Source: Pseudogemmobacter bohemicus (lineage in GTDB: Bacteria; Pseudomonadota; Alphaproteobacteria; Rhodobacterales; Rhodobacteraceae). From it: 64,000 nucleotides of DNA. The stretch spans positions 127,780-191,779 of the forward strand of contig NZ_QNHG01000001.1 of assembly GCF_003290025.1 (NCBI RefSeq), given 5' to 3'. The position numbers and the translations under genes were made by a program. Below, piece by piece: positions 1 through 64,000 of the stretch. The stretch's first letter is position 1; every line of letters begins with the position of its first letter. The notes under the pieces are model-generated. The model was not told the DNA's origin, did no database searches, and saw only the letters and a program-made list of their open reading frames with translations.

Positions 1-188
1 GGGCTCATCTCTCCGATGCCTTTTCTGGCGAGAGGCTAGTGTGTGCGGCAGAAAGCGGCAAGCCCGGGCGCGACGGGGTGCGACAGGCTGCGACGGACCG
101 CCCATGCGCGGGATGGGCGAACCTTCCCCCTTGTTCGCTGTGGGGGCGCGCGGCAGAGTCCCGGCCGTGGCAATCCTTGGGGGATGAT

Positions 189-1655
189 ATGCGCAAGCCG
201 CTTGGTGTTTTGGCCCTTGTGTTGGGTGTTGGCGGATTGGGGCTCTGGGCGCGCGCCTATAATGCCCATGAGATTGAGGAAAGGATAAGCGCGGAGTCTG
301 CGGCCCTGGTGGCGCCGGCGATCCATGGCATTGCAACCACGGTTTCGGGGCGCGACATCACCGCAACCGGCATGGCCGATACCGAGGCCGAGAAGGCCGG
401 GATCCTCGCCGCGCTGGAGGGGGTCAATGGGCGCCGGGTGGTCAATGACGAGATCACCGTGCTGCCAAAGGCCAGCCCCTATGAGATGAGCCTGACCAAA
501 GCCGAAGGCGCGGCCATGCTGGCCAGCGCCGGATCGGTCCCGTCCGAGGCTTTCCGCGCCAGGCTGGGCGCCTTGCCCGGGTCGCCGGATTCCGGCCCGC
601 TGCTGCTGGCCTCGGGGGCGCCCGAGGGCTGGGATGCGTTGGTGAAAGCGGCGGCGGAGGCGCTGGTGCCGCTGGATTTCGGCGTTGCAGAGCTGAGCGA
701 TGACCGGCTGATGGTGACTGGCCAGGCGCGCAGCCCTGCCGAGGCTGCCGCCTTGCAGGCGGTGCTGGACACCCTGCCCGCAGGCAAGGCGATGGCGGAT
801 CTGACGCTGCTGGATGACGGCTCTCCCGCCGAATGGGATTTCGACTATGATGCGGCCAGCGGTGCCAAAGTCAGCGGCAAGCTGCCGGTCGGGCTGGACC
901 TGGCCGCGATCACCGATGCGACCGGGCTGAAAGGCATCGTCAACGAGGCGAAGCAGGCGCTGATCGGCGCGCCGGGCGATGCCGCGATCCTGCGCGGCCT
1001 TATGCGCTGGCTGCCTTCGGTCGAGGCTTTGCGGGCCCGGATCGCGCCCGGATCGGCCGAGGTGCTGGCCATGGTCGGGCCGGGCACGGATGCCACGCTG
1101 CTGACCAATGCGCTGATCCGCGATCTTGAGGCCGCAGCGCCCGGGATCGCGGTCGCGGTCACCGTCGAAGAGGTGGCGGCACAGGGTGAGGACGGCGCGC
1201 AGCGCGTCAATGCGGTGACCGGCCAGGCCGAGGAACTGCGCGGTGGCTACTGGCTGCCGGTGGCGCAGATCACGCCCTCGCTGGCGGAATGCACGGCGGC
1301 CGCGAATGCGATCCTCAGCGCCTCGACGATCAATTTCGTCTCGGGCTCGGATCAGCTGGATGCGGATGCGCGCGCGGTGATCAACCGGCTGGCCTCGGTC
1401 ATCCTGCCCTGCACCGGCACGGCGGCGCTGAAGGCGAAGATCGGCGGCCATACCGATTCAACCGGCGATGCCGGGATGAACCTTGGCCTGTCGCAGCGCC
1501 GGGCGGTCGCGGTCAGGAAAGCGCTGATCGCGCGCGGCGTGCCGGCGACCGCGCTGGTGGCGCAGGGCTATGGCGCCAGCCTGCCCGTCGCCGGCAATGA
1601 CACCGAAGAAGGCAAAGCCGCCAACCGGCGCACGACGATTGAATGGGCCGAGTGA
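189..1655 (+). CDS. OmpA-family outer-membrane/peptidoglycan-linking protein with BON-like repeats
   Basis: The predicted product is 488 residues. An N-terminal hydrophobic segment (MRKPLGVLALVLGVGGLG) acts as signal or anchor. It is followed by a BON-like stretch around residues 40-90 (TTVSGRDITATGMAD) and a second weaker one near residues 170-215. The C-terminal 110 residues form an OmpA-like domain, with FVSGSDQLDADA, the peptidoglycan-binding core GGHTDSTGD and SQRRAVAVRKAL. In this family the C-terminal domain binds diaminopimelate in peptidoglycan, so the protein probably tethers the envelope. I chose the ATG at 189 because the frame upstream of it is arginine/proline-rich and lacks protein character. 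It is followed after 36 bp by another membrane-anchored protein in the same direction, so the two are probably cotranscribed. The domain class is secure; the exact cellular role is not. Confidence 0.85.
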   Translation: MRKPLGVLALVLGVGGLGLWARAYNAHEIEERISAESAALVAPAIHGIATTVSGRDITATGMADTEAEKAGILAALEGVNGRRVVNDEITVLPKASPYEMSLTKAEGAAMLASAGSVPSEAFRARLGALPGSPDSGPLLLASGAPEGWDALVKAAAEALVPLDFGVAELSDDRLMVTGQARSPAEAAALQAVLDTLPAGKAMADLTLLDDGSPAEWDFDYDAASGAKVSGKLPVGLDLAAITDATGLKGIVNEAKQALIGAPGDAAILRGLMRWLPSVEALRARIAPGSAEVLAMVGPGTDATLLTNALIRDLEAAAPGIAVAVTVEEVAAQGEDGAQRVNAVTGQAEELRGGYWLPVAQITPSLAECTAAANAILSASTINFVSGSDQLDADARAVINRLASVILPCTGTAALKAKIGGHTDSTGDAGMNLGLSQRRAVAVRKALIARGVPATALVAQGYGASLPVAGNDTEEGKAANRRTTIEWAE

Positions 1656-1691
1656 TCGGGCCAGTGGTAACAGAGTCATGGGAGAATCAGG

Positions 1692-2330
1692 ATGTTTCGG
1701 AATTGGGGGTTTCTTCTTGGCGAGATCTGGGTGCTTCTTCTGCTCGCCGCTCTGGTGGGGCTGCTGGCGGGCTGGTTGATCTGGGGGCGCCGCGAGACCA
1801 ATATCCAGGTGGATCATTCCGCCGCAGATGAGGCGGTGCGGCTGCGCGCGAGCCTTGGCGATTGCGAAAAGGCGCGTGGCACCGCAGCTGAGCGGATCGC
1901 GGGCATGGAGGCGGATCTCGCAAAAGCGAAGGCCGATCTGAGCGCTTCGGCTGCGAAACTCGGCCAGACCGAGGCGGATCTTGCGGCCTGCAATGCCCGG
2001 CTGGCGTCTCCGGTTGCGGCGCCCGCTACAGCTCCGGTGCCGCTGCTTTCGCCGGTGGCAGCCAGCAAGCCAGCCTCGCTGGAGGCCGCGCGCGGCGGCA
2101 AGCCGGATGATCTGAAGCTGATCAAGGGCGTTGGCCCGGTGCTGGAAGAGCTGTGCCACAAGCTGGGCTATTTCCATTTCGACCAGATCGCTGCCTGGAC
2201 TGCGTCGGAAATCGCCTGGGTCGATGAGAATCTGGAAGGGTTCAAGGGCCGGGTCACACGCGATAAATGGGTGACCCAGGCGCGGGACCTGGCGGCCGGC
2301 AAGGCGCCGCGCCCGGGTGGTGAGCACTGA
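1692..2330 (+). CDS. Membrane-anchored protein with C-terminal helix-hairpin-helix-like (NuoE-tail type) domain
   Basis: The product is 212 residues. One transmembrane helix lies near the N-terminus (ETGE-free stretch IWVLLLLAALVGLLAGWLIW, residues 12-31). A coiled, Ala/Glu/Lys-rich segment (residues 40-110) and an Ala/Pro linker follow. The C-terminal 65 residues start DDLKLIKGVGPVLEE and contain FDQIAAWTASEIAWVDENL. That pattern is the helix-hairpin-helix-like domain (COG3743 type) also appended to NuoE and some ribosomal proteins in Rhodobacteraceae. It could bind nucleic acid or protein; its function is not established. The gene lies 36 bp after the OmpA/BON gene and ends just before a strong terminator, so it is the last gene of a short transcript. 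Confidence 0.75.
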   Translation: MFRNWGFLLGEIWVLLLLAALVGLLAGWLIWGRRETNIQVDHSAADEAVRLRASLGDCEKARGTAAERIAGMEADLAKAKADLSASAAKLGQTEADLAACNARLASPVAAPATAPVPLLSPVAASKPASLEAARGGKPDDLKLIKGVGPVLEELCHKLGYFHFDQIAAWTASEIAWVDENLEGFKGRVTRDKWVTQARDLAAGKAPRPGGEH

Positions 2331-2350
2331 TCTTGCAGGCAAGACCGGAA

Positions 2351-2374
2351 AAGGGGCCGCGAGGCCCCTTTTAT
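2351..2374 (+). terminator. Rho-independent terminator after the HhH-like protein gene
   Basis: An 8-bp stem (AAGGGGCC/GGCCCCTT) with a GCGA loop is followed by TTATT, starting 20 bp after the stop codon at 2330. Confidence 0.85.
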
Positions 2375-2487
2375 TGGGCGGTCGGGCGCGCCCGGGCCTG
2401 GCCGCGCATTGACGAAAATCCCTCGCGGCAATAAGCGGGGCATTCTGCCGGCACTGGCGCCGGTGGCGATATGGAAGGGAAATTCTC

Positions 2488-4080
2488 ATGTCTGAGCTCC
2501 GCGATGCGGCGATGAAGTCGAAAGCCTGGCCTTTCGAAGAGGCCCGCGCGCTGCTCAAACGCTATGAGAAGAAGGCGCCGGAAAAGGGCTATGTGCTGTT
2601 CGAGACCGGCTATGGGCCGAGCGGTTTGCCCCATATCGGCACCTTTGGCGAGGTGGCGCGCACCACGATGATCCGCCGCGCCTTCGAGGCGATTTCGGAT
2701 ATTCCGACCCGGCTGATCTGTTTCTCCGACGATCTCGACGGGATGCGCAAAGTGCCGGAAAATGTGCCGCAGCAGGAGCTGCTGAAGGCCAATATCCAGA
2801 AGCCGCTGACCTCTGTTCCGGACCCGTTCGGCGAATATGACAGCTTTGGCCATCACAACAATGCCATGCTGCGCCGGTTTCTGGATACGTTCGGGTTCGA
2901 ATATGAGTTCATCTCCTCGACCGAATTCTACCGCGCGGGGCTGTTCGACGCGACGCTGAAGCTTTGCGTGGAACGCTATGACGAGATCATGGCGATCATG
3001 CTGGCGAGCCTGCGCGAGGAGCGGCAGCAGACCTATAGCTGCTTCCTGCCGATCCATCCCGAGACCGGTCGCGTGCTTTATGTGCCGATGAAATCCATCG
3101 ACAAGGTGAACCACACCATCACCTTCGACGATGAAGAGGGCCGCGAATGGACGCTGCCGGTCACCGGCGGTAATGTGAAACTGCAATGGAAGCCGGATTT
3201 CGGCGCGCGTTGGGCGCAGCTGGATGTCGATTTCGAGATGTATGGCAAGGATCACTCGACCAATACGCCGATCTATGACGGGATCTGCGAGGTGCTGGGC
3301 GGTCGCAAACCGAACCATTTCACCTATGAGCTTTTCCTGGATTTCGAGGGGCAGAAAATCTCGAAATCGAAAGGCAACGGGCTGACGATTGACGAATGGC
3401 TGACCTATGCCTCGGCTGAGAGCCTGTCCTATTTCATGTATCAGAAGCCCAAAACCGCCAAGCGGCTGTGGTGGGATGTGATCCCGAAGGCGGTGGATGA
3501 ATATCACCAGCAGCTGAAGGCCTATCCCGATCAGACGGTTGAGCAACAGGTCAACAACCCGGTCTGGCATATCCATAACGGCAAACCGCCGAAATCCACG
3601 ATGGTGGTGCCTTTTGCGATGCTGCTGAACCTGGCATCCGTTGCCGGGGCCAAGGATGCGGCGGGGCTTTGGGGTTTTATCCGCCGCTATGCGCCTGATG
3701 CTTCGCCCGAGGCGAACCCGGATCTGAATGCGGCGGCGGGTTTTGCGCTGCGCTATTTCCAGGACAAAATCGCGCCAAACCGGGTGTTCCGTCTGCCGAG
3801 TGACCCTGAGCGCGCGGCGATCCTTGATCTGCGCGCCCGGCTGGAGGCTTTTGCCGGGCCGGAAGAGGGTCATGCGGAGGATGAGGCGCTGCAAACCATC
3901 GTTTACGCGGTCGGCAAGGATCACGGGTTCGAGCCGCTGCGCGACTGGTTCAAGGCGCTTTACGAGGTGCTGCTTGGGGCCTCGGAAGGGCCCCGCTTTG
4001 GCGGTTTTGTCGCGCTTTACGGGGTGCCGGAATCGATTGCGCTGATCGACCGGGCCCTGGCCGGAGAGCTTGCAGGCTGA
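2488..4080 (+). CDS. lysS: Lysyl-tRNA synthetase, class I
   Basis: The 530-residue protein charges tRNA-Lys with lysine in the cytoplasm. It has the class I signatures: HIGT at residues 49-52 (HIGH motif, preceded by GYGPSGLP) and KISKSKGNG near residue 290 (KMSKS motif). The C-terminal alpha-helical anticodon-binding part contains [10 protein letters not shown]. The length fits the class I LysRS family of archaea and most alphaproteobacteria, which is unrelated to the class II enzyme of E. coli. The start ATG at 2488 has the sequence AAGGGAAATTCTC just upstream. The gene is monocistronic, bounded by hairpin terminators on both sides. A copy of the dispersed intergenic repeat begins directly after the stop codon. 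Confidence 0.97.
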
Positions 4081-4082
4081 TC

Positions 4083-4117
4083 TGCGCCTCCGGCGGGAGT
4101 ATTTCAGTCAAGAGGAA
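4083..4117 (+). repeat. Dispersed intergenic repeat, copy A (3' of lysS)
   Basis: The sequence GCGCCTCCGGCGGGAGTATT, then TCAGTCAAGAGGAAG, begins 3-4 bp after the lysS stop codon. Close variants occur at 14867-14906, 19247-19317, 44107-44173 and 56126-56151. It sits in gene orientation directly before a terminator hairpin. Confidence 0.7.
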
Positions 4118-4118
4118 G

Positions 4119-4142
4119 AGGGGGCTTCGGCCTCCTTTTTTT
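4119..4142 (+). terminator. UUCG-capped Rho-independent terminator of lysS
   Basis: The stem GGGGGC/GCCTCC (one G-U wobble) with a TTCG tetraloop is followed by seven T residues, 40 bp after the lysS stop codon. Confidence 0.9.
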
Positions 4143-4267
4143 GTTGCGCGGGCGGCAGGGGCGGCGCGCGGCGGCATGAGTGGCGGTTAACGCTTTCTTT
4201 GTAACTCCTTCGGGGTCTGGCGCGGGACTGGTCCGGCGCAGGTGTTGATCCAGGCGGGGGTGCGAAG

Positions 4268-6559
4268 ATGAATAAGGCGATTACCGAGGGACTGGCTTTG
4301 ATGCCGCTGCCATTTTCTGCGGGGCTGGCGAACTGGTCATCAGTGAATGGGCGGCCTGGCGATGCCTCTTATGTGGGGGTCGCGGGGGCGGCTCTGGTCG
4401 GCAATGACCAGGATTTCGGCGGCTGTTTCGAGCTGCTGAAATCGTCATCGACGCAGCGCCTCCGGGCTTTCGCGCAGACGCCTTTGCGCCCGGATATGTA
4501 TCTGCGGGTGACGGTGCGGATCAAGGCGATTGCGGGCAATCTGCCGGCGGTCCGGATCGCGGCCTGGGCGGGGAGTGCCGGCGCAACGAATGTCTCATCG
4601 GTGCCGCAGACCGGCACGGCGGTGAGCCTGTCCTCTTATGGCGAGGTGGTGACGGTCCAGGCCATCATCGGCGCGGGGAACCGGCCCGGGGTGGATCTGG
4701 TCTGGGGGCATCAGCCGGTCTTTGCCCATTTCGGCCTCGACCTGACCGGCCCCAATGGTGGGACGGTCAGGATCGACGATATCGTGATCGAGGATGTCAC
4801 CTCGTTCTGGCTGCGTGATCTGACCGATGTGGTCGACGTGCGGGATCACGGCGCGGTTGGCGATGGCAGCAGCAATGACATGGCGGCCTTCCAGCGTGCC
4901 GATACCGCTGCTGCCGGGCGCACGATCCTGGTGCCTGCGGGGAGCTATGCGATCCAGGGCAATCTGACGGTAAACGCGCCGATCCGTTTCGTCGGCACCC
5001 TGACCATGCCGGCGGCGAACCGGCTGGTGCTGACGCGGAACTTCGATCTGGAGAGCTATTCGCGCGCCTTCGGCGACGATACCGAGGGCTTCCGGCGCGC
5101 GCTGCAGGCACTGTTCTACTACAATGACCATGTGACCTTTGACATGTCCGGGCGCCGGGTCGATCTGGCCGCACCGGTCGATGTCTCGGCGCTGTCGGGT
5201 CAGACCAGCTTCTCCAATCGCCGGGTGCTGCGGAACGGCTCGCTGAATGCCATCAGCGCGACCGCCTGGAATACCGAGACTTTCACCTCGGTCGGCACCT
5301 ATACGCCCTCCTCGCACCATACGCGGCTTACCGCCGTCAGCAATGTCGCCAATATCCCGATCGGGGCGCTGGTCGAGGGCACCGGCGTCGGGCGCGAGGT
5401 CTATGTGCGCTCGAAAAACATCGGAGCCGGCTGGGTAGAGCTGTCAGAGCCGCTTTACGGCGCCGCCGGCACCCGCACCTACACGTTCCGTCGTTTCAAA
5501 TACATACTTGATTTTGGGGGATATTCTCTGCTGAATCGCTTTGAGATCCATGATGTCGAGTTCAACTGTCTCGGCATTGCCTCGGGGGTGATGATGCCGG
5601 CGGCCGGATCGGTCAACCGGTTCGAGAACTGCACCTTCAACCGCCCGAAGGATCGCGGCATTTCCTCGGCAGGGACCGGCTGCCAGGGGATGCATGTCGA
5701 TTTCTGCCAGTTCCTTTCGGATGAGCAATCGCTGCCGGCACAGAACCGCACCACCATTGCGATGAATATCAATGCCAATGACGTCAAGCTGCGGAACAAT
5801 CGCGTCGTCCGCTTCCGCCATTTCGCGGTGATGAACGGCACTTCGCATATGATCCAGTCGAACCATTTCTTCCAGGGCGATGATATGGCGGCAGGGGTGC
5901 GGCTGGCGGGGATCGTGCTGACCCAGACCAATGTGGCCACGGTGATCACCGGCAATTACATCGACAATTGCTTTATCGAATGGGGCAATGAGCATGACGC
6001 CAATCCCGAGTTCAACAATGAATTCTCGTTTGGCGGGCTGAATATCGTCGGCAATATCTTTATCGCCTCGGATGTGTCCTCGGCCTTTCGCTGGGTGGTG
6101 GTCAAGCCCTATGGGCCGGGACATTTCCTGAACGGCTTCTGTATGGAGAACAACACGTTCCGGGTGTTCAACGCCACGATTGACCGGGTGGATCGCGTCG
6201 ATACCACCCATTCGACGCTGGATTTCACCCGTTCGCGCGATGTGCGGGTCTCGGCCAATACCTATAATCAGGTCGCGCAGTCGATCTCGAACCCGGTGGT
6301 GGCGCAGCATGTCCAGAACACCAATGCCGAGACCTGGGTGGTGGATGCGTCGGGATATATCCCCTTTGGCGGCCGTATCCGCATGGTCGAGGCGGCGCAG
6401 CCCGAAAACGCGGTGACCAATGCCAGCAATGCGCTGCGCTATATCTCGCCCACCGCGCTGCCGGGGCAGGGGACCGGCGGCAACCAGGTTCAGCTCCGCT
6501 GGGGCGAGGCGGTCAAGGGCCGGGTCGTGGTGACGATGCGGATGGATCTGCCGGTCTGA
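4268..6559 (+). CDS. Pectate-lyase-superfamily (right-handed beta-helix) tail-spike-like protein
   Basis: The product is 763 residues. The first 180 residues resemble a beta-sandwich/carbohydrate-binding module. A linker ending VVDVRDHGAVGDGSSNDMAA (about residues 188-207) is the typical entry of the pectate lyase superfamily (PF12708-type) domain: V-x-D-FGA-x-GDG-x-x-DD-x-x-A. The rest has short Asn/Gly-rich turns expected of a parallel beta-helix, for example NRFENCTFNR and NITGNYIDN-like repeats. There is no obvious signal peptide. Such proteins are either phage tail spikes that degrade polysaccharide or surface/secreted polysaccharide-active proteins. No phage genes flank it; neighbours are lysS and acs, each separated by terminators. 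The fold is confident; substrate, enzyme activity and export route are unknown. Confidence 0.8.
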   Translation: MNKAITEGLALMPLPFSAGLANWSSVNGRPGDASYVGVAGAALVGNDQDFGGCFELLKSSSTQRLRAFAQTPLRPDMYLRVTVRIKAIAGNLPAVRIAAWAGSAGATNVSSVPQTGTAVSLSSYGEVVTVQAIIGAGNRPGVDLVWGHQPVFAHFGLDLTGPNGGTVRIDDIVIEDVTSFWLRDLTDVVDVRDHGAVGDGSSNDMAAFQRADTAAAGRTILVPAGSYAIQGNLTVNAPIRFVGTLTMPAANRLVLTRNFDLESYSRAFGDDTEGFRRALQALFYYNDHVTFDMSGRRVDLAAPVDVSALSGQTSFSNRRVLRNGSLNAISATAWNTETFTSVGTYTPSSHHTRLTAVSNVANIPIGALVEGTGVGREVYVRSKNIGAGWVELSEPLYGAAGTRTYTFRRFKYILDFGGYSLLNRFEIHDVEFNCLGIASGVMMPAAGSVNRFENCTFNRPKDRGISSAGTGCQGMHVDFCQFLSDEQSLPAQNRTTIAMNINANDVKLRNNRVVRFRHFAVMNGTSHMIQSNHFFQGDDMAAGVRLAGIVLTQTNVATVITGNYIDNCFIEWGNEHDANPEFNNEFSFGGLNIVGNIFIASDVSSAFRWVVVKPYGPGHFLNGFCMENNTFRVFNATIDRVDRVDTTHSTLDFTRSRDVRVSANTYNQVAQSISNPVVAQHVQNTNAETWVVDASGYIPFGGRIRMVEAAQPENAVTNASNALRYISPTALPGQGTGGNQVQLRWGEAVKGRVVVTMRMDLPV

Positions 6560-6592
6560 GATCCACACCACGCGCAACGGAACCCATCGGGA

Positions 6593-6618
6593 AGGGGCGG
6601 TCTTCGGGCCGCCCTTTT
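6593..6618 (+). terminator. Rho-independent terminator after the beta-helix protein gene
   Basis: An 8-bp stem GGGCGGTC/GGCCGCCC (one wobble) with a TTCG loop is followed by TTTT, 35 bp downstream of the stop codon at 6559. Confidence 0.88.
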
Positions 6619-7035
6619 GCTTTGCGCGGCCGGATGGATGGCGGATGAAAGGAGCGGTGCAGGCGCGAATCATTTTCTTGCGCTGGAAATGGTGAATCCC
6701 GAAAGGAAGTTTCCGGACAAGGGGCGCGCGCTGTTCCACATCCGGATAATCCGCGCCGTTCACGCTGGATCGCAGCGGGATCGCGGGTCTGTGAACGGCC
6801 AGGGTGTTGAAAAAAATGTCAAACCTGGGGCAATCCTTGTCTTAATTTACATTATTGACATACTTTCAGTGAAAAAATTTACAGAAAAATGATTGTGATA
6901 ACAGGGGTTACTTAAAAATTCACCTCACGCTAAACTGTATATGGGAGAGAGATGTCGTGATCGGGGCAAGCGCCTCGGGTTCCGGCGATCTGATGGTTGC
7001 AGTTGAATGTGCCGAAAGACCAGGGGGAGGATGCC
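6619..7035 (+). promoter_or_regulatory. Upstream regulatory region of acs, AT-rich
   Basis: This 417-bp stretch carries no convincing gene. From about 6800 to 6945 it is strikingly AT-rich against the GC-rich background. It contains TTGACA at 6855-6860 and repeated TTTACA/TTACA elements (6846-6850, 6878-6883). A weak promoter-like pair also occurs (TTACTT 6908-6913, 17-bp spacer, TAAACT 6931-6936). I cannot assign the transcription start. The composition suggests a regulated promoter for the acetate genes. A short open frame here (6617-6892) lacks protein character and was not called. Confidence 0.55.
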
Positions 7036-9003
7036 ATGAAAGACCAGCCCGATCCGCGCGGGAGCCGCGCGCCGTCATCGGAATTTGCGCTGGGAGCGCA
7101 TGTTGATGCGGCGGGTTACGCGCGTCTTTATGGGGAATCGGTTGTCTCGCCCGAGGGGTTCTGGGGTCGTGAGGGTCTTCGTCTGGACTGGATCGCGCCT
7201 TACACGGTGGTGAAGGAGACGAGCTTCGCGCCCGGGAATATCTCGATCCGCTGGTTCGGCGACGGCTCGCTGAATGTGGCGGCGAATTGCATCGACCGCC
7301 ATCTGATCGACCGCGCGGACCAGGTCGCGATCATCTGGGAGCCGGATGATCCCGCCACCGATGCCGCCCGCCACATCACTTACCGCGAGCTGCTGGAGCA
7401 GGTCTCGCGCATGGCCAATGTGCTGAAGGCGCATGGCGTCAAAAAGGGCGACCGGGTTGTTCTTTACCTGCCGATGATCCCCGAGGCGGCCTATGCGATG
7501 CTGGCCTGCGCCCGGATCGGCGCGGTGCATTCCGTTGTTTTCGGTGGCTTTTCTCCAGATGCTCTGGCGAACCGCATCAATGATTCCGAGGCGAAGCTTG
7601 TCATCACCGCCGACTGGGCGCCGCGCGCCGGCAAGAAGACCGGGCTCAAGGACAATACCGACAAGGCGCTTTTGCACTGTTCGGACCGCGTCAAATGTCT
7701 GGTCGTCAAGCGCACCGGCGAGCAGACCTCCTGGGTCTCGGGGCGCGATTTCGATCTGCTGGCCGAGATGGCCGAGGCCCGTCCCTATTGCCCCTATGTC
7801 GAGGTGGGCGCCGAGGATCCGCTGTTCATCCTCTACACCTCCGGCTCGACCGGCAAGCCGAAGGGGGTCGTTCATACCTCGGGCGGCTACCTCGTCTATG
7901 CCGCGATGACGCATCAATATACGTTCGATTACCATGATGGCGATGTCTATTGGTGCACGGCGGATGTCGGCTGGGTCACCGGCCACTCCTATATCGTCTA
8001 TGGGCCGCTGGCGAATGGCGGCACCACGCTGATGTTCGAAGGTGTTCCGACCTTCCCCGATGCCGGCCGTTTCTGGGAGGTCTGCGCCAAACACAAGGTC
8101 AACCAGTTCTACACCGCGCCGACCGCGATCCGGTCGCTGATGGGGATGGGGCCGGATTTCGTCGAGAAGCATGATCTGAGCAGCCTGAAGCTGCTTGGTT
8201 CGGTTGGTGAACCTATCAACCCCGAAGCATGGGCCTGGTACGACAAATATGTTGGAAAAGGGAAACTGCCGATCGTCGACACCTTCTGGCAGACCGAGAC
8301 CGGCGGCCATATGCTGACGCCCCTGCCGGGGGCTACGGCGACGAAGCCGGGCTCGGCGACCTTCCCCTTCTTCGGGGTGAAGCCGGTGGTGCTGGACCCG
8401 CAAACGGCGGCCGTTCAGGAAGAGACCGAATGCGAGGGCGTGCTGTGTATCGCCGACAGCTGGCCGGGTCAGATGCGCACCCTCTGGGGCGATCATGCGC
8501 GGTTCGAAGAGGCCTATTTCAGCCAGTATAAGGGCTATTATTTCACCGGCGACGGCTGCCGCCGCGACGCGGATGGCTATTACTGGATCACCGGCCGGGT
8601 CGATGACGTGATCAATGTTTCGGGCCATAGGATGGGCACGGCCGAGGTCGAATCTGCCCTGGTCGCGCATGAGAAAGTCGCCGAGGCGGCGGTGGTGGGC
8701 TATCCGCATGACCTGAAAGGCCAGGGCATCTACGCCTATGTCACGCTGATGAACGGCGTCCAGCCCTCGCCGGAATTGCGCAAGGAGCTGGAGGCCTGGG
8801 TCCGCACCGAGATCGGCCCGATCGCCAAACCCGACCTGATCCAGTTCGCCCCCGGCCTCCCGAAAACCCGCTCCGGCAAGATCATGCGCCGCATCCTCAG
8901 AAAAATCGCCGAAAACGACTTCGCAGCCCTCGGTGACACCTCAACCCTCGCTGACCCAACCGTCGTCGATGACATCATCCAAAACAGGATGAATAAGGGA
9001 TGA
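7036..9003 (+). CDS. acs: Acetyl-CoA synthetase (AMP-forming)
   Basis: The 655-residue enzyme converts acetate, ATP and CoA to acetyl-CoA, AMP and PPi. The adenylate-forming signature [14 protein letters not shown] lies at about residues 266-279. [45 protein letters not shown] and the C-terminal lysine motif [10 protein letters not shown] (about 610-619, target of regulatory acetylation in the family) are all present. Length matches Acs (about 650). I chose the ATG at 7036 because GGGGGAGG precedes it by 5-6 bases; an in-frame start at 6997 has no such site. It is followed 7 bp later by adk and then by a permease, forming an acetate-use group. Confidence 0.96.
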
Positions 9004-9010
9004 GCACAAG

Positions 9011-9682
9011 ATGAGCGATGAGACCCCGGTTCTGATCCTGCTCGGCCCCCCCGGCGCAGGCAAAGGCACCCAGGCCAGGATGCTGGAGGAGGAGAATGGT
9101 CTCATCCAGCTTTCCACCGGCGATATGCTGCGCGCTGCCGTGGCTGCCGGCACGCCGGCCGGCCTCGCCGCGAAGGCGGTGATGGAGGCCGGGGCGCTGG
9201 TCTCGGATGAGATCGTGCTGGCGATCCTGCAAGAGCGGATGGCGCAGCCCGATTGCAACAAGGGGATCATTCTTGATGGCTTCCCCCGCACCGACGGCCA
9301 GGCCGCCGCGCTGGATCAGCTGCTGGCCGACCAGGGGCGCCGGATCACCGCGGCGGTCAGCCTTGAGGTCGATGACGAGGCGATGGTCGAGCGGGTTTCC
9401 GGCCGCTACACCTGCGGCGCCTGCGGCGAGGGCTATCACGACAGATTCCGCAAGCCGGCCAAGGCCGGCACCTGCGACAAATGCGGTGGTACGGACATGA
9501 AACGCCGGGCCGATGACAATGCCACCACGGTGCGCGAGCGGCTGAAAGCCTATCACGCACAGACGGCGCCGCTGATCGCCTTTTACGAGGCGAAAGGTGT
9601 GCTGGAGCGCATCGACGCGATGGCTCCCATTGCGGAGGTAACCGCCTCGCTTGGCCGCATCACCGGCCGGGTCGCGGTCTGA
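9011..9682 (+). CDS. adk: Adenylate kinase, zinc-binding LID type
   Basis: The 223-residue kinase interconverts AMP + ATP and 2 ADP. It has the P-loop GPPGAGKGT (residues 10-18), STGDMLR, the DGFPRT motif near residue 90, and a long LID domain. The LID carries the zinc knuckle CGACGEGYH and CDKCGGTD (four cysteines, about residues 133-160), then RADDNATTVRERL. The gene starts 7 bp after the acs stop, so the two are almost certainly cotranscribed. Acs makes one AMP per acetate, so a linked adenylate kinase would recycle it (inference). Many alphaproteobacteria keep their main adk in the ribosomal-protein operon; whether this is the only or a second copy cannot be told here. Confidence 0.95.
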   Translation: MSDETPVLILLGPPGAGKGTQARMLEEENGLIQLSTGDMLRAAVAAGTPAGLAAKAVMEAGALVSDEIVLAILQERMAQPDCNKGIILDGFPRTDGQAAALDQLLADQGRRITAAVSLEVDDEAMVERVSGRYTCGACGEGYHDRFRKPAKAGTCDKCGGTDMKRRADDNATTVRERLKAYHAQTAPLIAFYEAKGVLERIDAMAPIAEVTASLGRITGRVAV

Positions 9683-9965
9683 AACGCCGCTTTCCGGGGG
9701 AGGAGGGCCCCTGGTGAGCGGATAAGGGGGTGAACGGATCAGGGGCGGCGCATGACCCCCCGCAAGCCGGTCACATCAACAATCGCCGGATCCCTGCGGG
9801 GGCCGGCTGGCAGACGCCCCGCGAGCCGGGGCGATCTGTCGGGATACCGCCCGGGCGCATGAGACGCTTTCGGGCGCGGGTGTGTCTTTGTGCCTTTTCA
9901 GGCCAGGGACGGGACAACAGGGAGAGGCCGACCCGGAACGGGCGGTCAGACATGGAGGAAGCCAG

Positions 9966-11750
9966 ATGGCAGCATCAACACCGGACGTGCGCGACCGCTC
10001 ACGCCCCATGACCCGGGAAGAGAAGAAGGTTATTCTCGCCTCTTCCGCCGGGACGATCTTCGAATGGTATGATTTTTACCTTTACGGATCGCTGGCCGCC
10101 ATCATCGGCGCACAGTTCTTCACGCCCTTCCCGGAAGCCACCCGCAACGTTTTCGCGCTGCTGGCTTTTGCGGCGGGCTTTATCGTGCGCCCCTTCGGCG
10201 CGCTGGTTTTCGGGATGCTGGGCGACCTTGTCGGCCGTAAATACACCTTCCTGATGACCATTCTCATCATGGGTATCTCGACCTTTATCGTCGGTATCCT
10301 GCCCAGCTATCACTCCTGGGGCGTCGCGGCGCCGATCATCCTGATCGTCCTGCGCATGTTGCAGGGCCTGGCGCTTGGTGGCGAATATGGCGGCGCAGCG
10401 GTCTATGTGGCGGAACATGCGCCGCAAAACCAGCGCGGCTATTTCACCGCCTTTATCCAGACCACGGCGACGCTGGGTCTTTTGCTGTCGCTGATCGTCA
10501 TTCTGATGGTGCAGGGCTATGTGAACGGCAACTATCCCGACCAGCCGGTGCTGGACGCGGCGAGCCAGCCGGTTCTGAACCCCGATGGCACGCAGCAGAT
10601 GATGAAAGCCTTCAACGCCTGGGGCTGGCGGATCCCGTTCATCGGCTCGATCGGCCTCTTGCTCGTGTCGCTTTATATCCGCGTGACGATGAATGAATCG
10701 CCTGCCTTCAAGAAGATGAAGGAAGAGGGCTCGGCCTCGAAAGCACCGCTGCGCGAAGCCTTTGGCAACTGGAAAAACGGCAAGATCGCCCTGATCGCGC
10801 TGTTCGGTCTGACCGCGGGACAGGCTGTGGTCTGGTATTCGGGCCAGTTCTACGCACTGTTCTATGTGCAGAACGTGATCAAGGTCGACAGCTTTACCGC
10901 CAACGTCTTTGTGGCCTGGTCGCTGATCCTCGGCACCTATGGCTTCATCTTCTTCGGCCGCCTGTCGGATAAAATCGGCCGTAAGCCGATCATCCTCGGC
11001 GGCTGCCTGATCGCTGCAATCACCTATTTCCCGGTCTTTGGTTTCCTGACCAAAACCGCGAACCCGATGCTCTATGCAGCGCATCAGACCGCGATCACCG
11101 TGACCGCAGATCCGGCTGACTGCTCGTTCCAGTTCAACCCGGTCGGCACCGCGAAATTCACCAATTCCTGCGACATCCTGAAAGCCGGTCTGACCGCGCG
11201 TTCGGCGAATTCGGAAACGGTCGATGCACCGGCCGGCACCATCGCATCGGTGAAAATCGGCGAGACCGAGATCCAGGGCTATTCCGGCGCGGCTGCTGAC
11301 GCGGCGGATCAGAAGAAGCGTTTCGACACCGAGCTGAATGACGCGCTGAGCGCTGCAGGCTACCCGGTTGCGGGCCAGCCGAATGAGACCGTGGCTGTGG
11401 CGAGCAACTTCTTCGACATCTTCTCGGCTCAGAAGATCACCATCGTGCTGACCCTGACCTATCTCATCATCCTCGTGACGATGGTTTACGGCCCGATTGC
11501 CGCGATGCTGGTCGAACTCTACCCGACCCGGATCCGTTACTCCGGCCTGTCGCTGCCCTACCATATCGGCAATGGCTGGTTCGGGGGCCTGCTGCCGGCA
11601 ACCGCCTTCGCGATCTCGGCCCAGAGCGGCAATATCTATGCCGGCCTGTGGTATGCGATCGTTGTCGCGCTGATGACGGTGGTGATCGGGGCGCTGTTCG
11701 TCCCGGGCGGCACCCATAAGAAAGACATTTTCGCGGACCAGAACCAGTAA
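9966..11750 (+). CDS. MFS transporter, metabolite:H+ symporter (MHS) family, with large extra-membrane insert
   Basis: The product is 594 residues, longer than the usual 430-550. The N-terminal SSAGTIFEWYDFYLYG is the MHS-family first helix (compare ShiA/ProP/KgtP). RPFGALVFGMLGDLVGRKYTFL is the MFS loop 2-3 motif, and LGGEYGGAAVYVAEHAP and GRLSDKIGRKPIIL (loop 8-9) are also present. About residues 365-480 form a hydrophilic insert with two or three cysteines (DPADCSFQFNP, FTNSCDIL) between membrane helices. The start at 9966 has GGAGG 7 bases upstream. Location after acs-adk suggests a monocarboxylate such as acetate as substrate, by inference only. The 283 bp before it hold no gene and only a GCCCCG/CGGGGC hairpin near 9815-9831. 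Confidence 0.88.
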   Translation: MAASTPDVRDRSRPMTREEKKVILASSAGTIFEWYDFYLYGSLAAIIGAQFFTPFPEATRNVFALLAFAAGFIVRPFGALVFGMLGDLVGRKYTFLMTILIMGISTFIVGILPSYHSWGVAAPIILIVLRMLQGLALGGEYGGAAVYVAEHAPQNQRGYFTAFIQTTATLGLLLSLIVILMVQGYVNGNYPDQPVLDAASQPVLNPDGTQQMMKAFNAWGWRIPFIGSIGLLLVSLYIRVTMNESPAFKKMKEEGSASKAPLREAFGNWKNGKIALIALFGLTAGQAVVWYSGQFYALFYVQNVIKVDSFTANVFVAWSLILGTYGFIFFGRLSDKIGRKPIILGGCLIAAITYFPVFGFLTKTANPMLYAAHQTAITVTADPADCSFQFNPVGTAKFTNSCDILKAGLTARSANSETVDAPAGTIASVKIGETEIQGYSGAAADAADQKKRFDTELNDALSAAGYPVAGQPNETVAVASNFFDIFSAQKITIVLTLTYLIILVTMVYGPIAAMLVELYPTRIRYSGLSLPYHIGNGWFGGLLPATAFAISAQSGNIYAGLWYAIVVALMTVVIGALFVPGGTHKKDIFADQNQ

Positions 11751-11786
11751 TCTGACCGCCGGTCTTCTTACCGTCTGAAACCGAAA

Positions 11787-11815
11787 CGGGCCGGGAAAAT
11801 CCCCGGCCCGCTTTC
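11787..11815 (+). terminator. Rho-independent terminator of the MHS transporter gene
   Basis: A 9-bp stem CGGGCCGGG/CCCGGCCCG with an AAAATC loop is followed by CTTTC, 37 bp after the stop codon. It lies between convergent genes and may act for both. Confidence 0.82.
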
Positions 11816-11834
11816 ATTTCCGCCCCTGGCTTTC

Positions 11835-12119
11835 TCAGCCCTTGCGCGCCCGGTTGACCGCTTCCCAGACGCCAAGCACGATGCCGGTGATCACCGTATT
11901 CGTCACCAGCCCTGCAAGGATCTGGTCTTTCACCGGGATCTCGCTGCCGGCGGTCATGGTCATCGGGATCAGCACCGCGACAAAGACGATCCCGGCGCCA
12001 AGCGGGATCAGCGTGCCGCTGGCCGCGCGGGTGCGCATCATGGTCCAGACCAGACCGATAAGCAGGATGATGCGGAACGGATCGGCGAATTGCGAGACGA
12101 TGATCTGGCTGAATGTCAT
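11835..12119 (-). CDS. Small membrane protein of unknown function
   Basis: The product is 94 residues and has three hydrophobic segments: FRIILLIGLVWTMM, LIPLGAGIVFVAVLIPMTM and ILAGLVTNTVITGIVLGVWEAV. I do not recognise the family. It is convergent with the MHS transporter and lies 82 bp downstream of pth on the same strand. The start ATG at 12119 is preceded on the minus strand by GGGAGAGCATATCC, a plausible ribosome site. The clear helix pattern and site support a real gene. Confidence 0.65.
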   Translation of the reverse strand: MTFSQIIVSQFADPFRIILLIGLVWTMMRTRAASGTLIPLGAGIVFVAVLIPMTMTAGSEIPVKDQILAGLVTNTVITGIVLGVWEAVNRARKG

Positions 12120-12201
12120 GGATATGCTCTCCCTTTGCCTGTCGGGGTTACGGCAAAGCGGTGGTCCGGTCCATAATTTCCTGCCCTGTTTTCCACCGGT
12201 C

Positions 12202-12897
12202 TCAGCGGAAGCGGTCGATCAGCTTTTGCAAAGGATTGCGCGCGTCTTCGGGGGCGGGCTCTGCTGCCTGTGGCGCGGCTGCGGGCTTTTCTGCCGCCGG
12301 CTTCTTATCGGTCCCGCCCGAAGAGCGCGGCGGTGCGGTGCGCAGACTGACCGCGTTCATAAAGCGGGTGCCGTCGCCTTCGGCCAGCGCCACCGCACCA
12401 TCCGAGAGGCCGCGCAGAAGGTCATCCAGCCAGTCCTGATCGGCTTTCGAGAAATCATTCAGCACATAATGCGCCACCGCATCCTTATGACCAGGATGCC
12501 CGATCCCCAGCCGCACCCGGCCATAAGCCTCGCCCAGATGCGCATGGATCGAGCGCAGCCCGTTATGCCCGGCATGGCCGCCGCCCTGTTTGACCCGCTG
12601 CTTGCCTGGCGCCAGATCCAGCTCGTCATGCAGGACGGTGATATCCGCGAGGTCGATCTTGTAGAAATCGACCGCCGCCCGCACCGACTGACCCGAGAGG
12701 TTCATAAATGTCGCGGGCTTGAGCAGGATCACCTTCTCGCGCCCCAGCCGGCCCTCGCAGACCTCGCCCTGAAACGCTTTCTTCCAGGGCGTGAAACCAT
12801 GATCCGCCGCGATGCGGTCCAGCGCCATGAAGCCGATATTATGCCGGTTGCCGGCATATTTTGCTCCCGGATTGCCAAGGCCGACAAAGAGTTTCAT
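12202..12897 (-). CDS. pth: Peptidyl-tRNA hydrolase
   Basis: The 231-residue enzyme cleaves peptidyl-tRNA released during abortive translation. GLGNPG (residues 6-11), NRHNIGF with the catalytic His at 19, KPATFMNLSGQSV, LHDELDLAPGK with the catalytic Asp, and GGGHAGHNGLRS are all present. The catalytic domain ends near residue 190. The remaining 40 residues are a Pro/Ala-rich tail (KKPAAEKPAAAPQAAEPAPE) that ends NPLQKLIDRFR, as is common in Rhodobacteraceae. In related genomes pth is often next to rplY; here rplY lies 1.25 kb upstream on the same strand with two plus-strand genes inserted between them. Confidence 0.96.
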   Translation of the reverse strand: MKLFVGLGNPGAKYAGNRHNIGFMALDRIAADHGFTPWKKAFQGEVCEGRLGREKVILLKPATFMNLSGQSVRAAVDFYKIDLADITVLHDELDLAPGKQRVKQGGGHAGHNGLRSIHAHLGEAYGRVRLGIGHPGHKDAVAHYVLNDFSKADQDWLDDLLRGLSDGAVALAEGDGTRFMNAVSLRTAPPRSSGGTDKKPAAEKPAAAPQAAEPAPEDARNPLQKLIDRFR

Positions 12898-13022
12898 GCG
12901 TGCCGCTCCTCCTCGCTGGTTGCGTTGCCCCGCCGCCCGATCACTGGACCCGGCTGGTCATTGCGCATAGCCTTGCCGCTATAGCGCCCGAACGGGCTCT
13001 GCTCAACCTGACAAGAGGCATC

Positions 13023-13718
13023 ATGGCCGGGCTCGCCCATTTCACCATTCAGGGGATCAGGCTTACGCTGCCCGGGAATTCCTTTTCAGGGCGGCTGGCC
13101 CAGGCACTGGAAAGCGGGCGGTATGAGAATACCGAAGCCTCGGCGCTTTTGAAACATTTGCGGCCCGGGGATCGCTTTGTCGATTTCGGGGCCGGGATCG
13201 GCTTTCTCTGCGCATTGGCGGCGCGGGTGGTCGGGGAAGACCAGGTCACGGGTGTCGAGGCGGGCGATCCGACGATTGACCTCGCGCGCAACACGCTGGA
13301 CCAGAACGGTTTTCCCGGGGTCAGGCTGATCCATGGCGCGGTGGTGGGCGCGCCCCGCCCGGGCGATGTGGTGGAATTCGGCCAGCGCGGCAATTTCTGG
13401 TCCTCGGGGCTGAAAAAGGGCGAGGACTGGGTGCGTGGAACCGAGGTGATCGAGGTGCCGGCGCTGGCTGCGGAACCGCTGCTGGCACGCCTGGCGCCCA
13501 CGGTGCTCAGCTGCGATATCGAAGGGGCAGAGCTTGCGGTGCTGGCGGTGGATATGCCGGCCTCGCTCCGCCTGATCATCACCGAGATCCATCCGGGCAG
13601 CTATGGGCCCGAGGGCACGCGGCGGATTTTTGACGCGCTGTCGCGCCAGGGCTTTGCCTATGAACCCGACGGATCGCGCGGCGCAACGGTGGTGTTTCGC
13701 CGCATCGACAGCGTCTGA
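13023..13718 (+). CDS. FkbM-family SAM-dependent methyltransferase
   Basis: The product is 231 residues from the ATG at 13023 (CAAGAGGCATC upstream). An earlier in-frame start would run into pth and gives a cysteine/proline-rich lead with no protein character. Class I methyltransferase motif I is DRFVDFGAGIGFLCALAA (about residues 50-67), and the acidic strand is VTGVEAGDPTIDLARNTL. The FkbM hallmark is LSCDIEGAELAVL (about residue 165), followed by LIITEIHPGSYG. The family methylates hydroxyls of sugars or small molecules; the substrate cannot be read from the sequence. It is divergent from pth and 35 bp upstream of the next plus-strand gene. Confidence 0.82.
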   Translation: MAGLAHFTIQGIRLTLPGNSFSGRLAQALESGRYENTEASALLKHLRPGDRFVDFGAGIGFLCALAARVVGEDQVTGVEAGDPTIDLARNTLDQNGFPGVRLIHGAVVGAPRPGDVVEFGQRGNFWSSGLKKGEDWVRGTEVIEVPALAAEPLLARLAPTVLSCDIEGAELAVLAVDMPASLRLIITEIHPGSYGPEGTRRIFDALSRQGFAYEPDGSRGATVVFRRIDSV

Positions 13719-13753
13719 GACGCGCACAGAACTGAACACAGAGGAAGCACAGC

Positions 13754-14068
13754 ATGTATCTGACCATGAACCGTTTCAAAGTGAGGGCCGGCGAGGAAGC
13801 CACGTTCGAGGCAATCTGGAAAAGCCGCGAAACCCATCTGCCGCAGGTGCCGGGTTTTCTGAGCTTTCACCTGATGAAGGGTGCCGAGGCGGAGGGCGTC
13901 CGGCTCTATGCCTCGCATACGATGTGGGAGAGCGAGGTGGCCTTTCGCGACTGGACGAAATCCGAGGCCTTCCGCGCGGCGCATGGTGGCGCGGGCGGCC
14001 ATAAAGGGGTGATCCTGGAGCATCCGAAACTGGAAATCTTCGAATCTGTGCAGTTCATCGGCGTCTGA
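13754..14068 (+). CDS. Antibiotic-biosynthesis-monooxygenase/heme-degrading (HmoA/IsdG-like) domain protein
   Basis: The 104-residue single ABM-fold domain has the pattern FKVRAGEEATFEAIWKSRETHLPQ (abridged), PGFLSFHLMKGA, LYASHTMWESEVAFRDW and SEAFRAAH. This matches the IsdG/HmoA type of ferredoxin-like heme monooxygenases. In the family, a Trp, Asn and His triad supports heme cleavage. A Trp (FRDW) and a His (RAAHGG) are visible, but I cannot confirm heme activity. The gene starts 35 bp after the methyltransferase gene and is preceded by GAGGAAGC, so cotranscription is likely. A bidirectional terminator follows. Confidence 0.75.
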   Translation: MYLTMNRFKVRAGEEATFEAIWKSRETHLPQVPGFLSFHLMKGAEAEGVRLYASHTMWESEVAFRDWTKSEAFRAAHGGAGGHKGVILEHPKLEIFESVQFIGV

Positions 14069-14101
14069 ACCGCGAAATCGCAAGAAAAATATCGCAAAAA
14101 T

Positions 14102-14130
14102 GAAAACGGGGGGCCGAAGCCCCCCGTTTC
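14102..14130. terminator. Bidirectional terminator between the ABM gene and rplY
   Basis: A CGGGGGGC/GCCCCCCG stem with a CGAA loop is flanked by GAAA and TTTC. It lies between convergent genes ending at 14068 (+) and 14152 (-). Confidence 0.82.
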
Positions 14131-14151
14131 ACAATTCAGGATCCGCAAGGA

Positions 14152-14751
14152 TCACTCTTCGTCGCCACCAGCGGCCGCGAGGCCCGACGGTGCCGCGATA
14201 TTCGCGATCACGAAGTTGCGGTCGATGGTCGGCGCAACGCCTTTCGGCAGGGTCACATCATTGATATGGATCACATCGCCGATCTGCTTGCCTTCCAGAT
14301 CCACGGTGATGTGGCTCGGGATGTCGGAAGCAACGACTTCCAGCTCGACCTCGGCGCGCACGACGGTCAGGGTGCCGCCACGCTTGATGCCGGGTGCTTT
14401 ATCCGCATTGATGAAATCAACATGGATGAAGAGGTTGATCCGCGAATTATCGTGGATGCGCATGAAGTCGACATGGGTAGGAAGGTCCTTGACCACGTCG
14501 CGCTGCACGCCGCGGCAGATCACATGCTGATCGGCCTGGCCTTCAACCCTGAGGTTGAACAGCGTCTGCAGGAAGCGCCCTTTTTTCAGGTTCTTCAGCA
14601 GGTAGTTGTAATTCACCGAAATCGGCGTCGGCTCTTTGCTGTCGCCGTAGATGATGCCGGGTACGTTGCCCTCACGACGGGCTTGACGGGCGGCCCCCTT
14701 GCCTGTCCCCGTCCGCACCACGGCCAGAAGATCAGGGATCTCGCGTGCCAT
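14152..14751 (-). CDS. rplY: Ribosomal protein bL25 (general stress protein Ctc type)
   Basis: The product is 199 residues. The N-terminal L25 domain binds 5S rRNA ([21 protein letters not shown], abridged; then [16 protein letters not shown]), and the C-terminal TL5/Ctc beta domain contains [20 protein letters not shown] Gly/Ala/Glu tail ends the protein. I chose the ATG at 14751, with GGAGAATACC directly upstream, over an in-frame start 12 codons earlier. This is the long form typical of alphaproteobacteria. It lies between two terminator-like or repeat elements and appears monocistronic. Confidence 0.95.
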
Positions 14752-14866
14752 TGGTATTCTCCATTTGATAAAACCGCCATCCTCCAAGGGTGCATGGCGG
14801 ATGCGGGCCTATAGCGGGGAATCGGGGGAAAGGAAAGGACAAACTCGGCGCCTTTGACGGGTCGCG

Positions 14867-14906
14867 GATGCCTCAGGCGGGAGTATTGGGTTCAGGAGGA
14901 AGAGGA
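14867..14906 (+). repeat. Dispersed intergenic repeat, copy B
   Basis: The segment GATGCCTCAGGCGGGAGTAT is followed by TGGGTTCAGGAGGAAGAGG. It lies in the divergent region between rplY and the MFS gene. It differs from copy A mainly at one base of the CCTCCGG core and in the central TATTT. Confidence 0.55.
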
Positions 14907-14992
14907 AACTGCGTTCCGGCAGACCGGGTGTCGCTTCCGGGATGGACGGGGGCTGCCGGCCCTGGCAGAAGGAGCCGTGTCGGAGGAGCCTG

Positions 14993-16138
14993 ATGTCTTT
15001 CCTGGGAACTGTGGTGACTGCGCGGGCGGTGGTTTTCGCCTTTGCAGCGATGGGGATCCTCTGGGGATCCTTCGCGGCCCTGTTGCCCGATGTGAAGGCG
15101 CAGCTGGGGGTGAATGAGGCGCGGCTGGGCGGGCTTTTGCTCTTCACGCCGCTTGCGGCGGTTTCCGCCATGCTGATCGCGCCGCTGATCGGGCACCGGC
15201 TGGGGCGGGTTGCGTTGCCGCTGGCGGCGGGGGCGATGGCTTTGGCCTTCATGCTGCCGGGCCTGGTGACGGTGCCCTGGATGTTCCCGCTGGCGATGAT
15301 GGTTTGCGGTTTCGGCACCGGGCTGACCGATGTGCTGATGAATGCGCGGACGGCCGAGATCGAGACCACGCGTAAGGTGCATCTGATGAACCTTGCCCAT
15401 GCCGCTTATTCCTTTGGCTATGCGGGGGGTGCCATTTGCACCGGGCAACTGCGCGGGATGGGCTGGAGCCCGGATATGGTGCTTGGAACCATGGCGGCGC
15501 TGGCGCTGGTCTTCGCGATGCTGACTATTGAGCGTGACGGCGCCATTCATGGGCTGAAACGGCCAGAGGCGGGGGGGCGGGGACTGGGCCTCGTGCCGGT
15601 GATCGGCGGCGGTATGGTGCTGATCGCCTTCCTTACAGAAAACGCGGCCGAGGGCTGGTCGGCTTTGCATATCGAGAAGACATTGGGCGGCAGCCCTGAA
15701 CAGGGGGCGCTTGGCCCGGCGGCGCTGGCGCTGACCATGGGGGTGGCGCGGCTTTTGGGGCAGGGGCTGGTGGCGCGGCTGGATCCGTTCCGCCTTTTGA
15801 TGGGAGGCGCCCTGGTCGCGGCTTTTGGCGCGCTGATCGCCTCGCAGGCGGGGACGCCGGCCATGGCCTATGCCGGGTTCATCACCATGGGGGTGGGGGC
15901 CTCGGTGATTGCGCCGACCGCATTCTCTCTGGTCGGGCGCCATTCGGCCGAGGGCGCGCGGGCGCGGGCGGTGGCGCGGGCGACGCTATACGGCTATTTC
16001 GGCTATTTCATCGGGCCGCCGGCGCTTGGGGTCATTGCGGGCACTTTCAGCCTGCGGGCGGCCTTTGTCTTTGCCGCCGTGATGCTGATGGTGATCCTGG
16101 TGCTGGCGCCGCTGATGCGGCGGGCCTCGCGCGGGTAG
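14993..16138 (+). CDS. MFS transporter
   Basis: The product is 381 residues with about 12 hydrophobic helices. It starts at the ATG at 14993, with GGAGGA six bases upstream. An early helix pair (VVFAFAAMGILWGSFAALLPDVK), the loop APLIGHRLGRVALPLAAGAM, GFGTGLTDVLMNARTAEIE and LAHAAYSFGYAGGAICTGQL are visible. The last two resemble the fucose-permease/YbjJ-like branch of MFS. The substrate cannot be assigned. It is convergent with the aminotransferase gene, 27 bp apart. Confidence 0.85.
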   Translation: MSFLGTVVTARAVVFAFAAMGILWGSFAALLPDVKAQLGVNEARLGGLLLFTPLAAVSAMLIAPLIGHRLGRVALPLAAGAMALAFMLPGLVTVPWMFPLAMMVCGFGTGLTDVLMNARTAEIETTRKVHLMNLAHAAYSFGYAGGAICTGQLRGMGWSPDMVLGTMAALALVFAMLTIERDGAIHGLKRPEAGGRGLGLVPVIGGGMVLIAFLTENAAEGWSALHIEKTLGGSPEQGALGPAALALTMGVARLLGQGLVARLDPFRLLMGGALVAAFGALIASQAGTPAMAYAGFITMGVGASVIAPTAFSLVGRHSAEGARARAVARATLYGYFGYFIGPPALGVIAGTFSLRAAFVFAAVMLMVILVLAPLMRRASRG

Positions 16139-16165
16139 ATCTGCGGGCTGATCCGAGGGATGATT

Positions 16166-17350
16166 TCAGGCCGCCGCGCGCTCTGCCTTAGCATGGGCGA
16201 GGATCTGCTCGCAGGCCTCGGAAATCGCTTCATCGGGCTGGGTCAGCGACAGGCGAAGCCAGCCCGCAAGCCCTTCGCCAAAGCTTTCGCCCGGCATGAC
16301 GGCGACATGGCGCTCGCGCAGGAGGCCGAGGGCGAAGTCCTGGCCGGACAGGCCCGTGGAGCGGATATCGACCAGCGCGAACATGCCGGCCTCGGGCCGG
16401 TGCACCTTGAGCCCGGCCCGGGCATCCAGCGCCCCGACCACCAGAGCCGCCCGGCGCGAGAACCGCGCAACCATCTCGGCGGCGATCGGCGAAGGTTCGG
16501 AAACGGCAAGTTCGGTCATATCCGCAAGGAAAGGCTGGCTGCCGAAAAGCATGATTTCTGAAAGCGGCAGCAGTTTCGCGGTGAAATCCTGCGGCCCCAC
16601 CACCCAGCCCGAGCGGAAGCCGGGTGCTGCATGGGATTTCGAGATCGAGGCGGCGCAGATGGCGCGCTCGGCCAGTTCGGGCAGGTCCAGCGGTGAGGTG
16701 AAGGCGACGCCCGGGAAGATCAGGTCCTCATAGACCTCATCCGAGACGATCCAGAGATCATGTTTCACCGCCAGCGCGCCGATTTCCGCGATATCCTCGC
16801 GGGTCAGCACGGCGCCGGTCGGGTTATGCGGCGTGTTGAGGAAGATCACCCGCGTTGCCGGCGTGATCCTCGCTGCCACATCCGCTGCCCGCATCCGGAA
16901 GCCGTTTTCCGGAAGCAGCGGCACCGGCACCGGGGTGGCGCCGGTCTGGCGGATCAGCCCTTCATAGGTGGCATACATCGGATCGCCCAGCAGCACCTCA
17001 TCGCCGCTTTCGACAAGGGTGCGGAAGATGCCGTAAAGGCAGGTCTGGGTGCCGGGCAGGCAGATGACCTGATCGGACCCGAATTCACGCCCGCGCCGTT
17101 CCGTATAGCGCCGTGCCAGCGCTGCGCGCAGGCCAGGCTCGCCCCGGCCATCGGAATAGCCCAGCCGTCCTGGCCGCATCGCAGCCCGAGCGGTCTCGAT
17201 CAGCGCGGGGGGCGTGGGGCTGTCCGGCTCGCCTATGGTCAGCTCGATGATGCGCAGACCCTGGGCCTTCATCTCACGCGCGAGGCGATGCACGGCCCAT
17301 TTCGCCGATCCCAGCCCGGACAGGCGGTCATGTACAGAGGAATAGCGCAT
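16166..17350 (-). CDS. PLP-dependent aminotransferase, class I/II (aspartate aminotransferase fold)
   Basis: The product is 394 residues. LTIGEPDSPTP, the Asn-containing NTPHNPTGAVL, VSDEVYEDLIF (Asp that contacts pyridine N and Tyr) and SISKSHAAPGFRSGWVVG (Schiff-base Lys near residue 237, phosphate-binding Arg) define a fold type I aminotransferase. GWLRLSLTQ with the substrate-carboxylate Arg is near the C-terminus. Specificity is not readable. The start codon overlaps the stop codon of the upstream TetR-type regulator by one base (TGATG), so the two are translationally coupled. The regulator probably controls this gene. Confidence 0.88.
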   Translation of the reverse strand: MRYSSVHDRLSGLGSAKWAVHRLAREMKAQGLRIIELTIGEPDSPTPPALIETARAAMRPGRLGYSDGRGEPGLRAALARRYTERRGREFGSDQVICLPGTQTCLYGIFRTLVESGDEVLLGDPMYATYEGLIRQTGATPVPVPLLPENGFRMRAADVAARITPATRVIFLNTPHNPTGAVLTREDIAEIGALAVKHDLWIVSDEVYEDLIFPGVAFTSPLDLPELAERAICAASISKSHAAPGFRSGWVVGPQDFTAKLLPLSEIMLFGSQPFLADMTELAVSEPSPIAAEMVARFSRRAALVVGALDARAGLKVHRPEAGMFALVDIRSTGLSGQDFALGLLRERHVAVMPGESFGEGLAGWLRLSLTQPDEAISEACEQILAHAKAERAAA

Positions 17351-18081
17351 CAGGTCTCTCCGGAGCGGGTCTTGTCTGGGGGGGACTTGTCGGCAGCGCG
17401 GGCGGGCAGGGTCAGTCCGACGCCCAGAATGGCGCCGACTGAAGCGAGGCCGATCCCGATCAGCTCGTCTTCGGCGAAATGCCCGGTCAGGACCGAGCCC
17501 TCCAGCCAGAGCCCGTCGATCACCGCATTGCAGGCGATGGCCTCGCGGCGTAGCTGGCCGGGTCGTGCGGGGCGGCCGAGATCGGCGATCAGTTGCTGGA
17601 GGCGGTCGCGGTAGCGCAGGTAAGAGCGTTCATGCTGCGCCAGCAGGCCGGTATCGGACTGGACCTGATGCAGGTAACCCGCCCAAAGCCCCACCGCCTT
17701 TGGATCCAGCACCGGCGGCCGCAGCGAGGCCGCGACAAAGGCTGCAAGCCGGCTGGCCGGATCGCTGCCCAGCCCGGTCAGCGCCTCTTCGCCCGTGCCG
17801 GTCATCCCATCCATCAGGGCGACATAGGCGGCGCGCAGCAATTCCTCTTTCGAGCCGAAATAATGGCGGATCAGCCCCGGGGTAACACCGGCCCGTGCCG
17901 CGATCGCCCGGACCGTCGCCGCCGGGCGCCCGCCCTCGGCCACCAGCGCTTGCGCCGCAGAGATCAGCGATTCGCGCCGGTTCTCTTCGGTGTCGCGGAT
18001 ATAGGGGCGGCGTTCGGAACCGGATTGCTGCATATCAGAAGAGGAGAATGGCAAAGCATCCGGCTTGTCGGAACTGGTCAT
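17350..18081 (-). CDS. TetR-family transcriptional regulator, BetI-like
   Basis: The product is 243 residues. A 28-residue polar N-terminal lead precedes the TetR helix-turn-helix (RRESLISAAQALVAEGG, then VRAIAARAGVTPGLIRHYFG, about residues 34-80). The C-terminal domain has VGLWAGYLHQVQSD, HERSYLRYRDRLQQLI and IDGLWLEGSVL, matching the BetI-like (TetR_C_6) ligand-binding domain. A short Pro/Lys tail follows. It is coupled by a TGATG overlap to the downstream aminotransferase. The AT-rich stretch at about 18115-18180 upstream is the likely promoter and autoregulatory site. Confidence 0.87.
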   Translation of the reverse strand: MTSSDKPDALPFSSSDMQQSGSERRPYIRDTEENRRESLISAAQALVAEGGRPAATVRAIAARAGVTPGLIRHYFGSKEELLRAAYVALMDGMTGTGEEALTGLGSDPASRLAAFVAASLRPPVLDPKAVGLWAGYLHQVQSDTGLLAQHERSYLRYRDRLQQLIADLGRPARPGQLRREAIACNAVIDGLWLEGSVLTGHFAEDELIGIGLASVGAILGVGLTLPARAADKSPPDKTRSGET

Positions 18082-18283
18082 CGGATCCTTTCTGCTGGCA
18101 GGTGGGAGACGGGATATATCAGGAATTGCACATCCGGATAATTGATTATTCTACACTGTCCCGATTTTGCGGCAAGATCGTTCCTTGTCCAGTGCAAGAC
18201 TGGGCTGCAGAGGCGGGAAATCAACCGCCTGCACCCGATGCCGCCGGGAGTGCTGCCGGGCGTGCTGTCCGGGGGGGCTGCGG

Positions 18284-19186
18284 TCAGGTGCCGGGATTGT
18301 CGCCCTCCGCGGCCACGTCCTTGTGGATGATCACATCGCAATCCGGCCAGCGCCGCAGGATCTCGCGCCGCAGCGAGGCGCCGATCTCATGGGCGGCGCG
18401 CAGGCTCTGATCGCCGTCCAGCTCGATATGGAGGTTGACGAAGATCCGGCTGCCGCTGGTGCGGGTCTTGAGATCGTGAAAGCCGCGCAGGCCTGGCCAG
18501 GTGCGGGCCAGCTCTGTGATGCCCCGGATGATCGCAGGATCGGCGCGGCGGTCCATCAGCGCATCCCAGGCGGCCTTGCCGATGCGGAAACCGCCGATCA
18601 GCATGATCCCGGCCGCCAGCAGCGCGACCCAGGAATCAAGGCCGGTGATCCCCAGATGCTGCGAGGCCTGCAATGCGATGACGGCGCCGACCGCCGGCAT
18701 CAGATCGCCCAGATAATGCAGCCGGTCAGCGGCCACGACGCGATTGCCGGTCAGCCGCGCAACCCGCCCCTGCCACCAGACCAGCACCAGGGTGAGCAGG
18801 ATCGAGACGATCATCACCAGCGTGCCGGTCCCTTCGGAGCCAAGATGCTCCACCCCGCCATTGATCAGCCGGTCAAGCGCCGACCAGCCGATGAAACCGG
18901 CCAAGCCGGTGACCAGCAGGGCCTGGGCCAGCGCCGTCAGATCCTCGGCCGAGCTGTGGCCGAAGGCGTGATCCTCATCGGCGGGGCGGGCGGCGTAAAG
19001 GATCGCAGTGGCGGCGGCCAGCGACATCACCAGATCGACCGCGCTGTCGGCCAGCGAGGCGGCGACCGAAAGCGCGCCGGTCGCCAGCACTGCCCAGAGT
19101 TTCAGCCCGACCAGCACCGAGGCCACCGCGACCGAAGCAATACCGGCCGAGAGACTGAGCGCGGTTCTATTGTCTTTTTCGCTCAT
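18284..19186 (-). CDS. Cation diffusion facilitator (FieF-like metal/H+ antiporter)
   Basis: The product is 300 residues from the ATG at 19186. Six membrane helices are predicted. Helix 2 carries SLADSAVDLV (two Asp) and helix 5 carries AADRLHYLGD (His and Asp), which together form the FieF/YiiP zinc transport site. HAFGHSSAEDLTALAQ is the CDF signature. The cytoplasmic C-terminal domain (HDLKTRTSGSRIFVNLHIEL, abridged; DCDVIIHKDVA) is the metal-sensing ferredoxin-like fold. The substrate is probably Zn or Fe, exported from the cytoplasm. It is a single gene downstream of a repeat-bearing intergenic region. Confidence 0.92.
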   Translation of the reverse strand: MSEKDNRTALSLSAGIASVAVASVLVGLKLWAVLATGALSVAASLADSAVDLVMSLAAATAILYAARPADEDHAFGHSSAEDLTALAQALLVTGLAGFIGWSALDRLINGGVEHLGSEGTGTLVMIVSILLTLVLVWWQGRVARLTGNRVVAADRLHYLGDLMPAVGAVIALQASQHLGITGLDSWVALLAAGIMLIGGFRIGKAAWDALMDRRADPAIIRGITELARTWPGLRGFHDLKTRTSGSRIFVNLHIELDGDQSLRAAHEIGASLRREILRRWPDCDVIIHKDVAAEGDNPGT

Positions 19187-19246
19187 CGCGCAGTCCTCTG
19201 GCCGGTGCCGCATGGGGGCGCTGCCCCCGTCATCCTGACGGATGAC

Positions 19247-19317
19247 TCCCCCGGAGTACTTTTATCAGGGGAAATGCACCTTCCTCTTGACGAAAATACT
19301 CCCGCCGGAGGCGCAGG
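19247..19317 (-). repeat. Dispersed intergenic repeat, copy C (3' of the SH3 gene) with an inverted partial copy
   Basis: On the minus strand, CTGCGCCTCCGGCGGGAGTA then TTTTCGTCAAGAGGAAG begins 20 bp after the stop of the SH3 protein gene (at 19337). Just beyond it (19247-19272) a diverged plus-strand copy, CCCCCGGAGTACTTTTATCA, faces it, so the pair forms an imperfect inverted repeat that may terminate transcription. Confidence 0.65.
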
Positions 19318-19336
19318 CCGGCAAAGTGCGCCGCAG

Positions 19337-19978
19337 TTATTCGATGGTCTCACCGGGATCAACACCCCAGAGTGCGGTTTTCTGGACCCAGCCGCGCTCA
19401 CCGCCGGCAGAGATGCGGCACCAGTCGGGTTCGCATTGCAGGATGCGCGCGACCACGCCCATTTCTGCCTGGGCGGTGACCCTGGCATCTGCGCGGGGGG
19501 CGTCGCGGAATTCCGCCATATCGGTGGTGATCAATGCCGAGCGCACACCCGACAGCAGCGCGTAATGCACCCAGCCGCCGGCCCCGTCCTGATCCTCGAC
19601 CCGGCGCCAGTTCTCATATTCGGCGGTGACCCGCAGCGGCATGCCGGGACGGGTGAAAACCCAGTCGACGCGATGGGTCAGGCCGGGGCCGCGCCTTGCA
19701 TTGCCCTGATCGCCCTTGAGCGAGACATAGCGCGGCAGCGGCAGATTGGTGACGCAGCCGATCCCGGGTTTGCATTCTTTGGCCGGTTTCGCCGCGCCCG
19801 TGGCCGCCGCACCTGCCGAAGTGGCCGCAACCGCCGTTTCGATCGCGGTTTCCGTGGCTTCATCGGCCTGTGCCTGCAATGCGGGCGCGGTGATCAGCGC
19901 CGCGCAAAGCAGCGCTGCCATGGTCAGGCGTTTCTTCTGGCCCGACAGCGGGCCGTTCGTCTTTGCTGCGATGCTCAT
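19337..19978 (-). CDS. Secreted bacterial SH3-domain protein
   Basis: The product is 213 residues from the ATG at 19978. The signal peptide is KKRLTMAALLCAALITAPAL with a cut near AQA-DE. An Ala/Thr-rich linker follows, then a cysteine pair (ECKPGIGC). Two SH3-like units come next: PRYVSLKGDQGNARRGPGLT with VDWVFTRPGMPLRVTAEYE, and TTDMAEFRDAPRADARVTAQ with a second ILQCEPDWCRISAGGERGWV. These match the DUF1058/SH3_4 periplasmic proteins common in alphaproteobacteria. Function is unknown, perhaps cell-wall binding. It is divergent from the reductase gene; an AT-poor 140-bp region separates them. Confidence 0.82.
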   Translation of the reverse strand: MSIAAKTNGPLSGQKKRLTMAALLCAALITAPALQAQADEATETAIETAVAATSAGAAATGAAKPAKECKPGIGCVTNLPLPRYVSLKGDQGNARRGPGLTHRVDWVFTRPGMPLRVTAEYENWRRVEDQDGAGGWVHYALLSGVRSALITTDMAEFRDAPRADARVTAQAEMGVVARILQCEPDWCRISAGGERGWVQKTALWGVDPGETIE

Positions 19979-20118
19979 TTTGCGTTGCCTGCCCTGGCGG
20001 AGAAGATCCCCGCGCAATCCTGAATGGTCCCGACCTCGTTGCGGGGGCTTGTGGTCCGCCCCGCTTCTCTCCACTCTGCACCCAAGACGCGCCTGATGGA
20101 AGAGTTGAGGGAGACACC

Positions 20119-21105
20119 ATGCCATCGCCACGCCTGACTGTTGTTGTGACGCGACGCTTGCCCGAGCCGGTCGAGACCCGGATGAAGGAGCTGTTCGACG
20201 TCCGGCTGCGCGATCCGGATGTGAAAATGACCCGCGACGAGCTGCTTGCCGCGATGCAAAGCTGCGATGTGCTGGTGCCGACGATCACCGATCAGATTGA
20301 TGCCGGTCTGATCGGCCAGGCCGGCGACCGGCTGAAACTGATCGCGAATTACGGCGCCGGGGTTGATCATATCGACGTGGCGACGGCGCGCTCGCGCGGG
20401 ATCCTTGTCTCGAACACGCCGGGCGTGGTGACCGAGGACACTGCCGATATGGTCATGGCGCTGATCATGGCGGTGACGCGGCGCATCCCCGAAGGCATCG
20501 CCTCGATGGCCAGTGGCAAATGGGAGGGCTGGACACCGATGTCCTTCCTTGGCTCGCGGCTGGCGGGCAAGCGGCTCGGCATTCTTGGCATGGGGCGGAT
20601 CGGCCAGGCGGTGGCACGGCGCGCGCGCGCCTTTGGCTGCCAGGTCCATTATCACAACCGCCGCCGGGTGCGCCCCGAGGTCGAGACCGAGCTGGAGGCG
20701 ACCTGGTGGGAGAGCCTCGATCAGATGCTGGCCCGGATGGATATCCTCTCGATCAACTGCCCGCATACGCCCTCGACCTTCCACCTGCTGAATGCGCGCC
20801 GCCTCAAGCTGATGAAGCCGACATCGGTGGTTGTGAACACCTCGCGCGGTGAGGTGATCGACGAGAATGCACTGACCCGGGCGCTGCGGGCGGGCGAGAT
20901 AGCGGGCGCCGGCCTTGACGTCTATGAGCGCGGCAACGAGATCAACCCGCGTCTGCGCGAGGAGCCGAATGTGGTTTTGCTGCCGCATATGGGCTCGGCG
21001 ACCATCGAGGGGCGGATCGAGATGGGTGAGAAGGTTCTGATCAATATCAAGACCTTCGCCGATGGTCACCGGCCGCCGGATCAGGTCGTTCCGGGGATGC
21101 TTTAA
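20119..21105 (+). CDS. D-2-hydroxyacid dehydrogenase (glyoxylate/hydroxypyruvate reductase)
   Basis: The 328-residue enzyme reduces glyoxylate or hydroxypyruvate with NAD(P)H. The start at 20119 follows GAGGGAGACACC. IANYGAGVDHIDV, the Rossmann motif GILGMGRIGQAVARRA (about residues 152-167), and the catalytic triad Arg (NTSRGEVID), Glu (YERGNEINP) and His (LLPHMGSAT) are all intact. The sequence fits the GyaR/D-glycerate dehydrogenase group rather than SerA, as there is no C-terminal ACT domain. It may link to glyoxylate metabolism during acetate or C1 growth (inference). Confidence 0.9.
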   Translation: MPSPRLTVVVTRRLPEPVETRMKELFDVRLRDPDVKMTRDELLAAMQSCDVLVPTITDQIDAGLIGQAGDRLKLIANYGAGVDHIDVATARSRGILVSNTPGVVTEDTADMVMALIMAVTRRIPEGIASMASGKWEGWTPMSFLGSRLAGKRLGILGMGRIGQAVARRARAFGCQVHYHNRRRVRPEVETELEATWWESLDQMLARMDILSINCPHTPSTFHLLNARRLKLMKPTSVVVNTSRGEVIDENALTRALRAGEIAGAGLDVYERGNEINPRLREEPNVVLLPHMGSATIEGRIEMGEKVLINIKTFADGHRPPDQVVPGML

Positions 21106-21250
21106 GCCAGGGCCCTGAAGCCGGGTCCTGAAAGCCGGGCGTTTATGGCCGACATCCGGATGCCCCCGGTGGTGCGCCCGGTTGGTGACCCAGTACTGTT
21201 CTTGGCGCTGTCCTTGGTGGGGGCTCCCGGTGCAGGCCTTTTCCACCGCC

Positions 21251-22069
21251 TCAGGCGGGCGGTCTGACAACCATGGTCTCCCAGCCCGAATATTCGGTTC
21301 CGGTGCGCTCTTCCACCCCGACGAGAATGGGGGTCAGCCATTGGAATTCCGGCCAGGTGACGGGCATGTCACGCGACAGGATGACGCCGGGCGGATCGCT
21401 GGTCCAGTCATTGACGGTGAAGCCATGCGGCGCGAGACCGGCGGCAACCAGATCCAGCGCCAGCCGCTCGCCATAGAACCAGAAATCGGTGTTGCGCGTG
21501 GCGCTGCCGTCATCGCCATGCTTTTGCAGGCTGGCCATAACGCTCTGATCCCCGTTCAGCTGGGCCTCAACCCTCGTTGGGGTGATCAGCGCGATCAGGG
21601 CAGGACGATCCTCCACCGGCGTGGCCTGGCAGGTAAATCCCTGTACCTGAAAACCTGCCAGCCAGGGCGTCAGCTCCAGCGCCCCGGGATGCACAAGATA
21701 GATCCGGCGCTGCCCTTGGCCGGTCACGCTCGCGATATGGAGGGCGCCGGTCGCGAGAAAGCCGGGATCACCGGCAAAGATATCCTCAAGCGCATAGAGG
21801 CGGGCGGTGCCAATCGGCATGCCCCGCTCTCCGACAGTCTGCGGATCGGCCTCGCAGATCACGACGCTGGCCTGCCCGTTTTCCAGCAGCGCCCCGGCGC
21901 GGGCATTGCCGGTGCGGGTCAGCACCACCAGCGGCTGCCCATCCCCGGTCGCGCGATCATAGGTCATCCAGTGATCGTTGCCGGTATCTGCGGGCAAGGC
22001 GGTCCGGGCCGGGGCCGGATGGGCCGCCGGGAACAGGCCGAGGAGCAGCGAAACGATCTTTTTCAACAT
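21251..22069 (-). CDS. Predicted exported protein with DUF695-like and RraB-like domains
   Basis: The product is 272 residues. The N-terminus MLKKIVSLLLGLFPAAHPAPA looks like a signal peptide. Residues 30-150 (HWMTYDRATGDGQPLVVLTR, abridged) resemble DUF695. Residues 160-250 (EAQLNGDQSVMASLQKHGDD, then FWFYGE, LALDLVAAGLAPHGF) resemble RraB, the cytoplasmic inhibitor of RNase E. An RraB-like fold behind a signal peptide is unexpected, since RNase E is cytoplasmic. Either the hydrophobic N-terminus is not cleaved, or the domain has another role. The match was made by eye and needs a profile search. Confidence 0.6.
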   Translation of the reverse strand: MLKKIVSLLLGLFPAAHPAPARTALPADTGNDHWMTYDRATGDGQPLVVLTRTGNARAGALLENGQASVVICEADPQTVGERGMPIGTARLYALEDIFAGDPGFLATGALHIASVTGQGQRRIYLVHPGALELTPWLAGFQVQGFTCQATPVEDRPALIALITPTRVEAQLNGDQSVMASLQKHGDDGSATRNTDFWFYGERLALDLVAAGLAPHGFTVNDWTSDPPGVILSRDMPVTWPEFQWLTPILVGVEERTGTEYSGWETMVVRPPA

Positions 22070-22140
22070 GGGTAAGAACTCCGGATATCAATGATATACA
22101 GTCTGCCGGGGGCGAGAAAAGCCAGGGTTCGTCGCTGCGG

Positions 22141-22839
22141 CTACAGCCGCAGATCGGCCACCAGCGGCAGGTGATCCGAGGCGCGGCTGGCTTCCTGGTT
22201 GCGGAACACGCTGGCTTCTGCATCGGTGAAACGGTCGGAAATCGCGATACGGTCCAGCGCAAAGACCGGGTGGCGCGAATGCCAGGTCGGCCCGCCCGAG
22301 AGAATGCGGAACCGTTTCGACAGCCGCCCGAGCCCCACCTGCAACGAGCGTTCGTTGAAATCGCCGGCGATCAGCATGGCGGTGTCCGGCTCTTCCGGCA
22401 GCATCTCCAAAAGCGCCGAAAGCTGCTGGCGGCGTGAATGGCGCAAGAGCCCCAGATGCGCGCCGACCACGCGCAGCCGCTGGCCCCTCCGCTCCAGCAG
22501 GGCGGAAACCAGGCCGCGTGGCTCCAGCCCCGGCAGGTCGTGATGGCTGCGCGAGATCACCTGAAATCCCGGGGAAACCAGCAGCGCATTGCCGTGCCAG
22601 CCGAGACTGTCGCGGCCATGGTCGAAACGCACAGGATGCAGCCCTGTGCGGCGGAAGACCTCGGCCCCGTCAAAGACCGGGCGGCGCTGGCCTAGGCGCA
22701 GATCGGCCTCCTGCAAGGCCACCACATCGGCACCAAGGCCGGCAATCACCCGCAAAACCCGCGCCGGATCGCGTTTGCGGTCGGTGCCAAGCGCTTTGCG
22801 GATATTATAGCTGGCGATGCGCAGAGAGGTGTCGCTCAC
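22141..22839 (-). CDS. Endonuclease/exonuclease/phosphatase (EEP) family protein
   Basis: The product is 232 residues from a GTG start at 22839 that overlaps the stop codon of the cardiolipin synthase gene by four bases (GTGA). This coupling decides the start over longer in-frame options. Signatures are RIASYNIRKA, ADVVALQEADL (metal-binding Glu), GWHGNALLVS, IAGDFNE (Asp and Asn of the active site), LDRIAIS and ASDHLPLVADL (catalytic Asp-His). The fold covers nucleases, sphingomyelinases and phosphoinositide phosphatases. Pairing with a phospholipase-D-type enzyme suggests a lipid-phosphodiester role, by inference. Confidence 0.87.
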   Translation of the reverse strand: MSDTSLRIASYNIRKALGTDRKRDPARVLRVIAGLGADVVALQEADLRLGQRRPVFDGAEVFRRTGLHPVRFDHGRDSLGWHGNALLVSPGFQVISRSHHDLPGLEPRGLVSALLERRGQRLRVVGAHLGLLRHSRRQQLSALLEMLPEEPDTAMLIAGDFNERSLQVGLGRLSKRFRILSGGPTWHSRHPVFALDRIAISDRFTDAEASVFRNQEASRASDHLPLVADLRL

Positions 22840-24191
22840 AATATGGGGGCTCCGAGACGGAAGACGCCTTCGATCAGGCGCCGGAAGAAGCCCGGTCTGG
22901 GCAGGGAAGTGTCGCAATCGGGCAGCAGCCGGTCAAACCAGCGGCTGATTGCGGTGGTTGTGGCAGGGTCCCAGGCCATCACCGCCAGCTCGAAGTTCAG
23001 AAGCATCGAGCGCACGTCGAAATTGGCCGATCCGATCCAGCAGGCCTCGTCAATCAGGCCGGCTTTTGCATGCATCATGCCGGGGCGGAAGAAGTGAAAG
23101 CCGACCCCGGTGCGCGCCAGCGCCCGGATATAGGGTCCGCGCGCGAGGTCGGTGGTCCATTGGTTGGATTTCAGCGGCAGCAGGATGCGGACATCGACGC
23201 CGCTGCGTGCGGCCGTGGCCAGCGCCTGGGCCAGGGGATCGGTGGGCACGAAATAGGGCGTGGCGATCCAGACCCGCTTTTTCGCCCGGTAAATTGCCGC
23301 GACCAGGCCGTCATGCAGCACATCCTGCGGCTCATCCGGTCCGGCGGGGACCAGCTGCAACAGCGCCTCGCCCGCAGGCGCGACCGGAGGCGGCACCGGC
23401 TCGGGCAGCGGGTCGCCCGCGACCTCCCAGTCCGATGCGAAAACCGCGTTGAAACTGTCGATCACCGGGCCCTCGGCGGTAAAGCTCAGATCGACCCATT
23501 TGCCGGGTGGTGAGGCGAGGTAGTCATCGCCGACATTGCGCCCGCCGGCCCAGACGCGGGCGCAATCTGCGATCACCATCTTGCGGTGATTGCGCAGGTT
23601 GAGATGGGCGGTATCGGTCAGGTGATCCAGCGGCGAGAAATAGCGCAACTCGCCGCCGGCCTCGACAAAGGCCCTCAGCGCGCGGCGCGGGCGGGTATGA
23701 CTGCCCAGCCAATCGACCGAAAGCCGCACCTTAACCCCTTCATGCAGCTTGCGTTTCAGCTGATCAAGGAACCGCAGCCCGCTTTCATCCCGCGCCAGAA
23801 CATAAAGCAGGATATCAAGCCGGTCGCGCGCGCCGGCGATCACCTCATCGAGACCCGCCCGGGCATCTGCGGGCGTCTCATGCAGATGGATCCGGTTGCC
23901 CCCCACCGCCGGCGGCGCGCCGAGACTGTCGAAAATATGCGCAAGCGGTGGCGGCTCGGTCTCGGGCAGTGCCGGATGCGGCGAGAACCGGATTGCCGGA
24001 AAGCTGCGGCCCGATTTGCGAAACCCAAGGACCAGGAAGACCGGCACCGCCACATAGGGGACCATGATGATGAAGAGGATCCAGGCGGCCGAACTTTGCG
24101 GCGTGCGGCGCGGTTGCAGCGCCAGCACCATCGCGCTCGCAACCGCGAGGACGCCAAGCACGACAAGGAAATGTTCGAACAGGTAATACAT
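22836..24191 (-). CDS. cls: Cardiolipin synthase (phospholipase D superfamily)
   Basis: The product is 451 residues. Two N-terminal membrane helices (FLVVLGVLAVASAMVLAL and AWILFIIMVPYVAVPVFLVL) form the PLDc_N region. Two HKD motifs follow: NHRKMVIAD near residue 203 and MHAKAGLIDE near residue 372, each with a downstream Asn (GGRNVGDDY; GSANFDVRSM). This matches ClsA-type enzymes that join two phosphatidylglycerols, or PG and PE, at the inner membrane. It is translationally coupled to the EEP gene downstream. The start ATG at 24191 follows AGCC without a strong ribosome site. Confidence 0.9.
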   Translation of the reverse strand: MYYLFEHFLVVLGVLAVASAMVLALQPRRTPQSSAAWILFIIMVPYVAVPVFLVLGFRKSGRSFPAIRFSPHPALPETEPPPLAHIFDSLGAPPAVGGNRIHLHETPADARAGLDEVIAGARDRLDILLYVLARDESGLRFLDQLKRKLHEGVKVRLSVDWLGSHTRPRRALRAFVEAGGELRYFSPLDHLTDTAHLNLRNHRKMVIADCARVWAGGRNVGDDYLASPPGKWVDLSFTAEGPVIDSFNAVFASDWEVAGDPLPEPVPPPVAPAGEALLQLVPAGPDEPQDVLHDGLVAAIYRAKKRVWIATPYFVPTDPLAQALATAARSGVDVRILLPLKSNQWTTDLARGPYIRALARTGVGFHFFRPGMMHAKAGLIDEACWIGSANFDVRSMLLNFELAVMAWDPATTTAISRWFDRLLPDCDTSLPRPGFFRRLIEGVFRLGAPIL

Positions 24192-24268
24192 GGCTGCGCT
24201 GTCGGGACCAGGCCCATGCTAGCGGCAGGATCGGGCAAGGGAAAGCCGCCCGTTCAGAGGCGCCCCTT

Positions 24269-25519
24269 TCAGAAGCGTGACGGCAGGGCGGGGGCGATTT
24301 CCGCGCCGGGCGTGCGGCCCTGGACCAGATCGGCGATCAGCGCGGCGGTCTTTGGCGCCAGTGTCAGCCCGATATGGCCGTGGCCAAAGGCCAGCAGCAC
24401 CTCGGCACCGCCTTTTGACGGGCCGATCACCGGCACGGAATCGGGGATCGAGGGGCGGAACCCCATCCAGCTGCGCGAGGGCTCGGGCAGGTCGGGGAAG
24501 ACGCTGCGCGCGCCCGCGACCAGTTTCGCGATGCGGTGGGGCGAGGGGGGCAGTTTCAGGCCGCCCAGTTCGACCGTGCCCGCGACCCTGAGGCGCCCCT
24601 GCATCGGGCAGAGGTAAAAGCCGCGCCCGGTGACGCAGGAGGGGCGGGTCAGTGGCGGCTGGGGCATGTCCCATTCGACATGGTAGCCGCGCTCGGTCTC
24701 CAGCGGGATGCGGTCGCCGGCCTGGGCCGCCAGCGCGCGCGAATGCGCCCCGGCAGCGATCACTACGCGGCGGGCATTGATCTGCAGCAGGCCGCCGCCT
24801 GTATCGTGCCCCTGGAGGGTAACGCCGGTGATCTCGCGGGTGAGCCGGTCGATGCGGCCCCGGATCAGCTTTGCGCTGCGGGTCGCAGCGGCGGCCAGGC
24901 GCTGCATCATCTGGCCGGGATCCGAGAGGAAGATCGCCTGGGGGAAGAAGGCGGCGCCGGCATGGAAGGGGAGGCCGGGTTCCAGCCCCGCCAGCTGCCC
25001 ACCGGTCAACATCTCGACCTGGACGCCAAGCGCGCGGCGGCTCTCCATCTCGGCGCTTGCGGCCTGAAGCTGCTTTTCATCGCGATAGATATAAAGGCAA
25101 CCGCGCGGCTGGATCAGGTCGCTGGCACCGGCCTCGGTGGCAAGCGTCTTCCAAAGTGGGTTCGCCCCGGCGAGCAAGCCGGCAATCGCCGCCGCATTGC
25201 GCGTGGCGGGGCCCGGCAGGCTTTGTCTCGCGAACTTCAACAGCCAGGGAGACAGCGAGAGCAGCGCCGAATGCCGGATCGCCAGCGGCGAATTGCGATC
25301 AAAGAGCAGCGAGGGCAGGTTTTTCAGCACATCCGGAGTGCCGACGGGCGCCACCGCGTAATCCGCCACGGTGCCGGCATTGCCGTAAGAGGCCCCCATT
25401 CCCGGCTCATCCGGCTCGATCAGCGTGACCTCGCGACCCTCAGCGATCAGCCGCAGGGCGATGGTCAACCCGATCACTCCGGCTCCGATTATGGCGATGT
25501 CGGTGCTGTGACGCCCCAT
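24269..25519 (-). CDS. FAD-dependent amine/D-amino-acid dehydrogenase (DadA/PuuB-like)
   Basis: The product is 416 residues from the ATG at 25519; a GTG four codons upstream is also possible and neither has a strong ribosome site. The FAD-binding GAGVIGLTIALRLIAEG (about residues 13-29) with a trailing acidic VTLIEPDEPG, YGNAGTVADYA, and the C-terminal GFRPSIPDSVPVIGPS and FGHGHIGLTLAP are DAO-family landmarks, closest by eye to DadA. It lies downstream of a weak hairpin after the iron-ADH gene, so it may be the last gene of the TRAP/GS operon. In that case it could oxidise the amine, a gamma-glutamyl amine, or the released amino acid (inference). Confidence 0.82.
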   Translation of the reverse strand: MGRHSTDIAIIGAGVIGLTIALRLIAEGREVTLIEPDEPGMGASYGNAGTVADYAVAPVGTPDVLKNLPSLLFDRNSPLAIRHSALLSLSPWLLKFARQSLPGPATRNAAAIAGLLAGANPLWKTLATEAGASDLIQPRGCLYIYRDEKQLQAASAEMESRRALGVQVEMLTGGQLAGLEPGLPFHAGAAFFPQAIFLSDPGQMMQRLAAAATRSAKLIRGRIDRLTREITGVTLQGHDTGGGLLQINARRVVIAAGAHSRALAAQAGDRIPLETERGYHVEWDMPQPPLTRPSCVTGRGFYLCPMQGRLRVAGTVELGGLKLPPSPHRIAKLVAGARSVFPDLPEPSRSWMGFRPSIPDSVPVIGPSKGGAEVLLAFGHGHIGLTLAPKTAALIADLVQGRTPGAEIAPALPSRF

Positions 25520-25547
25520 GCTTGCTTGCACTTTTCGAACAAATATC

Positions 25548-25567
25548 GGCCCCGCAATGGCGGGACC
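25548..25567 (-). terminator. Weak hairpin between the iron-ADH and FAD-oxidoreductase genes
   Basis: Minus-strand stem GGTCCCGC/GCGGGGCC (one wobble) with a CATT loop is followed by GATATTTG. The T-run is poor, so partial read-through into the flavoprotein gene is plausible. Confidence 0.45.
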
Positions 25568-25589
25568 GAGGGGTTTAGTTTACATTATC

Positions 25590-26756
25590 TTACATACACG
25601 CCTGATAAAGCGCGCGGGTATTCTCACGCGTCATCAGCGTCGGATTGCCGCCGCAGGAGGGGTCTTCCAGCGCCATTTCGGTCAGCTCGTCAAGGCGGGA
25701 GGCCTCGACACCCATGGCGGTCAGACTGGCCGGGATCGAGAGCTGTTCGCGCAGCTCCATGATCCAGGCGCGGAAGCCGTCAAAACCCTTCAGCCCCAGA
25801 TAGGCGCTTGCGGCATTGATGCGGTCCTCGATCACCGGGCGGTTGAAATCCAGCACCATCGGCATCACGACGGCATTGGTGGTGCCGTGATGGGTGCCGT
25901 AAACCGCGCCGACCGGATGCGACAGCGAATGGATCGCGCCGAGCCCCTTCTGGAAGGCCACCGCCCCCATCGCTGCCGCCGACATCATATGGCCGCGTGC
26001 CATCAGATTACCCGGCTCGTTATAAACGGTGACGAGGTTTTCCCTGACCAGCCGCAGGCCTTCCAGCGCGATGCCCTGGCTCATCGGGTGGTAGAAGGGC
26101 GAGGAATAAGCCTCAAGGCAATGCGCCAGCGCATCCATTCCGGTGCCGGCGGTGATGAATTTCGGCATGCCAACGGTCAGCGCGGGGTCGCAGATGGTGA
26201 CCGCCGGCAGCAACTTCGGATGGAAGATGATCTTCTTCTTATGGGTCGCGAGATTGGTCAACACGCCCGCGCGCCCGACCTCGGACCCCGTGCCGGCAGT
26301 GGTCGGAACCGCCACCATCGGTGCGATTTTGTCGGCATCGGCGCGGGTGAACCAGTCGTCGATATCCTCCAGATCCCAGACGGAAAGATCAGCGCGCTGA
26401 TGCGCCATCAATGCGATCATCTTGCCCAGATCCAGTGCCGAGCCGCCGCCGAACAGGATCACGCCGTCATGGTTGCCGGCCTTGTAGACGGCAATCCCCT
26501 CGGCCATGTTCTTGTCATTCGGGTTCGGGTCAACCTCGGAGAATACGGCGCGACCAAGGCCCGCCGCCTCCAGCACATCCAGCGCCTGGGCGGTGATCGG
26601 CAGCGATGCCAGCGCCTTGTCGGTTACCAGCAGCGGCTTTTTCATGCCCACGGATTTGGCGTGATCAGCCAGTTCGGCAATGCGGCCGACGCCGAATTTG
26701 ATCGCGGTCGGGTAAGACCAGTTGCGGTCGGGGACGCCTTGTTTATCGACGCTCAT
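25590..26756 (-). CDS. Iron-containing (group III) alcohol dehydrogenase
   Basis: The 388-residue enzyme oxidises an alcohol with NAD+. FGGGSALDLGKMIALM is the NAD-binding motif, and VPTTAGTGSEV follows. The metal site is supplied by GMDALAHCLEAY (Asp, His), HSLSHPVGAVYGTHHG (His, His) and the preceding GAI. All expected metal ligands are present. The gene begins 1 bp after the stop codon of the aldehyde dehydrogenase, so the pair is tightly coupled: alcohol to aldehyde here, then aldehyde to acid. The substrate is probably the product of the upstream glutamine-synthetase-like ligase (inference). Confidence 0.92.
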   Translation of the reverse strand: MSVDKQGVPDRNWSYPTAIKFGVGRIAELADHAKSVGMKKPLLVTDKALASLPITAQALDVLEAAGLGRAVFSEVDPNPNDKNMAEGIAVYKAGNHDGVILFGGGSALDLGKMIALMAHQRADLSVWDLEDIDDWFTRADADKIAPMVAVPTTAGTGSEVGRAGVLTNLATHKKKIIFHPKLLPAVTICDPALTVGMPKFITAGTGMDALAHCLEAYSSPFYHPMSQGIALEGLRLVRENLVTVYNEPGNLMARGHMMSAAAMGAVAFQKGLGAIHSLSHPVGAVYGTHHGTTNAVVMPMVLDFNRPVIEDRINAASAYLGLKGFDGFRAWIMELREQLSIPASLTAMGVEASRLDELTEMALEDPSCGGNPTLMTRENTRALYQACM

Positions 26757-26757
26757 G

Positions 26758-28140
26758 TCACACCTTCTTGAGATGATAGGATTTCGGGCGGGTTACCGAA
26801 TGGTAGCCCAGATAAGAGAGCGAGCCGCCGCGACCGGTATCCTTGCAGCCGGTCCAGCACAGGGCCGGGTCGAGATAATCGGCGCGGTTCATAAAAACGG
26901 TGCCGGTTTCGACCTGATTGCCCAGGTCTGCGGCGGTGTCGTAATCCTCGGTCCAGATCGAGGCGGTCAGGCCGTAAGGGCTGTCATTCATCAGCCGCAA
27001 AGCCTCCTCATCCGAGGAAACTTTCATAATTCCAACAACCGGGCCAAAGCTTTCCTCGGTCATAACCGACATGGAATGGTCGACATCGACAAGGATCTGT
27101 GGCGCGAGATAGGCGCCGCCATCATCGGCCGGGAAGTTGCCTGCGTCGATCAGCGGTTTAGCCCCTTTCGCAATGGCATCGGCGATCTGATCGCGCACCA
27201 CTTTCGCAAATCGGACATTGGCCATCGGACCAAGCGTGGTGGTCTGGTCATTCGGGTTGCCGAGTTTCAGCCCGTTCACCCAGGTAACCGCTTTTTCTAC
27301 AAAGGAATCATAGAGCGACTCGTGGACATAGATCCGCTCGATCCCGCAGCAGCATTGTCCGGAATTGAACATCGCGCCATCCATCAGCGTATCGACGGCG
27401 GCATCGACATTCGCGTCCGCGCGGACATAGCCCGGATCTTTGCCACCCAGCTCCAGCCCAAGCGGCGTGAAGGTGCCGGCCGCCGCGCGCTCAATGGCCC
27501 TGCCGCCATTTACCGAACCGGTGAAATTGACAAAATCGAACCTGCGATCACCGATCAGCTTTTCGGTTACCGCATGATCCAGCACGACGTTCTGGAAGAC
27601 ATCGGCCGGAATTCCGGCCGCGTGGAAGGCCTCGGCCAGGCGCTCTCCCGCCACGAGGGTCTGGCTGGCATGTTTCAGAACGATGGTATTTCCGGCGATC
27701 AGGCCGGGAATGATCGTGTTGATCGCGGTGAGGAAAGGATAGTTCCAGGGAGCGATGACAAAGATCACACCAAGGGCTTCGCGCGTGAGATAACGGCGGA
27801 ATTTATCACTGTCTTCAATGACTTTTGGGGTCAGCGACTCTTCGGCAATAGAGGCCATGTAATCAGCGCGGGCATTGACGCCGCCGAATTCGCCGGCGCC
27901 GTACTTAACCGGGCGCCCCATTTGGGCAGCCAGCTCGGGCACGATGGCGTCTTTCTGCTCGGTTAGCTTCGCGACACCGGCCTTTACCAGCGCGATGCGC
28001 TCGGAAAGAGGGCGCGCGGCCCAGGCGGGTTGCGCCGCCCGGGCGCGAGCGACAGCGGTTTCTGCGCTGACAAGGTCCAGCGGCGCACGCTCGACATAAA
28101 TCGAGCCGTCAACCGGCGAGATCAGTTGGATCGGTTTCAT
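26758..28140 (-). CDS. Aldehyde dehydrogenase (NAD(P)+-dependent)
   Basis: The product is 460 residues. IAPWNYPF, FTGSVNGGRAI, the general base Glu in LELGGKDPGYV, and the nucleophile in FNSGQCCCGIERIYV mark a class 3-like ALDH. The active-site loop has three adjacent cysteines, where most family members have one or two. SVMTEESFGPVVGIM and NDSPYGLTASIWT complete the domain. The enzyme lies between the GS-like ligase (68 bp upstream) and the iron ADH (1 bp downstream). Its start ATG at 28140 is preceded by GGTGAAAC. It probably oxidises a gamma-glutamyl aldehyde or a simple amino aldehyde (inference). Confidence 0.93.
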   Translation of the reverse strand: MKPIQLISPVDGSIYVERAPLDLVSAETAVARARAAQPAWAARPLSERIALVKAGVAKLTEQKDAIVPELAAQMGRPVKYGAGEFGGVNARADYMASIAEESLTPKVIEDSDKFRRYLTREALGVIFVIAPWNYPFLTAINTIIPGLIAGNTIVLKHASQTLVAGERLAEAFHAAGIPADVFQNVVLDHAVTEKLIGDRRFDFVNFTGSVNGGRAIERAAAGTFTPLGLELGGKDPGYVRADANVDAAVDTLMDGAMFNSGQCCCGIERIYVHESLYDSFVEKAVTWVNGLKLGNPNDQTTTLGPMANVRFAKVVRDQIADAIAKGAKPLIDAGNFPADDGGAYLAPQILVDVDHSMSVMTEESFGPVVGIMKVSSDEEALRLMNDSPYGLTASIWTEDYDTAADLGNQVETGTVFMNRADYLDPALCWTGCKDTGRGGSLSYLGYHSVTRPKSYHLKKV

Positions 28141-28208
28141 GTTTCACCTGTGGAGAGGGAAGGGGAGCCGCGCCCCCCTTTGTCTGAATTGTGCAAGTTT
28201 TCAGCGGT

Positions 28209-29576
28209 TCAGGCGCGTTCAAGCAGCCGTTTCAGTTCGAAATCTGTAACCACGCGATCCGTCTCGGCGATCTCCCACTGGGCGGCATGGTGGTAATGGT
28301 CGATCACGTCATCGCCCAAGGCCCGGCGCAGTATTGCCGAAGATTTCAATTTCGCCGCCGCGTCACGGAGGTTTTTCGGGATCTCACGAACGCCAGCAGC
28401 CGCATAGAGGTCGCCCTTCATCTCGGGCTCGAGTTCCAGCTTGCGTTCGATGCCGTCGAGGCCGGCGGCGAGCAGCGCAGCGCAGGCGAGATAGGGGTTC
28501 ACATCCGAGCCGGGGATGCGGCATTCGACGCGGACCGCTTTGGTGCCCTCGCCGCAGACGCGGAAGCCGGCGGTGCGATTGTCACCCGACCAGACGATTT
28601 TGGTCGGCGCAAAAAGCCCGACGCAAAAGCGCTTATAGCTGTTCACATAGGGGGCAAAAAATACGGTCATTTCCTCGGCGGCTTCCAATTGGCCGGCGAT
28701 GAAATGTTTCATGGTCTGCGACATGCTGTGATCGCCGTCCTTGTCGAAAAAGGCGGGCTTGCCATCCAGGGTCCAGAGCGATTGGTGAACATGCGCAGCG
28801 GAGCCGGCTTTATCCGTCTGATATTTCGCCATGAACGTAACGGATTTACCCATGGACCAGGCAATCTCTTTCACCGCCTGTTTGATGATCGTGTGATTGT
28901 CGGCGGTATCCATGGCATCGGAATAGCGGTAATTCACCTCGCCCTGGCCGCTGTCGGCCTCGCCCTTGGTATTCTCGACCGGAATACCCGCCGCGTAAAG
29001 ATCATTGCGCAATTTGCGCATGACCGGCTCTTCTTTCGAGGTCTGGAAGATGTGATAATCTTCGTTATAGGCGGAAATCGGGCGGAGATTGCCAAAGCCG
29101 TCATCGCGCAGGTTTTCATAGCTGTTCTCGAACAGATAGAATTCCAGTTCGGTTGCCATCATGGGTTCAAAACCCATGGCACGGGCGCGGTTGACCTGCT
29201 TTTTCAGAATAGCGCGCGGAGAAATGGTGATCTCTTCATGCGTGTGATGGTCCAGAAGATCACACATCACCATTGCAGTGCCCGGCAGCCAGGGCAGGCG
29301 GCGCAGCGTTGCCAGATCGGGCTTCATCACATAATCGCCATAGCCTTGCGACCAGCCGGCTGATTTATAACCCGGCACGGTATTCATTTCCATGTCGAGC
29401 GCCAGCAGGTAATTGCAGCAATGCGTTTCAGTATGGCCACTGTCGAGAAAGAATCCGGCATGGAACCGTTTTCCCATCAAGCGGCCCTGCATATCGGGGG
29501 CGACGACCAGAACGGTGTCGATCTCTCCGGCTTCAAAGGCGGCTTTCAGGGTTTCGAGCGTCAGATTGGCGGGCAT
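28209..29576 (-). CDS. Glutamine-synthetase-family ligase (gamma-glutamyl amine/alkanolamine ligase type)
   Basis: The product is 455 residues. GS elements are intact: TELEFYLFE (metal Glu), GQGEVNYRY (Glu), GSAAHVHQSLW (His-binding n2 region), NSYKRFCVGLFAPTKIVW and the DNRTAGFRV arginine, then VECRIPGSDVNPYLA. It lacks the adenylylation loop of GlnA and has the long N-terminal lead (IDTVLVVAPDMQGRLMGKRF) of PuuA/IpuC-type gamma-glutamyl ligases. Those join glutamate to putrescine, isopropylamine or ethanolamine using ATP. Its operon partners are a TRAP importer, an aldehyde dehydrogenase and an iron alcohol dehydrogenase. That set points to an amino alcohol substrate. Specificity is inferred, not seen. 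Confidence 0.88.
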   Translation of the reverse strand: MPANLTLETLKAAFEAGEIDTVLVVAPDMQGRLMGKRFHAGFFLDSGHTETHCCNYLLALDMEMNTVPGYKSAGWSQGYGDYVMKPDLATLRRLPWLPGTAMVMCDLLDHHTHEEITISPRAILKKQVNRARAMGFEPMMATELEFYLFENSYENLRDDGFGNLRPISAYNEDYHIFQTSKEEPVMRKLRNDLYAAGIPVENTKGEADSGQGEVNYRYSDAMDTADNHTIIKQAVKEIAWSMGKSVTFMAKYQTDKAGSAAHVHQSLWTLDGKPAFFDKDGDHSMSQTMKHFIAGQLEAAEEMTVFFAPYVNSYKRFCVGLFAPTKIVWSGDNRTAGFRVCGEGTKAVRVECRIPGSDVNPYLACAALLAAGLDGIERKLELEPEMKGDLYAAAGVREIPKNLRDAAAKLKSSAILRRALGDDVIDHYHHAAQWEIAETDRVVTDFELKRLLERA

Positions 29577-29740
29577 ATTGGCCTCACTTTATCAGAAGGA
29601 ACATGAATTGGATGCGTGGTTCGGTCAGAAACCGCCACCGCCGAATTCCGGCTTTCTGGGCCAGCAATCCTGAGCAATTCGCATCACAGCCACGTCCTGT
29701 TTCCCCTCCCTCGCAGGGATTTCACCTGCCCGAAATAAAA

Positions 29741-29773
29741 TGGGGGCAGGGCGGAATGAGCCGCCACTGCCCC
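29741..29773 (-). terminator. Terminator/attenuator between dctP and the GS-like ligase gene
   Basis: On the minus strand a 12-bp stem (GGGGCAG then GGCGG, one bulged base) with a CTCATT loop is followed by ATTTTATTT, 8 bp after the dctP stop codon. It would let the binding protein be expressed above the downstream enzymes. Confidence 0.75.
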
Positions 29774-29780
29774 GCTCAGA

Positions 29781-30824
29781 TCAGCCGTAGCGATAGGGAC
29801 GGCCGGCTTTGGCCATCACATCGTTGTATTTTTTAAAGATTTCGACGACCTTCGCCTTGGTCTCGGATTCGGCTGCGATTTCGTCCCAGAATTCGCGGGC
29901 TTTGGCCTCGACGGTATCCCATTCCGCATCCGGGATGGAGGTCAGCTGAAGTTTCGGGCCATTGACGCGCAGATCGGCCTCGCCGCCCCAATACCACCAT
30001 TGACGGTAGTAATGCGATTGCTCAAAGCAAACCTCCATCAGCGTTTTCAGGTGATCGGGCACTTCATTCCAGCGGTCTGCATTGGCGAAGAAATGGCCGA
30101 TCCAGGCGCCGGAGATATTGTTGGTGAGGAAGTATTTGGTCACATCAGCCCAGCCGACGGTGTAATCCTCGGTAATCCCGGACCAGGCGATGCCGTCCAG
30201 CTCACCGGTTTGCAATGCCACCTGGATATCTTCCCACGGCAGCTGCATCGGCACCACGCCGAATTGGGCGAGGAAGCGACCGGCGGTCGGGAAGGTGAAG
30301 ACGCGCTTGCCTTCCAGATCCTTCAGTGAATTGATCGGGTCTTTGGTTGCGAAATGGCAGGGGTCCCAGGAACCGGCCGAAATATGCTTCACGCCGACTT
30401 TCGCATATTCCTCTTCCCAGATCTGCTTCAGCCCATATTGGTTGAACAGAACCGGCACATCGAGCGAATAGCGCGAGGCAAAGGGGAAATAGCCACCGAA
30501 CACCGTCACTTCGGTCGGTGATTGCATGGAATCGTCATCCGATTGCACGGCATCGATGGTGCCCGATTGCATAGCACGGAACAGTTCCGATGTCGGAACC
30601 AGCTGATCGGCGTAATAGAGCTCGATCTCCATCTGGCCTGCAGCGATCTGGTTGAATTTGTCGATTGCGGGTTTGCAGACATGTTCACCAAGCGCTGCAC
30701 CGGCATAGGTCTGCATACGCCATTTGATCGGCGCGGCCTGCGCGCGAACGGCAGGGGCGGCGAGGGCGGCTGCACCGGCGGCAACCGCCCCGCTGGTCAG
30801 GAATTTCCGTCTGTTCGTCGTCAT
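29781..30824 (-). CDS. TRAP transporter solute-binding protein (DctP family), Tat-exported
   Basis: The product is 347 residues from the ATG at 30824, with GGAGG five bases upstream. An in-frame start 12 codons earlier lies in dctM and lacks a site. The N-terminus NRRKFLTSGAVAAGAAALAA is a twin-arginine signal, and the protein acts in the periplasm. KWRMQTYAGAALGEH, SGTIDAVQSD, the GKRVFTFPTAGRFLAQFG strand with the conserved carboxylate-binding Arg, and GWADVTKYFLTNNISG match DctP-type binding proteins, near the alpha-keto-acid TakP branch. The conserved Arg implies a carboxylate or sulfonate ligand, which is a tension with a simple neutral amine substrate. Confidence 0.92.
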   Translation of the reverse strand: MTTNRRKFLTSGAVAAGAAALAAPAVRAQAAPIKWRMQTYAGAALGEHVCKPAIDKFNQIAAGQMEIELYYADQLVPTSELFRAMQSGTIDAVQSDDDSMQSPTEVTVFGGYFPFASRYSLDVPVLFNQYGLKQIWEEEYAKVGVKHISAGSWDPCHFATKDPINSLKDLEGKRVFTFPTAGRFLAQFGVVPMQLPWEDIQVALQTGELDGIAWSGITEDYTVGWADVTKYFLTNNISGAWIGHFFANADRWNEVPDHLKTLMEVCFEQSHYYRQWWYWGGEADLRVNGPKLQLTSIPDAEWDTVEAKAREFWDEIAAESETKAKVVEIFKKYNDVMAKAGRPYRYG

Positions 30825-30849
30825 CTTTACCTCCGTTGGTGGGTTCTGA

Positions 30850-32196
30850 TTATTGTCCATAAACCTGATGTGGCAACCAGAGCGCGATTTCCGGGAAGAC
30901 CATGATCACCGCAAGCGTCAGGATCATGATGCCGACAATCGGCACGATGGAGCGGTAAATATCCGAGAGAGAAACGTGATCCGGCGCCATGGCGCGCATC
31001 AGGAACAGGTTATAGCCGAAAGGCGGCGTGATATAGGCCACCTGGCAGGTGATGGTGTAAAGGATACCGTACCAGATCAGCACATCCTGCGGCGGCATGC
31101 CCAGATCCAGCTTGGCCACCAGCGGGATATAAAGGGGCGCCACGATCACCAGCATGGCGGTATCATCAAGGAACATGCCCATGATCAGGAACGAGACCTG
31201 CATCAGGATCACGATGCCCCAGGGGCCGAGGCCGAGATCTTCGAGGAAGAAGGCCTCAATCGCCTTGACCGCACCCAGCCCGTCGAAGACCGCGCCGAAG
31301 GCCATTGCCGCCAGCAGGATCCACATGAACATGCAGGTCACGCCAAGCGTGTTGACGAGGCAATTCTCCCAGACTTTTTTCGTGATGCGGCCTTTGAACA
31401 AGGCCACCAGGGTGGCAATCAACGCGCCAACTACCGAGGATTCGACCAGGCTGACATAGCCCATCACGAAGGGGCCCATCATCGAGGCAAAGATCACAAC
31501 CGGCAGAATCCCGGCGCGCAGGAGCCGGATTTTTTCGGCCCAGGTGATGGAATTGCGCTCTTCCTGCGAGAGTGGCGGGCCGAGCTTTGGGTTGATGCCG
31601 CAGCGGATCACCACATAAAGCAGGAAGAAACCGGCCATCAGCAGGCCGGGGAAGACCCCTGCAAGCCAGATCTGCCCGACCGGCTGGCGCGCGATCATCG
31701 AATAGAGCACCAGCACGATCGAGGGCGGCACCAGGATCCCCAGCGAAGACCCGCCCTGGATGATCCCTGTCACCATCCGCTTGTCATAGCCGCGCTTCAG
31801 CAGTTCCGGCAGCGCGATGGTCGCGCCAATGGCCAGACCCGCGACCGACAGCCCGTTCATCGCCGAAATCAGCACCATCAACAGGATCGTGCCAATCGCC
31901 AGCCCGCCCGGGATCGGCCCGAACCAGACATGGAACATCTTGTAGAGGTCATCGGCCAGCCGCGCCTCGGACATAACATAGCCCATCCAGACGAACATCG
32001 GCAGCGTCAGCATCGGATACCAGTTCATCAGCTTGATGGTGGTGGTGAAGGCGATGTCATAGCCCCCCCGATCCCCCCAAAGCGCGATGGTCGCGACCAC
32101 GGCGACAAAGCCGATCCCGGCAAAGACCCGCTGTCCGCTCATCAGCATGGCCATCATGCCCATGAACATCACGATGGCGATATATTCATAGGGCAT
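30850..32196 (-). CDS. TRAP transporter large permease subunit (DctM)
   Basis: The product is 448 residues with about 12 membrane helices. It begins YEYIAIVMFMGMMAMLMSGQ. GGSSLGILVPPSIVLVLYSM is the family motif, and FLIMGMFLDDTAMLVIVAPL and QVAYITPPFGYNLFLM are conserved in DctM. It forms the ion-coupled channel of the importer. Its start overlaps the dctQ stop (TGATG), so the two membrane subunits are translationally coupled. It is followed directly by dctP (25 bp gap). Confidence 0.95.
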   Translation of the reverse strand: MPYEYIAIVMFMGMMAMLMSGQRVFAGIGFVAVVATIALWGDRGGYDIAFTTTIKLMNWYPMLTLPMFVWMGYVMSEARLADDLYKMFHVWFGPIPGGLAIGTILLMVLISAMNGLSVAGLAIGATIALPELLKRGYDKRMVTGIIQGGSSLGILVPPSIVLVLYSMIARQPVGQIWLAGVFPGLLMAGFFLLYVVIRCGINPKLGPPLSQEERNSITWAEKIRLLRAGILPVVIFASMMGPFVMGYVSLVESSVVGALIATLVALFKGRITKKVWENCLVNTLGVTCMFMWILLAAMAFGAVFDGLGAVKAIEAFFLEDLGLGPWGIVILMQVSFLIMGMFLDDTAMLVIVAPLYIPLVAKLDLGMPPQDVLIWYGILYTITCQVAYITPPFGYNLFLMRAMAPDHVSLSDIYRSIVPIVGIMILTLAVIMVFPEIALWLPHQVYGQ

Positions 32197-32702
32197 CAGA
32201 TTTTCACTCCGCGCAAAGTCGCGATGTCGCGGATGAGAAAGGCGAGGCTTTGTAAGAGCATCAGGAAGACGCCGACACAGATCACGATCTTGATCGGCGC
32301 CATATAGGGCCGCCAGACGGTGCGCGAGCGTTCGCCGAATTCAAAGGCGTAGATCGTGCTTTCAATGCCGCCCCACAGCACGACGGCAAGGAAGAAGATC
32401 ATGCAAAATACCGTCACGCAATCGACTGCGGCCTGGGTCTTCACGCTCCAGCGGCCGTAAAGCAGGTCCATCCGCACATTGGCGCCAAGGATCAGCGAAT
32501 AGGCGCCGCCAAGGACGAAATAGCCGACCATGGTGAACTGGGCCATTTCCTGGGTCCAGAGCGCGGGGCGGAAGAAGGCCTTGGCGATCACCGAGTAAAG
32601 CAGCACGCCGGCCAGGGCGAAGATCAGATACATCGCGAAACGGCCGACGAGGACGTTGATCTTCTCGATGATCTGCACAAACAGGATCAGGGAACGGGGC
32701 AT
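32196..32702 (-). CDS. TRAP transporter small permease subunit (DctQ)
   Basis: The product is 168 residues from the ATG at 32702; a start 43 codons earlier gives a Pro/Arg-rich lead without protein character. Four membrane helices are visible, including MYLIFALAGVLLYSVIAKAF, WTQEMAQFTMVGYFVLGGAY (the DctQ Glu-containing motif) and VTVFCMIFFLAVVLWGGIES. It is the first gene of the seven-gene minus-strand run and overlaps dctM by one base. The promoter lies in the 236 bp shared with the divergent RpiR gene. Confidence 0.9.
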   Translation of the reverse strand: MPRSLILFVQIIEKINVLVGRFAMYLIFALAGVLLYSVIAKAFFRPALWTQEMAQFTMVGYFVLGGAYSLILGANVRMDLLYGRWSVKTQAAVDCVTVFCMIFFLAVVLWGGIESTIYAFEFGERSRTVWRPYMAPIKIVICVGVFLMLLQSLAFLIRDIATLRGVKI

Positions 32703-32869
32703 CTGTTCAGGCCCTGCCGCAGGAATTGGACGCGCAGGCACCCGTCTGACAAAGCCCACCCGTCCGGCGCTGCCGGCGGGCTGGAGATCCTGAAAAGGAC
32801 ATGGTCGAGTCGGCTCCCTGATTTTTCCCAAGCGTCACCCTCTGGCGGGGCGGCTGTCAAGATTATTTC

Positions 32870-32894
32870 AGATTGCTGTTTCCTGTTACAATCT
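32870..32894. promoter_or_regulatory. Candidate operator: inverted repeat between dctQ and the RpiR regulator gene
   Basis: A perfect inverted repeat AGATTG-N13-CAATCT lies in the AT-rich part of the divergent region, 45 bp before the regulator start and 168 bp before dctQ. Position and symmetry fit a site for the adjacent dimeric regulator. The assignment is inferred. Confidence 0.45.
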
Positions 32895-32938
32895 TTTCTG
32901 CAACCCTGTTCCGACCGGTGCCGGAAAAAGGGGGGGCT

Positions 32939-33817
32939 ATGGAGCAGGGCGTGACCATCGAGAGCCGCATGCGCGCCTCGCTGAACGATCTCACCCGGGC
33001 CGAGCGCCAGGTTGCCACTCATATCCTGTCGCATTTCCCGATGTCGGCGCTTGGCTCGATCACCACGCTGGCGCGGGCGGCGGATGTATCTTCGCCCACC
33101 ATCGTGCGGCTGGTGCAGAAACTCGGCTTTCGCGGCTGGTCGGACTATCAGGCCGCCTTGCGCATCGAGGTCGAGGAGCTGCTGGTTGCCCCGCTTGGCA
33201 CCCCGGGCGGGTCCGGAGAGGGGCGGGGCCACCCGCTGCAAGGCTTCGCGGCCCAGGTCGTGACCAATATCGGCGCGACGCTCAGCCTGATTCCGGCCGC
33301 AGATTTCAACGGTTCCGCCGCGCTGATGGCGGATATGACGCGGCGTGTGGTGGTGATGGGGGGCCGCCTGACCCATGCGCTGGCCGATTACATGGCGACG
33401 CTTTTGCGCGTCATCCGCCCCGATGTGACCTGGATCGCCGATCACCTGACCGACTGGCAGCAGGCGCTGCTGGATCTGCGGCCGGGTGATGTGGTGGTGA
33501 TTTTTGACATCCGCCGATACGAGGCCAATGCGGTGCAATTCGCCGAATTCGCAAGCGCCCAGGGGGCCGAGGTGGTGCTGATCACCGATCGCTGGCTCTC
33601 GCCGGCGGCGGGCCATGCGCGCCATGTGCTGCCCTGCCATATCGAGATGCCCTCGGCCTGGGATTCGACGGCGGTGCTTTTGATGGTGGTCGAGGCGCTG
33701 CTGGCGCAGATCCAGTCCCATATGCCCGATCAGGTGCAGGACCGGCTGAACCGGCTGGAGGATTGCTTTGCCCGCACCCGTGTTTTCCGCGCGCCCAAGA
33801 TGGCACAAGGGCGTTGA
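32939..33817 (+). CDS. RpiR/MurR-family transcriptional regulator
   Basis: The product is 292 residues from the ATG at 32939 (AAAAGGGGGGGCT upstream). The N-terminal HTH_6 domain reads LTRAERQVATHILSHFP, TTLARAADVSSPTIVRLVQK and LGFRGWSDYQAALRIEVEEL. The C-terminal half is a SIS domain (VVMGGRLTHALADYMATLL, DVVVIFDIRRYEANAVQFAE, VVLITDRWLSPAAGHA). In the family SIS domains bind sugar phosphates or related ligands. It is divergent from the TRAP/GS operon and is its likely controller. The ligand is unknown. Confidence 0.9.
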   Translation: MEQGVTIESRMRASLNDLTRAERQVATHILSHFPMSALGSITTLARAADVSSPTIVRLVQKLGFRGWSDYQAALRIEVEELLVAPLGTPGGSGEGRGHPLQGFAAQVVTNIGATLSLIPAADFNGSAALMADMTRRVVVMGGRLTHALADYMATLLRVIRPDVTWIADHLTDWQQALLDLRPGDVVVIFDIRRYEANAVQFAEFASAQGAEVVLITDRWLSPAAGHARHVLPCHIEMPSAWDSTAVLLMVVEALLAQIQSHMPDQVQDRLNRLEDCFARTRVFRAPKMAQGR

Positions 33818-33910
33818 GGGGCGCTGACGGGCGCTGAGGCGGCGGTGCGGACGCCTTGACCTCGGGGCGGGGGTGGCGAAACTGCCGGTCGGATCGCGGG
33901 AGAATTGCGG

Positions 33911-35569
33911 ATGTTTCGCTGGCGCAGGGTAAAGGACACATCGCTTTTCGGCCGGCCTTCGGCGGCGGGCCTGGCGCTTGGAGCGCTGTTTTTCGCGCTG
34001 TCGCTGTCGCCCTCGCTGATCCCGCGCGCGGCTTTGGTGCAGGGTGCGCTTGGGGGCCTGTGTTTCTCCATCGGCTATCTGGCCGGCTATACGCTGATGG
34101 GGCTGCGCAACTGGGTGTTCGAGGCGGCGCCGGCCGCGCCGCGTATCCTGCGGATCAAGCTGGGGCTGGCGCTGCTGGTGGCGCTGCCGGTGGTGCTCTG
34201 GGCCTTGTGGAATGTCACCCGATGGCAAAACGACATCCATGCCGCGATGGGCATTCCCCCGGTCGAGACCGCGCGACCCTTTACCATCCTTGCCGTCGCG
34301 GCGGCCCTGGCATTCATGCTGATCTTTCTGGGCCGGCTGTTCCGGCGGCTCTGGCGGGCGATTGCGGCGCAGCTGGAGGCGTTCATTCCGCGTCGGCTGG
34401 CCAGGCTGATCGGGATCGGTCTCGCGCTGATGATCTTCTGGGGGCTTGGGAATGATGTGGTGCTGGGGCGTGTGCTGGGGGCGCTGGATGACACTTATGC
34501 CGCACTCGATAAGCTGATCCCGCCGGATAAGGCCCCACCGGCGGATGCGCTCAAATCCGGCTCTGCCGACTCGCTGATGGGGTGGGAGGGGCTGGGAGCT
34601 GCCGGGCGCGACTGGGTTCTTTCGGTGCCCGATGCGGCGGCGATCACCGCCGCGACCGGCCGCCCGGCAAAGGAGCCGCTGCGCATCTATGTCGGGCTGA
34701 ACTCGGCGCCGGATACCGATGCGCGGGCGCGGCTTGCGCTGGAAGAGGCGCTCAGGGTAGGCGCCTTTGAACGCCGGGTGCTGGTGATCGCCACCCCGAC
34801 CGGCACCGGCTGGATGGACCCTGCGGGCATGCAGCCGCTGGACTATCTGACCGGCGGCGATGTTGCTGTGGTGGCGGCGCAATATTCCTACCTTCCCAGC
34901 TGGATGTCTCTGATATTGCAGCCGGAATATGGCGCCGAAAGCGCGGTGGCGGTGTTTCGCGAGATTTACGGCCATTGGCGCGACCTGCCGGAAGACAGCC
35001 GCCCCCGGCTTTACCTTTTCGGCCTCTCGCTTGGGGCGCGGAACGGGGAATTGCCGATCTCCTGGCAGGATCTCTTGTCGGATCCGCCGCAGGGCGCGCT
35101 CTGGGCCGGGCCACCCTTTGCCATGCGCGGCTGGCAACAATTGCTGACCAGCCGCGCGCCCGACAGCCCGGCCTGGGCGCCGCGCTACCGCGACGGCTCG
35201 GCCATTCGGGTGATGACGCAAGAGCAGCAGAGCCACGATTACGCGCCCTGGGGGGTGATGCGGATGGTGTTCCTGGAATACCCTTCCGATCCGATCGTGT
35301 TCTTCTCGACGGGCACGCTGTGGCGGGCGCCGGCCTGGCTGCAGGGCTCGCGCGGGCCCGATGTCAGCCCGAGCCTCAGATGGTGGCCGGTGGTGACCTT
35401 CCTGCAGTTGGGGTTCGACATGATGACCGCGACGACCACGCCGCCGGGCCATGGCCATGTCTATGCGGCGCGCGATTATCTGAGGGCCTGGAGCGAAGTG
35501 CTGGATGCGGCGCCCGACCCGGCGCTTGACGCGCGGCTGGAGGCGATTTTCGCGCAGCAGGGTCTTTAG
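33911..35569 (+). CDS. Membrane-bound alpha/beta-hydrolase family protein (COG4425/DUF2319 type)
   Basis: The product is 552 residues from the ATG at 33911, with GGGAGA upstream. The N-terminal half has about five membrane helices (SAAGLALGALFFALSLSPSLIPR, ALLVALPVVLWALWNV, ILAVAAALAFMLIFLG, ARLIGIGLALMIFWGLGN). The C-terminal half begins near residue 225 with PLRIYVGLNSAPD. It contains the hydrolase nucleophile elbow LFGLSLGARNGE (G-L-S-L-G) and FLEYPSDPIVFFS. The substrate is unknown; family members are annotated as alpha/beta hydrolases of unassigned role. It is a single gene between RpiR and a terminator region. Confidence 0.83.
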   Translation: MFRWRRVKDTSLFGRPSAAGLALGALFFALSLSPSLIPRAALVQGALGGLCFSIGYLAGYTLMGLRNWVFEAAPAAPRILRIKLGLALLVALPVVLWALWNVTRWQNDIHAAMGIPPVETARPFTILAVAAALAFMLIFLGRLFRRLWRAIAAQLEAFIPRRLARLIGIGLALMIFWGLGNDVVLGRVLGALDDTYAALDKLIPPDKAPPADALKSGSADSLMGWEGLGAAGRDWVLSVPDAAAITAATGRPAKEPLRIYVGLNSAPDTDARARLALEEALRVGAFERRVLVIATPTGTGWMDPAGMQPLDYLTGGDVAVVAAQYSYLPSWMSLILQPEYGAESAVAVFREIYGHWRDLPEDSRPRLYLFGLSLGARNGELPISWQDLLSDPPQGALWAGPPFAMRGWQQLLTSRAPDSPAWAPRYRDGSAIRVMTQEQQSHDYAPWGVMRMVFLEYPSDPIVFFSTGTLWRAPAWLQGSRGPDVSPSLRWWPVVTFLQLGFDMMTATTTPPGHGHVYAARDYLRAWSEVLDAAPDPALDARLEAIFAQQGL

Positions 35570-35583
35570 GCGGGCCGGCCGTG

Positions 35584-35616
35584 AAAAAAAACCGCAGCCG
35601 GGAGGGGCTGCGGTTT
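35584..35616 (-). terminator. Rho-independent terminator of the YncE-like gene
   Basis: An 11-bp stem AAACCGCAGCC/GGCTGCGGTTT is followed on the minus strand by a run of T (plus-strand GAAAAAAAA at 35583-35591). It lies 60 bp past the stop codon at 35677 and faces the convergent hydrolase gene. Confidence 0.85.
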
Positions 35617-35676
35617 CCGGGATCTGAGGCTGGATCACCTGGCTGGGATCACTTGGCCTCGGTCAGTTTGCCTGCC

Positions 35677-37104
35677 TCAGTTGGCCTTGCGGATCAGCGC
35701 GATATGGTCGGCGGCCGGATCCTCGGCGCCCAGCGATTTGTTGACGGCGAAGATATTGCCTTTGCCATCCGTCGCGACATGGTTCGGATAGCTGCCGCCA
35801 TCGAGATTGGCGACGATCTCGCCCTCGGGCGTCACCACCGTCACCGTGCCCGCGCCGCGATTCGACACATAGGCGAGCCTTTGCACCGGATCGAAGACCA
35901 CATTCAGCGCGCCGGCGCCGGTGGTGACATCATGCTTCACCGTGCCGGTTGCGAGGTCGAGGATCAGCAGATTGTCGCTGTCCTGCGAGGCGACATAGAC
36001 GGTGCCGGTCACCGGGTCGAAATCGACGCCGGAGGCATTTTTCGCGCCCGGCAGCGGCAGGACCTGGGCCACGCTATTGCTGGTCAGGTCGATCACCGCC
36101 AGTTCATTCGATTTGCGGCTGACCGCAAAGAGGCGGTTGCCCTCGGGATCAAGCGCGATGCTCATCAGCGAGAATTCCCCGCCGCGAATGCCCGAAGTGA
36201 TCTCGATCACCGCAACCTTTTCCAGCGTTTCGGTATCGAAGACATGCACGCCATTGGTGGCCGAGGCCGAGGCATAGGCACGGCCACGCTTTGCGTCCAC
36301 CTTGACGTCGCGGGCGTGATAGACCTCGCCGGGCGGGAATTGTTTGATCAGCGACAGATCGTCCTGGGAATAGACCGCCACCGAATTGTCAAAGGTATTG
36401 GTGGTCCAGATGGTGCCCTTTTCGTCATCGACGGCCAGGCCGAACACGCCCACGGGCTGCGGGCCGGTATCGGGCTGGCCCTCGGCCGGGGCGCGGCGCT
36501 GATCCTCGGGCAGCGGCGGCGGCGAGACTTCGGTGACCACTGCCAGCGTTTCCGGGTTCAGCTTCAGCAGCGCGGCACTTGGCGGGCGGAAATTCGAGGC
36601 GGCGACGAACAGCGCCCCCGATTTGGCGCTATAGGCCGACTGGTAAAGACCCGGCGCCGATTTCACCGATGTGACGCTGAAGGCATCTGATCCCGAAAGC
36701 GGCACGTCTTTGGACACTTTCACATCGAAAAGCGTGGTGGAGGAGGGTTGGTCCATGATGGCGATCACCGGATGCAGGCCGGTTGCGGCGTTTTCGGGCA
36801 GGGTGAAGGTGAAGCTGAGCTCGCCCTTGTCATCGGCGGTCAGCGCTTCGGTGCCCAGCACCGAAGTGCCGCGCTGCAACACAAGGCTCTGCCCCGGTTT
36901 CAGCCCTGATCCCTGGATGGTGACGCTGCTGCCAGGCAGCACGGGCTTGCCCGGCTCAGAGGGGACAACGCGGAACCGGCCCTCGAATTCAACCGGAGCA
37001 GGGAAGCTGCTTTCGGCGAAAACCGTGCCTGGCAGCACGGTGGCAGCAAGGGCAAGGCCGCAGAGGGATTTGCGATAACCATATGTCAGAAAAGGGAAAC
37101 CCAT
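35677..37104 (-). CDS. Secreted YncE-like beta-propeller protein
   Basis: The product is 475 residues from the ATG at 37104, preceded by AGGAG and 7 spacer bases. The signal peptide is KSLCGLALAATVLPGTVFA. An Ig-like N-terminal region (residues 40-145) is followed by repeated YVTN/NHL-type blades: GVFGLAVDDEKGTIWTTNTF, ARDVKVDAKRGRAYASASAT, SIALDPEGNRLFAVSRKSNE, GVDFDPVTGTVYVASQDSDN and NVVFDPVQRLAYVSNRGAGT. E. coli yncE is divergent from the TonB receptor gene yncD; the same divergent pairing is seen here with the receptor at 37533. A periplasmic partner role in metal uptake is inferred. Confidence 0.85.
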   Translation of the reverse strand: MGFPFLTYGYRKSLCGLALAATVLPGTVFAESSFPAPVEFEGRFRVVPSEPGKPVLPGSSVTIQGSGLKPGQSLVLQRGTSVLGTEALTADDKGELSFTFTLPENAATGLHPVIAIMDQPSSTTLFDVKVSKDVPLSGSDAFSVTSVKSAPGLYQSAYSAKSGALFVAASNFRPPSAALLKLNPETLAVVTEVSPPPLPEDQRRAPAEGQPDTGPQPVGVFGLAVDDEKGTIWTTNTFDNSVAVYSQDDLSLIKQFPPGEVYHARDVKVDAKRGRAYASASATNGVHVFDTETLEKVAVIEITSGIRGGEFSLMSIALDPEGNRLFAVSRKSNELAVIDLTSNSVAQVLPLPGAKNASGVDFDPVTGTVYVASQDSDNLLILDLATGTVKHDVTTGAGALNVVFDPVQRLAYVSNRGAGTVTVVTPEGEIVANLDGGSYPNHVATDGKGNIFAVNKSLGAEDPAADHIALIRKAN

Positions 37105-37532
37105 CACATGACTCCTGTTCAGATTGACCGAGGGGAACCGGAGGAAACCTGGCAGGGGCGGCGCATTGGCCGATGGGGCGGGGGACCGGAATACTCTGCG
37201 CGAGAGACTGCGAGCCAGGGGGGAATGTCAAGCCACAATGACCGCTGAAATACTGCCGCATGGCCCTGGCGCGGCAGACCTGGCTCTTACGCCTGGCGGG
37301 GCGGAGCCGCCACCGGGATCCACTGTTACCCGCGTGTCACAGTGCCGACAGACACCGGGAGACAGAGGTTAACGCTAATCTTGACAATAACACCAGGATT
37401 AAGCAGTGGTGAGCCCGTGCCCATGATCAGCCGGCAGACTCACCCGCCAGGCGTCAGGACAGAAACCGGCACATCCGCCAGCTACCCCCTTCGCTAGCGC
37501 AATCCCCAAATTCTGACCGAAGCGAGGCGGTA
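37105..37532. promoter_or_regulatory. Divergent regulatory region between the YncE-like and TonB-receptor genes
   Basis: This 428-bp region carries no gene I can support. The part near the receptor holds GCTAATC (37374-37380) and GATTAAGC (37397-37404), an imperfect inverted repeat around TTGACA (37381-37386). This could be an operator or promoter element. I see no clear Fur, Irr or RirA consensus. The receptor start has only GAAGCGAGGCGG upstream as ribosome site. Confidence 0.4.
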
Positions 37533-39584
37533 ATGACTGGACGCAATCCGTTGCGCGCTGCTCTGTTGAGCAGTTGCGCACTTCTTTTCCCCGTGCTGGC
37601 CCCCGTGCTGACCCCTGTGGCAGGCTTTGCCCAGGGGGTCGAACAGACCGAAAATCTCGGCACGATCATTCTTGACACCAAACGCGACGTTGCGACCGAT
37701 ACCGGCGTTGCGGTCACCACCATCGACCAGGAAGAGATGGATGACCGCCAGGCCTCGACCATCGCGGAGCTGATCTCCTCGGTGCCGGGTGTCACGCTGA
37801 TCAATGGTTCCACACCGCTGGGCGGCGGTATCAATATCCGCGGCTTCGGTGCCAGCACGGCCTATGGCGCCAACCAGAAGGTGATGGTCACCATCGACGG
37901 CGCGACCCAGGGCGGTGACGAGGTCTACCGGATCGGCACCCAGCTTTTCACCGATCCCGAGCTGTTCCGCAGTGTCTCGGTGATCCGCGGCACCATTGGC
38001 AGCTTTGAATTTGGCTCAGGCGTTGTGGGCGGCATCGTCCAGCTGGAGACCAAGGATGCCTCGGATTTCACCGGCGGCGAGATTGGCTGGAAATTCCGCC
38101 AGGGGCTGAACTTCGGCACCAATGGCGACGCCATCAGCTCGTCTTCGATCATTGCATGGCAGCCCACCGAGAACTTTGAACTTATGTTCAATTACGTCTG
38201 GCACAAGCAGGACGATCAGGAAGACGGTGATGGCAACCGGTTTGTCGATACCGGCTTCAAGGATCCGTCCTACGCGCTGGCCGCCAAATACACGTTCGGC
38301 GGCGACCGTTCGCAATATCTGCGCCTGTCGCTGGCTGATACCCAGAGCTCTGAGCGGGACGTGCCCTATGACCGTCTGAGCAGCGGCAGCAGCTTTGGTC
38401 GGGTGGATTCCGACAACCATTCCCGCACCGTCGCGCTGACCTATGGCTGGAACCCGGACGATAATGACCTGATCGACCTGAAGGTGATCCTCAGCTATGC
38501 GGATCTCGAGATGGACAACAGGGCGCTGACGCCAAGCTTTGGGTTTAACGATGCCCGTCTGCGCACCGAGACCACCAAGCTGACGGTGAAGAATACCGCG
38601 ATCTTCAACACCGGATCGGTCGCGCATGAGCTGCGCACCGGCATCGAATTCAGCCGCCGTGACCGTCTTGATGCGCCCTCGTCGCCGGGTGGCCGTGACA
38701 ATCGTGTGGCGGTCTTTGTGATCGACAAGATGGATTTCGGCAATGGGCTCACCGTGACCCCGGCGCTGCGTTACGAGACCCAGAATATCAAATATGTCGG
38801 TTCAACAGCGGCCTTTGCCGGCGAATATGACCATGATGAGCTTATGGGCGGTCTGGCGGCGCGCTACGAGTTCCAGAACGGGCTCGCTGTCTTTGCCAGC
38901 GGCGCCTACACTGTGGCACTGCCGATTTCGGACGATTTCGACGCGCAGAACAAGCTCAACGGCACCAAACGCTACAACTATATGGAGATGCCCGAAAAGG
39001 CCCGGACCTGGGAAATCGGCGCCTCCTATTCCGGTGCTGATGTCTTCGCAAGCGGGGACGCGCTCAGCCTGAAAGCCAACTTCTACACCACCGATAACTG
39101 GTCGGTGACCTCGCTTGCCTCCATTAAGGCGATTGAGGTCAGGGGCGTTGAGCTTGAGGCGGCCTATAGCCTTGGCAACGGGCTTTACGGCGAAATCGGT
39201 GCGAATATCACCGACGGCGATTCCCAGCTTTACAGCGATGACCGCTGGCTTGGCCGCTATAGCGAGACCCCGGCGGATGCGCTGCGTCTCGTGGTCGGCA
39301 AACGCTGGGACCGCGAACTTGATCTGAGCTGGGAAATGGTCGCGGCGAAGCGCTATGCCGACAACTCGATGACCTGCACCGCCACCCCCCCCACCCCATG
39401 CCCCATATCGGGCTTCGGCGTGCATAACCTGCGTGCAACTTACCGTCCGGAACAGGGAATCCTGGCGGGCGCCGAGCTGCGAGTCGGCATCGAGAACCTG
39501 TTTGACCGCGATTTCCGTCCGCGGCTGGCAACCCGCGATGCGCCGGGCCGGAACATCAAGTTCGGCATTTACAAGACGTTCTGA
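37533..39584 (+). CDS. TonB-dependent outer-membrane receptor (heme/hemoglobin or metal-chelate type)
   Basis: The product is 683 residues. A signal peptide (LLSSCALLFPVLAPVLTPVAGFA) is followed by the plug domain (VAVTTIDQEEMDDRQASTIA, SVPGVTLINGS, INIRGFGAS, VMVTIDGATQGGDEVYR, IRGTIGSFEFGSGVVGGIVQ). The beta-barrel ends with GIENLFDRDFRPR and a terminal aromatic Phe (IYKTF), as required for barrel assembly. I see no clear TonB box. Plug features resemble the hemoglobin/transferrin/HmuR class, but the ligand cannot be fixed. Three further plus-strand genes follow (EF-hand, DUF2271, PepSY), the usual companions of iron or metal-chelate receptors. Confidence 0.9.
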   Translation: MTGRNPLRAALLSSCALLFPVLAPVLTPVAGFAQGVEQTENLGTIILDTKRDVATDTGVAVTTIDQEEMDDRQASTIAELISSVPGVTLINGSTPLGGGINIRGFGASTAYGANQKVMVTIDGATQGGDEVYRIGTQLFTDPELFRSVSVIRGTIGSFEFGSGVVGGIVQLETKDASDFTGGEIGWKFRQGLNFGTNGDAISSSSIIAWQPTENFELMFNYVWHKQDDQEDGDGNRFVDTGFKDPSYALAAKYTFGGDRSQYLRLSLADTQSSERDVPYDRLSSGSSFGRVDSDNHSRTVALTYGWNPDDNDLIDLKVILSYADLEMDNRALTPSFGFNDARLRTETTKLTVKNTAIFNTGSVAHELRTGIEFSRRDRLDAPSSPGGRDNRVAVFVIDKMDFGNGLTVTPALRYETQNIKYVGSTAAFAGEYDHDELMGGLAARYEFQNGLAVFASGAYTVALPISDDFDAQNKLNGTKRYNYMEMPEKARTWEIGASYSGADVFASGDALSLKANFYTTDNWSVTSLASIKAIEVRGVELEAAYSLGNGLYGEIGANITDGDSQLYSDDRWLGRYSETPADALRLVVGKRWDRELDLSWEMVAAKRYADNSMTCTATPPTPCPISGFGVHNLRATYRPEQGILAGAELRVGIENLFDRDFRPRLATRDAPGRNIKFGIYKTF

Positions 39585-39678
39585 TCATCTCTCCGGACCG
39601 GCTGTCTCGGGATGGCCGGCCCGTTCTTTTCTTGCCGGAATCCCGGCCAGACCACAGCCAGAGGAACGGAGTCCCCCC

Positions 39679-40293
39679 ATGGCCGACCGCAGCAAAACCA
39701 CCCTGAGCCTCAGCCTCGCGCTGATTGCCGCGCTTTCCGGCGGCGCCTTCGCGCAAAGCGAAGAGACCAAACCGGCCGAGACCGCCACCAGGACCGACAA
39801 TCCCGGCGATGCCGCGCCAAAGCCCGGCCCTGCCGGCGGCCACAGTCAGCCGGCCTTTATTGCCTCTTACGACAGGGATGGCGATGGCAAGGTCTCGCTG
39901 GATGAGCTGATCGCGGTGAGGACCGAACGCCTTCAGGGCGCCGATAAGGATGGCGATGGCCGCTACAGCGAGGCCGAATATATCGCCGAATTCGAGGGCC
40001 GGCTGCGGGTGCAATATGCCGAACAGGGCCGCGAGGCCAGCGGAGAGCGCTTTGATGGCAGCCTGAAACAGGCTGGCGTGCGGTTCGCGCTGCTGGACCG
40101 TGACCGCGACGGCTTCCTGTCGCTGGAAGAGGATCTCGAATCCGCCCGCAAGACCTTTGCCCGCAATGACACCGATGGCGATGGTTTCGTGACCGCCGCC
40201 GATCCGAAGCCGGTGCGCGAGGATGACGGCAATGCCAAAAACGCCAATACCGGCGAAAAGAAGGACGAGAAAAAGGATGGTGCGGCGAACTGA
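39679..40293 (+). CDS. Exported protein with four EF-hand calcium-binding motifs
   Basis: The product is 204 residues from the ATG at 39679, preceded by AGAGGAACGGAG. A signal peptide (LSLSLALIAALSGGAFAQ) is followed by a Thr/Pro/Ala linker. Four DxDxDG-type loops come next: DRDGDGKVSLDE, DKDGDGRYSEAE, DRDRDGFLSLEE and DTDGDGFVTAAD. A charged Lys/Glu tail ends the protein. It is probably periplasmic and binds calcium. It lies between a TonB receptor and a DUF2271 gene in the same direction, so a helper role in uptake or in sensing divalent metals is plausible. Function is not known. Confidence 0.87.
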   Translation: MADRSKTTLSLSLALIAALSGGAFAQSEETKPAETATRTDNPGDAAPKPGPAGGHSQPAFIASYDRDGDGKVSLDELIAVRTERLQGADKDGDGRYSEAEYIAEFEGRLRVQYAEQGREASGERFDGSLKQAGVRFALLDRDRDGFLSLEEDLESARKTFARNDTDGDGFVTAADPKPVREDDGNAKNANTGEKKDEKKDGAAN

Positions 40294-40380
40294 TCGCTGC
40301 CCGTTCTTCGGCCTGTGGCGGGTGACCGGCTTCCCACCCGCCACAGGTTTTTCCGCTGCTTCCCGCGCCTGGTGGTGATG

Positions 40381-40923
40381 ATGACTGAAGAAACGAACCG
40401 TCCGGCCTCCGGGGCCGCCGCGACCCTGGCCGCAACGCTTGCGCTGGTCGCCGGCCCGGCTTTGGCGGGTGGGCTGGAATTCGAGGTGACGCTGCCCCAG
40501 CCCGAGGCCAGCCCGGCCTATCGCCCCTATCTCGCCGCCTGGATCGAAGAGCCGGGCAGCAAGGATATCCGTGGCACCGTCGCCGTCTGGTATGACACCA
40601 GGCTGCGCGACAATCTTGGCCGCGGTTTTCTGCGCGATCTGCGCAGCTGGTGGCGGGCCGAGGGCGAAAAGCTCGATCTGCCGGCCGACGGTCTCAGCGG
40701 CCCGACCCGGGGGCCGGGGACGCATAAGGTCGCGGTCTCGCCCGCCAATGCCGCCCTGACCGGGCTGACGGCGGGGCATTATGTCCTCGCGGTCGAGGTC
40801 TCGCGTGAGGATGGTGGCCGCGAGACACTGCGTGCGCCCTTCAGCTGGGGGGCCGCAGAGAACAGTGCCGAGGCCCTGGGAGAACGCGAGATCACCCGGC
40901 TCAGGGTGACGGTGAAACCCTGA
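40381..40923 (+). CDS. DUF2271-domain periplasmic protein
   Basis: The product is 180 residues. ATG codons at 40378 and 40381 are adjacent; I use 40381. The N-terminus (ASGAAATLAATLALVAGPALAGG) is a signal peptide. LEFEVTLPQPEASPAYRPYL, AAWIEEPGSKDIRGTVAVWY, LRDLRSWWRA and HYVLAVEVSREDGGRETLR are DUF2271 signatures. DUF2271 genes usually sit beside PepSY-helix proteins and ApbE in iron/flavin reduction loci. The stop codon TGA forms part of the ribosome site (TGAGGAGGG) of the next gene, so translation is coupled. Confidence 0.85.
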   Translation: MTEETNRPASGAAATLAATLALVAGPALAGGLEFEVTLPQPEASPAYRPYLAAWIEEPGSKDIRGTVAVWYDTRLRDNLGRGFLRDLRSWWRAEGEKLDLPADGLSGPTRGPGTHKVAVSPANAALTGLTAGHYVLAVEVSREDGGRETLRAPFSWGAAENSAEALGEREITRLRVTVKP

Positions 40924-40933
40924 GGAGGGCCGC

Positions 40934-41773
40934 ATGGCCGGCAATAATCCGATGACGGAGACTAGAGGGCGCAGCTTCTGGCTGCGTCAGTTCCGTCTGT
41001 GGCACTGGGTCTCGGCTGCGATCAGCCTTGCCGGGATGTTCCTGTTCGCGGTGACCGGCCTGACGCTGAACAATGCCGGGCTCTTTGCCTCGCGTCCCGA
41101 GACGGTCGAGCTGACAGCCATGCTGCCGGCAGATCTGAGGGCAGAGATCGCCGCGATGCCCGAAGAGACCGATGCGCCGGTCCCGGCGGCCATTGCCGGC
41201 TGGGCGGCGGAGGAGTTCCGGGTCAGCCTGACCGGCCGCCCGACCGAGACCACGCCCGACGAGGTCTATATCGCTATGCCGCGCCCCGGCGGCGATGCCT
41301 GGATGGCCATCGACCGGGCCAGCGGCGATGTGACCTGGAGCGTGAGCGATGGCGGCTGGCTCGCCTGGCTCAACGATCTGCATAAAGGCCGCAATGCCGG
41401 GCCGGTCTGGGCCTGGTTCATCGACCTGCTGGCGGTGGCCTGCATCATCTTCAACCGCGCGGTTCCGGCCTCGCTGTTCAATGGTGCAGACTATTACCAC
41501 AGCGGCGGTCCGGTCCTGAAACAGGGCGAGGTCCCGGCAATCTTGCAAACGGGTGAGCATGTTCTGAGCCGCGCGCAGGTGCAGCAACTGAACTCGGGCG
41601 GCGGGATCGGCGGAACTACGGACGGGGGCGGCTATCAGCCGGGCAAGCAGATCCAGAACAATATCAACATGACCGTGAACACACCGAACGCGGATTCTTT
41701 CCGCAAGTCACAAAAACAGATTCTGGCAGATGCGGACCGGGCTGGACGGCGGGCCAGCCGCTCGAACGACTAA
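40934..41773 (+). CDS. Chimeric ORF: truncated PepSY-helix membrane protein fused to phage tail tape-measure C-terminus
   Basis: The open frame encodes 279 residues and starts after GAGGAGGG. Residues 1-173 are a PepSY-associated membrane protein. They contain a first helix WHWVSAAISLAGMFLFAVTG, the periplasmic PepSY region (MPRPGGDAWMAIDRASGDVT) and LNDLHKGRNAGPVWAWFIDL, the beginning of the next helix. That helix breaks off at CIIF (41452). The rest, RAVPASLFNGADYYHSGG, then LKQGEVPAILQTGEHVLSR and VNTPNADSFRKSQKQILADA, is typical of the C-terminal end of siphophage tail tape-measure proteins and not of PepSY proteins. The join is in frame. It looks like a deletion between the host gene and an adjacent prophage. 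The product is probably non-functional in reduction. Confidence 0.82.
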   Translation: MAGNNPMTETRGRSFWLRQFRLWHWVSAAISLAGMFLFAVTGLTLNNAGLFASRPETVELTAMLPADLRAEIAAMPEETDAPVPAAIAGWAAEEFRVSLTGRPTETTPDEVYIAMPRPGGDAWMAIDRASGDVTWSVSDGGWLAWLNDLHKGRNAGPVWAWFIDLLAVACIIFNRAVPASLFNGADYYHSGGPVLKQGEVPAILQTGEHVLSRAQVQQLNSGGGIGGTTDGGGYQPGKQIQNNINMTVNTPNADSFRKSQKQILADADRAGRRASRSND

Positions 41774-42144
41774 CCCGGCTCCCGCCGGGCTGGGGGCGTA
41801 TATGCCTCGGGCCGCATCGGCCTCGGGCCAGATCGAGCGAAACAGTATCGAGGCGCTGCGGTGAGGCCGCGTCTCAATCAGGGGCCGCAACGTCTGAGGG
41901 GGCGCTGCGGCCCCTCTGTGTTTTGTGCCTCACGCGCTGTGCTAGCGGCAGTCGCCCCAGCGCCTCAGAGGGCGCAGGAACGCTGTCATCTCCGGCGTCA
42001 GCCGGATCTTCCCAAATGCTCAGAACTCCCGCATCATACAGGGAATCGAACAACAGCCTGAGAAAAACGATTTGTGGGTTCATTTGTGGGCCATTTATCA
42101 AGTCTATCGTAAGTGACTGAAATATATGGCTTATTTTGCAGAAG
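41453..42144. mobile_element. Probable prophage remnant between the pepSY junction and tRNA-Glu
   Basis: It begins with the coding end of a tape-measure protein (to 41773). A CCCGGC/GCCGGG hairpin follows directly (41774-41790). The next 350 bp carry no recognisable gene and end in an AT-rich tract (about 42055-42144) abutting the 3' end of tRNA-Glu, a standard phage attachment location. I found no integrase domain and no second copy of the tRNA end within the window. A 75-codon minus-strand frame (41874-42101) was not recognisable. Confidence 0.6.
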
Positions 42145-42219
42145 TGGCAGCCCGTAGGGGAGTCGAACCCCTCTTTTCAGGTTGAAAACCTGACGTCCTA
42201 ACCGATAGACGAACGGGCC
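42145..42219 (-). tRNA. tRNA-Glu (anticodon UUC)
   Basis: The minus strand reads GGCCCGTTCGTCTATCGGTT at the 5' end. The anticodon arm is TCAGG-TTTTCAA-CCTGA (anticodon TTC). The T arm is GAGGGGTTCGACTCCCCTA, and the acceptor 3' strand is ACGGGCT with G73 and an encoded CCA (75 nt). The acceptor stem pairs with one G-U at position 1-72. The 3' end faces the probable prophage remnant; recJ follows on the 5' side. Confidence 0.96.
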
Positions 42220-42286
42220 ACGCTTTCTGTGAAGCGGTGTCTAATGGGCGGCAAAAGGATGCGCAAGAGGGAAAATAACAAAATTC

Positions 42287-44035
42287 TCAATCCGCCGCGG
42301 CGGCATCATCGAGGCGCAGCTGTACCCTTGATTTTCCGCCCCAGCTGTTGATCTCCAGCCGCCCGGCCAGGTGGAAAAGCCGGTGGCCGCTATTCTCCAG
42401 CGGTGCGCCAAGCGGGCCGTCAAAGGCGCCGAATGCCATGATTTCCGGCCCCTGCGCCTGGCTGCGGAGGGTAAGTTTCAGATGCGAGGCCCCGATCCGG
42501 CGTCCCTGGACCGCGACCGAGGGAATCACAAAGCGCGGCGCGGGGGCGGAAGCGCCAAAAGGTCCGGCCTGGGCGATCTGCTCGACGAATCCGACGCTTG
42601 CGGCTTCGGGCAGCACGATACTGTCGATCCGCAGCGCTTCCGGGCCGGACCCGCCCGCCCCCTGCCGCGCCAGCAATTCGCCAAGCCGCGCCATGGCAGG
42701 CTCCAGCATCGACCGGGTCAGGCTGAGACCGGCAGCCATCTTATGACCTCCGCCTTTCTCAAGCAGGCCCTCGCCGGCGATCCTGTGAACCGAGGCTCCC
42801 AGATCCACCCCGGCCACCGAACGGGCTGATCCTTTCCCATGGTCACCCTCAAAGCCGATTACCACCGCCGGCCGGCCGGTCGCCTCTTTCAGCCGCGCCG
42901 CTACGATCCCGACCACGCCGGGATGCCAGCCATCCCCGGCCGCCCATACCAGCGGTCCATCAGTGCCGCGCGCCTCGGCCTGGGCCAGAGCCTCTTCGCG
43001 CACCCGGTCGGTGATCTCGCGGCGCTCGGTGTTCAGCCCATCCAGGCGCAGGGCCAGCGCCTGGGCCTCGGCTTCGCTGGCGGTTGCCAGCAGGCGCGCG
43101 CCGAGATCCGCCTCGCCGATGCGGCCGCCAGCATTGATCCTCGGCCCCAGCAGAAAGCCGAGCGCATAGGCGGTCGGCGCCTGGTCCATGCGGGCAATAT
43201 CGGCCAGCGCCCGAAGGCCTGCCCGCTCGCGCCGCGCCATCACCCGGAGCCCCTGGCGCACGAAGGCGCGGTTGACCCCGGTGAGGGGGGCCACGTCCGC
43301 CACTGTCGCCAGCGCCACCAGGTCGAGATAGGTCAGTAACTCCGGCCCCTTGCGCCCGGCCTCGCGCAGCTGGCGCCCGGCTTCGACCAGCATCAGGAAC
43401 ACTACCGCGGCCGCGCAGAGATGGGCCAGACTGCCATCCTCGTCCTGGCGGTTCGGGTTCACCACGGCCAGCGCCCCGGGTAGCGTTTCACCGCCCAGGT
43501 GATGGTCGAGGATCACCACATCGGCGGGTGCCGCCGCCGCGACGGGCTCATGGCTGAGCGTACCGCAATCGACACAAAGGATCAGCGTGTGATCCCGGGC
43601 GAGCGCCTGCATGGCGGGGATATTGGGGCCGTAACCCTCGTCGATACGGTCGGGGATGTAGAGCGTCGCCTGATGCCCCATCTCGCGCAGCCAGGTCAGC
43701 AGTAAGGCCGCCGAGGCGCCGCCATCGACATCGTAATCGGCAAAAACCGCGATTCTCTCGCGCTGCTCCAGCGCGGTGAGGAAACGCCTTGCCGCTTTTT
43801 CCATATCCTTCAGGCGGCGCGGGTCGGGCAGCAGGTCGCGCAGCTGCGGGTTCAGGAAGGCCTGTGCCTCATCGGCAGCGATGCCCCGGGCGGTCAGGAT
43901 ACGGCAAAGCGGCAAGGGCAGGCGGGTCTGCTGACCCATCGCCTCGGCCAGACGCTCCTGCGCCTCATCCGGCCCCACCCAGCGGCGCCCGCTCAGCGAG
44001 GCCGCGACACCCAGAAATGCTTGCTCTTGTGACAT
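42287..44035 (-). CDS. recJ: Single-stranded-DNA-specific exonuclease RecJ
   Basis: The 582-residue enzyme degrades single-stranded DNA 5' to 3' in recombination and mismatch repair. Motif I is VFADYDVDGGASAALL (about residues 95-110), CVDCGT is motif II, the DHH motif is VILDHHLGG, and the DHHA1 part holds GPRINAGGRIGEADLG, SARSVAGVDLG and KGGGHKMAAGLSL. All metal ligands appear intact. It follows glpX and hom in the same direction, an order I know from Rhodobacteraceae. The 184 bp between glpX and recJ are filled by hairpins and repeat copies, so recJ may have its own promoter. Confidence 0.95.
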   Translation of the reverse strand: MSQEQAFLGVAASLSGRRWVGPDEAQERLAEAMGQQTRLPLPLCRILTARGIAADEAQAFLNPQLRDLLPDPRRLKDMEKAARRFLTALEQRERIAVFADYDVDGGASAALLLTWLREMGHQATLYIPDRIDEGYGPNIPAMQALARDHTLILCVDCGTLSHEPVAAAAPADVVILDHHLGGETLPGALAVVNPNRQDEDGSLAHLCAAAVVFLMLVEAGRQLREAGRKGPELLTYLDLVALATVADVAPLTGVNRAFVRQGLRVMARRERAGLRALADIARMDQAPTAYALGFLLGPRINAGGRIGEADLGARLLATASEAEAQALALRLDGLNTERREITDRVREEALAQAEARGTDGPLVWAAGDGWHPGVVGIVAARLKEATGRPAVVIGFEGDHGKGSARSVAGVDLGASVHRIAGEGLLEKGGGHKMAAGLSLTRSMLEPAMARLGELLARQGAGGSGPEALRIDSIVLPEAASVGFVEQIAQAGPFGASAPAPRFVIPSVAVQGRRIGASHLKLTLRSQAQGPEIMAFGAFDGPLGAPLENSGHRLFHLAGRLEINSWGGKSRVQLRLDDAAAAD

Positions 44036-44106
44036 GAGGCATGGCTCGCCGAAAATGGCGCAGGGTGCAAGGTGAATTGGGCCGGCCGCCTCTGGCCAGG
44101 CGGGGA

Positions 44107-44173
44107 AGCCTCCGGCGGGGATATTTAAGGACAGATGAAAGCGGCATTCATCTGTCTCTAAATATCCCGGGGG
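44107..44173. repeat. Dispersed intergenic repeat, two inverted copies forming a long hairpin (copies D and E)
   Basis: A plus-strand copy (GCCTCCGGCGGGGATATTTA then AGGACAGATGAA) faces a minus-strand copy (TTCATCTGTCTCTAAATATC then CCGGGG). They pair over about 20 bp around GCGGCA. Two further hairpins follow at 44176-44192 (CTCTCCC/GGGAGAG) and 44192-44208 (GGGGGG/CCCCCC). Together they probably terminate glpX on the minus strand. Confidence 0.75.
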
Positions 44174-44219
44174 GACTCTCCCGCAGGGAGAGGGGGGGCT
44201 GGCCCCCCGCTTTTACGGT

Positions 44220-45185
44220 TTAGCGCAGCGGGCTGCGATAAGTCATGCGCCGCACCGAGCCGGTTTTCGACCGCATCAGGATCGTCTCCGTGGTCACCCA
44301 GCCCGGCTCGCGCTTGATACCGGTCAGGAGTGAGCCATTGGTCACCCCGGTCGCGGCAAAGATCACATCCGAGCGCACGAGGTCGTCGCGGGTATAGACG
44401 CGGTCGAAATTGGTGATGCCGGCCTTGCGGGCGCGGGATTTTTCATCCTCGTTGCGAAACAGCAGCTTGCCGAAGAACTGGCCGCCCATGCATTTCAGCG
44501 CGGCGGCCGCCAGCACGCCCTCCGGCGCACCACCCGATCCCATATAGATGTCGATGCCGGTCACCTCGGGTTCCGCGCAATGCATCACGCCAGCCACATC
44601 GCCATCGGTGATCAGCCGGATCGACGCGCCGGTCGAGCGGATCTCTTCGATCAGGGCTTCATGGCGGGGGCGTTCCAGCACGCAGGCGGTGATGTCTTCG
44701 GTCGAGACGCCTTTCGAGGCGGCCAGCGCCGAGATCCGCTCGGACGGGGTCATATCCATCGTCACCACGCCGGGGCGGTAGCCGGGGCCGACCGCCAGCT
44801 TTTCCATATAGACGTCAGGCGCGTGCAAAAGCGTGCCGCGCGGCGCCATTGCTATCACGGTCAGCGCGTTCGGCATGTCCTTCGCGGTCAGCGTGGTGCC
44901 TTCCAGCGGGTCAAGCGCGATATCGACCTCTGGCCCATTGCCGGTGCCGACCTCTTCGCCGATGAAGAGCATCGGCGCCTCGTCGCGCTCCCCCTCGCCG
45001 ATCACCACCACGCCCTTGATATCCAGCGTGTTCAGCTGATCGCGCATCGCATTGACGGCGGCCTGGTCGGCGGCTTTTTCATCGCCGCGCCCGATCAGAT
45101 AGGCCGAAGCCAAAGCGGCGGCCTCGGAGACGCGGGCGAGGCCCAGCGAGAGCATGCGGTCCTGGAACTGAGCCTGATCGGCCAT
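44220..45185 (-). CDS. glpX: Fructose-1,6-bisphosphatase class II
   Basis: The 321-residue lithium-sensitive phosphatase removes the 1-phosphate of fructose-1,6-bisphosphate (and often sedoheptulose-1,7-bisphosphate) in gluconeogenesis. VVIGEGERDEAPMLFIGEEV, DPLEGTTLTAKDMPN, ALVITDGD-like IRLITDGDVAGVM and GSGGAPEGVLAAAALKCMGG are GlpX hallmarks with the metal-binding Glu/Asp residues. It lies between hom and recJ on the same strand. Confidence 0.96.
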   Translation of the reverse strand: MADQAQFQDRMLSLGLARVSEAAALASAYLIGRGDEKAADQAAVNAMRDQLNTLDIKGVVVIGEGERDEAPMLFIGEEVGTGNGPEVDIALDPLEGTTLTAKDMPNALTVIAMAPRGTLLHAPDVYMEKLAVGPGYRPGVVTMDMTPSERISALAASKGVSTEDITACVLERPRHEALIEEIRSTGASIRLITDGDVAGVMHCAEPEVTGIDIYMGSGGAPEGVLAAAALKCMGGQFFGKLLFRNEDEKSRARKAGITNFDRVYTRDDLVRSDVIFAATGVTNGSLLTGIKREPGWVTTETILMRSKTGSVRRMTYRSPLR

Positions 45186-45285
45186 TTTGCGGATATCCCT
45201 GATGGCGTGGAGTTTGTCCGAGGCTTAGCCGCCACCGCCGCCTGCCGCAAGCGCGGTAGCGCTAAAGCAGGCGGACAGCACGGAT

Positions 45286-46599
45286 TCACACTTCCTCGAT
45301 GCGGATCGCGACGGGTTGTTCCACCAGAACCCCGGTTGCCGCGAATTGTGACAGCGCATGGGCCACATCGGCGGGCGCCGCCTTATGGGTGACGATCAGC
45401 ACGATGGCATCGCCGTCATCGGCATCGGGTTGATTGATCTGGCGCATCTGGTCGATAGAGATCCCGGAATCGCCTAAGCAGGTCGCAACCTTTGCCAGCG
45501 CGCCGGGTTTGTCCTGAAGCCGCATCCGCAGGTAATAGGGTGCAGGCGTGGCCGAGCGGGCCGCAGCCGGCTCTGCCAGCTCGGTGGCAGGGATGCCGAA
45601 AACCGGGCGGCTATAGCCGCGCGCGATGTCGATCACATCGCCCATCACCGCGCTTGCAGTCGGGCCTTCGCCGGCCCCGGCCCCGCGCATCACGATCTGG
45701 CCGACCGCATCGCCTTCCAGCACCACCATATTGGTGCCTCCCTGGAGCTGGCCGAGCGGGCTTTCGGCCGGCACAAGGCAGGGGGTCATCCGCTGCTCCA
45801 GCCCGCGCCCGGTCATCTGCGCCACACCCAGCAGTTTGATATGATAGCCCATATCATCGGCCAGGTTGATATCGTCGATCGAGACATTGCCGATCCCCTC
45901 CAGCTCGACCTTGTCAAAGCTGACACGGGTTCCGAAGGCGATGGCGGCGAGCAGTGAGAGCTTGTGGCCTGCGTCGATCCCGCCGACATCGAGGTTCGGA
46001 TCGGCTTCGAGATATCCCAGCTGGCGGGCCTCTTCGAAGACGGTTTCATAGGGCAGGCCGGCCGATTGCATCCGGGTCAGGATATAGTTGCAGGTGCCGT
46101 TCATCACGCCCATGACGCGTTTGATGCGGTTGCCGGCAAGGCCCTCGGTCAGGGCCTTGATCACCGGAATACCGCCGGCCACCGCCGCCTCGAACCGGAG
46201 TGCGGCGCCGGTTTTCTCGGCCAGTTCCGCAAGGTCCTGGCCGTGATGGGCAAGCAGCGCCTTATTGGCGGTCACCACATGTTTTCCGGCGGCCAGCGCC
46301 GCCTCGGTCGCGTCTTTCGCGGCGCCTTCATGGCCGCCCATCACCTCGACGAAAACATCGACATCATCACGCTTCGCCAGAGCCACCGGGTCGGTTTCCC
46401 AGGCATAGCCGGAAAGATCGGCATCGCGGTTCTTCTTTGGATCGCGGGCCGAAACGGCGGTGATCGCAACCGGGCGGCCCGAACGGGCGGCCAGCAGCGC
46501 GGCCTCACGCTGGATGATTTTCACCACCCCGATGCCGACAGTGCCGAGGCCGGCAATCCCAAGGCGAAGGGGTCCGGTTGCAGACGGCGTGCGCGACAT
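45286..46599 (-). CDS. hom: Homoserine dehydrogenase
   Basis: The 437-residue enzyme reduces aspartate semialdehyde to homoserine in the threonine/methionine pathway. The N-terminal Rossmann motif is GIAGLGTVGIGVVKII. VTANKALLAHHG, FEAAVAGGIPVIKAL and GVMNGTCNYILTRM lie in the catalytic domain, with DPNLDVGGIDAGHKLSLLA. A C-terminal ACT domain (PYYLRMRLQDKPGALAKVAT, then ISIDQMRQINQ) provides feedback control by threonine in the family. I chose the ATG at 46599, with GAGG seven bases upstream, over the ATG at 46611. Confidence 0.95.
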   Translation of the reverse strand: MSRTPSATGPLRLGIAGLGTVGIGVVKIIQREAALLAARSGRPVAITAVSARDPKKNRDADLSGYAWETDPVALAKRDDVDVFVEVMGGHEGAAKDATEAALAAGKHVVTANKALLAHHGQDLAELAEKTGAALRFEAAVAGGIPVIKALTEGLAGNRIKRVMGVMNGTCNYILTRMQSAGLPYETVFEEARQLGYLEADPNLDVGGIDAGHKLSLLAAIAFGTRVSFDKVELEGIGNVSIDDINLADDMGYHIKLLGVAQMTGRGLEQRMTPCLVPAESPLGQLQGGTNMVVLEGDAVGQIVMRGAGAGEGPTASAVMGDVIDIARGYSRPVFGIPATELAEPAAARSATPAPYYLRMRLQDKPGALAKVATCLGDSGISIDQMRQINQPDADDGDAIVLIVTHKAAPADVAHALSQFAATGVLVEQPVAIRIEEV

Positions 46600-46729
46600 G
46601 GGAGGCCTCATATTGATGTTGCGCCTCGGGTGTTAGCCGATGGGCCTGCCGGGTGCAACGGCGGCGCATTGGCCCCCCGCGCCGCAGTCGCGGCGGTGTT
46701 CAGGTCATGCCTGTCGGTCGCGACGGCGC

Positions 46730-47014
46730 TCAGGCCTTGCCGGCGGCAATCGCAGCAGCGAGGCGGGCGCGGGTGGCGGGGTCCAGCACGGGCCCCTTCA
46801 TCAGCCGGGCGCGGTTTTGCAGCCGCGCGGCGCGGGTGGCCAGCGCCTCGCCGGTCGAGGCCGAGATGCGTCCCGACGGGGCCTGGGCCAGCACCGCATC
46901 CATCGGCAAAAGCGCCGGCGGCGGGCCGGAGGCATCGGGCAGGGGGCCGATCTCGGGAAAGGGCGCACAGCCCAAAAGCGCGATCAGCGGAAGGAAAAGC
47001 GGAAGGCGTGTCAT
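46730..47014 (-). CDS. Small predicted lipoprotein
   Basis: The product is 94 residues. The N-terminus TRLPLFLPLIALLGCAPFPE contains a lipobox (LLGC), so the mature protein should be anchored by Cys15. The remainder is Pro/Ala-rich, then helical (ALATRAARLQNRARL, ATRARLAAAIAAGKA). I do not recognise a family. It lies 130 bp upstream of hom on the same strand and downstream of the Tad-like cluster, behind a terminator. Confidence 0.62.
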   Translation of the reverse strand: MTRLPLFLPLIALLGCAPFPEIGPLPDASGPPPALLPMDAVLAQAPSGRISASTGEALATRAARLQNRARLMKGPVLDPATRARLAAAIAAGKA

Positions 47015-47146
47015 CTGCGGCTTGCCTGGCGGGTGAGGGGGGCGGTTCGGCCGCCTCCGGCGGTGACACTATCCGCTCGGCCCGGTCCGCGAAAGCCCGC
47101 GCGGATGCAAAGGGCGTGGAATGGTGGCGCGATGGGCGGAAATGCG

Positions 47147-47178
47147 AAAGGGCCGCGCGCGGTTGCGGGCGGCCCTTT
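47147..47178 (-). terminator. Terminator of the TadE/TadG-like cluster
   Basis: A 9-bp stem AAAGGGCCG/CGGCCCTTT encloses a GC-rich loop, with CGCATTTC following on the minus strand, 29 bp past the stop codon at 47207. Confidence 0.7.
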
Positions 47179-47206
47179 GCCCTGGCTGTGCCCCAGGGGG
47201 CCGGTG

Positions 47207-47800
47207 TCAGGACACCTCGACCGGGCAGGTCGCCATGCTTTCCGACAGGCAGACCTTGAGGAAATAGCGCGGCTTGGTCACGATGAAGTTGCGGATACCA
47301 GTGGCCGGGATACCAACATCGAGGGAGGGCTGATACGCAGTCCAGGTTTCCAAAATCACCGTGGTTTCTCCGGGATTCATCACCGGGATCAGGTCGGCGG
47401 TCGCCCCATTGACATCCGCATAGCTCAGCGGGTTCTTTTTCCCGTTCGGCGAGCGCGAGAAGATGACCGTGTAATCGCCCTCTCCGGTGATCGGGTCATA
47501 GTTCCACTGCACCGAGGTGATCCGCATGGAGATCACGTTCGGCCGGCCCATCAGCCCTTCCATCACGGTTTCCATGCCATTGACGTAATTCATGTTGATC
47601 TCGCTTTGCCGCGAGATCAGATCGGCAATGGCATAGGCGGCTTTCTGGCCCTCGTTGATGGTGCGCCAGGTGTCCCACCAGACGACCAGGGCCATGATCG
47701 ACCAGGTCAAAAGCGGCAGCACGATAAGGAATTCGGTCATGATGACGCCGGATTCGTCCAGCGCGAATCTTTGTACCCGTTTGCGTGACCAGATCAGCAT
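47207..47800 (-). CDS. TadE/TadG-like pseudopilin-type membrane protein (second)
   Basis: The product is 197 residues. The N-terminal DESGVIMTEFLIVLPLLTWS is the TadE-type class III signal/helix: a charged patch, then a Glu at +5 and a hydrophobic helix. The periplasmic C-terminal part ends with a Cys pair (KVCLSESMATCPVEV). Such minor pilins assist Flp pilus assembly or export. It lies 12 bp after the first TadE-like gene in the same direction. Confidence 0.82.
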   Translation of the reverse strand: MLIWSRKRVQRFALDESGVIMTEFLIVLPLLTWSIMALVVWWDTWRTINEGQKAAYAIADLISRQSEINMNYVNGMETVMEGLMGRPNVISMRITSVQWNYDPITGEGDYTVIFSRSPNGKKNPLSYADVNGATADLIPVMNPGETTVILETWTAYQPSLDVGIPATGIRNFIVTKPRYFLKVCLSESMATCPVEVS

Positions 47801-47812
47801 GGCAGTCTCTCC

Positions 47813-48406
47813 TCAGATCGGCTCGGTCACGACAACGGTTGCAGTGCTGATCGCATAGCGTCCGGTGATCGAATCCCTGGTCAGGCGTTGCGAGAAATAG
47901 GTCGAGGGAAAAATCGGGTCCTCAAGCGCACAGACCCGGATCAGCATGATCTGGTTTTGCGCGGCGAATTCGGGCGCAACACGGCCCGGAACCGGCGCGA
48001 CAATATCCTGGTTGCGGTTGCCGCAGAAATAATCCCGGTCTCCGCTGGCATTGGTCTGTCGTCCCGGCAGGGTCCAGGGGGTGGTATTGGTGTTGACCGG
48101 CTCGATCCAGACTTTCAGGTTGGTCGGGCAATCGGCCACCGCCAGTGTGAACTGGCAAACCCGGAAACGGATTTCTTCGTAATCCATGCTGCGCATCCGG
48201 CCGAGGCGGTAGTCGCGCATCGCGAGATCGAGGCCGCGCTCGAGCATGGCGCTGCGCACCATGAAGAGACCCGCTTCCATCGACGCCATGAAAAGCATCA
48301 GCAGGACGGGAATGCAGAAGGCGAGCTCGATATTCGCCACCCCGTCTTCGCAGTGCCACAGATGGCGCAGCCGGCGGCCAAGATATGAATTGGACCTGAT
48401 TTTCAT
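47813..48406 (-). CDS. TadE/TadG-like pseudopilin-type membrane protein (first)
   Basis: The product is 197 residues. The helix segment CEDGVANIELAFCIPVLLML, continuing MASMEAGLFMVRSAML, is the TadE motif (E-x-G-x-x-x-x-E). The downstream part carries several Cys (FRVCQFTLAVADCPTNL, YFCGNR, IRVCALED), consistent with a disulfide-bonded periplasmic domain. Its ATG overlaps the TGA of the upstream vWA gene (ATGA), so translation is coupled. Confidence 0.83.
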   Translation of the reverse strand: MKIRSNSYLGRRLRHLWHCEDGVANIELAFCIPVLLMLFMASMEAGLFMVRSAMLERGLDLAMRDYRLGRMRSMDYEEIRFRVCQFTLAVADCPTNLKVWIEPVNTNTTPWTLPGRQTNASGDRDYFCGNRNQDIVAPVPGRVAPEFAAQNQIMLIRVCALEDPIFPSTYFSQRLTRDSITGRYAISTATVVVTEPI

Positions 48407-50247
48407 TGCGTCAGTTTCAGCTGGCTCAGATTGGTCGCGATCAGTCGGAATGCGTCCTGGATCTTTGCGGTTTCGGTCACGTCGAAGTAATAGGTCGAGG
48501 CGGGCACCGAGGTGCAGCTCTGGATGGCGTTCCGGCCGGCAGCGGGCGCCTGGAAGGCGATCCCGTAGACCAGAATACCGGCATTGCGGGCAGCGTTGCA
48601 GTTGGCGGCGAGGCGGTTGTTCATCTCCGCCACGCTGGCATATTCCTGGTACAGAACGCCAAGCACGCCATTAGAGACATTGGTGCGGTTGGCGCTGTTA
48701 TTGGCTCCAAGGGCACGACCGAAGAACTGACGCACGACATAGTTCATCCGCATCAAGGCCCAGACGTCCTCCCATTGCGCGATCGATGGCTGCCCGGGGG
48801 TGTAGGTCCGCGTGGGGTTGAAGCAGTCGGGGCGTGCAGCCGGCGCACCTTCGGGACGGTTCTGCCAGGTTCCGGTCGAGGGAACCCAGAAAGGCCGGCT
48901 GCCGCAGATATTGCTGTTCACAACCTTGCTGGCAAAGAAGACCGACCATTCACCACCCGCCGACCGCCAGATCGTCGCCCTGTCGGATACGTTCGAGCTG
49001 GAGTTGTTGGGGCGGTACGAGAAGGAGATGGTCGCTTCTCCGGTCTTGTAGCCATTGGCGATCCGCTTGTGGGCCACATGCTCGCCATCCGTCATCAACA
49101 CGATCACCTTGAGCGAGTCATCATCGGTGGTGTTGGCGTCGTTATATTCGAAGGGACGGCCATACATCTCTAAATCCATGGAGCGATCCGCGATAAGCGC
49201 CGAGTAGACGCCACGGGCCGATGGGTCGATCAGCGCGGTCGCCCAACGCATTCCCAGCAGGATCGAGGTATTGCCGCTGGCCTGCAGCGCGTTGATCCCG
49301 GCTTTGGCGGCTTCAGCGTCCTTGGTCGGCAGCGTGATTTCGGTGGATGTGTTCGGGTTGCACCAGCGGGCGGCGGCGGTGCCGATCAGTCTGGACTGGC
49401 TCGCGTTGCTCTGGTCCCGCCAGTTGAAATAGGTGTTGTCGGTCGACGAGGCGGACTGGGTATCCGCAGCCGTCATCAGCGGCATCTCGTAAGAGGTCGA
49501 AAGCGCAAGCGTCTGGAAGATGTTATTGGCATCCGACCCGATCGGCAGTTCGACGCAGTTCGAATAGGCAACACCGTGCAGATCACGGATATTGTACTGC
49601 TCGCGCAGTTTCTGACCCAGGTTCACCTGCGCGTTGTAGGGAATAACCCCGATCGAGATGCGGTTCTCGTTGTCCGATTCCTTCACCTGGTCGATGAAGT
49701 CTGCTGCAGCAATGCGCAGGTTGTCGATCTTGGCCCCGGCCATCGAACCCGAGACGTCGAGCACCAGCATGATCTCGATATCGGTGATCCGCTGTTCGGC
49801 GATCGAGGTATTCATGGTGTCGAGCGTTGGGATCCCGATCAGATTCATAAAGATATTGTGCGAATGCACATCGGCGCGGGCCTCGACGACGCGGTAGTTC
49901 ATCCCGTCGTCAAGCCGCACATAGGCCAGGTTCTTCTCAAGATTGGCCTTCGAGAAATAGTCCCCGACGATGTAGTCCGCCTTGGCCTGGCGGGTTGTAT
50001 GGACCTCGTCAGTGGTCAGGGCAGAGTTCATATTGGCAACCGCCAGCGCGGCGCGATCCAGCGTGTTCTGCACCGCAACGCGCTGCGTCTCAAAGCGCAT
50101 CACATCGACCGCGATGCCGCCCAGCACGATCATCCAGAAGAAGAAAAACACCATCACCGCGCCGATGGAGCCGCGCTCCTCCCGGGCGAACTGCTGCATC
50201 TGGCGCGCAAGGCGCACAGTCAGTCCTTCAAATGCAATGTTCTTCAT
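48403..50247 (-). CDS. TadG-like protein with von Willebrand factor A domain
   Basis: The product is 614 residues from the ATG at 50247. The Tad-type N-terminal helix is REERGSIGAVMVFFFFWMIV, then GGIAVDVMRFETQRVAVQNT. The vWA domain begins IEIMLVLDVSGSMAGAKIDN with an intact MIDAS (DxSxS), and later LKVIVLMTDGEHV. The rest is Asn/Ser/Thr-rich, and the C-terminus includes ILVYGIAFQAPA and SVPASTYYFDVTETAKIQDA. Such proteins are exported and linked to Flp pilus/adhesion systems. No tad secretion genes (tadA-C, rcpA) lie nearby, so the machinery must be elsewhere or absent. Confidence 0.87.
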   Translation of the reverse strand: MKNIAFEGLTVRLARQMQQFAREERGSIGAVMVFFFFWMIVLGGIAVDVMRFETQRVAVQNTLDRAALAVANMNSALTTDEVHTTRQAKADYIVGDYFSKANLEKNLAYVRLDDGMNYRVVEARADVHSHNIFMNLIGIPTLDTMNTSIAEQRITDIEIMLVLDVSGSMAGAKIDNLRIAAADFIDQVKESDNENRISIGVIPYNAQVNLGQKLREQYNIRDLHGVAYSNCVELPIGSDANNIFQTLALSTSYEMPLMTAADTQSASSTDNTYFNWRDQSNASQSRLIGTAAARWCNPNTSTEITLPTKDAEAAKAGINALQASGNTSILLGMRWATALIDPSARGVYSALIADRSMDLEMYGRPFEYNDANTTDDDSLKVIVLMTDGEHVAHKRIANGYKTGEATISFSYRPNNSSSNVSDRATIWRSAGGEWSVFFASKVVNSNICGSRPFWVPSTGTWQNRPEGAPAARPDCFNPTRTYTPGQPSIAQWEDVWALMRMNYVVRQFFGRALGANNSANRTNVSNGVLGVLYQEYASVAEMNNRLAANCNAARNAGILVYGIAFQAPAAGRNAIQSCTSVPASTYYFDVTETAKIQDAFRLIATNLSQLKLTQ

Positions 50248-50697
50248 CCAACCACGTCCCTGTTCCCCGGGCTGTCTGTCAGCCGGTTCATTTACCAAAT
50301 AAAAGCCTGCAACCCGGCAAAGCCGCATCGCCCCCCGGCATGCTGCATTTGAAATCCGGGCGTTCTGGCCCATGGTGAAACTGCCTCATTCTTCCGCCGG
50401 AATTGTGGCGGAGCTTCGTTCCGGGCCGGACTTTCCGGTGTCAAAGAAACGATGAACCCGCCCAAATTTGGATTGTGCGGTGAGAGTGAACAGCCCTGCG
50501 CAACCCGAAGGGGAATTCGCGGCCGTTAATTCTTTACAAAACATTGACCGATACGAATCACTTTGCCGAAAACCCGCTGCAACCAGTCCAGGTCTGACTG
50601 TTTTTTGATCATTCTGGGCCTTGGGTCAGGCAGAAAGAACGGTAACTCTGTGAAGACATGGCGGGAGGCCATGGTTTACCCCCGGAGGAGTTTCACG
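50248..50697. promoter_or_regulatory. Divergent upstream region of the vWA gene and gdhA
   Basis: These 450 bp hold no gene I can support. An AT-rich stretch at about 50525-50565 (GTTAATTCTTTACAAAACAT) is the likely promoter area for gdhA. The gdhA ribosome site GGAGGAG is at 50684-50690. No recognisable riboswitch or operator was seen. Confidence 0.4.
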
Positions 50698-52131
50698 ATG
50701 CTGCAGACCGCTGACGAGCCGAGTTTCCGCGATTCCGTTGATCTGATGTTCAGCCGCGCGGTTCGGCTGATGGATCTGAGCCCGGGGCTTGAGCAGAAGA
50801 TCCGGGTCTGCAACTCGACCTATACGGTGCGGTTCGGTGTGCGTCTGCGCGGCAAGATCGAGACCTTCACCGGCTATCGCTCGGTCCATTCCGAACATAT
50901 GGAGCCGGTGAAGGGCGGCATCCGCTATGCGCTTTCCGTCCACCAGGACGAGGTTGAGGCGCTGGCGGCGCTGATGACCTATAAATGCGCTCTGGTGGAA
51001 ACGCCGTTCGGGGGCTCGAAGGGCGGGCTCTGCGTCGACCCGCGCCAGTGGGAAGAGCATGAGCTGGAGCTGATCACCCGCCGCTTTGCCTATGAGCTGA
51101 TCAAGCGTGACCTGATCCATCCGGCGCAGAATGTGCCGGCCCCGGATATGGGGACGGGCGAGCGGGAAATGGCCTGGATCGCCGATCAATATGCGCGGAT
51201 GAACACCACCGATATCAACGCGAAAGCCTGCGTCACCGGCAAGCCACCGCATGCCGGCGGCATCCAGGGCCGGGTCGAGGCCACCGGGCGCGGCGTGCAA
51301 TATGCGCTGCGCGAGTTCTTCCGCCATCCGGGTGATGTGGCGCTGACCGGGCTGACGGCCGGGCTGGGGGGCAAGACGGTGATCGTCCAGGGCCTTGGCA
51401 ATGTGGGCTATCACGCGGCGAAATTCCTTTCCGAGGAAGATGGCTGCAAGATCATCGGCATTATCGAGCGCGATGGCGCGCTGAGCGATGCGAAAGGCCT
51501 TGATGTCGAGGCCGTGCGCGACTGGATCGCCCGCAATGGCGGCGTGAAAGGCTTCCCCGGCGGCACCTTTATCGAAAACGGCGCCAGCCTGCTGGAAGGG
51601 GAATGCGACCTCCTGATCCCCGCCGCGATGGAAGGCGTGATCAACAAGACCAATGCCGACCGCATCCGCGCGCCGCTGATCATCGAGGCCGCCAATGGTC
51701 CGATCACCTTTGGCGGCGATGAAATCCTGCGCCTCAAGGGCAAGATCATCATCCCCGATATGTATGCCAATGCCGGTGGCGTGACGGTGTCCTATTTCGA
51801 ATGGGTCAAGAACCTTTCGCATATCCGCTTTGGCCGCATGCAGCGGCGGGCGGAAGAGGCGCGCTCGCGGCTGCTGGTCGAGGAGCTTGAACGGTTGTCC
51901 TCGGATCGCGGTCTCGGCTGGACGCTGGCGGATGACTTCAAAGAGCGGTTCCTGCAGGGCTCGGACGAGCTGGCGCTGGTGCGCTCCGGTCTCGATGACA
52001 CGATGCGCACCGCCTATCAGTCGATGCGCGAGGTCTGGCATGGCCGCGAGGATGTCGAGGATCTGCGCACCGCCGCCTATATCGTCGCCATCGACCGGGT
52101 GGCGAAGACCTACCGGTCCAAGGGCCTGTAA
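50698..52131 (+). CDS. gdhA: Glutamate dehydrogenase (Glu/Leu/Phe/Val dehydrogenase family)
   Basis: The 477-residue enzyme interconverts glutamate and 2-oxoglutarate + ammonia. The start at 50698 follows GGAGGAG by 7 bases. VKGGIRYALSVHQDEVEALA, TYKCALVETPFGGSKGG (catalytic Lys region), VPAPDMGTGEREMAWI, VEATGRGVQYALREFF and the Rossmann motif VIVQGLGNVGYHAAKF are conserved. PDMYANAGGVTVSYFEWVKN follows. It lies alone, divergent from the Tad-like cluster. Confidence 0.93.
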   Translation: MLQTADEPSFRDSVDLMFSRAVRLMDLSPGLEQKIRVCNSTYTVRFGVRLRGKIETFTGYRSVHSEHMEPVKGGIRYALSVHQDEVEALAALMTYKCALVETPFGGSKGGLCVDPRQWEEHELELITRRFAYELIKRDLIHPAQNVPAPDMGTGEREMAWIADQYARMNTTDINAKACVTGKPPHAGGIQGRVEATGRGVQYALREFFRHPGDVALTGLTAGLGGKTVIVQGLGNVGYHAAKFLSEEDGCKIIGIIERDGALSDAKGLDVEAVRDWIARNGGVKGFPGGTFIENGASLLEGECDLLIPAAMEGVINKTNADRIRAPLIIEAANGPITFGGDEILRLKGKIIIPDMYANAGGVTVSYFEWVKNLSHIRFGRMQRRAEEARSRLLVEELERLSSDRGLGWTLADDFKERFLQGSDELALVRSGLDDTMRTAYQSMREVWHGREDVEDLRTAAYIVAIDRVAKTYRSKGL

Positions 52132-53219
52132 GGGCGGGGGGTCTTTAGGGCGGGGGCGGGCGCGAAACCCGGCCCGCCTGATGGCTGCGGGCCGGGGCGT
52201 TCCGGGGCCGCGCCCGCGGCCCGACCTGTGGTTCGCGGCTGTCGTCCGGCGCCGCAACAGCCCGGCGCCGCAACAGACTGGCGGAGCATCAGACTGGCGG
52301 TGCTGAAATCGAAACGGCAGACACCGCCCGATCTGCGGCGGCTTGCGGCCATAAGCCGGAGGCGGCGGACTTCTCGCGGCGCATCACGCGCCAGGCCTCG
52401 CCGAAACTCTGCCAGCTCAATGTCACAGGCTGCGCGACCAGTGGTTTTTACCCTTCGCCTCTGCGCGCCGGGGTGGCCCGATCTGCCGCTGTCTTCGGTG
52501 ACGACCTCCGTGACACCGCTGTCGCGGGAGGGGCAGAGGCGAAACCCTCTCTCGCAGGCCGAAAGCCGCCCCGGCGCCGTTCTGCGCTGCCGGTGCCATC
52601 GCCTGCGGGCAGGAGCCCCGCCGCTTTGCCTCCGTCAGGCCAAAGGGCGTCGCCGCTGCAACCGGGTTCCCCTCGCCCCGGGGCCCCGGTATCGGCAGGA
52701 TGCTGACCATGATCGGATATCCCTGCGGCGGTGCCAGGGGCGCCCTTGCGCCACCCCCCCGCAGCATTTTCGCTTTGATCCGGGTCAAGAAGCCGAAATC
52801 CGGACCGCAACTGAAAACCGGCCCCGCTCCGCGACCAGCTTTCATGCGCGCTTTGCCGCCGGCCCCGGATCATCCCGCAGGCAAAGGTCGGGGCCGATCC
52901 GACATCATCAGCCAGCCCGACACATCCGATACCGCGATCAGCCTGGCCGTCACCCTCCCATCGGGGTTGTGGCCAGCGCTGCGACAACGCGCGGTTTTCA
53001 TCGGCCTGTCGCCCGCATTGGCATCAGGCAAAGATCCGCGACGGGCAGGGAAAGCCGCGCTCCGGGCGCCGGATGTGCCGGACATCCTGCCCTGCAGGAG
53101 CCATATGCGGCAAGTGGCCCCGGGTTGCGCTCGCCTGGTGCGGACGGGGGGATCGCGCATCCCGTTGTAATCCTCCCGGCTTCGCTGTCAGATAGGGCCG
53201 AGGATTCCCGAGGTGCGAG
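52132..53219. other. 1.1-kb interval without a recognisable gene
   Basis: The interval between gdhA and soxB is GC-rich and open in several frames. The translations are Arg/Pro/Ser-rich with no motif, no credible ribosome site and no conserved domain by eye. A partial inverted pair TTCGCCTCTGC (52454) / GCAGAGGCGAA (52542) is present. It may be a decayed gene or long untranslated DNA. The soxB promoter presumably lies in its last 200 bp. Confidence 0.5.
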
Positions 53220-54470
53220 ATGCGTTACTCAGGCTGGAAAGTCGTTCTCGAAGGTCTGCGTGGCAATCGCGGCTGGAAACCGGCCTGGCGCGATCCGGCG
53301 CCGAAAGCGCATTATGATGCGGTGATCATCGGCGGCGGCGGTCATGGGCTTTCCACCGCCTATTACCTCGCCAAGAACCATGGCATGACCAATATCGCCG
53401 TGCTGGAAAAGGGCTATCTCGGCGGCGGCAACGTGGGCCGCAACACCACCATCGTGCGCGCCAATTACTTCCTGCCGGGGAATTCCGAATTCTATTCGCA
53501 CAGCCTGAAGCTCTGGGAGGGGCTGGAGGCCGATCTGAACTACAACGTGATGCACAGCCAGCGCGGGCTGATCAATCTTTTCCATTCCGACGGTCAGCGC
53601 GATGCTTTTGCGCGGCGCGGCAATGCGATGATCAACCAGGGCGATGATGCGGTGCTGCTGGACCAGGACGGCGTGCGCGAGCTGTTGCCGTATCTCGATT
53701 TCGAACAGACCCGCTTTCCGGTCTATGGCGGGCTTTTGCACCCGAGGGGCGGCACCGCCCGCCATGATGCCGTGGCCTGGGGCTATGCGCGGGGAGCCGA
53801 TCGCCGGGGCGTCGATCTGATCCAGAATTGCGAGGTCACCGGCATCGACATCGAAGGGGGCAAGGTGCGCGGCGTCCAGACCACGCGCGGCGTCATCCGC
53901 GCCGACAAGGTCGCGATCATCACCGCCGGCCGCTCGGGTCAGGTCGCGGCGATGGCGGGGATGCGGCTGCCGGTGGAATCCCACATCCTTCAGGCCTTCG
54001 TGACCGAAGGGCTGAAGCCGGTGATCGACCATGTGATCAGCTTCGGCATGGGGCATTTCTATATCAGCCAGTCCGACAAGGGTGGCCTCGTCTTCGGCGG
54101 CGATCTGGATTTCTACACCTCTTACGCGCAGCGCGGCAATCTGCCCATGGTCGAACATGTGATGGAGGCCGGCATGACGCTCATGCCAATGATCGGGCGC
54201 GCGAAAGTGCTGCGCTCCTGGGGGGGGGTGATGGATATGACGCCGGATGGCTCTCCGATCATCGACAAGACCCATATTGACGGGCTGTTTCTCGACTGCG
54301 GCTGGAACTATGGCGGCTTCAAAGCGGTGCCGGCCTCGGGCTGGTGCATGGCGCATCTGATGGCCACCAATGAGAGCCACGAAGTCGCCCGCCGCTTCCG
54401 CCTGAACCGCTTCGCGACCGGCCACCTCCTCGATGAGGAAGGCACCGGCAGCCAGCATAACCTGCATTGA
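53220..54470 (+). CDS. soxB: Sarcosine oxidase subunit beta
   Basis: The 416-residue subunit holds FAD and covalent FMN and oxidises sarcosine to glycine. AVIIGGGGHGLSTAYYLAKN is the FAD-binding motif (about residues 34-53). NVGRNTTIVRANYF, RGGTARHDAVAWGYARGA, DGSPIIDKTHIDGLFL and GWNYGGFKAVPASG are SoxB landmarks. Length matches the heterotetrameric enzyme's beta subunit. The start follows CCCGAGGTGCGAG. It is the first gene of the sox operon, but soxD is displaced 1.76 kb downstream by three other genes. Confidence 0.96.
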   Translation: MRYSGWKVVLEGLRGNRGWKPAWRDPAPKAHYDAVIIGGGGHGLSTAYYLAKNHGMTNIAVLEKGYLGGGNVGRNTTIVRANYFLPGNSEFYSHSLKLWEGLEADLNYNVMHSQRGLINLFHSDGQRDAFARRGNAMINQGDDAVLLDQDGVRELLPYLDFEQTRFPVYGGLLHPRGGTARHDAVAWGYARGADRRGVDLIQNCEVTGIDIEGGKVRGVQTTRGVIRADKVAIITAGRSGQVAAMAGMRLPVESHILQAFVTEGLKPVIDHVISFGMGHFYISQSDKGGLVFGGDLDFYTSYAQRGNLPMVEHVMEAGMTLMPMIGRAKVLRSWGGVMDMTPDGSPIIDKTHIDGLFLDCGWNYGGFKAVPASGWCMAHLMATNESHEVARRFRLNRFATGHLLDEEGTGSQHNLH

Positions 54471-54477
54471 GGGGCAG

Positions 54478-55065
54478 ATGCGCACGCTTGCCCTCCTGCT
54501 GATCGCTTTGACCGGATCCGGCACCGCGCCGGCACTGGCCGATGTTGATCTCTGTTCCCCTGACTTTCGCGCCACAGAATGGGGGCCGGAAGACCCCGGC
54601 TGCCTCGTCGCGCGCGAGATCCGCAGAGCGTTGCGAATCGCGGGTATCAAAGAGCCCTGCCGTATCGCGCCGGTGATGACGGGCCTTCGGGCCGAGATAC
54701 ACGGCATTCGTGATCAGGATGCGCTTTCCGGCGCGCCCCTCAGTTGGCCACCGGAGGGACCGGTGCCGCTTGCGCTGACCCGCGTGCGGCTCAGTTTTCC
54801 GCTGGAGGCGCGTGAGGCGATCCTTGCCACCCAGACTGCTGATGGCGGCGGTGGTAGCGCATGGAAGACTGCGCTGGCACAGCGTTTGACCCAAAATGAC
54901 TGTCGCTCCGGAAAGGGTGAATTCATCCGGGCGGGTGGGGTGATCGGCTATGAGGTTTACCTCGAATTTCAGGCCGCTGATCTTTCCGCAGCCAATTTCT
55001 TTGATGAGCCTCCTGTGGCTCCGCAATCGCCGCTTGCAAGCCTGCGGATCTCTGAATGTCCCTGA
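54478..55065 (+). CDS. Predicted secreted protein of unknown function, inserted in the sox operon
   Basis: The product is 195 residues from the ATG at 54478 (TTGAGGGGCAG upstream). The signal peptide is RTLALLLIALTGSGTAPALA, then ADVDLCSPDF. Cysteines occur at DLCSPD, PGCLVAREI, EPCRIAP, NDCRSGKG and SECP. I do not recognise a domain. It starts 7 bp after soxB, so it is likely cotranscribed. Confidence 0.62.
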   Translation: MRTLALLLIALTGSGTAPALADVDLCSPDFRATEWGPEDPGCLVAREIRRALRIAGIKEPCRIAPVMTGLRAEIHGIRDQDALSGAPLSWPPEGPVPLALTRVRLSFPLEAREAILATQTADGGGGSAWKTALAQRLTQNDCRSGKGEFIRAGGVIGYEVYLEFQAADLSAANFFDEPPVAPQSPLASLRISECP

Positions 55066-55101
55066 TTCCGGCTGTCCCCAACTGAACAAAGGGAGCGCCT
55101 G

Positions 55102-55590
55102 ATGCGCCGCATGATGTCTACCGCTCTTGCCCTGGCGATTGCACCGCCCGCCCTCGCACGGGAACCGCTGGGCTGCTTCGCCCGCGACTATTCCGCCGCG
55201 CATCTGGGCAAGAACCCGAACCAGCATGTCGCGGCGCTCCGGCTGAATTTCCGCCGCAGCCCCGATACCGACTACCTGCTGGTCGATGTGATCGGCCGCT
55301 TCGCCGATCAGGGCAGGGCGAGGCGCGAGGGGCCTGGCGGCGCGTATTTCACGCAAGGCGCCTTTTGCAACGAGCAAAAAGACGGCATCCTGTGCATGGT
55401 CGAATGTGATGGCGGCACCTTCCTGATCCGCTCGTTCACAGGCGACCAGCTGGAAATCTCCACCGATTATTTCGCGCTCCGGAATGGCGAGGGCTGCGAG
55501 GCGATCTCGGATCTGGCCGAAACCGATGGACGCAAAACCACCTGTCGCCTGGCACGCGCCGATGCCGCCACCTGCCGGGGAGTTGACTGA
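55102..55590 (+). CDS. Small secreted Cys-rich protein, paralog 1
   Basis: The product is 162 residues from the ATG at 55102, with GGGAGCGCC upstream. The signal peptide is MSTALALAIAPPALAREP. Seven cysteines follow, in GCFARDYSA, GAFCNEQ, ILCMVECDGGTF, GEGCEAISDL, RKTTCRLAR and ATCRG. The pattern GCFARDY...FC...C-VECDG...GC...SDL...KTTCRL is shared with the next gene, so the two are tandem duplicates. No known domain was recognised. The paralogous pair supports real coding potential. Confidence 0.75.
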   Translation: MRRMMSTALALAIAPPALAREPLGCFARDYSAAHLGKNPNQHVAALRLNFRRSPDTDYLLVDVIGRFADQGRARREGPGGAYFTQGAFCNEQKDGILCMVECDGGTFLIRSFTGDQLEISTDYFALRNGEGCEAISDLAETDGRKTTCRLARADAATCRGVD

Positions 55591-55591
55591 C

Positions 55592-56110
55592 ATGCACGTT
55601 CTGACCGCTCTTGCTCCTGCCGCCCTGAACACTTCTGCCGCTGTGATCGCCGGCCCGGCCCTTGCCCGGATCCCGCAGGGCTGTTTTGCCCGCGACTATC
55701 CGGTAGGCCATCCGGTCAAAAAAACGAAACACCATGTCGCCTCGCTCAGGATCAGCCCTGGGCCCGCCCCCCGGGGCAATGGCTATGTCACCGCCACCGG
55801 CCGCTTCTCGGGTCAGGGCCGCGCCAGCACCGAGGGGATCGCGAAACGCAGCTGCCGCCAGATCGCCTTCTGTGGTGAGACCGGCGGCAAAACCACCTGC
55901 CAGGTCGAATGCGATGGCAGCAGTTTCACCATCCGCAGCGCCCAAGGCGACAGTCTTGAAATCGAAACGCACAGCTTCACCCGCGACGTCCCGGGCGTCG
56001 GGGCAGAGGAAGGTTGTGGCGGGCTCAGCGACCTGCCCGAAGAGGGCAGCGGCAAAACCACCTGCCGCCTGACCCGCGCCCCCGCTTCGGCCTGCCCGGG
56101 CCTGGAGTAG
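55592..56110 (+). CDS. Small secreted Cys-rich protein, paralog 2
   Basis: The product is 172 residues. Its ATG lies 1 bp after the stop of paralog 1, so the genes are tightly coupled. A signal-like N-terminus (VLTALAPAALNTSAAVIAGP) is followed by GCFARDYPVGHPVKK, QIAFCGETGG, TTCQVECDGSSF, EEGCGGLSDLP and GKTTCRLTRA. All seven cysteines of paralog 1 are kept, with one extra (RSCRQ). Function is unknown. Confidence 0.75.
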   Translation: MHVLTALAPAALNTSAAVIAGPALARIPQGCFARDYPVGHPVKKTKHHVASLRISPGPAPRGNGYVTATGRFSGQGRASTEGIAKRSCRQIAFCGETGGKTTCQVECDGSSFTIRSAQGDSLEIETHSFTRDVPGVGAEEGCGGLSDLPEEGSGKTTCRLTRAPASACPGLE

Positions 56111-56125
56111 ACCGATGCCGTTGTA

Positions 56126-56151
56126 TTCATCTGTCCGGAAATATCCCGGGG
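56126..56151 (-). repeat. Dispersed intergenic repeat, copy F
   Basis: The plus strand reads TTCATCTGTCCGGAAATATC then CCGGGG, the reverse of the GATATTTnnGGACAGATGAA subtype also at 44119-44160. It lies 16 bp after paralog 2 and 82 bp before soxD. GC-rich hairpins (GGCCCGCAAGGGCC at about 56156-56170) follow. Confidence 0.65.
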
Positions 56152-56232
56152 TGAGGCCCGCAAGGGCCGAGGGGCAGCGCCCCTCTTTGCGCCCCTGGCC
56201 ACACCCCCGCCGTCCAATGCGGAGAGCCTGAT

Positions 56233-56511
56233 ATGCGACTGACCTGCCCGCTTTGCGGCCCGCGTGATCGCCGGGAATTCACTTATTACGGGGCCGGGGA
56301 TTATCTCAGCCGCCCCGACCCCGGCGCGCCCGCTGAGGCATGGGACAATTACCTCCACCTGCGCGACAACCCTGCCGGGCCGACCCGTGATCTCTGGTAT
56401 CACGACCAGGGCTGTGCCGCCTGGCTTCTGGTCAGCCGCAACACGATCACCCATGAAATCACCGGCGTCGAGCTGGTGGCGGATCGCAAAGGGGGCCGGG
56501 ATGAGGCTTGA
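56233..56511 (+). CDS. soxD: Sarcosine oxidase subunit delta
   Basis: The 92-residue small subunit binds zinc: LTCPLCGPRDRREF supplies two cysteines, and HDQGCAAWLLVSRNT a His and a Cys near residues 58-62. EFTYYGAGDYLSRPD and LRDNPAGPTRDLWYH match the family. It overlaps soxA by 11 bp. It is separated from soxB by three non-sox genes and a repeat. Confidence 0.94.
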   Translation: MRLTCPLCGPRDRREFTYYGAGDYLSRPDPGAPAEAWDNYLHLRDNPAGPTRDLWYHDQGCAAWLLVSRNTITHEITGVELVADRKGGRDEA

Positions 56512-59428
56512 GGGCAAAGGCATCATCGACCGCTCACGCGAGGTGAGGTTCCGCTTTGACGGGCGCGACTATACCGGGTTCAGGGGGGATACGCTGGCTT
56601 CGGCCCTGCTGGCCAATGGGGTGAAACTCTTCGGGCGCTCGTTCAAATATCACCGCCCGCGCGGCGTGCTGACGGCGGGATCGGAAGAGCCGAACGCGCT
56701 GGTCGAGGTGATCGGAAAAACCAGCCGCACCCCCAATACCCGCGCCACGATGCAAGAGATTTTCGACGGGCTGGAAAGCCGCAGCCAGAACCGGCTCGGC
56801 AGCCTGCGCCATGATCTGATGGCGGTGAATGACCTGATCTCGCCCTTTCTCAGCGCCGGGTTCTACTACAAGACCTTCATGTGGCCGCGCCATTTCTGGG
56901 AGGGGCTTTACGAGCCCATTATCCGCCGCGCCGCGGGGCTTGGCAGTCTCGCAAAGGTCCATGACGAGGGCGTTTACGAGAAGGCCTGGGCGCATTGTGA
57001 CCTTCTGGTGATCGGGGCGGGGCCTGCCGGGCTGATGGCGGCGCTGACCGCCGCGCGGGCGGGGGCCGATGTGATCCTCACCGAGGAACAGCCGCTGACC
57101 GGCGGCCGCCTGATCGCGCAGGGCGGACTGATCGGTGGCGATCCGGTTGCGCAATGGGTGCATGCGGTCGAGGCGGAACTGCGCAGCCTGCCCAATCTGC
57201 GCATAATGACCCGCACCACCGTGACCGGCGCCTATGACAATGGCACTTACGGCGCGCTGGAACGCGTGGGCCTCCACCGCTCTCCCCGCCCCAATCTGCC
57301 CCGCGAATGTTTCTGGCGCATCGTGGCGAAACGCGCGGTTCTGACCTCGGGCGCGCAGGAGCGCCATATCGCTTTCCCGATGAATGACCGCCCCGGCATC
57401 ATGCTGGCCTCGGCAGTGCAGACCTACCTCAACCGCTTCGGCGTAAGTCCTGGCAAGCGGGTGACGCTGTTTGCCGCCAATGACCATGCCCGCCAGACCG
57501 CGCGCGATCTGATGGCCGCCGGTGTCCAGGTTGCGGCGATCATCGACCCGAGAGAGGATGCCTCGGTGGTCGAGGATTGCCCGGTCCATACCGGCGCGGT
57601 GGTGACCGATACCCGGGGCCGCCACGGGCTGAAGGCGATTACGGTGCGCAAAGGCTCCGAAAGCTTTCAGATCGAGACCGATTGCCTCGCGGTCTCGGGC
57701 GGCTGGAATCCGGCTTTGCACCTGACCTGCCACATGAATGCCCGCCCGCGCTGGTCCGAAGAACTGGCGGCTTTCGTGCCGGTCGGGGGCGCGGTGCCGG
57801 GGCTGTCAGCGGCGGGTGCCGCGAATGGCAGCTTTTCCACCCATGGCGCGCTGGCCACCGGCAGGCTTGCGGCGGAACAGGCGCTGGCTGCGCTGGATCT
57901 GCGCGCCCCCGATCTCGCGCTGCCGGCGGCCGAGGATGCGCCTTACACCCAGCGGGCGATCTGGTCGGTCGAAGGGGCCAGCGGCGCAAAGGGCCGTGCC
58001 TGGCTCGATTTCGCCAATGATGTGACGGTCAAGGATGTGAAACTCTCGGCGGTCGAAAATTTCGCCAGCGTCGAGCATATGAAGCGTTACACGACGCAGG
58101 GCATGGCGCCGGATCAGGGCAAGAATTCGAATGTGGCGGCGCTGGCGGTGCTGGCCGATGCCACCGGGCGCGGCATTCCCGAAACCGGCACCACCACCTT
58201 CCGCCCGCCTTATGTGCCGGTTTCCATCGCCGCGATGGGGGCAGGGGGCCGCGCCAAAGGCTTCGCGCCGGAACGTTTCCTGACCTCGGACCAGGCCTCG
58301 CGCGACCGGCTGGCACCGATGATCGAGGCCGGGCTCTGGTATCGCCCCTCGTATTTCCCGAAACCGGGCGAGACCACCTGGCGCGAGGCCTGTGACCGCG
58401 AGGTCCTGATGGTGCGGGGCGCTGTCGGCGTCTGCGATGTCTCGACTTTGGGCAAGATCGACATTCAGGGGCCGGATGCGGGGCGGTTTCTCGATCTGGT
58501 TTATACCAATACATTCAGCATTTTGCCGGTCGGAAAGGTGCGCTACGGGCTGATGCTGCGCGAAGATGGTCTTGTCATGGATGATGGCACCTCGGCGCGG
58601 CTGGCGGAAAACCATTACCTGATGACGACCACCACCGCGGCAGCGGGCCAGGTGATGCGCCATCTCGATTTCGTGCAACAGGCCTTTTGCGCGACCTGGA
58701 AGCTGCGCATCATCTCGGTCACCGAGGCTTTCGCGCAATTTGCCGTGGCCGGGCCAAAGGCGCGCGCGCTGATCGACAGCGTGCTGGATCAGCCCCTGGG
58801 CGATCTGCCCTTCATGGGTGTCGTGCCGGTGACGGTCGGCGGTGTTCAGGCGCGGCTTTTCCGCATCTCGTTTTCCGGCGAAGAGGGCTATGAGCTGGCG
58901 GTGCCGGTCGATTACGGCGAGGCATTGTTCCGCGATCTGCTCGCCCGGGCCGAGACCATGGGCGGCGGCCCCTACGGGATGGAGGCGCTCAATGTCCTGC
59001 GGATCGAGAAGGGATTTCTGACCCATGCCGAGATCCATGGAAGGGTCTCGGCGGATGATGTGGGCCTCGCGGGCATGGTCAGCGCGAAGAAGGATTGTAT
59101 CGGCAAGGCGGCCAGCCAGCGCCCAGGCCTCTGGGGACCCGAGCGCGAGCAGCTGGTCGGGCTGAAGGCCGGCGCGCCCGTTTCCGCCGGCGCGCATCTT
59201 TTCCGCCCCGGCTTTGCGGTCGAGCGCGAGAATGATCAGGGTTATGTCACTTCGGTCTGCTACTCGCCGGTGCTGGACAGCTGGCTGGCGCTGGCCTTCC
59301 TGACCGATGGCCGGGCGCGGCATGGTGAAACGATCCGGCTGGTTGACCACCTGCGCGGCATTGATGTGGAATGCGAAGTCACCCATCCGGTGTTCTTCGA
59401 CCCTGATGGAGGGCGGATGCGTGGCTGA
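56501..59428 (+). CDS. soxA: Sarcosine oxidase subunit alpha
   Basis: The 975-residue subunit binds NAD+ and tetrahydrofolate. The N-terminal FGRSFKYHRPRGVLTAGSEE is the family entry. LVIGAGPAGLMAALTAARAG (about residues 168-187) is the dinucleotide motif. ECFWRIVAKRAVLTSGAQER and the GcvT-like C-terminal domain follow (MVRGAVGVCDVSTLGKIDIQ, GPDAGRFLDLVYTN, RISFSGEEGYELAVP, LRIEKGFLTHAEIHG). It passes the methyl carbon to folate. The start at 56501 lies inside soxD, and the 3' end overlaps soxG. Confidence 0.95.
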   Translation: MRLEGKGIIDRSREVRFRFDGRDYTGFRGDTLASALLANGVKLFGRSFKYHRPRGVLTAGSEEPNALVEVIGKTSRTPNTRATMQEIFDGLESRSQNRLGSLRHDLMAVNDLISPFLSAGFYYKTFMWPRHFWEGLYEPIIRRAAGLGSLAKVHDEGVYEKAWAHCDLLVIGAGPAGLMAALTAARAGADVILTEEQPLTGGRLIAQGGLIGGDPVAQWVHAVEAELRSLPNLRIMTRTTVTGAYDNGTYGALERVGLHRSPRPNLPRECFWRIVAKRAVLTSGAQERHIAFPMNDRPGIMLASAVQTYLNRFGVSPGKRVTLFAANDHARQTARDLMAAGVQVAAIIDPREDASVVEDCPVHTGAVVTDTRGRHGLKAITVRKGSESFQIETDCLAVSGGWNPALHLTCHMNARPRWSEELAAFVPVGGAVPGLSAAGAANGSFSTHGALATGRLAAEQALAALDLRAPDLALPAAEDAPYTQRAIWSVEGASGAKGRAWLDFANDVTVKDVKLSAVENFASVEHMKRYTTQGMAPDQGKNSNVAALAVLADATGRGIPETGTTTFRPPYVPVSIAAMGAGGRAKGFAPERFLTSDQASRDRLAPMIEAGLWYRPSYFPKPGETTWREACDREVLMVRGAVGVCDVSTLGKIDIQGPDAGRFLDLVYTNTFSILPVGKVRYGLMLREDGLVMDDGTSARLAENHYLMTTTTAAAGQVMRHLDFVQQAFCATWKLRIISVTEAFAQFAVAGPKARALIDSVLDQPLGDLPFMGVVPVTVGGVQARLFRISFSGEEGYELAVPVDYGEALFRDLLARAETMGGGPYGMEALNVLRIEKGFLTHAEIHGRVSADDVGLAGMVSAKKDCIGKAASQRPGLWGPEREQLVGLKAGAPVSAGAHLFRPGFAVERENDQGYVTSVCYSPVLDSWLALAFLTDGRARHGETIRLVDHLRGIDVECEVTHPVFFDPDGGRMRG

Positions 59429-59999
59429 GCTGATCGCAAAAACGGCACTGGACGGGCAGCGCCCGGCGACCGGGGCGGGGCTGGTTCTTGCAACCCTGCC
59501 GCCGGGCCCAGTCTGGTCGATTGCGCCCTTTCCCGGGGTGGATCTGGCGCCGGTTCTCGCCCCCCTGGGCCTTGCATTCCCCACGCCGGGGCAAAGCAGC
59601 AGCGCCGGCGATCTGCGCCTGATCTGGACCGGGCGCGACCAGGCCTTCCTTTTGGGCGGCGCAGCCCCGCCCGGGCTGGAGGCTTTTGCTGCCGTGACCG
59701 ACCAGACCGGCGCCTGGGCAGGGTTTTCGCTTTCCGGCGAGGGCGGCGAGGCGGCGCTGGCGCGGCTGGTGACGCCCGATCTGCGGCTTGCCGCCTTTCC
59801 GGTCGGCCATGTGATCCGGACCGCGCTGAACCATATCCCCGCGATCATCCTGCGCGAGGGCCGGGCCGGGTTCCACATCCGGGTGTTCCGCTCGATGGCG
59901 CGCAGCGCCTGGCATGAGCTGGCCGCGGTGCTGGAGCGCCTCGCGGCGCGGCAGGCCGCCGAACAGGCCAGGCCGGTGCCGACCGCTCCGGTGGGGTAG
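59421..59999 (+). CDS. soxG: Sarcosine oxidase subunit gamma
   Basis: The product is 192 residues from a GTG at 59421, preceded by GGAGGG and 7 spacer bases, overlapping soxA by 8 bp. The upstream frame lies within soxA and lacks protein character. GDLRLIWTGRDQAFLLGG, VTDQTGAWAGFSLSGEGGEA, FPVGHVIRTALNHIPAIILR and FHIRVFRSMARSAWHELAAV match the SoxG family. It completes the heterotetramer with soxB, soxD and soxA. Confidence 0.9.
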   Translation: MAELIAKTALDGQRPATGAGLVLATLPPGPVWSIAPFPGVDLAPVLAPLGLAFPTPGQSSSAGDLRLIWTGRDQAFLLGGAAPPGLEAFAAVTDQTGAWAGFSLSGEGGEAALARLVTPDLRLAAFPVGHVIRTALNHIPAIILREGRAGFHIRVFRSMARSAWHELAAVLERLAARQAAEQARPVPTAPVG

Positions 60000-60131
60000 A
60001 ATTTTCTCTTTTGGGGGCCCTGGATGGGACGAAAAAACTGGCGGAAACCGGCCTGTCGGAAATTCGTCACTGGCATGTCGCAGGGCATGGGTTTAAATGC
60101 TTTCTGAATAGAGTTTTCAGGAAAGCTGAAC

Positions 60132-61355
60132 ATGGCTGCCGATGGTCAGAACCCGGTGATGGAAAAAACCAGCCCACGCCTCTCCGAAAGGGTCCCCGAT
60201 CTGCATGAGGCCGAGCCGATCCCGGCCGCCGCCCGTGCCGCGATCGAAGAGCTGCTGCAATCGGCTGATCTCTTCCGCTACAACGCGCCGAAAGACGCGC
60301 CGGTCGCGCTGCTGGAGGCTGAATTTGCCGAGCTTCTGGGCGCGAAATATGCGCTTGCCGTGTCGTCCTGTTCGGCGGCTCTGTTCCTGACGATGAAGGC
60401 ACTGGATCTTCGCCCTGGCGCGAAGGTGCTGATCCCGGCTTTCACCTTTGCGGCGGTGCCCTCGGCCGTGGTCCATGCCGAATGTGTGCCGGTTCTGGTC
60501 GAGGTCGGCCAGGATATGCGCATCGACATCGCTGATTTCAAAGCGAAACTGCCGGGTGCCGATGCGGTGCTGATCAGCCATATGCGCGGTCATACCTCGG
60601 ATATGGATGCGATCTGCGCGCTCGCTGATGCGCCCGGCATCCCGGTGATCGAGGATGCGGCGCATAGTCTGGGCACGCTGTGGCACGGCAGGAAGCTGGG
60701 AACGATCGGCCGCGCGGGCTGTTTCAGCTTCCAGTCTTATAAGATGGTGAATGCGGGTGAGGGCGGCATGCTGATCACCGATGATCCCGAGCTTGCCGCG
60801 CGCGCGATCATCATGTCGGGCGCCTATGAGGAAAACTGGAAGAAGCATGGGGGGCTGCAAAACAGCTTCGGTCATTGGCAGAACAAACTGCCTTTGTACA
60901 ATGTGCGGATGCAGAATCTCTCCGCGGCGGTGATCCGGCCGCAACTGCCGATGCTGGCGGATCGGGTGACGAAAGGCCGCGCGAACCATGACCATGTGGC
61001 GGCTCAGCTGAATGAGAGTCCCTGGCTCTCGGTGCCGCAGGCGCTCGCGCCCGAGGAACGTGCGCCGGATTCGATCCAGTTCAGCCTGATCGGCGACTGG
61101 ACGGATGCCGAGGCACGGGCTTTCCAGGCCGAGGCGAAGACGAGAGGGGTGCCGGTGCAGATTTTCGGCCTCTCCGAGGGCAATGCGCGGGCCTTCTGGA
61201 ACTGGCAATTCCTCGGCGAGACGCCGGAACTGCCGATGACAAGAGCAATGCTGATGCGCGCCTGCGATATGCGGCTGCCGGTCAGGCTGAACCATGATGA
61301 GCTGAACTATCTGGCCAGGGCGGTGCTCGACTCGGTGACAGCCATCAAGGGTTGA
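60132..61355 (+). CDS. DegT/DnrJ/EryC1/StrS-family PLP-dependent aminotransferase
   Basis: The product is 407 residues. ALAVSSCSAALFLTMKALDL, FTFAAVPSAVVHAECVPVLV, VIEDAAHSLG and SFQSYKMVNAGEGGMLITDD (Schiff-base Lys near residue 204) are DegT-family motifs. IIMSGAYEENW and YNVRMQNLSAAVIRPQLPML follow. The family transaminates keto sugars for glycan or antibiotic building blocks; the specific substrate is not evident. It sits 132 bp after soxG with no sugar-biosynthesis genes nearby. The start at 60132 has AGGAAAGC upstream; a later ATG at 60159 is possible. Confidence 0.86.
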   Translation: MAADGQNPVMEKTSPRLSERVPDLHEAEPIPAAARAAIEELLQSADLFRYNAPKDAPVALLEAEFAELLGAKYALAVSSCSAALFLTMKALDLRPGAKVLIPAFTFAAVPSAVVHAECVPVLVEVGQDMRIDIADFKAKLPGADAVLISHMRGHTSDMDAICALADAPGIPVIEDAAHSLGTLWHGRKLGTIGRAGCFSFQSYKMVNAGEGGMLITDDPELAARAIIMSGAYEENWKKHGGLQNSFGHWQNKLPLYNVRMQNLSAAVIRPQLPMLADRVTKGRANHDHVAAQLNESPWLSVPQALAPEERAPDSIQFSLIGDWTDAEARAFQAEAKTRGVPVQIFGLSEGNARAFWNWQFLGETPELPMTRAMLMRACDMRLPVRLNHDELNYLARAVLDSVTAIKG

Positions 61356-61409
61356 AACCCCCGGTTCCTTGCAAGAAACCGGTCCGAAATCTTTGAAGAT
61401 TTCGTTTCC

Positions 61410-61435
61410 CGGCCCGTCTCTGGCGGGCCGTTTTT
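61410..61435 (+). terminator. Rho-independent terminator of the DegT-family gene
   Basis: Stem CGGCCCG/CGGGCCG with a TCTCTGG loop is followed by TTTTT, 55 bp past the stop. Two more inverted pairs precede it: CCGGTT/AACCGG (about 61362-61383) and GAAATCTT/AAGATTTC (61386-61403). Confidence 0.88.
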
Positions 61436-62379
61436 CACAGAACTGACAGCTGGTCTTTCAGCCAGGGCCAGTCGGCGAGCGCCGGGGCCTGGACCTCTTC
61501 GCGCACCAGAAGCCGCAGCCTGCCCGCGATCAGCGCCGGGATATCGCGCAGCACGTCCGTCCGCGCCACCAGCGACAGGCTGCGCGACAGCGCCGCGAAG
61601 GGCAGGGGAGCGACCTCGACCTCGGATCGGAAGCGGCGCGCCTGGTGCAGCGCCAGCGGCGGCAGGATTGCCCAGCCTTCGCCTCCGGCCACCATGGCGA
61701 GGATCGCGTGATAGCTGTCGAGTTCGAACCGCGCCGCCGGGCGCTGACCCTCGCGGATCAGATGCGCCGCGATCTGGCGGCCCATCAGATGGCGCGCGGA
61801 ATACTGGATCAGCGGCAGATCCGCCGCGCCGGATTTCGGCCGGATGGCGAGAAAGGGCTCGCGCAGGATCGGATGCTGTTCGCGCTCCCCCTCCCAGTTC
61901 CCTTCGCCAGGCAGATCCGCCGCCACCACTATATCCAGTGCCCGCGCGTCAAGCTTTTCCAACAGCCGGTGCGAGGGGCCGGTCTCCAGCAGGAAGCGGC
62001 AGCCGGGCAGTTCCCGTGCCAGCGAGGACAGCAGCCGCGGCGTCACATCGGCCTCGAAATCCTCGATCATCCCGAGCCGGAGCGTCGTCAGCCCCGCCAG
62101 GTCCGAGCGCGCCAGCTCTGCCCGCGCCTCCTGGGCGGCATTCAGCATGGTCTGGGCATGGCGGCGGAACATGGTTCCTGCCGGCGTCATCCGCACCGGC
62201 CGCGCGCCGCGATCCAGCAACACCGTTCCGAGCGCGCTTTCCAGCCCGGTCAGCTGCTGGCTGACCGCTGAAGGGCTGACCCCCAGCCGCCGCGCGGCAG
62301 CGGAGATTGCACCCTCTTCGGCGGCGGCGAGGAAAACCTCGATGCCCCAGAGCGTCACGCGGCCCTCGGTTTCCGCCAT
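61435..62379 (-). CDS. LysR-family transcriptional regulator
   Basis: The product is 314 residues. The N-terminal winged helix reads LWGIEVFLAAAEEGAISAAA, RRLGVSPSAVSQQLTGLESA and LGTVLLDRGARPVRMTPAG (residues 10-68). The C-terminal effector domain has LRLGMIEDFEADVTPRLLSS, LDIVVAADLPG and DSYHAILAMVAGGEGWAILP. It is convergent with the DegT-family gene and 25 bp downstream of phaR. Targets are unknown; the sox operon is one candidate. Confidence 0.9.
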   Translation of the reverse strand: MAETEGRVTLWGIEVFLAAAEEGAISAAARRLGVSPSAVSQQLTGLESALGTVLLDRGARPVRMTPAGTMFRRHAQTMLNAAQEARAELARSDLAGLTTLRLGMIEDFEADVTPRLLSSLARELPGCRFLLETGPSHRLLEKLDARALDIVVAADLPGEGNWEGEREQHPILREPFLAIRPKSGAADLPLIQYSARHLMGRQIAAHLIREGQRPAARFELDSYHAILAMVAGGEGWAILPPLALHQARRFRSEVEVAPLPFAALSRSLSLVARTDVLRDIPALIAGRLRLLVREEVQAPALADWPWLKDQLSVL

Positions 62380-62404
62380 GATCCTCCCCGCGCCGGATCT
62401 GGTT

Positions 62405-62962
62405 TCAGAGTTTGGACAGCTTTGCCTGCAACTCGGCCAGCTGCTTGCGGATATCGGCGAGATCCTCGCCCTTTTCCTCGGTCGCCTCGGGTTCTGGCCC
62501 CGAAGAGGCGCCCGGCCAGCCCGACACCCCGCCCATCAACGTCTTGAGAAAGGCTTCCTGCTGTTTGCGCAGCGCATCAAAACCCGGCACCGAGGCCATC
62601 GGATTGGGGAAGGTCGAGAAATTCTCGACCAGTTTCGACTGGCTGTCGCGCAGCATCTCAAACGAGGTTGCAAGGAATTGCGGCATCACCGCCTGCATGC
62701 CGGTCGTATAGCTGCGCACGAGATCGGTCAGCACATTCACCGGCAGCACATTCTGACCCTTGGATTCATGTTCGGCCACGATCTGCAACAGATATTGCCG
62801 CGTCAGGTCATCGCCGGTCTTGAGGTCGATGATCTGCACCTCGCGCCCTTTGCGGATCAGGCCGGCAATATCCTCCAGCGTCACATAATCCGAGGTCTCG
62901 GTATTGTAGAGGCGGCGGCTCGCATAGCGCTTGATCAGCAATGGCTTGTCGGTACCGGACAT
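62405..62962 (-). CDS. phaR: Polyhydroxyalkanoate synthesis repressor PhaR
   Basis: The 185-residue protein senses PHB granules and represses phasin and its own gene. The N-terminal PHB_acc domain reads LIKRYASRRLYNTETSDYVT, LEDIAGLIRKGREVQIIDL, with TGDDLTRQYLLQIVAEHES (residues 8-68). The second part (VLTDLVRSYTTGMQAVMPQF) and the Glu-rich C-terminal helix (DIRKQLAELQAKLSKL) complete it. It lies in the order phaC-phaP-phaR on the minus strand. TGC-rich palindromes upstream of phaP are its likely targets. Confidence 0.95.
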   Translation of the reverse strand: MSGTDKPLLIKRYASRRLYNTETSDYVTLEDIAGLIRKGREVQIIDLKTGDDLTRQYLLQIVAEHESKGQNVLPVNVLTDLVRSYTTGMQAVMPQFLATSFEMLRDSQSKLVENFSTFPNPMASVPGFDALRKQQEAFLKTLMGGVSGWPGASSGPEPEATEEKGEDLADIRKQLAELQAKLSKL

Positions 62963-63076
62963 TTAGCTCTCCTCCCCGGGGATTTACGGTGGCTGCCGCC
63001 GCGAAGTCTGTCGACGGGGCGTCAAATCCGTTTGCGCTTGCAGAGAAGCTTAGCTGCGCGTCTGATCAAAAAGCAA

Positions 63077-63100
63077 GAGCGGGCTCGACCGAGCCCGCTC
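63077..63100 (-). terminator. Rho-independent terminator of phaP
   Basis: A 10-bp perfect stem GAGCGGGCTC/GAGCCCGCTC with a GACC-type loop is followed on the minus strand by TTGCTTTTTG, 66 bp past the phaP stop codon. Confidence 0.88.
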
Positions 63101-63165
63101 AAAGCTGAAACCCTGCCGGCGCCGGGGAGGAGGGCGCGCCGGTCCGGGCTGTCACCAGGCTGCGA

Positions 63166-63615
63166 TCACTTCGCGGCGGCGGTGGCTTTTTTGGCAACCG
63201 ACTGCACTTCGGCAGAGGCTTTTTTCACGGCGGCGGTTGCGTCTTCCTGAGCTTCCTTGCCGGCGGCGAGCAGCAGCTCGACGGTCTCGACCTGGACTTT
63301 TTTCGCGATTTCAGCGAAGGCAGCCATGTTTTCGGCAGCAGCTTCGGCAGCTTTCGAAGCGAAATCGGTCACGGCTTTGCTATAGTCAGCCGGGTCGGTC
63401 TTGGCTTTGGTGATGTCGCCCAGACGCGAGAAGGTCTCTTTGGCCCAGGAAGCCGAGATCTCGGTCGATTTCTCAGCGGCTTCGAGAGCGACTTTCGAGA
63501 ATTTCTCGCCGAAAGCGGCCTGGGTTTTGAATGCGTTCTGGAAAGCCGAAGCATCAACCGGGAACGAAGCCATGACGTCCTGGAACACTTTGGTGAAGTC
63601 GGTGGTCTTGGTCAT
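63166..63615 (-). CDS. phaP: Phasin (PHB granule-associated protein)
   Basis: The 149-residue, almost wholly helical protein is rich in Ala, Lys and Glu. FPVDASAFQNAFKTQAAFGE, SKVALEAAEKSTEISASWAK and AKTDPADYSKAVTDFASKAA match the Phasin_2/PhaP family that coats PHB granules. No Cys or Trp-rich domain is seen. The start at 63615 follows CAGGAGAATTG. Two palindromic TGC-rich sites lie 65-108 bp upstream of the start. It is expected to be repressed by PhaR and strongly expressed during PHB accumulation. Confidence 0.94.
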   Translation of the reverse strand: MTKTTDFTKVFQDVMASFPVDASAFQNAFKTQAAFGEKFSKVALEAAEKSTEISASWAKETFSRLGDITKAKTDPADYSKAVTDFASKAAEAAAENMAAFAEIAKKVQVETVELLLAAGKEAQEDATAAVKKASAEVQSVAKKATAAAK

Positions 63616-63679
63616 TTCAATTCTCCTGAACAGCGGGCGTTTGCAGCAGGTCAGCCCGTTTCCTGAACCAATATATACA

Positions 63680-63723
63680 TGCTGCGATGCAGCATTTCAA
63701 GGATTATTCTGCAATGCAGCATT
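63680..63723. promoter_or_regulatory. Two TGC-rich palindromes, probable PhaR operators of phaP
   Basis: TGCTGCGATGCAGCA (63680-63694) and CTGCAATGCAGCATT (63709-63723) are near-identical palindromes 29 bp apart, upstream of phaP. PhaR of Paracoccus denitrificans is known to bind TGC-rich sequences at phaP and phaR promoters, which fits. The ATATATA just on the phaP side may be the -10 region. Confidence 0.8.
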
Positions 63724-63905
63724 AGCATGCCCGCATCACAGGGCGGTGACAAAAGCCGCAGAGCGGCCCGTCATGCAGGCAATTGGGAATCCACGCAATT
63801 TTCGGGTCCTCCGGTCTGGTGCTGCCGTCTGGGCCCCGTCAGCACCGCATCAGACTGCGGGTGACGTAGCGGAAATCCGCGTATCTCCGGCCAGCTTGGA
63901 CAGCA

Positions 63906-63931
63906 AAAAAGCCAGGAAATCCTGGCTTTTT
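63906..63931. terminator. Bidirectional terminator downstream of phaC
   Basis: Stem AAAAAGCCAGG/CCTGGCTTTTT with an AAAT loop lies 26 bp past the phaC stop on the minus strand. Confidence 0.88.
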
Positions 63932-63956
63932 CGAATCATCCAATGCCCGGGGCGGG

Positions 63957-64000
63957 TCAGGCTTTTGCCGGCTCCGATTTCACATAGGTGCCGGGGGCGG
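63957..64000 (-). CDS. phaC: Poly(3-hydroxyalkanoate) synthase, C-terminal end only
   Basis: Only the last 14 codons are in the window. They read APGTYVKSEPAKA before a TGA stop at 63957. This matches the PGSYVK-type C-terminus of class I PhaC, and the neighbours phaP and phaR support it. The identification rests on a short peptide plus context. Confidence 0.75.
   Translation of the reverse strand, partial: APGTYVKSEPAKA

Follow-up and report, generated by a model that had tools for sequence, protein, structure and literature searches.

How does a gene that starts out coding for a PepSY membrane protein come to end as the tail of a phage tape-measure protein? The open reading frame that raises this question lies at 40934..41773 (+ strand) of the window, the whole 64,000-nucleotide stretch of Pseudogemmobacter bohemicus DNA analyzed here; positions are those of the window unless a contig is named.

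A chimeric reading frame

The frame runs for 279 codons from an ATG preceded by GAGGAGG, so the good ribosome site and the open frame across the join that an earlier, sequence-only reading had described are both present, and it encodes a 279-aa protein. The host part (40934..41452, +) supplies residues 1-173 of a PepSY_TM_like_2 protein, comprising the first helix, the periplasmic domain, and the first part of helix 2. The phage part (41457..41773, +) supplies the C-terminal ~100 residues of a tape-measure protein in their native frame. Between them, the limit of blastn homology and an alignment of the junction place the breakpoint at 41453..41456 (+). The protein reads ...VACIIF up to residue 173, which ends at 41452, and then continues as NRAVPASLF...

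Profile searches divide the protein in the same way. The Pfam family PF16357 covers residues 15-174 with profile positions 1-160 of 197 (E 4.8e-54), and PHROG tape-measure families together span residues 173-278. One of these, PHROG 9807, matches residues 176-278 through its extreme C-terminus (positions 1873-1968 of 1972, E 2.2e-11). The matches thus meet near residue 174, as expected from the in-frame fusion at 41452 that the sequence-only reading had proposed. Because PepSY matches stop and tape-measure matches begin at nearly the same point, we conclude that the frame is a host-prophage chimera joined at residue 173/174.

To survey relatives, the chimera was searched as a protein against 100 genomes (its own and 99 relatives, E 0.001), and 22 non-self matches were listed. 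Seven are strong PepSY matches that end at residues 174-176, twelve are tape-measure matches that begin at residues 171-175, and three are weak PepSY matches within residues 41-165. None of the 22 reaches more than 3 residues past the join. Homologues carrying both halves as one conserved protein had been named beforehand as the observation that would speak against a fusion; with both halves in 0 of the 22 listed non-self matches, we reject a conserved two-domain protein. Looser tblastn alignments extend past the join in plasmid records, namely three Pseudoalteromonas matches (residues 17 to 204 or 217), one from Deinococcus ficus (14-182), and, from the phage side, one from Paracoccus aminovorans (156-263). 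The same is true of locus L009 (13-204), whose frame is itself an ordinary PepSY protein with FIH at its end. We also reject an artefact of frameshift or readthrough, as the phage part is in its native frame. The join was found in one genome only, and we found no report of a fusion between PepSY and tape-measure proteins in the open-access literature.

Hydropathy analysis gives two segments in the chimera compared with three in the PepSY protein of a same-genus genome, G007. The third helix is deleted, and the second runs into phage sequence with its hydropathy roughly kept relative to intact proteins. In a structure model of the chimera (five sequences, mean pLDDT 63.7), the periplasmic domain is well predicted and a helix at 157-189 is continuous through the join, while residues 184-253 fall below pLDDT 50.

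The gene row and its intact relatives

Upstream of the chimera on the + strand, the same row contains genes for a TonB-dependent receptor (37533..39584), an EF-hand protein (39433..40293, with its true start probably further in), and a DUF2271 protein, the periplasmic partner (40315..40923, PF10029). To the right of the break, a gene at 42287..44035 (- strand) serves as host marker; we take it to be recJ, judging by its sequence rather than by a family search.

Passages of Meheust et al. (2021, PMC8238504) link iron reduction and uptake to PepSY-like proteins that have three helices and occur with ApbE and DUF2271, and according to passages of a second paper (PMC12004947), insertions in a row of this kind in Caulobacter, the locus CCNA_03155-03159, reduce fitness in the presence of EDTA. 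As in the systems described there, a PF16357 protein occurs here with DUF2271 and a TonB receptor, and sister species add ApbE and a flavodoxin/NAD-type protein. Unlike the systems in those passages, the PepSY protein of P. bohemicus is cut after residue 173 and its row contains neither ApbE nor a reductase. The DUF2271 flavinylation site also differs, reading SGPT (40696-40707) instead of [S/T]GA[S/T].

The chimera still counts as PepSY-like in the sense of matching PF03929 or PF16357, though only over the profile positions given above, and it does not have three helices. No apbE lies in its cluster. A cytosolic electron donor, an NAD-binding reductase, is absent from the row (the search of the rest of the genome was at the DNA level). 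The SGPT motif is shared with G007, G012, and G001; it reads TGPT in G008 and SGAT or TGAT in six of six more distant loci, and it is not visible in the G004 gene, which is cut. Decay of this site after loss of ApbE is rejected, since sister species with ApbE have SGPT too. By analogy with the published systems, the row probably had a role in periplasmic electron transfer for iron uptake.

Comparison within the genus defines what is missing. By blastn, homology of the window to the same-genus genomes G007, G001, G012, and G008 stops at exactly 41456, and homology to G004 stops at 41478. Collinearity with the first three is long up to 41456 and restarts at 42136-42141, the 3' end of a tRNA-Glu gene. 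All three have a whole pepSY of 211-213 aa ending in FIH, in line with the intact gene of about 200 or more residues that the sequence-only reading had suggested looking for, and the host part of the chimera is 76-78% identical to them. In G007 the protein continues beyond the breakpoint as TLTGFGLLWMHAKLRPATWPLGWASFALPLIIALLFIH, followed by a stop. That species with an intact gene lose homology precisely at the join also bears out the earlier suggestion that a host-prophage event lies behind the chimera.

The deleted end is a conserved one. A third-helix end with terminal FIH occurs in 11 of 11 intact homologues examined (five same-genus, two same-class, and four named records). These homologues have three invariant histidines, corresponding to residues 24 and 150 of the chimera and to the C-terminal position, and the third is absent from the chimera. 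Over the residue types that were checked, the host part keeps 28 of 28 invariant positions and the sequence after the join 2 of 6.

On the 3' side of pepSY, the three relatives share the order apbE, flavodoxin-type reductase gene, tRNA-Lys. The interval measures 17.1 kb in G007 and 11.1 kb in G012, against 0.68 kb in P. bohemicus; the two parts of the G001 interval lie on different contigs. The apbE gene matches PF02424 in G007 and G001 and was assigned by similarity in G012, where it changes frame near residue 227 (L043/L044) and may be lost in that species or affected by a sequence error. The reductase gene matches Flavodoxin_1 in G007 and Flavodoxin_1 plus NAD_binding_1 in G001, and was recognized by sequence in G012. 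The P. bohemicus locus has therefore lost the end of the PepSY protein, from partway through helix 2 to the invariant C-terminal histidine and with helix 3 included, as well as the row's ApbE and reductase.

A second intact copy of the PepSY gene or row elsewhere in the genome was rejected after protein, DNA, and PF16357 searches, and the chimera is the sole PF16357 match. The G007 reductase gene (codon 68 onward) has no DNA match in the P. bohemicus genome. The only other ApbE found there is 39% identical and lies in a cluster that we call Rnf-like from its gene order. The cold-shock gene region of the missing interval (22478-23303 of the G007 interval) has a DNA match at C3:600514-601312 (78%), and shorter DNA matches to sequence further along the interval lie on contigs C3, C8, C1, C2, and C4; all of these may be either paralogues or moved copies.

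Judged from its gene content, the row is most likely without functional electron transfer, because helix 3, the C-terminal histidine, and the electron-supplying partners are all missing. The sequence-only reading had suggested that the event disabled a reductase-like partner of the locus. This is very likely correct, and the damage includes the row's apbE and flavodoxin-type reductase gene along with the third helix.

Prophage remnants and tRNA genes

The tRNA-Glu (TTC) gene at which the relatives' homology restarts lies at 42145..42219 (- strand). An integrase gene adjoins it in G007, G012, and G001; all three integrases match PF00589, they are 29-44% identical to each other, and that of G001 is split in two open reading frames. 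The G007 tRNA-Glu end is repeated exactly over 20 nt at a distance of 8.2 kb, which marks an island. Whereas this island has both an integrase and a duplicated attachment core, no integrase match was found in 41457-42144 of the window, and no repeat of the tRNA-Glu end beyond chance was found in the window. On these sequences, tRNA-Glu is a mobile-element integration hotspot used by three different integrases in three species. Host-prophage deletion fusions occur at tRNA attachment hotspots, and as in known cases a decayed prophage end lies beside a tRNA gene and a host gene is cut. Unlike those cases, the join here happens in frame and a second tRNA gene, tRNA-Lys, has been relocated too. Host-prophage damage of this kind is ordinary; the relocated tRNA-Lys is unusual.

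The nearest relative found for the phage part is a 1081-aa protein of genome G433, 63% identical over the last ~100 residues. In a search for the source phage, viral contigs yielded one locus (57% over 41 residues), and 79 phage records had a match, two of which reach at least 80% query coverage, at 33-34%. Among 394 genomes of the family, 78 had matches at 1e-4 (P. bohemicus included), with G433 at 63% followed by G393 at 51%. The likeness to tape-measure proteins (PHROG 9807 and the G433 protein) is confined to these last residues in their native frame; the rest of such a protein, with its Tape_meas_lam_C part, is absent from the window. Nor is there a full-length tape-measure gene among tail genes, as the nearest neighbours are the DUF2271 gene and, past tRNA-Glu, recJ. 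In G433, the tape-measure gene is directly followed by a convergent integrase gene (PF00589) and then by tRNA-Pro.

A stretch of 365 nt (41774..42138, no strand assigned), presumably the right end of a prophage remnant, separates the tape-measure stop from the point where tRNA-side homology begins. Across the 100 genomes this stretch has short matches only, of at most 35 nt. It contains a terminator-like hairpin at 41898-41915 and, near its tRNA end, two copies of ATTTGTGGG at 42070-42090, 12 nt apart. The pair is possibly an integrase arm site. Tried as an attachment-arm motif, the 21-nt stretch had no match in viral contigs, and the 7 of 149 loci that match it are all copies of this same window stretch. 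An integrase remnant in 41457-42144 was rejected, with only chance-level matches to the G433 integrase. Taken together, the tape-measure end, the 365 nt, and tRNA-Glu would represent the right end of a G433-type prophage lacking its integrase.

In the three sister species, tRNA-Lys(TTT) lies ~3 kb downstream of pepSY. Searching the P. bohemicus genome with the missing G007 interval recovered tRNA-Lys plus 42 nt upstream, at 98% identity, on another contig (C4:406436-406560). There, within C4:406478-407539 (L116:6478-7539), it stands together with an integrase C-terminal fragment, recognized by its sequence, and a fragment from the middle of a tape-measure gene. Residues 700-760 of the G433 tape-measure protein align at C4:407345-407527, after the integrase fragment, and this piece and the one at the pepSY join both match the G433 protein at 63-67%. 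No further close tRNA-Lys copy appeared in the genome at E 1e-10 (23 of 214 candidates scored); the copy was therefore probably on C4 before or at the time the old place was lost.

The C4 site is itself complex. The sequence to the left of this tRNA-Lys has a different location in G007 and G012, and in G001 it is on a separate contig. Where G001 has 1.2 kb, P. bohemicus has 45 kb of elements (C4:404763-449800): a Type ISP restriction fragment (PF18135), tRNA-Lys, phage fragments, an integrase (PF00589), and further phage genes that include head-decoration and tail-fibre genes and are flanked by exact 46-nt copies at C4:410424 and 449801. In another genome (G005:C5, L143), which has no PepSY match and no PepSY row, the left neighbourhood is joined directly to tRNA-Lys and to the C4 flank in reverse, which indicates that the region was rearranged more than once in the genus. 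The position of tRNA-Lys beside the left neighbourhood is presumably the older state and the move to C4 derived. The sequence-only reading had spoken of a deletion. Sequence has indeed been lost at the locus, but the event was not only local, because tRNA-Lys and a second tape-measure piece are now on C4.

Origin of the chimera and constraint on the row

We consider a host-prophage rearrangement with loss of a segment to be the best explanation, with a probability of roughly 0.85 for the whole account, from the proposed ancestor through decay and relocation to a dead system. In the order and mechanism that we infer, loss of function included, an ancestral PepSY-type flavin-based electron-transfer row (TonB receptor, EF-hand protein, DUF2271, PepSY, ApbE, and flavodoxin/NAD-type reductase) would have adjoined tRNA-Lys and tRNA-Glu, with mobile elements inserting at the latter. 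A G433-type prophage would have decayed near this row. A rearrangement would then have joined pepSY codon 173 to the last ~100 tape-measure codons, so that the locus lost apbE, the reductase gene, and the end of pepSY along with most of the prophage, while tRNA-Lys and another tape-measure piece would have ended up on C4. The in-frame join was probably luck, at one chance in three. Its product, if made, would keep helix 1 and the periplasmic domain, perhaps together with a patched helix 2, and would lack helix 3.

Such a rearrangement could have taken two courses. We lean slightly toward two unrelated events, in which an island moved or copied tRNA-Lys to C4 and a simple deletion followed later at the old place. 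The position and orientation of tRNA-Lys vary in the genus (reversed and next to the C4 flank in G005, near pepSY in G007, G012, and G001) and several elements occupy the C4 site, but the same rare kind of tape-measure sequence at both places would then reflect coincidence or two related prophages. The other course is aberrant excision in the manner of lambda gal/bio. In its favour, C4 has tRNA-Lys, the integrase fragment, and tape-measure residues 705-764 (G433 numbering) next to one another, the pepSY join has residues about 983-1081, the orientations are as the model requires, and both pieces match the G433 protein at 63-67%. A single illegitimate recombination of pepSY with the tape-measure gene would have left the fusion behind in the chromosome and released a circle carrying the pepSY end, apbE, the reductase gene, tRNA-Lys, the integrase, and the front of the tape-measure gene; this circle would then have inserted again on C4 and decayed. 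We nevertheless find this course doubtful: C4:385001-480000 contains no pepSY-end, apbE, or reductase DNA, the reciprocal junction was not found, tape-measure residues 765-982 were found at neither place, and the C4 region also contains other elements.

An assembly error joining two unrelated places, which the sequence-only reading had ranked as the main alternative, is still an alternative but a very improbable one. The join lies inside a 1.66-Mb contig, and no repeat was found that could have caused it: the usual cause of a misjoin is missing because no second copy of the phage-side DNA or of the fused protein was found in the genome (one weak tail match, E 0.03). The phage frame is also intact across the join, and the presence of the missing tRNA-Lys amid phage debris on C4 is an independent trace of the event. 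We give similarly little credence to the idea that the chimera is useful as a new protein, anchored in the membrane as a PepSY sensor or scaffold and bearing a cytoplasmic tail of phage origin. The open frame with its ribosome site, the intact upstream genes, an N-terminal part without decay and with every invariant position that was checked kept, and a second helix of roughly preserved hydropathy, predicted through the join, would all suit it. Set against these are the poorly modelled tail, the lost partners, and an occurrence in one genome only, and we found no positive support for the membrane-anchored product that the sequence-only reading had also entertained. Were the fusion expressed and kept, an aberrant prophage event would have created a new gene in a single step and also displaced what seems to be the genome's sole tRNA-Lys(UUU) gene, a prospect we regard as remote.

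The locus shows at good resolution how a mobile-element hotspot can destroy a host system next to it. With a single breakpoint, a predicted pathway of iron reduction lost the end of its membrane anchor, its reductase, and the enzyme that attaches flavin, and in the same lineage a tRNA-Lys gene was relocated with phage debris. The fused frame left behind could well be labelled a normal PepSY protein by automatic annotation.

The chimera's N-terminal part contains no inactivating change, and from this lack of decay the break may be recent; the intact N-terminal part also leaves some room for continued use. We also compared pairwise dN/dS, with branches pooled, between each window gene and G007, G001, and G012 and then among those relatives. 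For the PepSY part the values were 0.22-0.28 against the relatives and 0.13-0.17 among them; for DUF2271, 0.13-0.17 and 0.08-0.10; for the TonB receptor, 0.33-0.35 and 0.08-0.15; and for the EF-hand gene, 0.29-0.43 and 0.27-0.46. Outside the row, the gene to its left gave 0.14-0.16 against 0.08-0.11, recJ 0.06-0.07 against 0.09-0.11, and a gene that we take to be glpX 0.03 against 0.01-0.04. Because a gene outside the row is raised as well, these values would be at most a weak hint of relaxed constraint on the row and give no date for the break. The TonB receptor is 59-62% identical to its counterparts in sister species, compared with 69-98% for the other genes compared, and is perhaps an exchanged allele or a gene under relaxed constraint.
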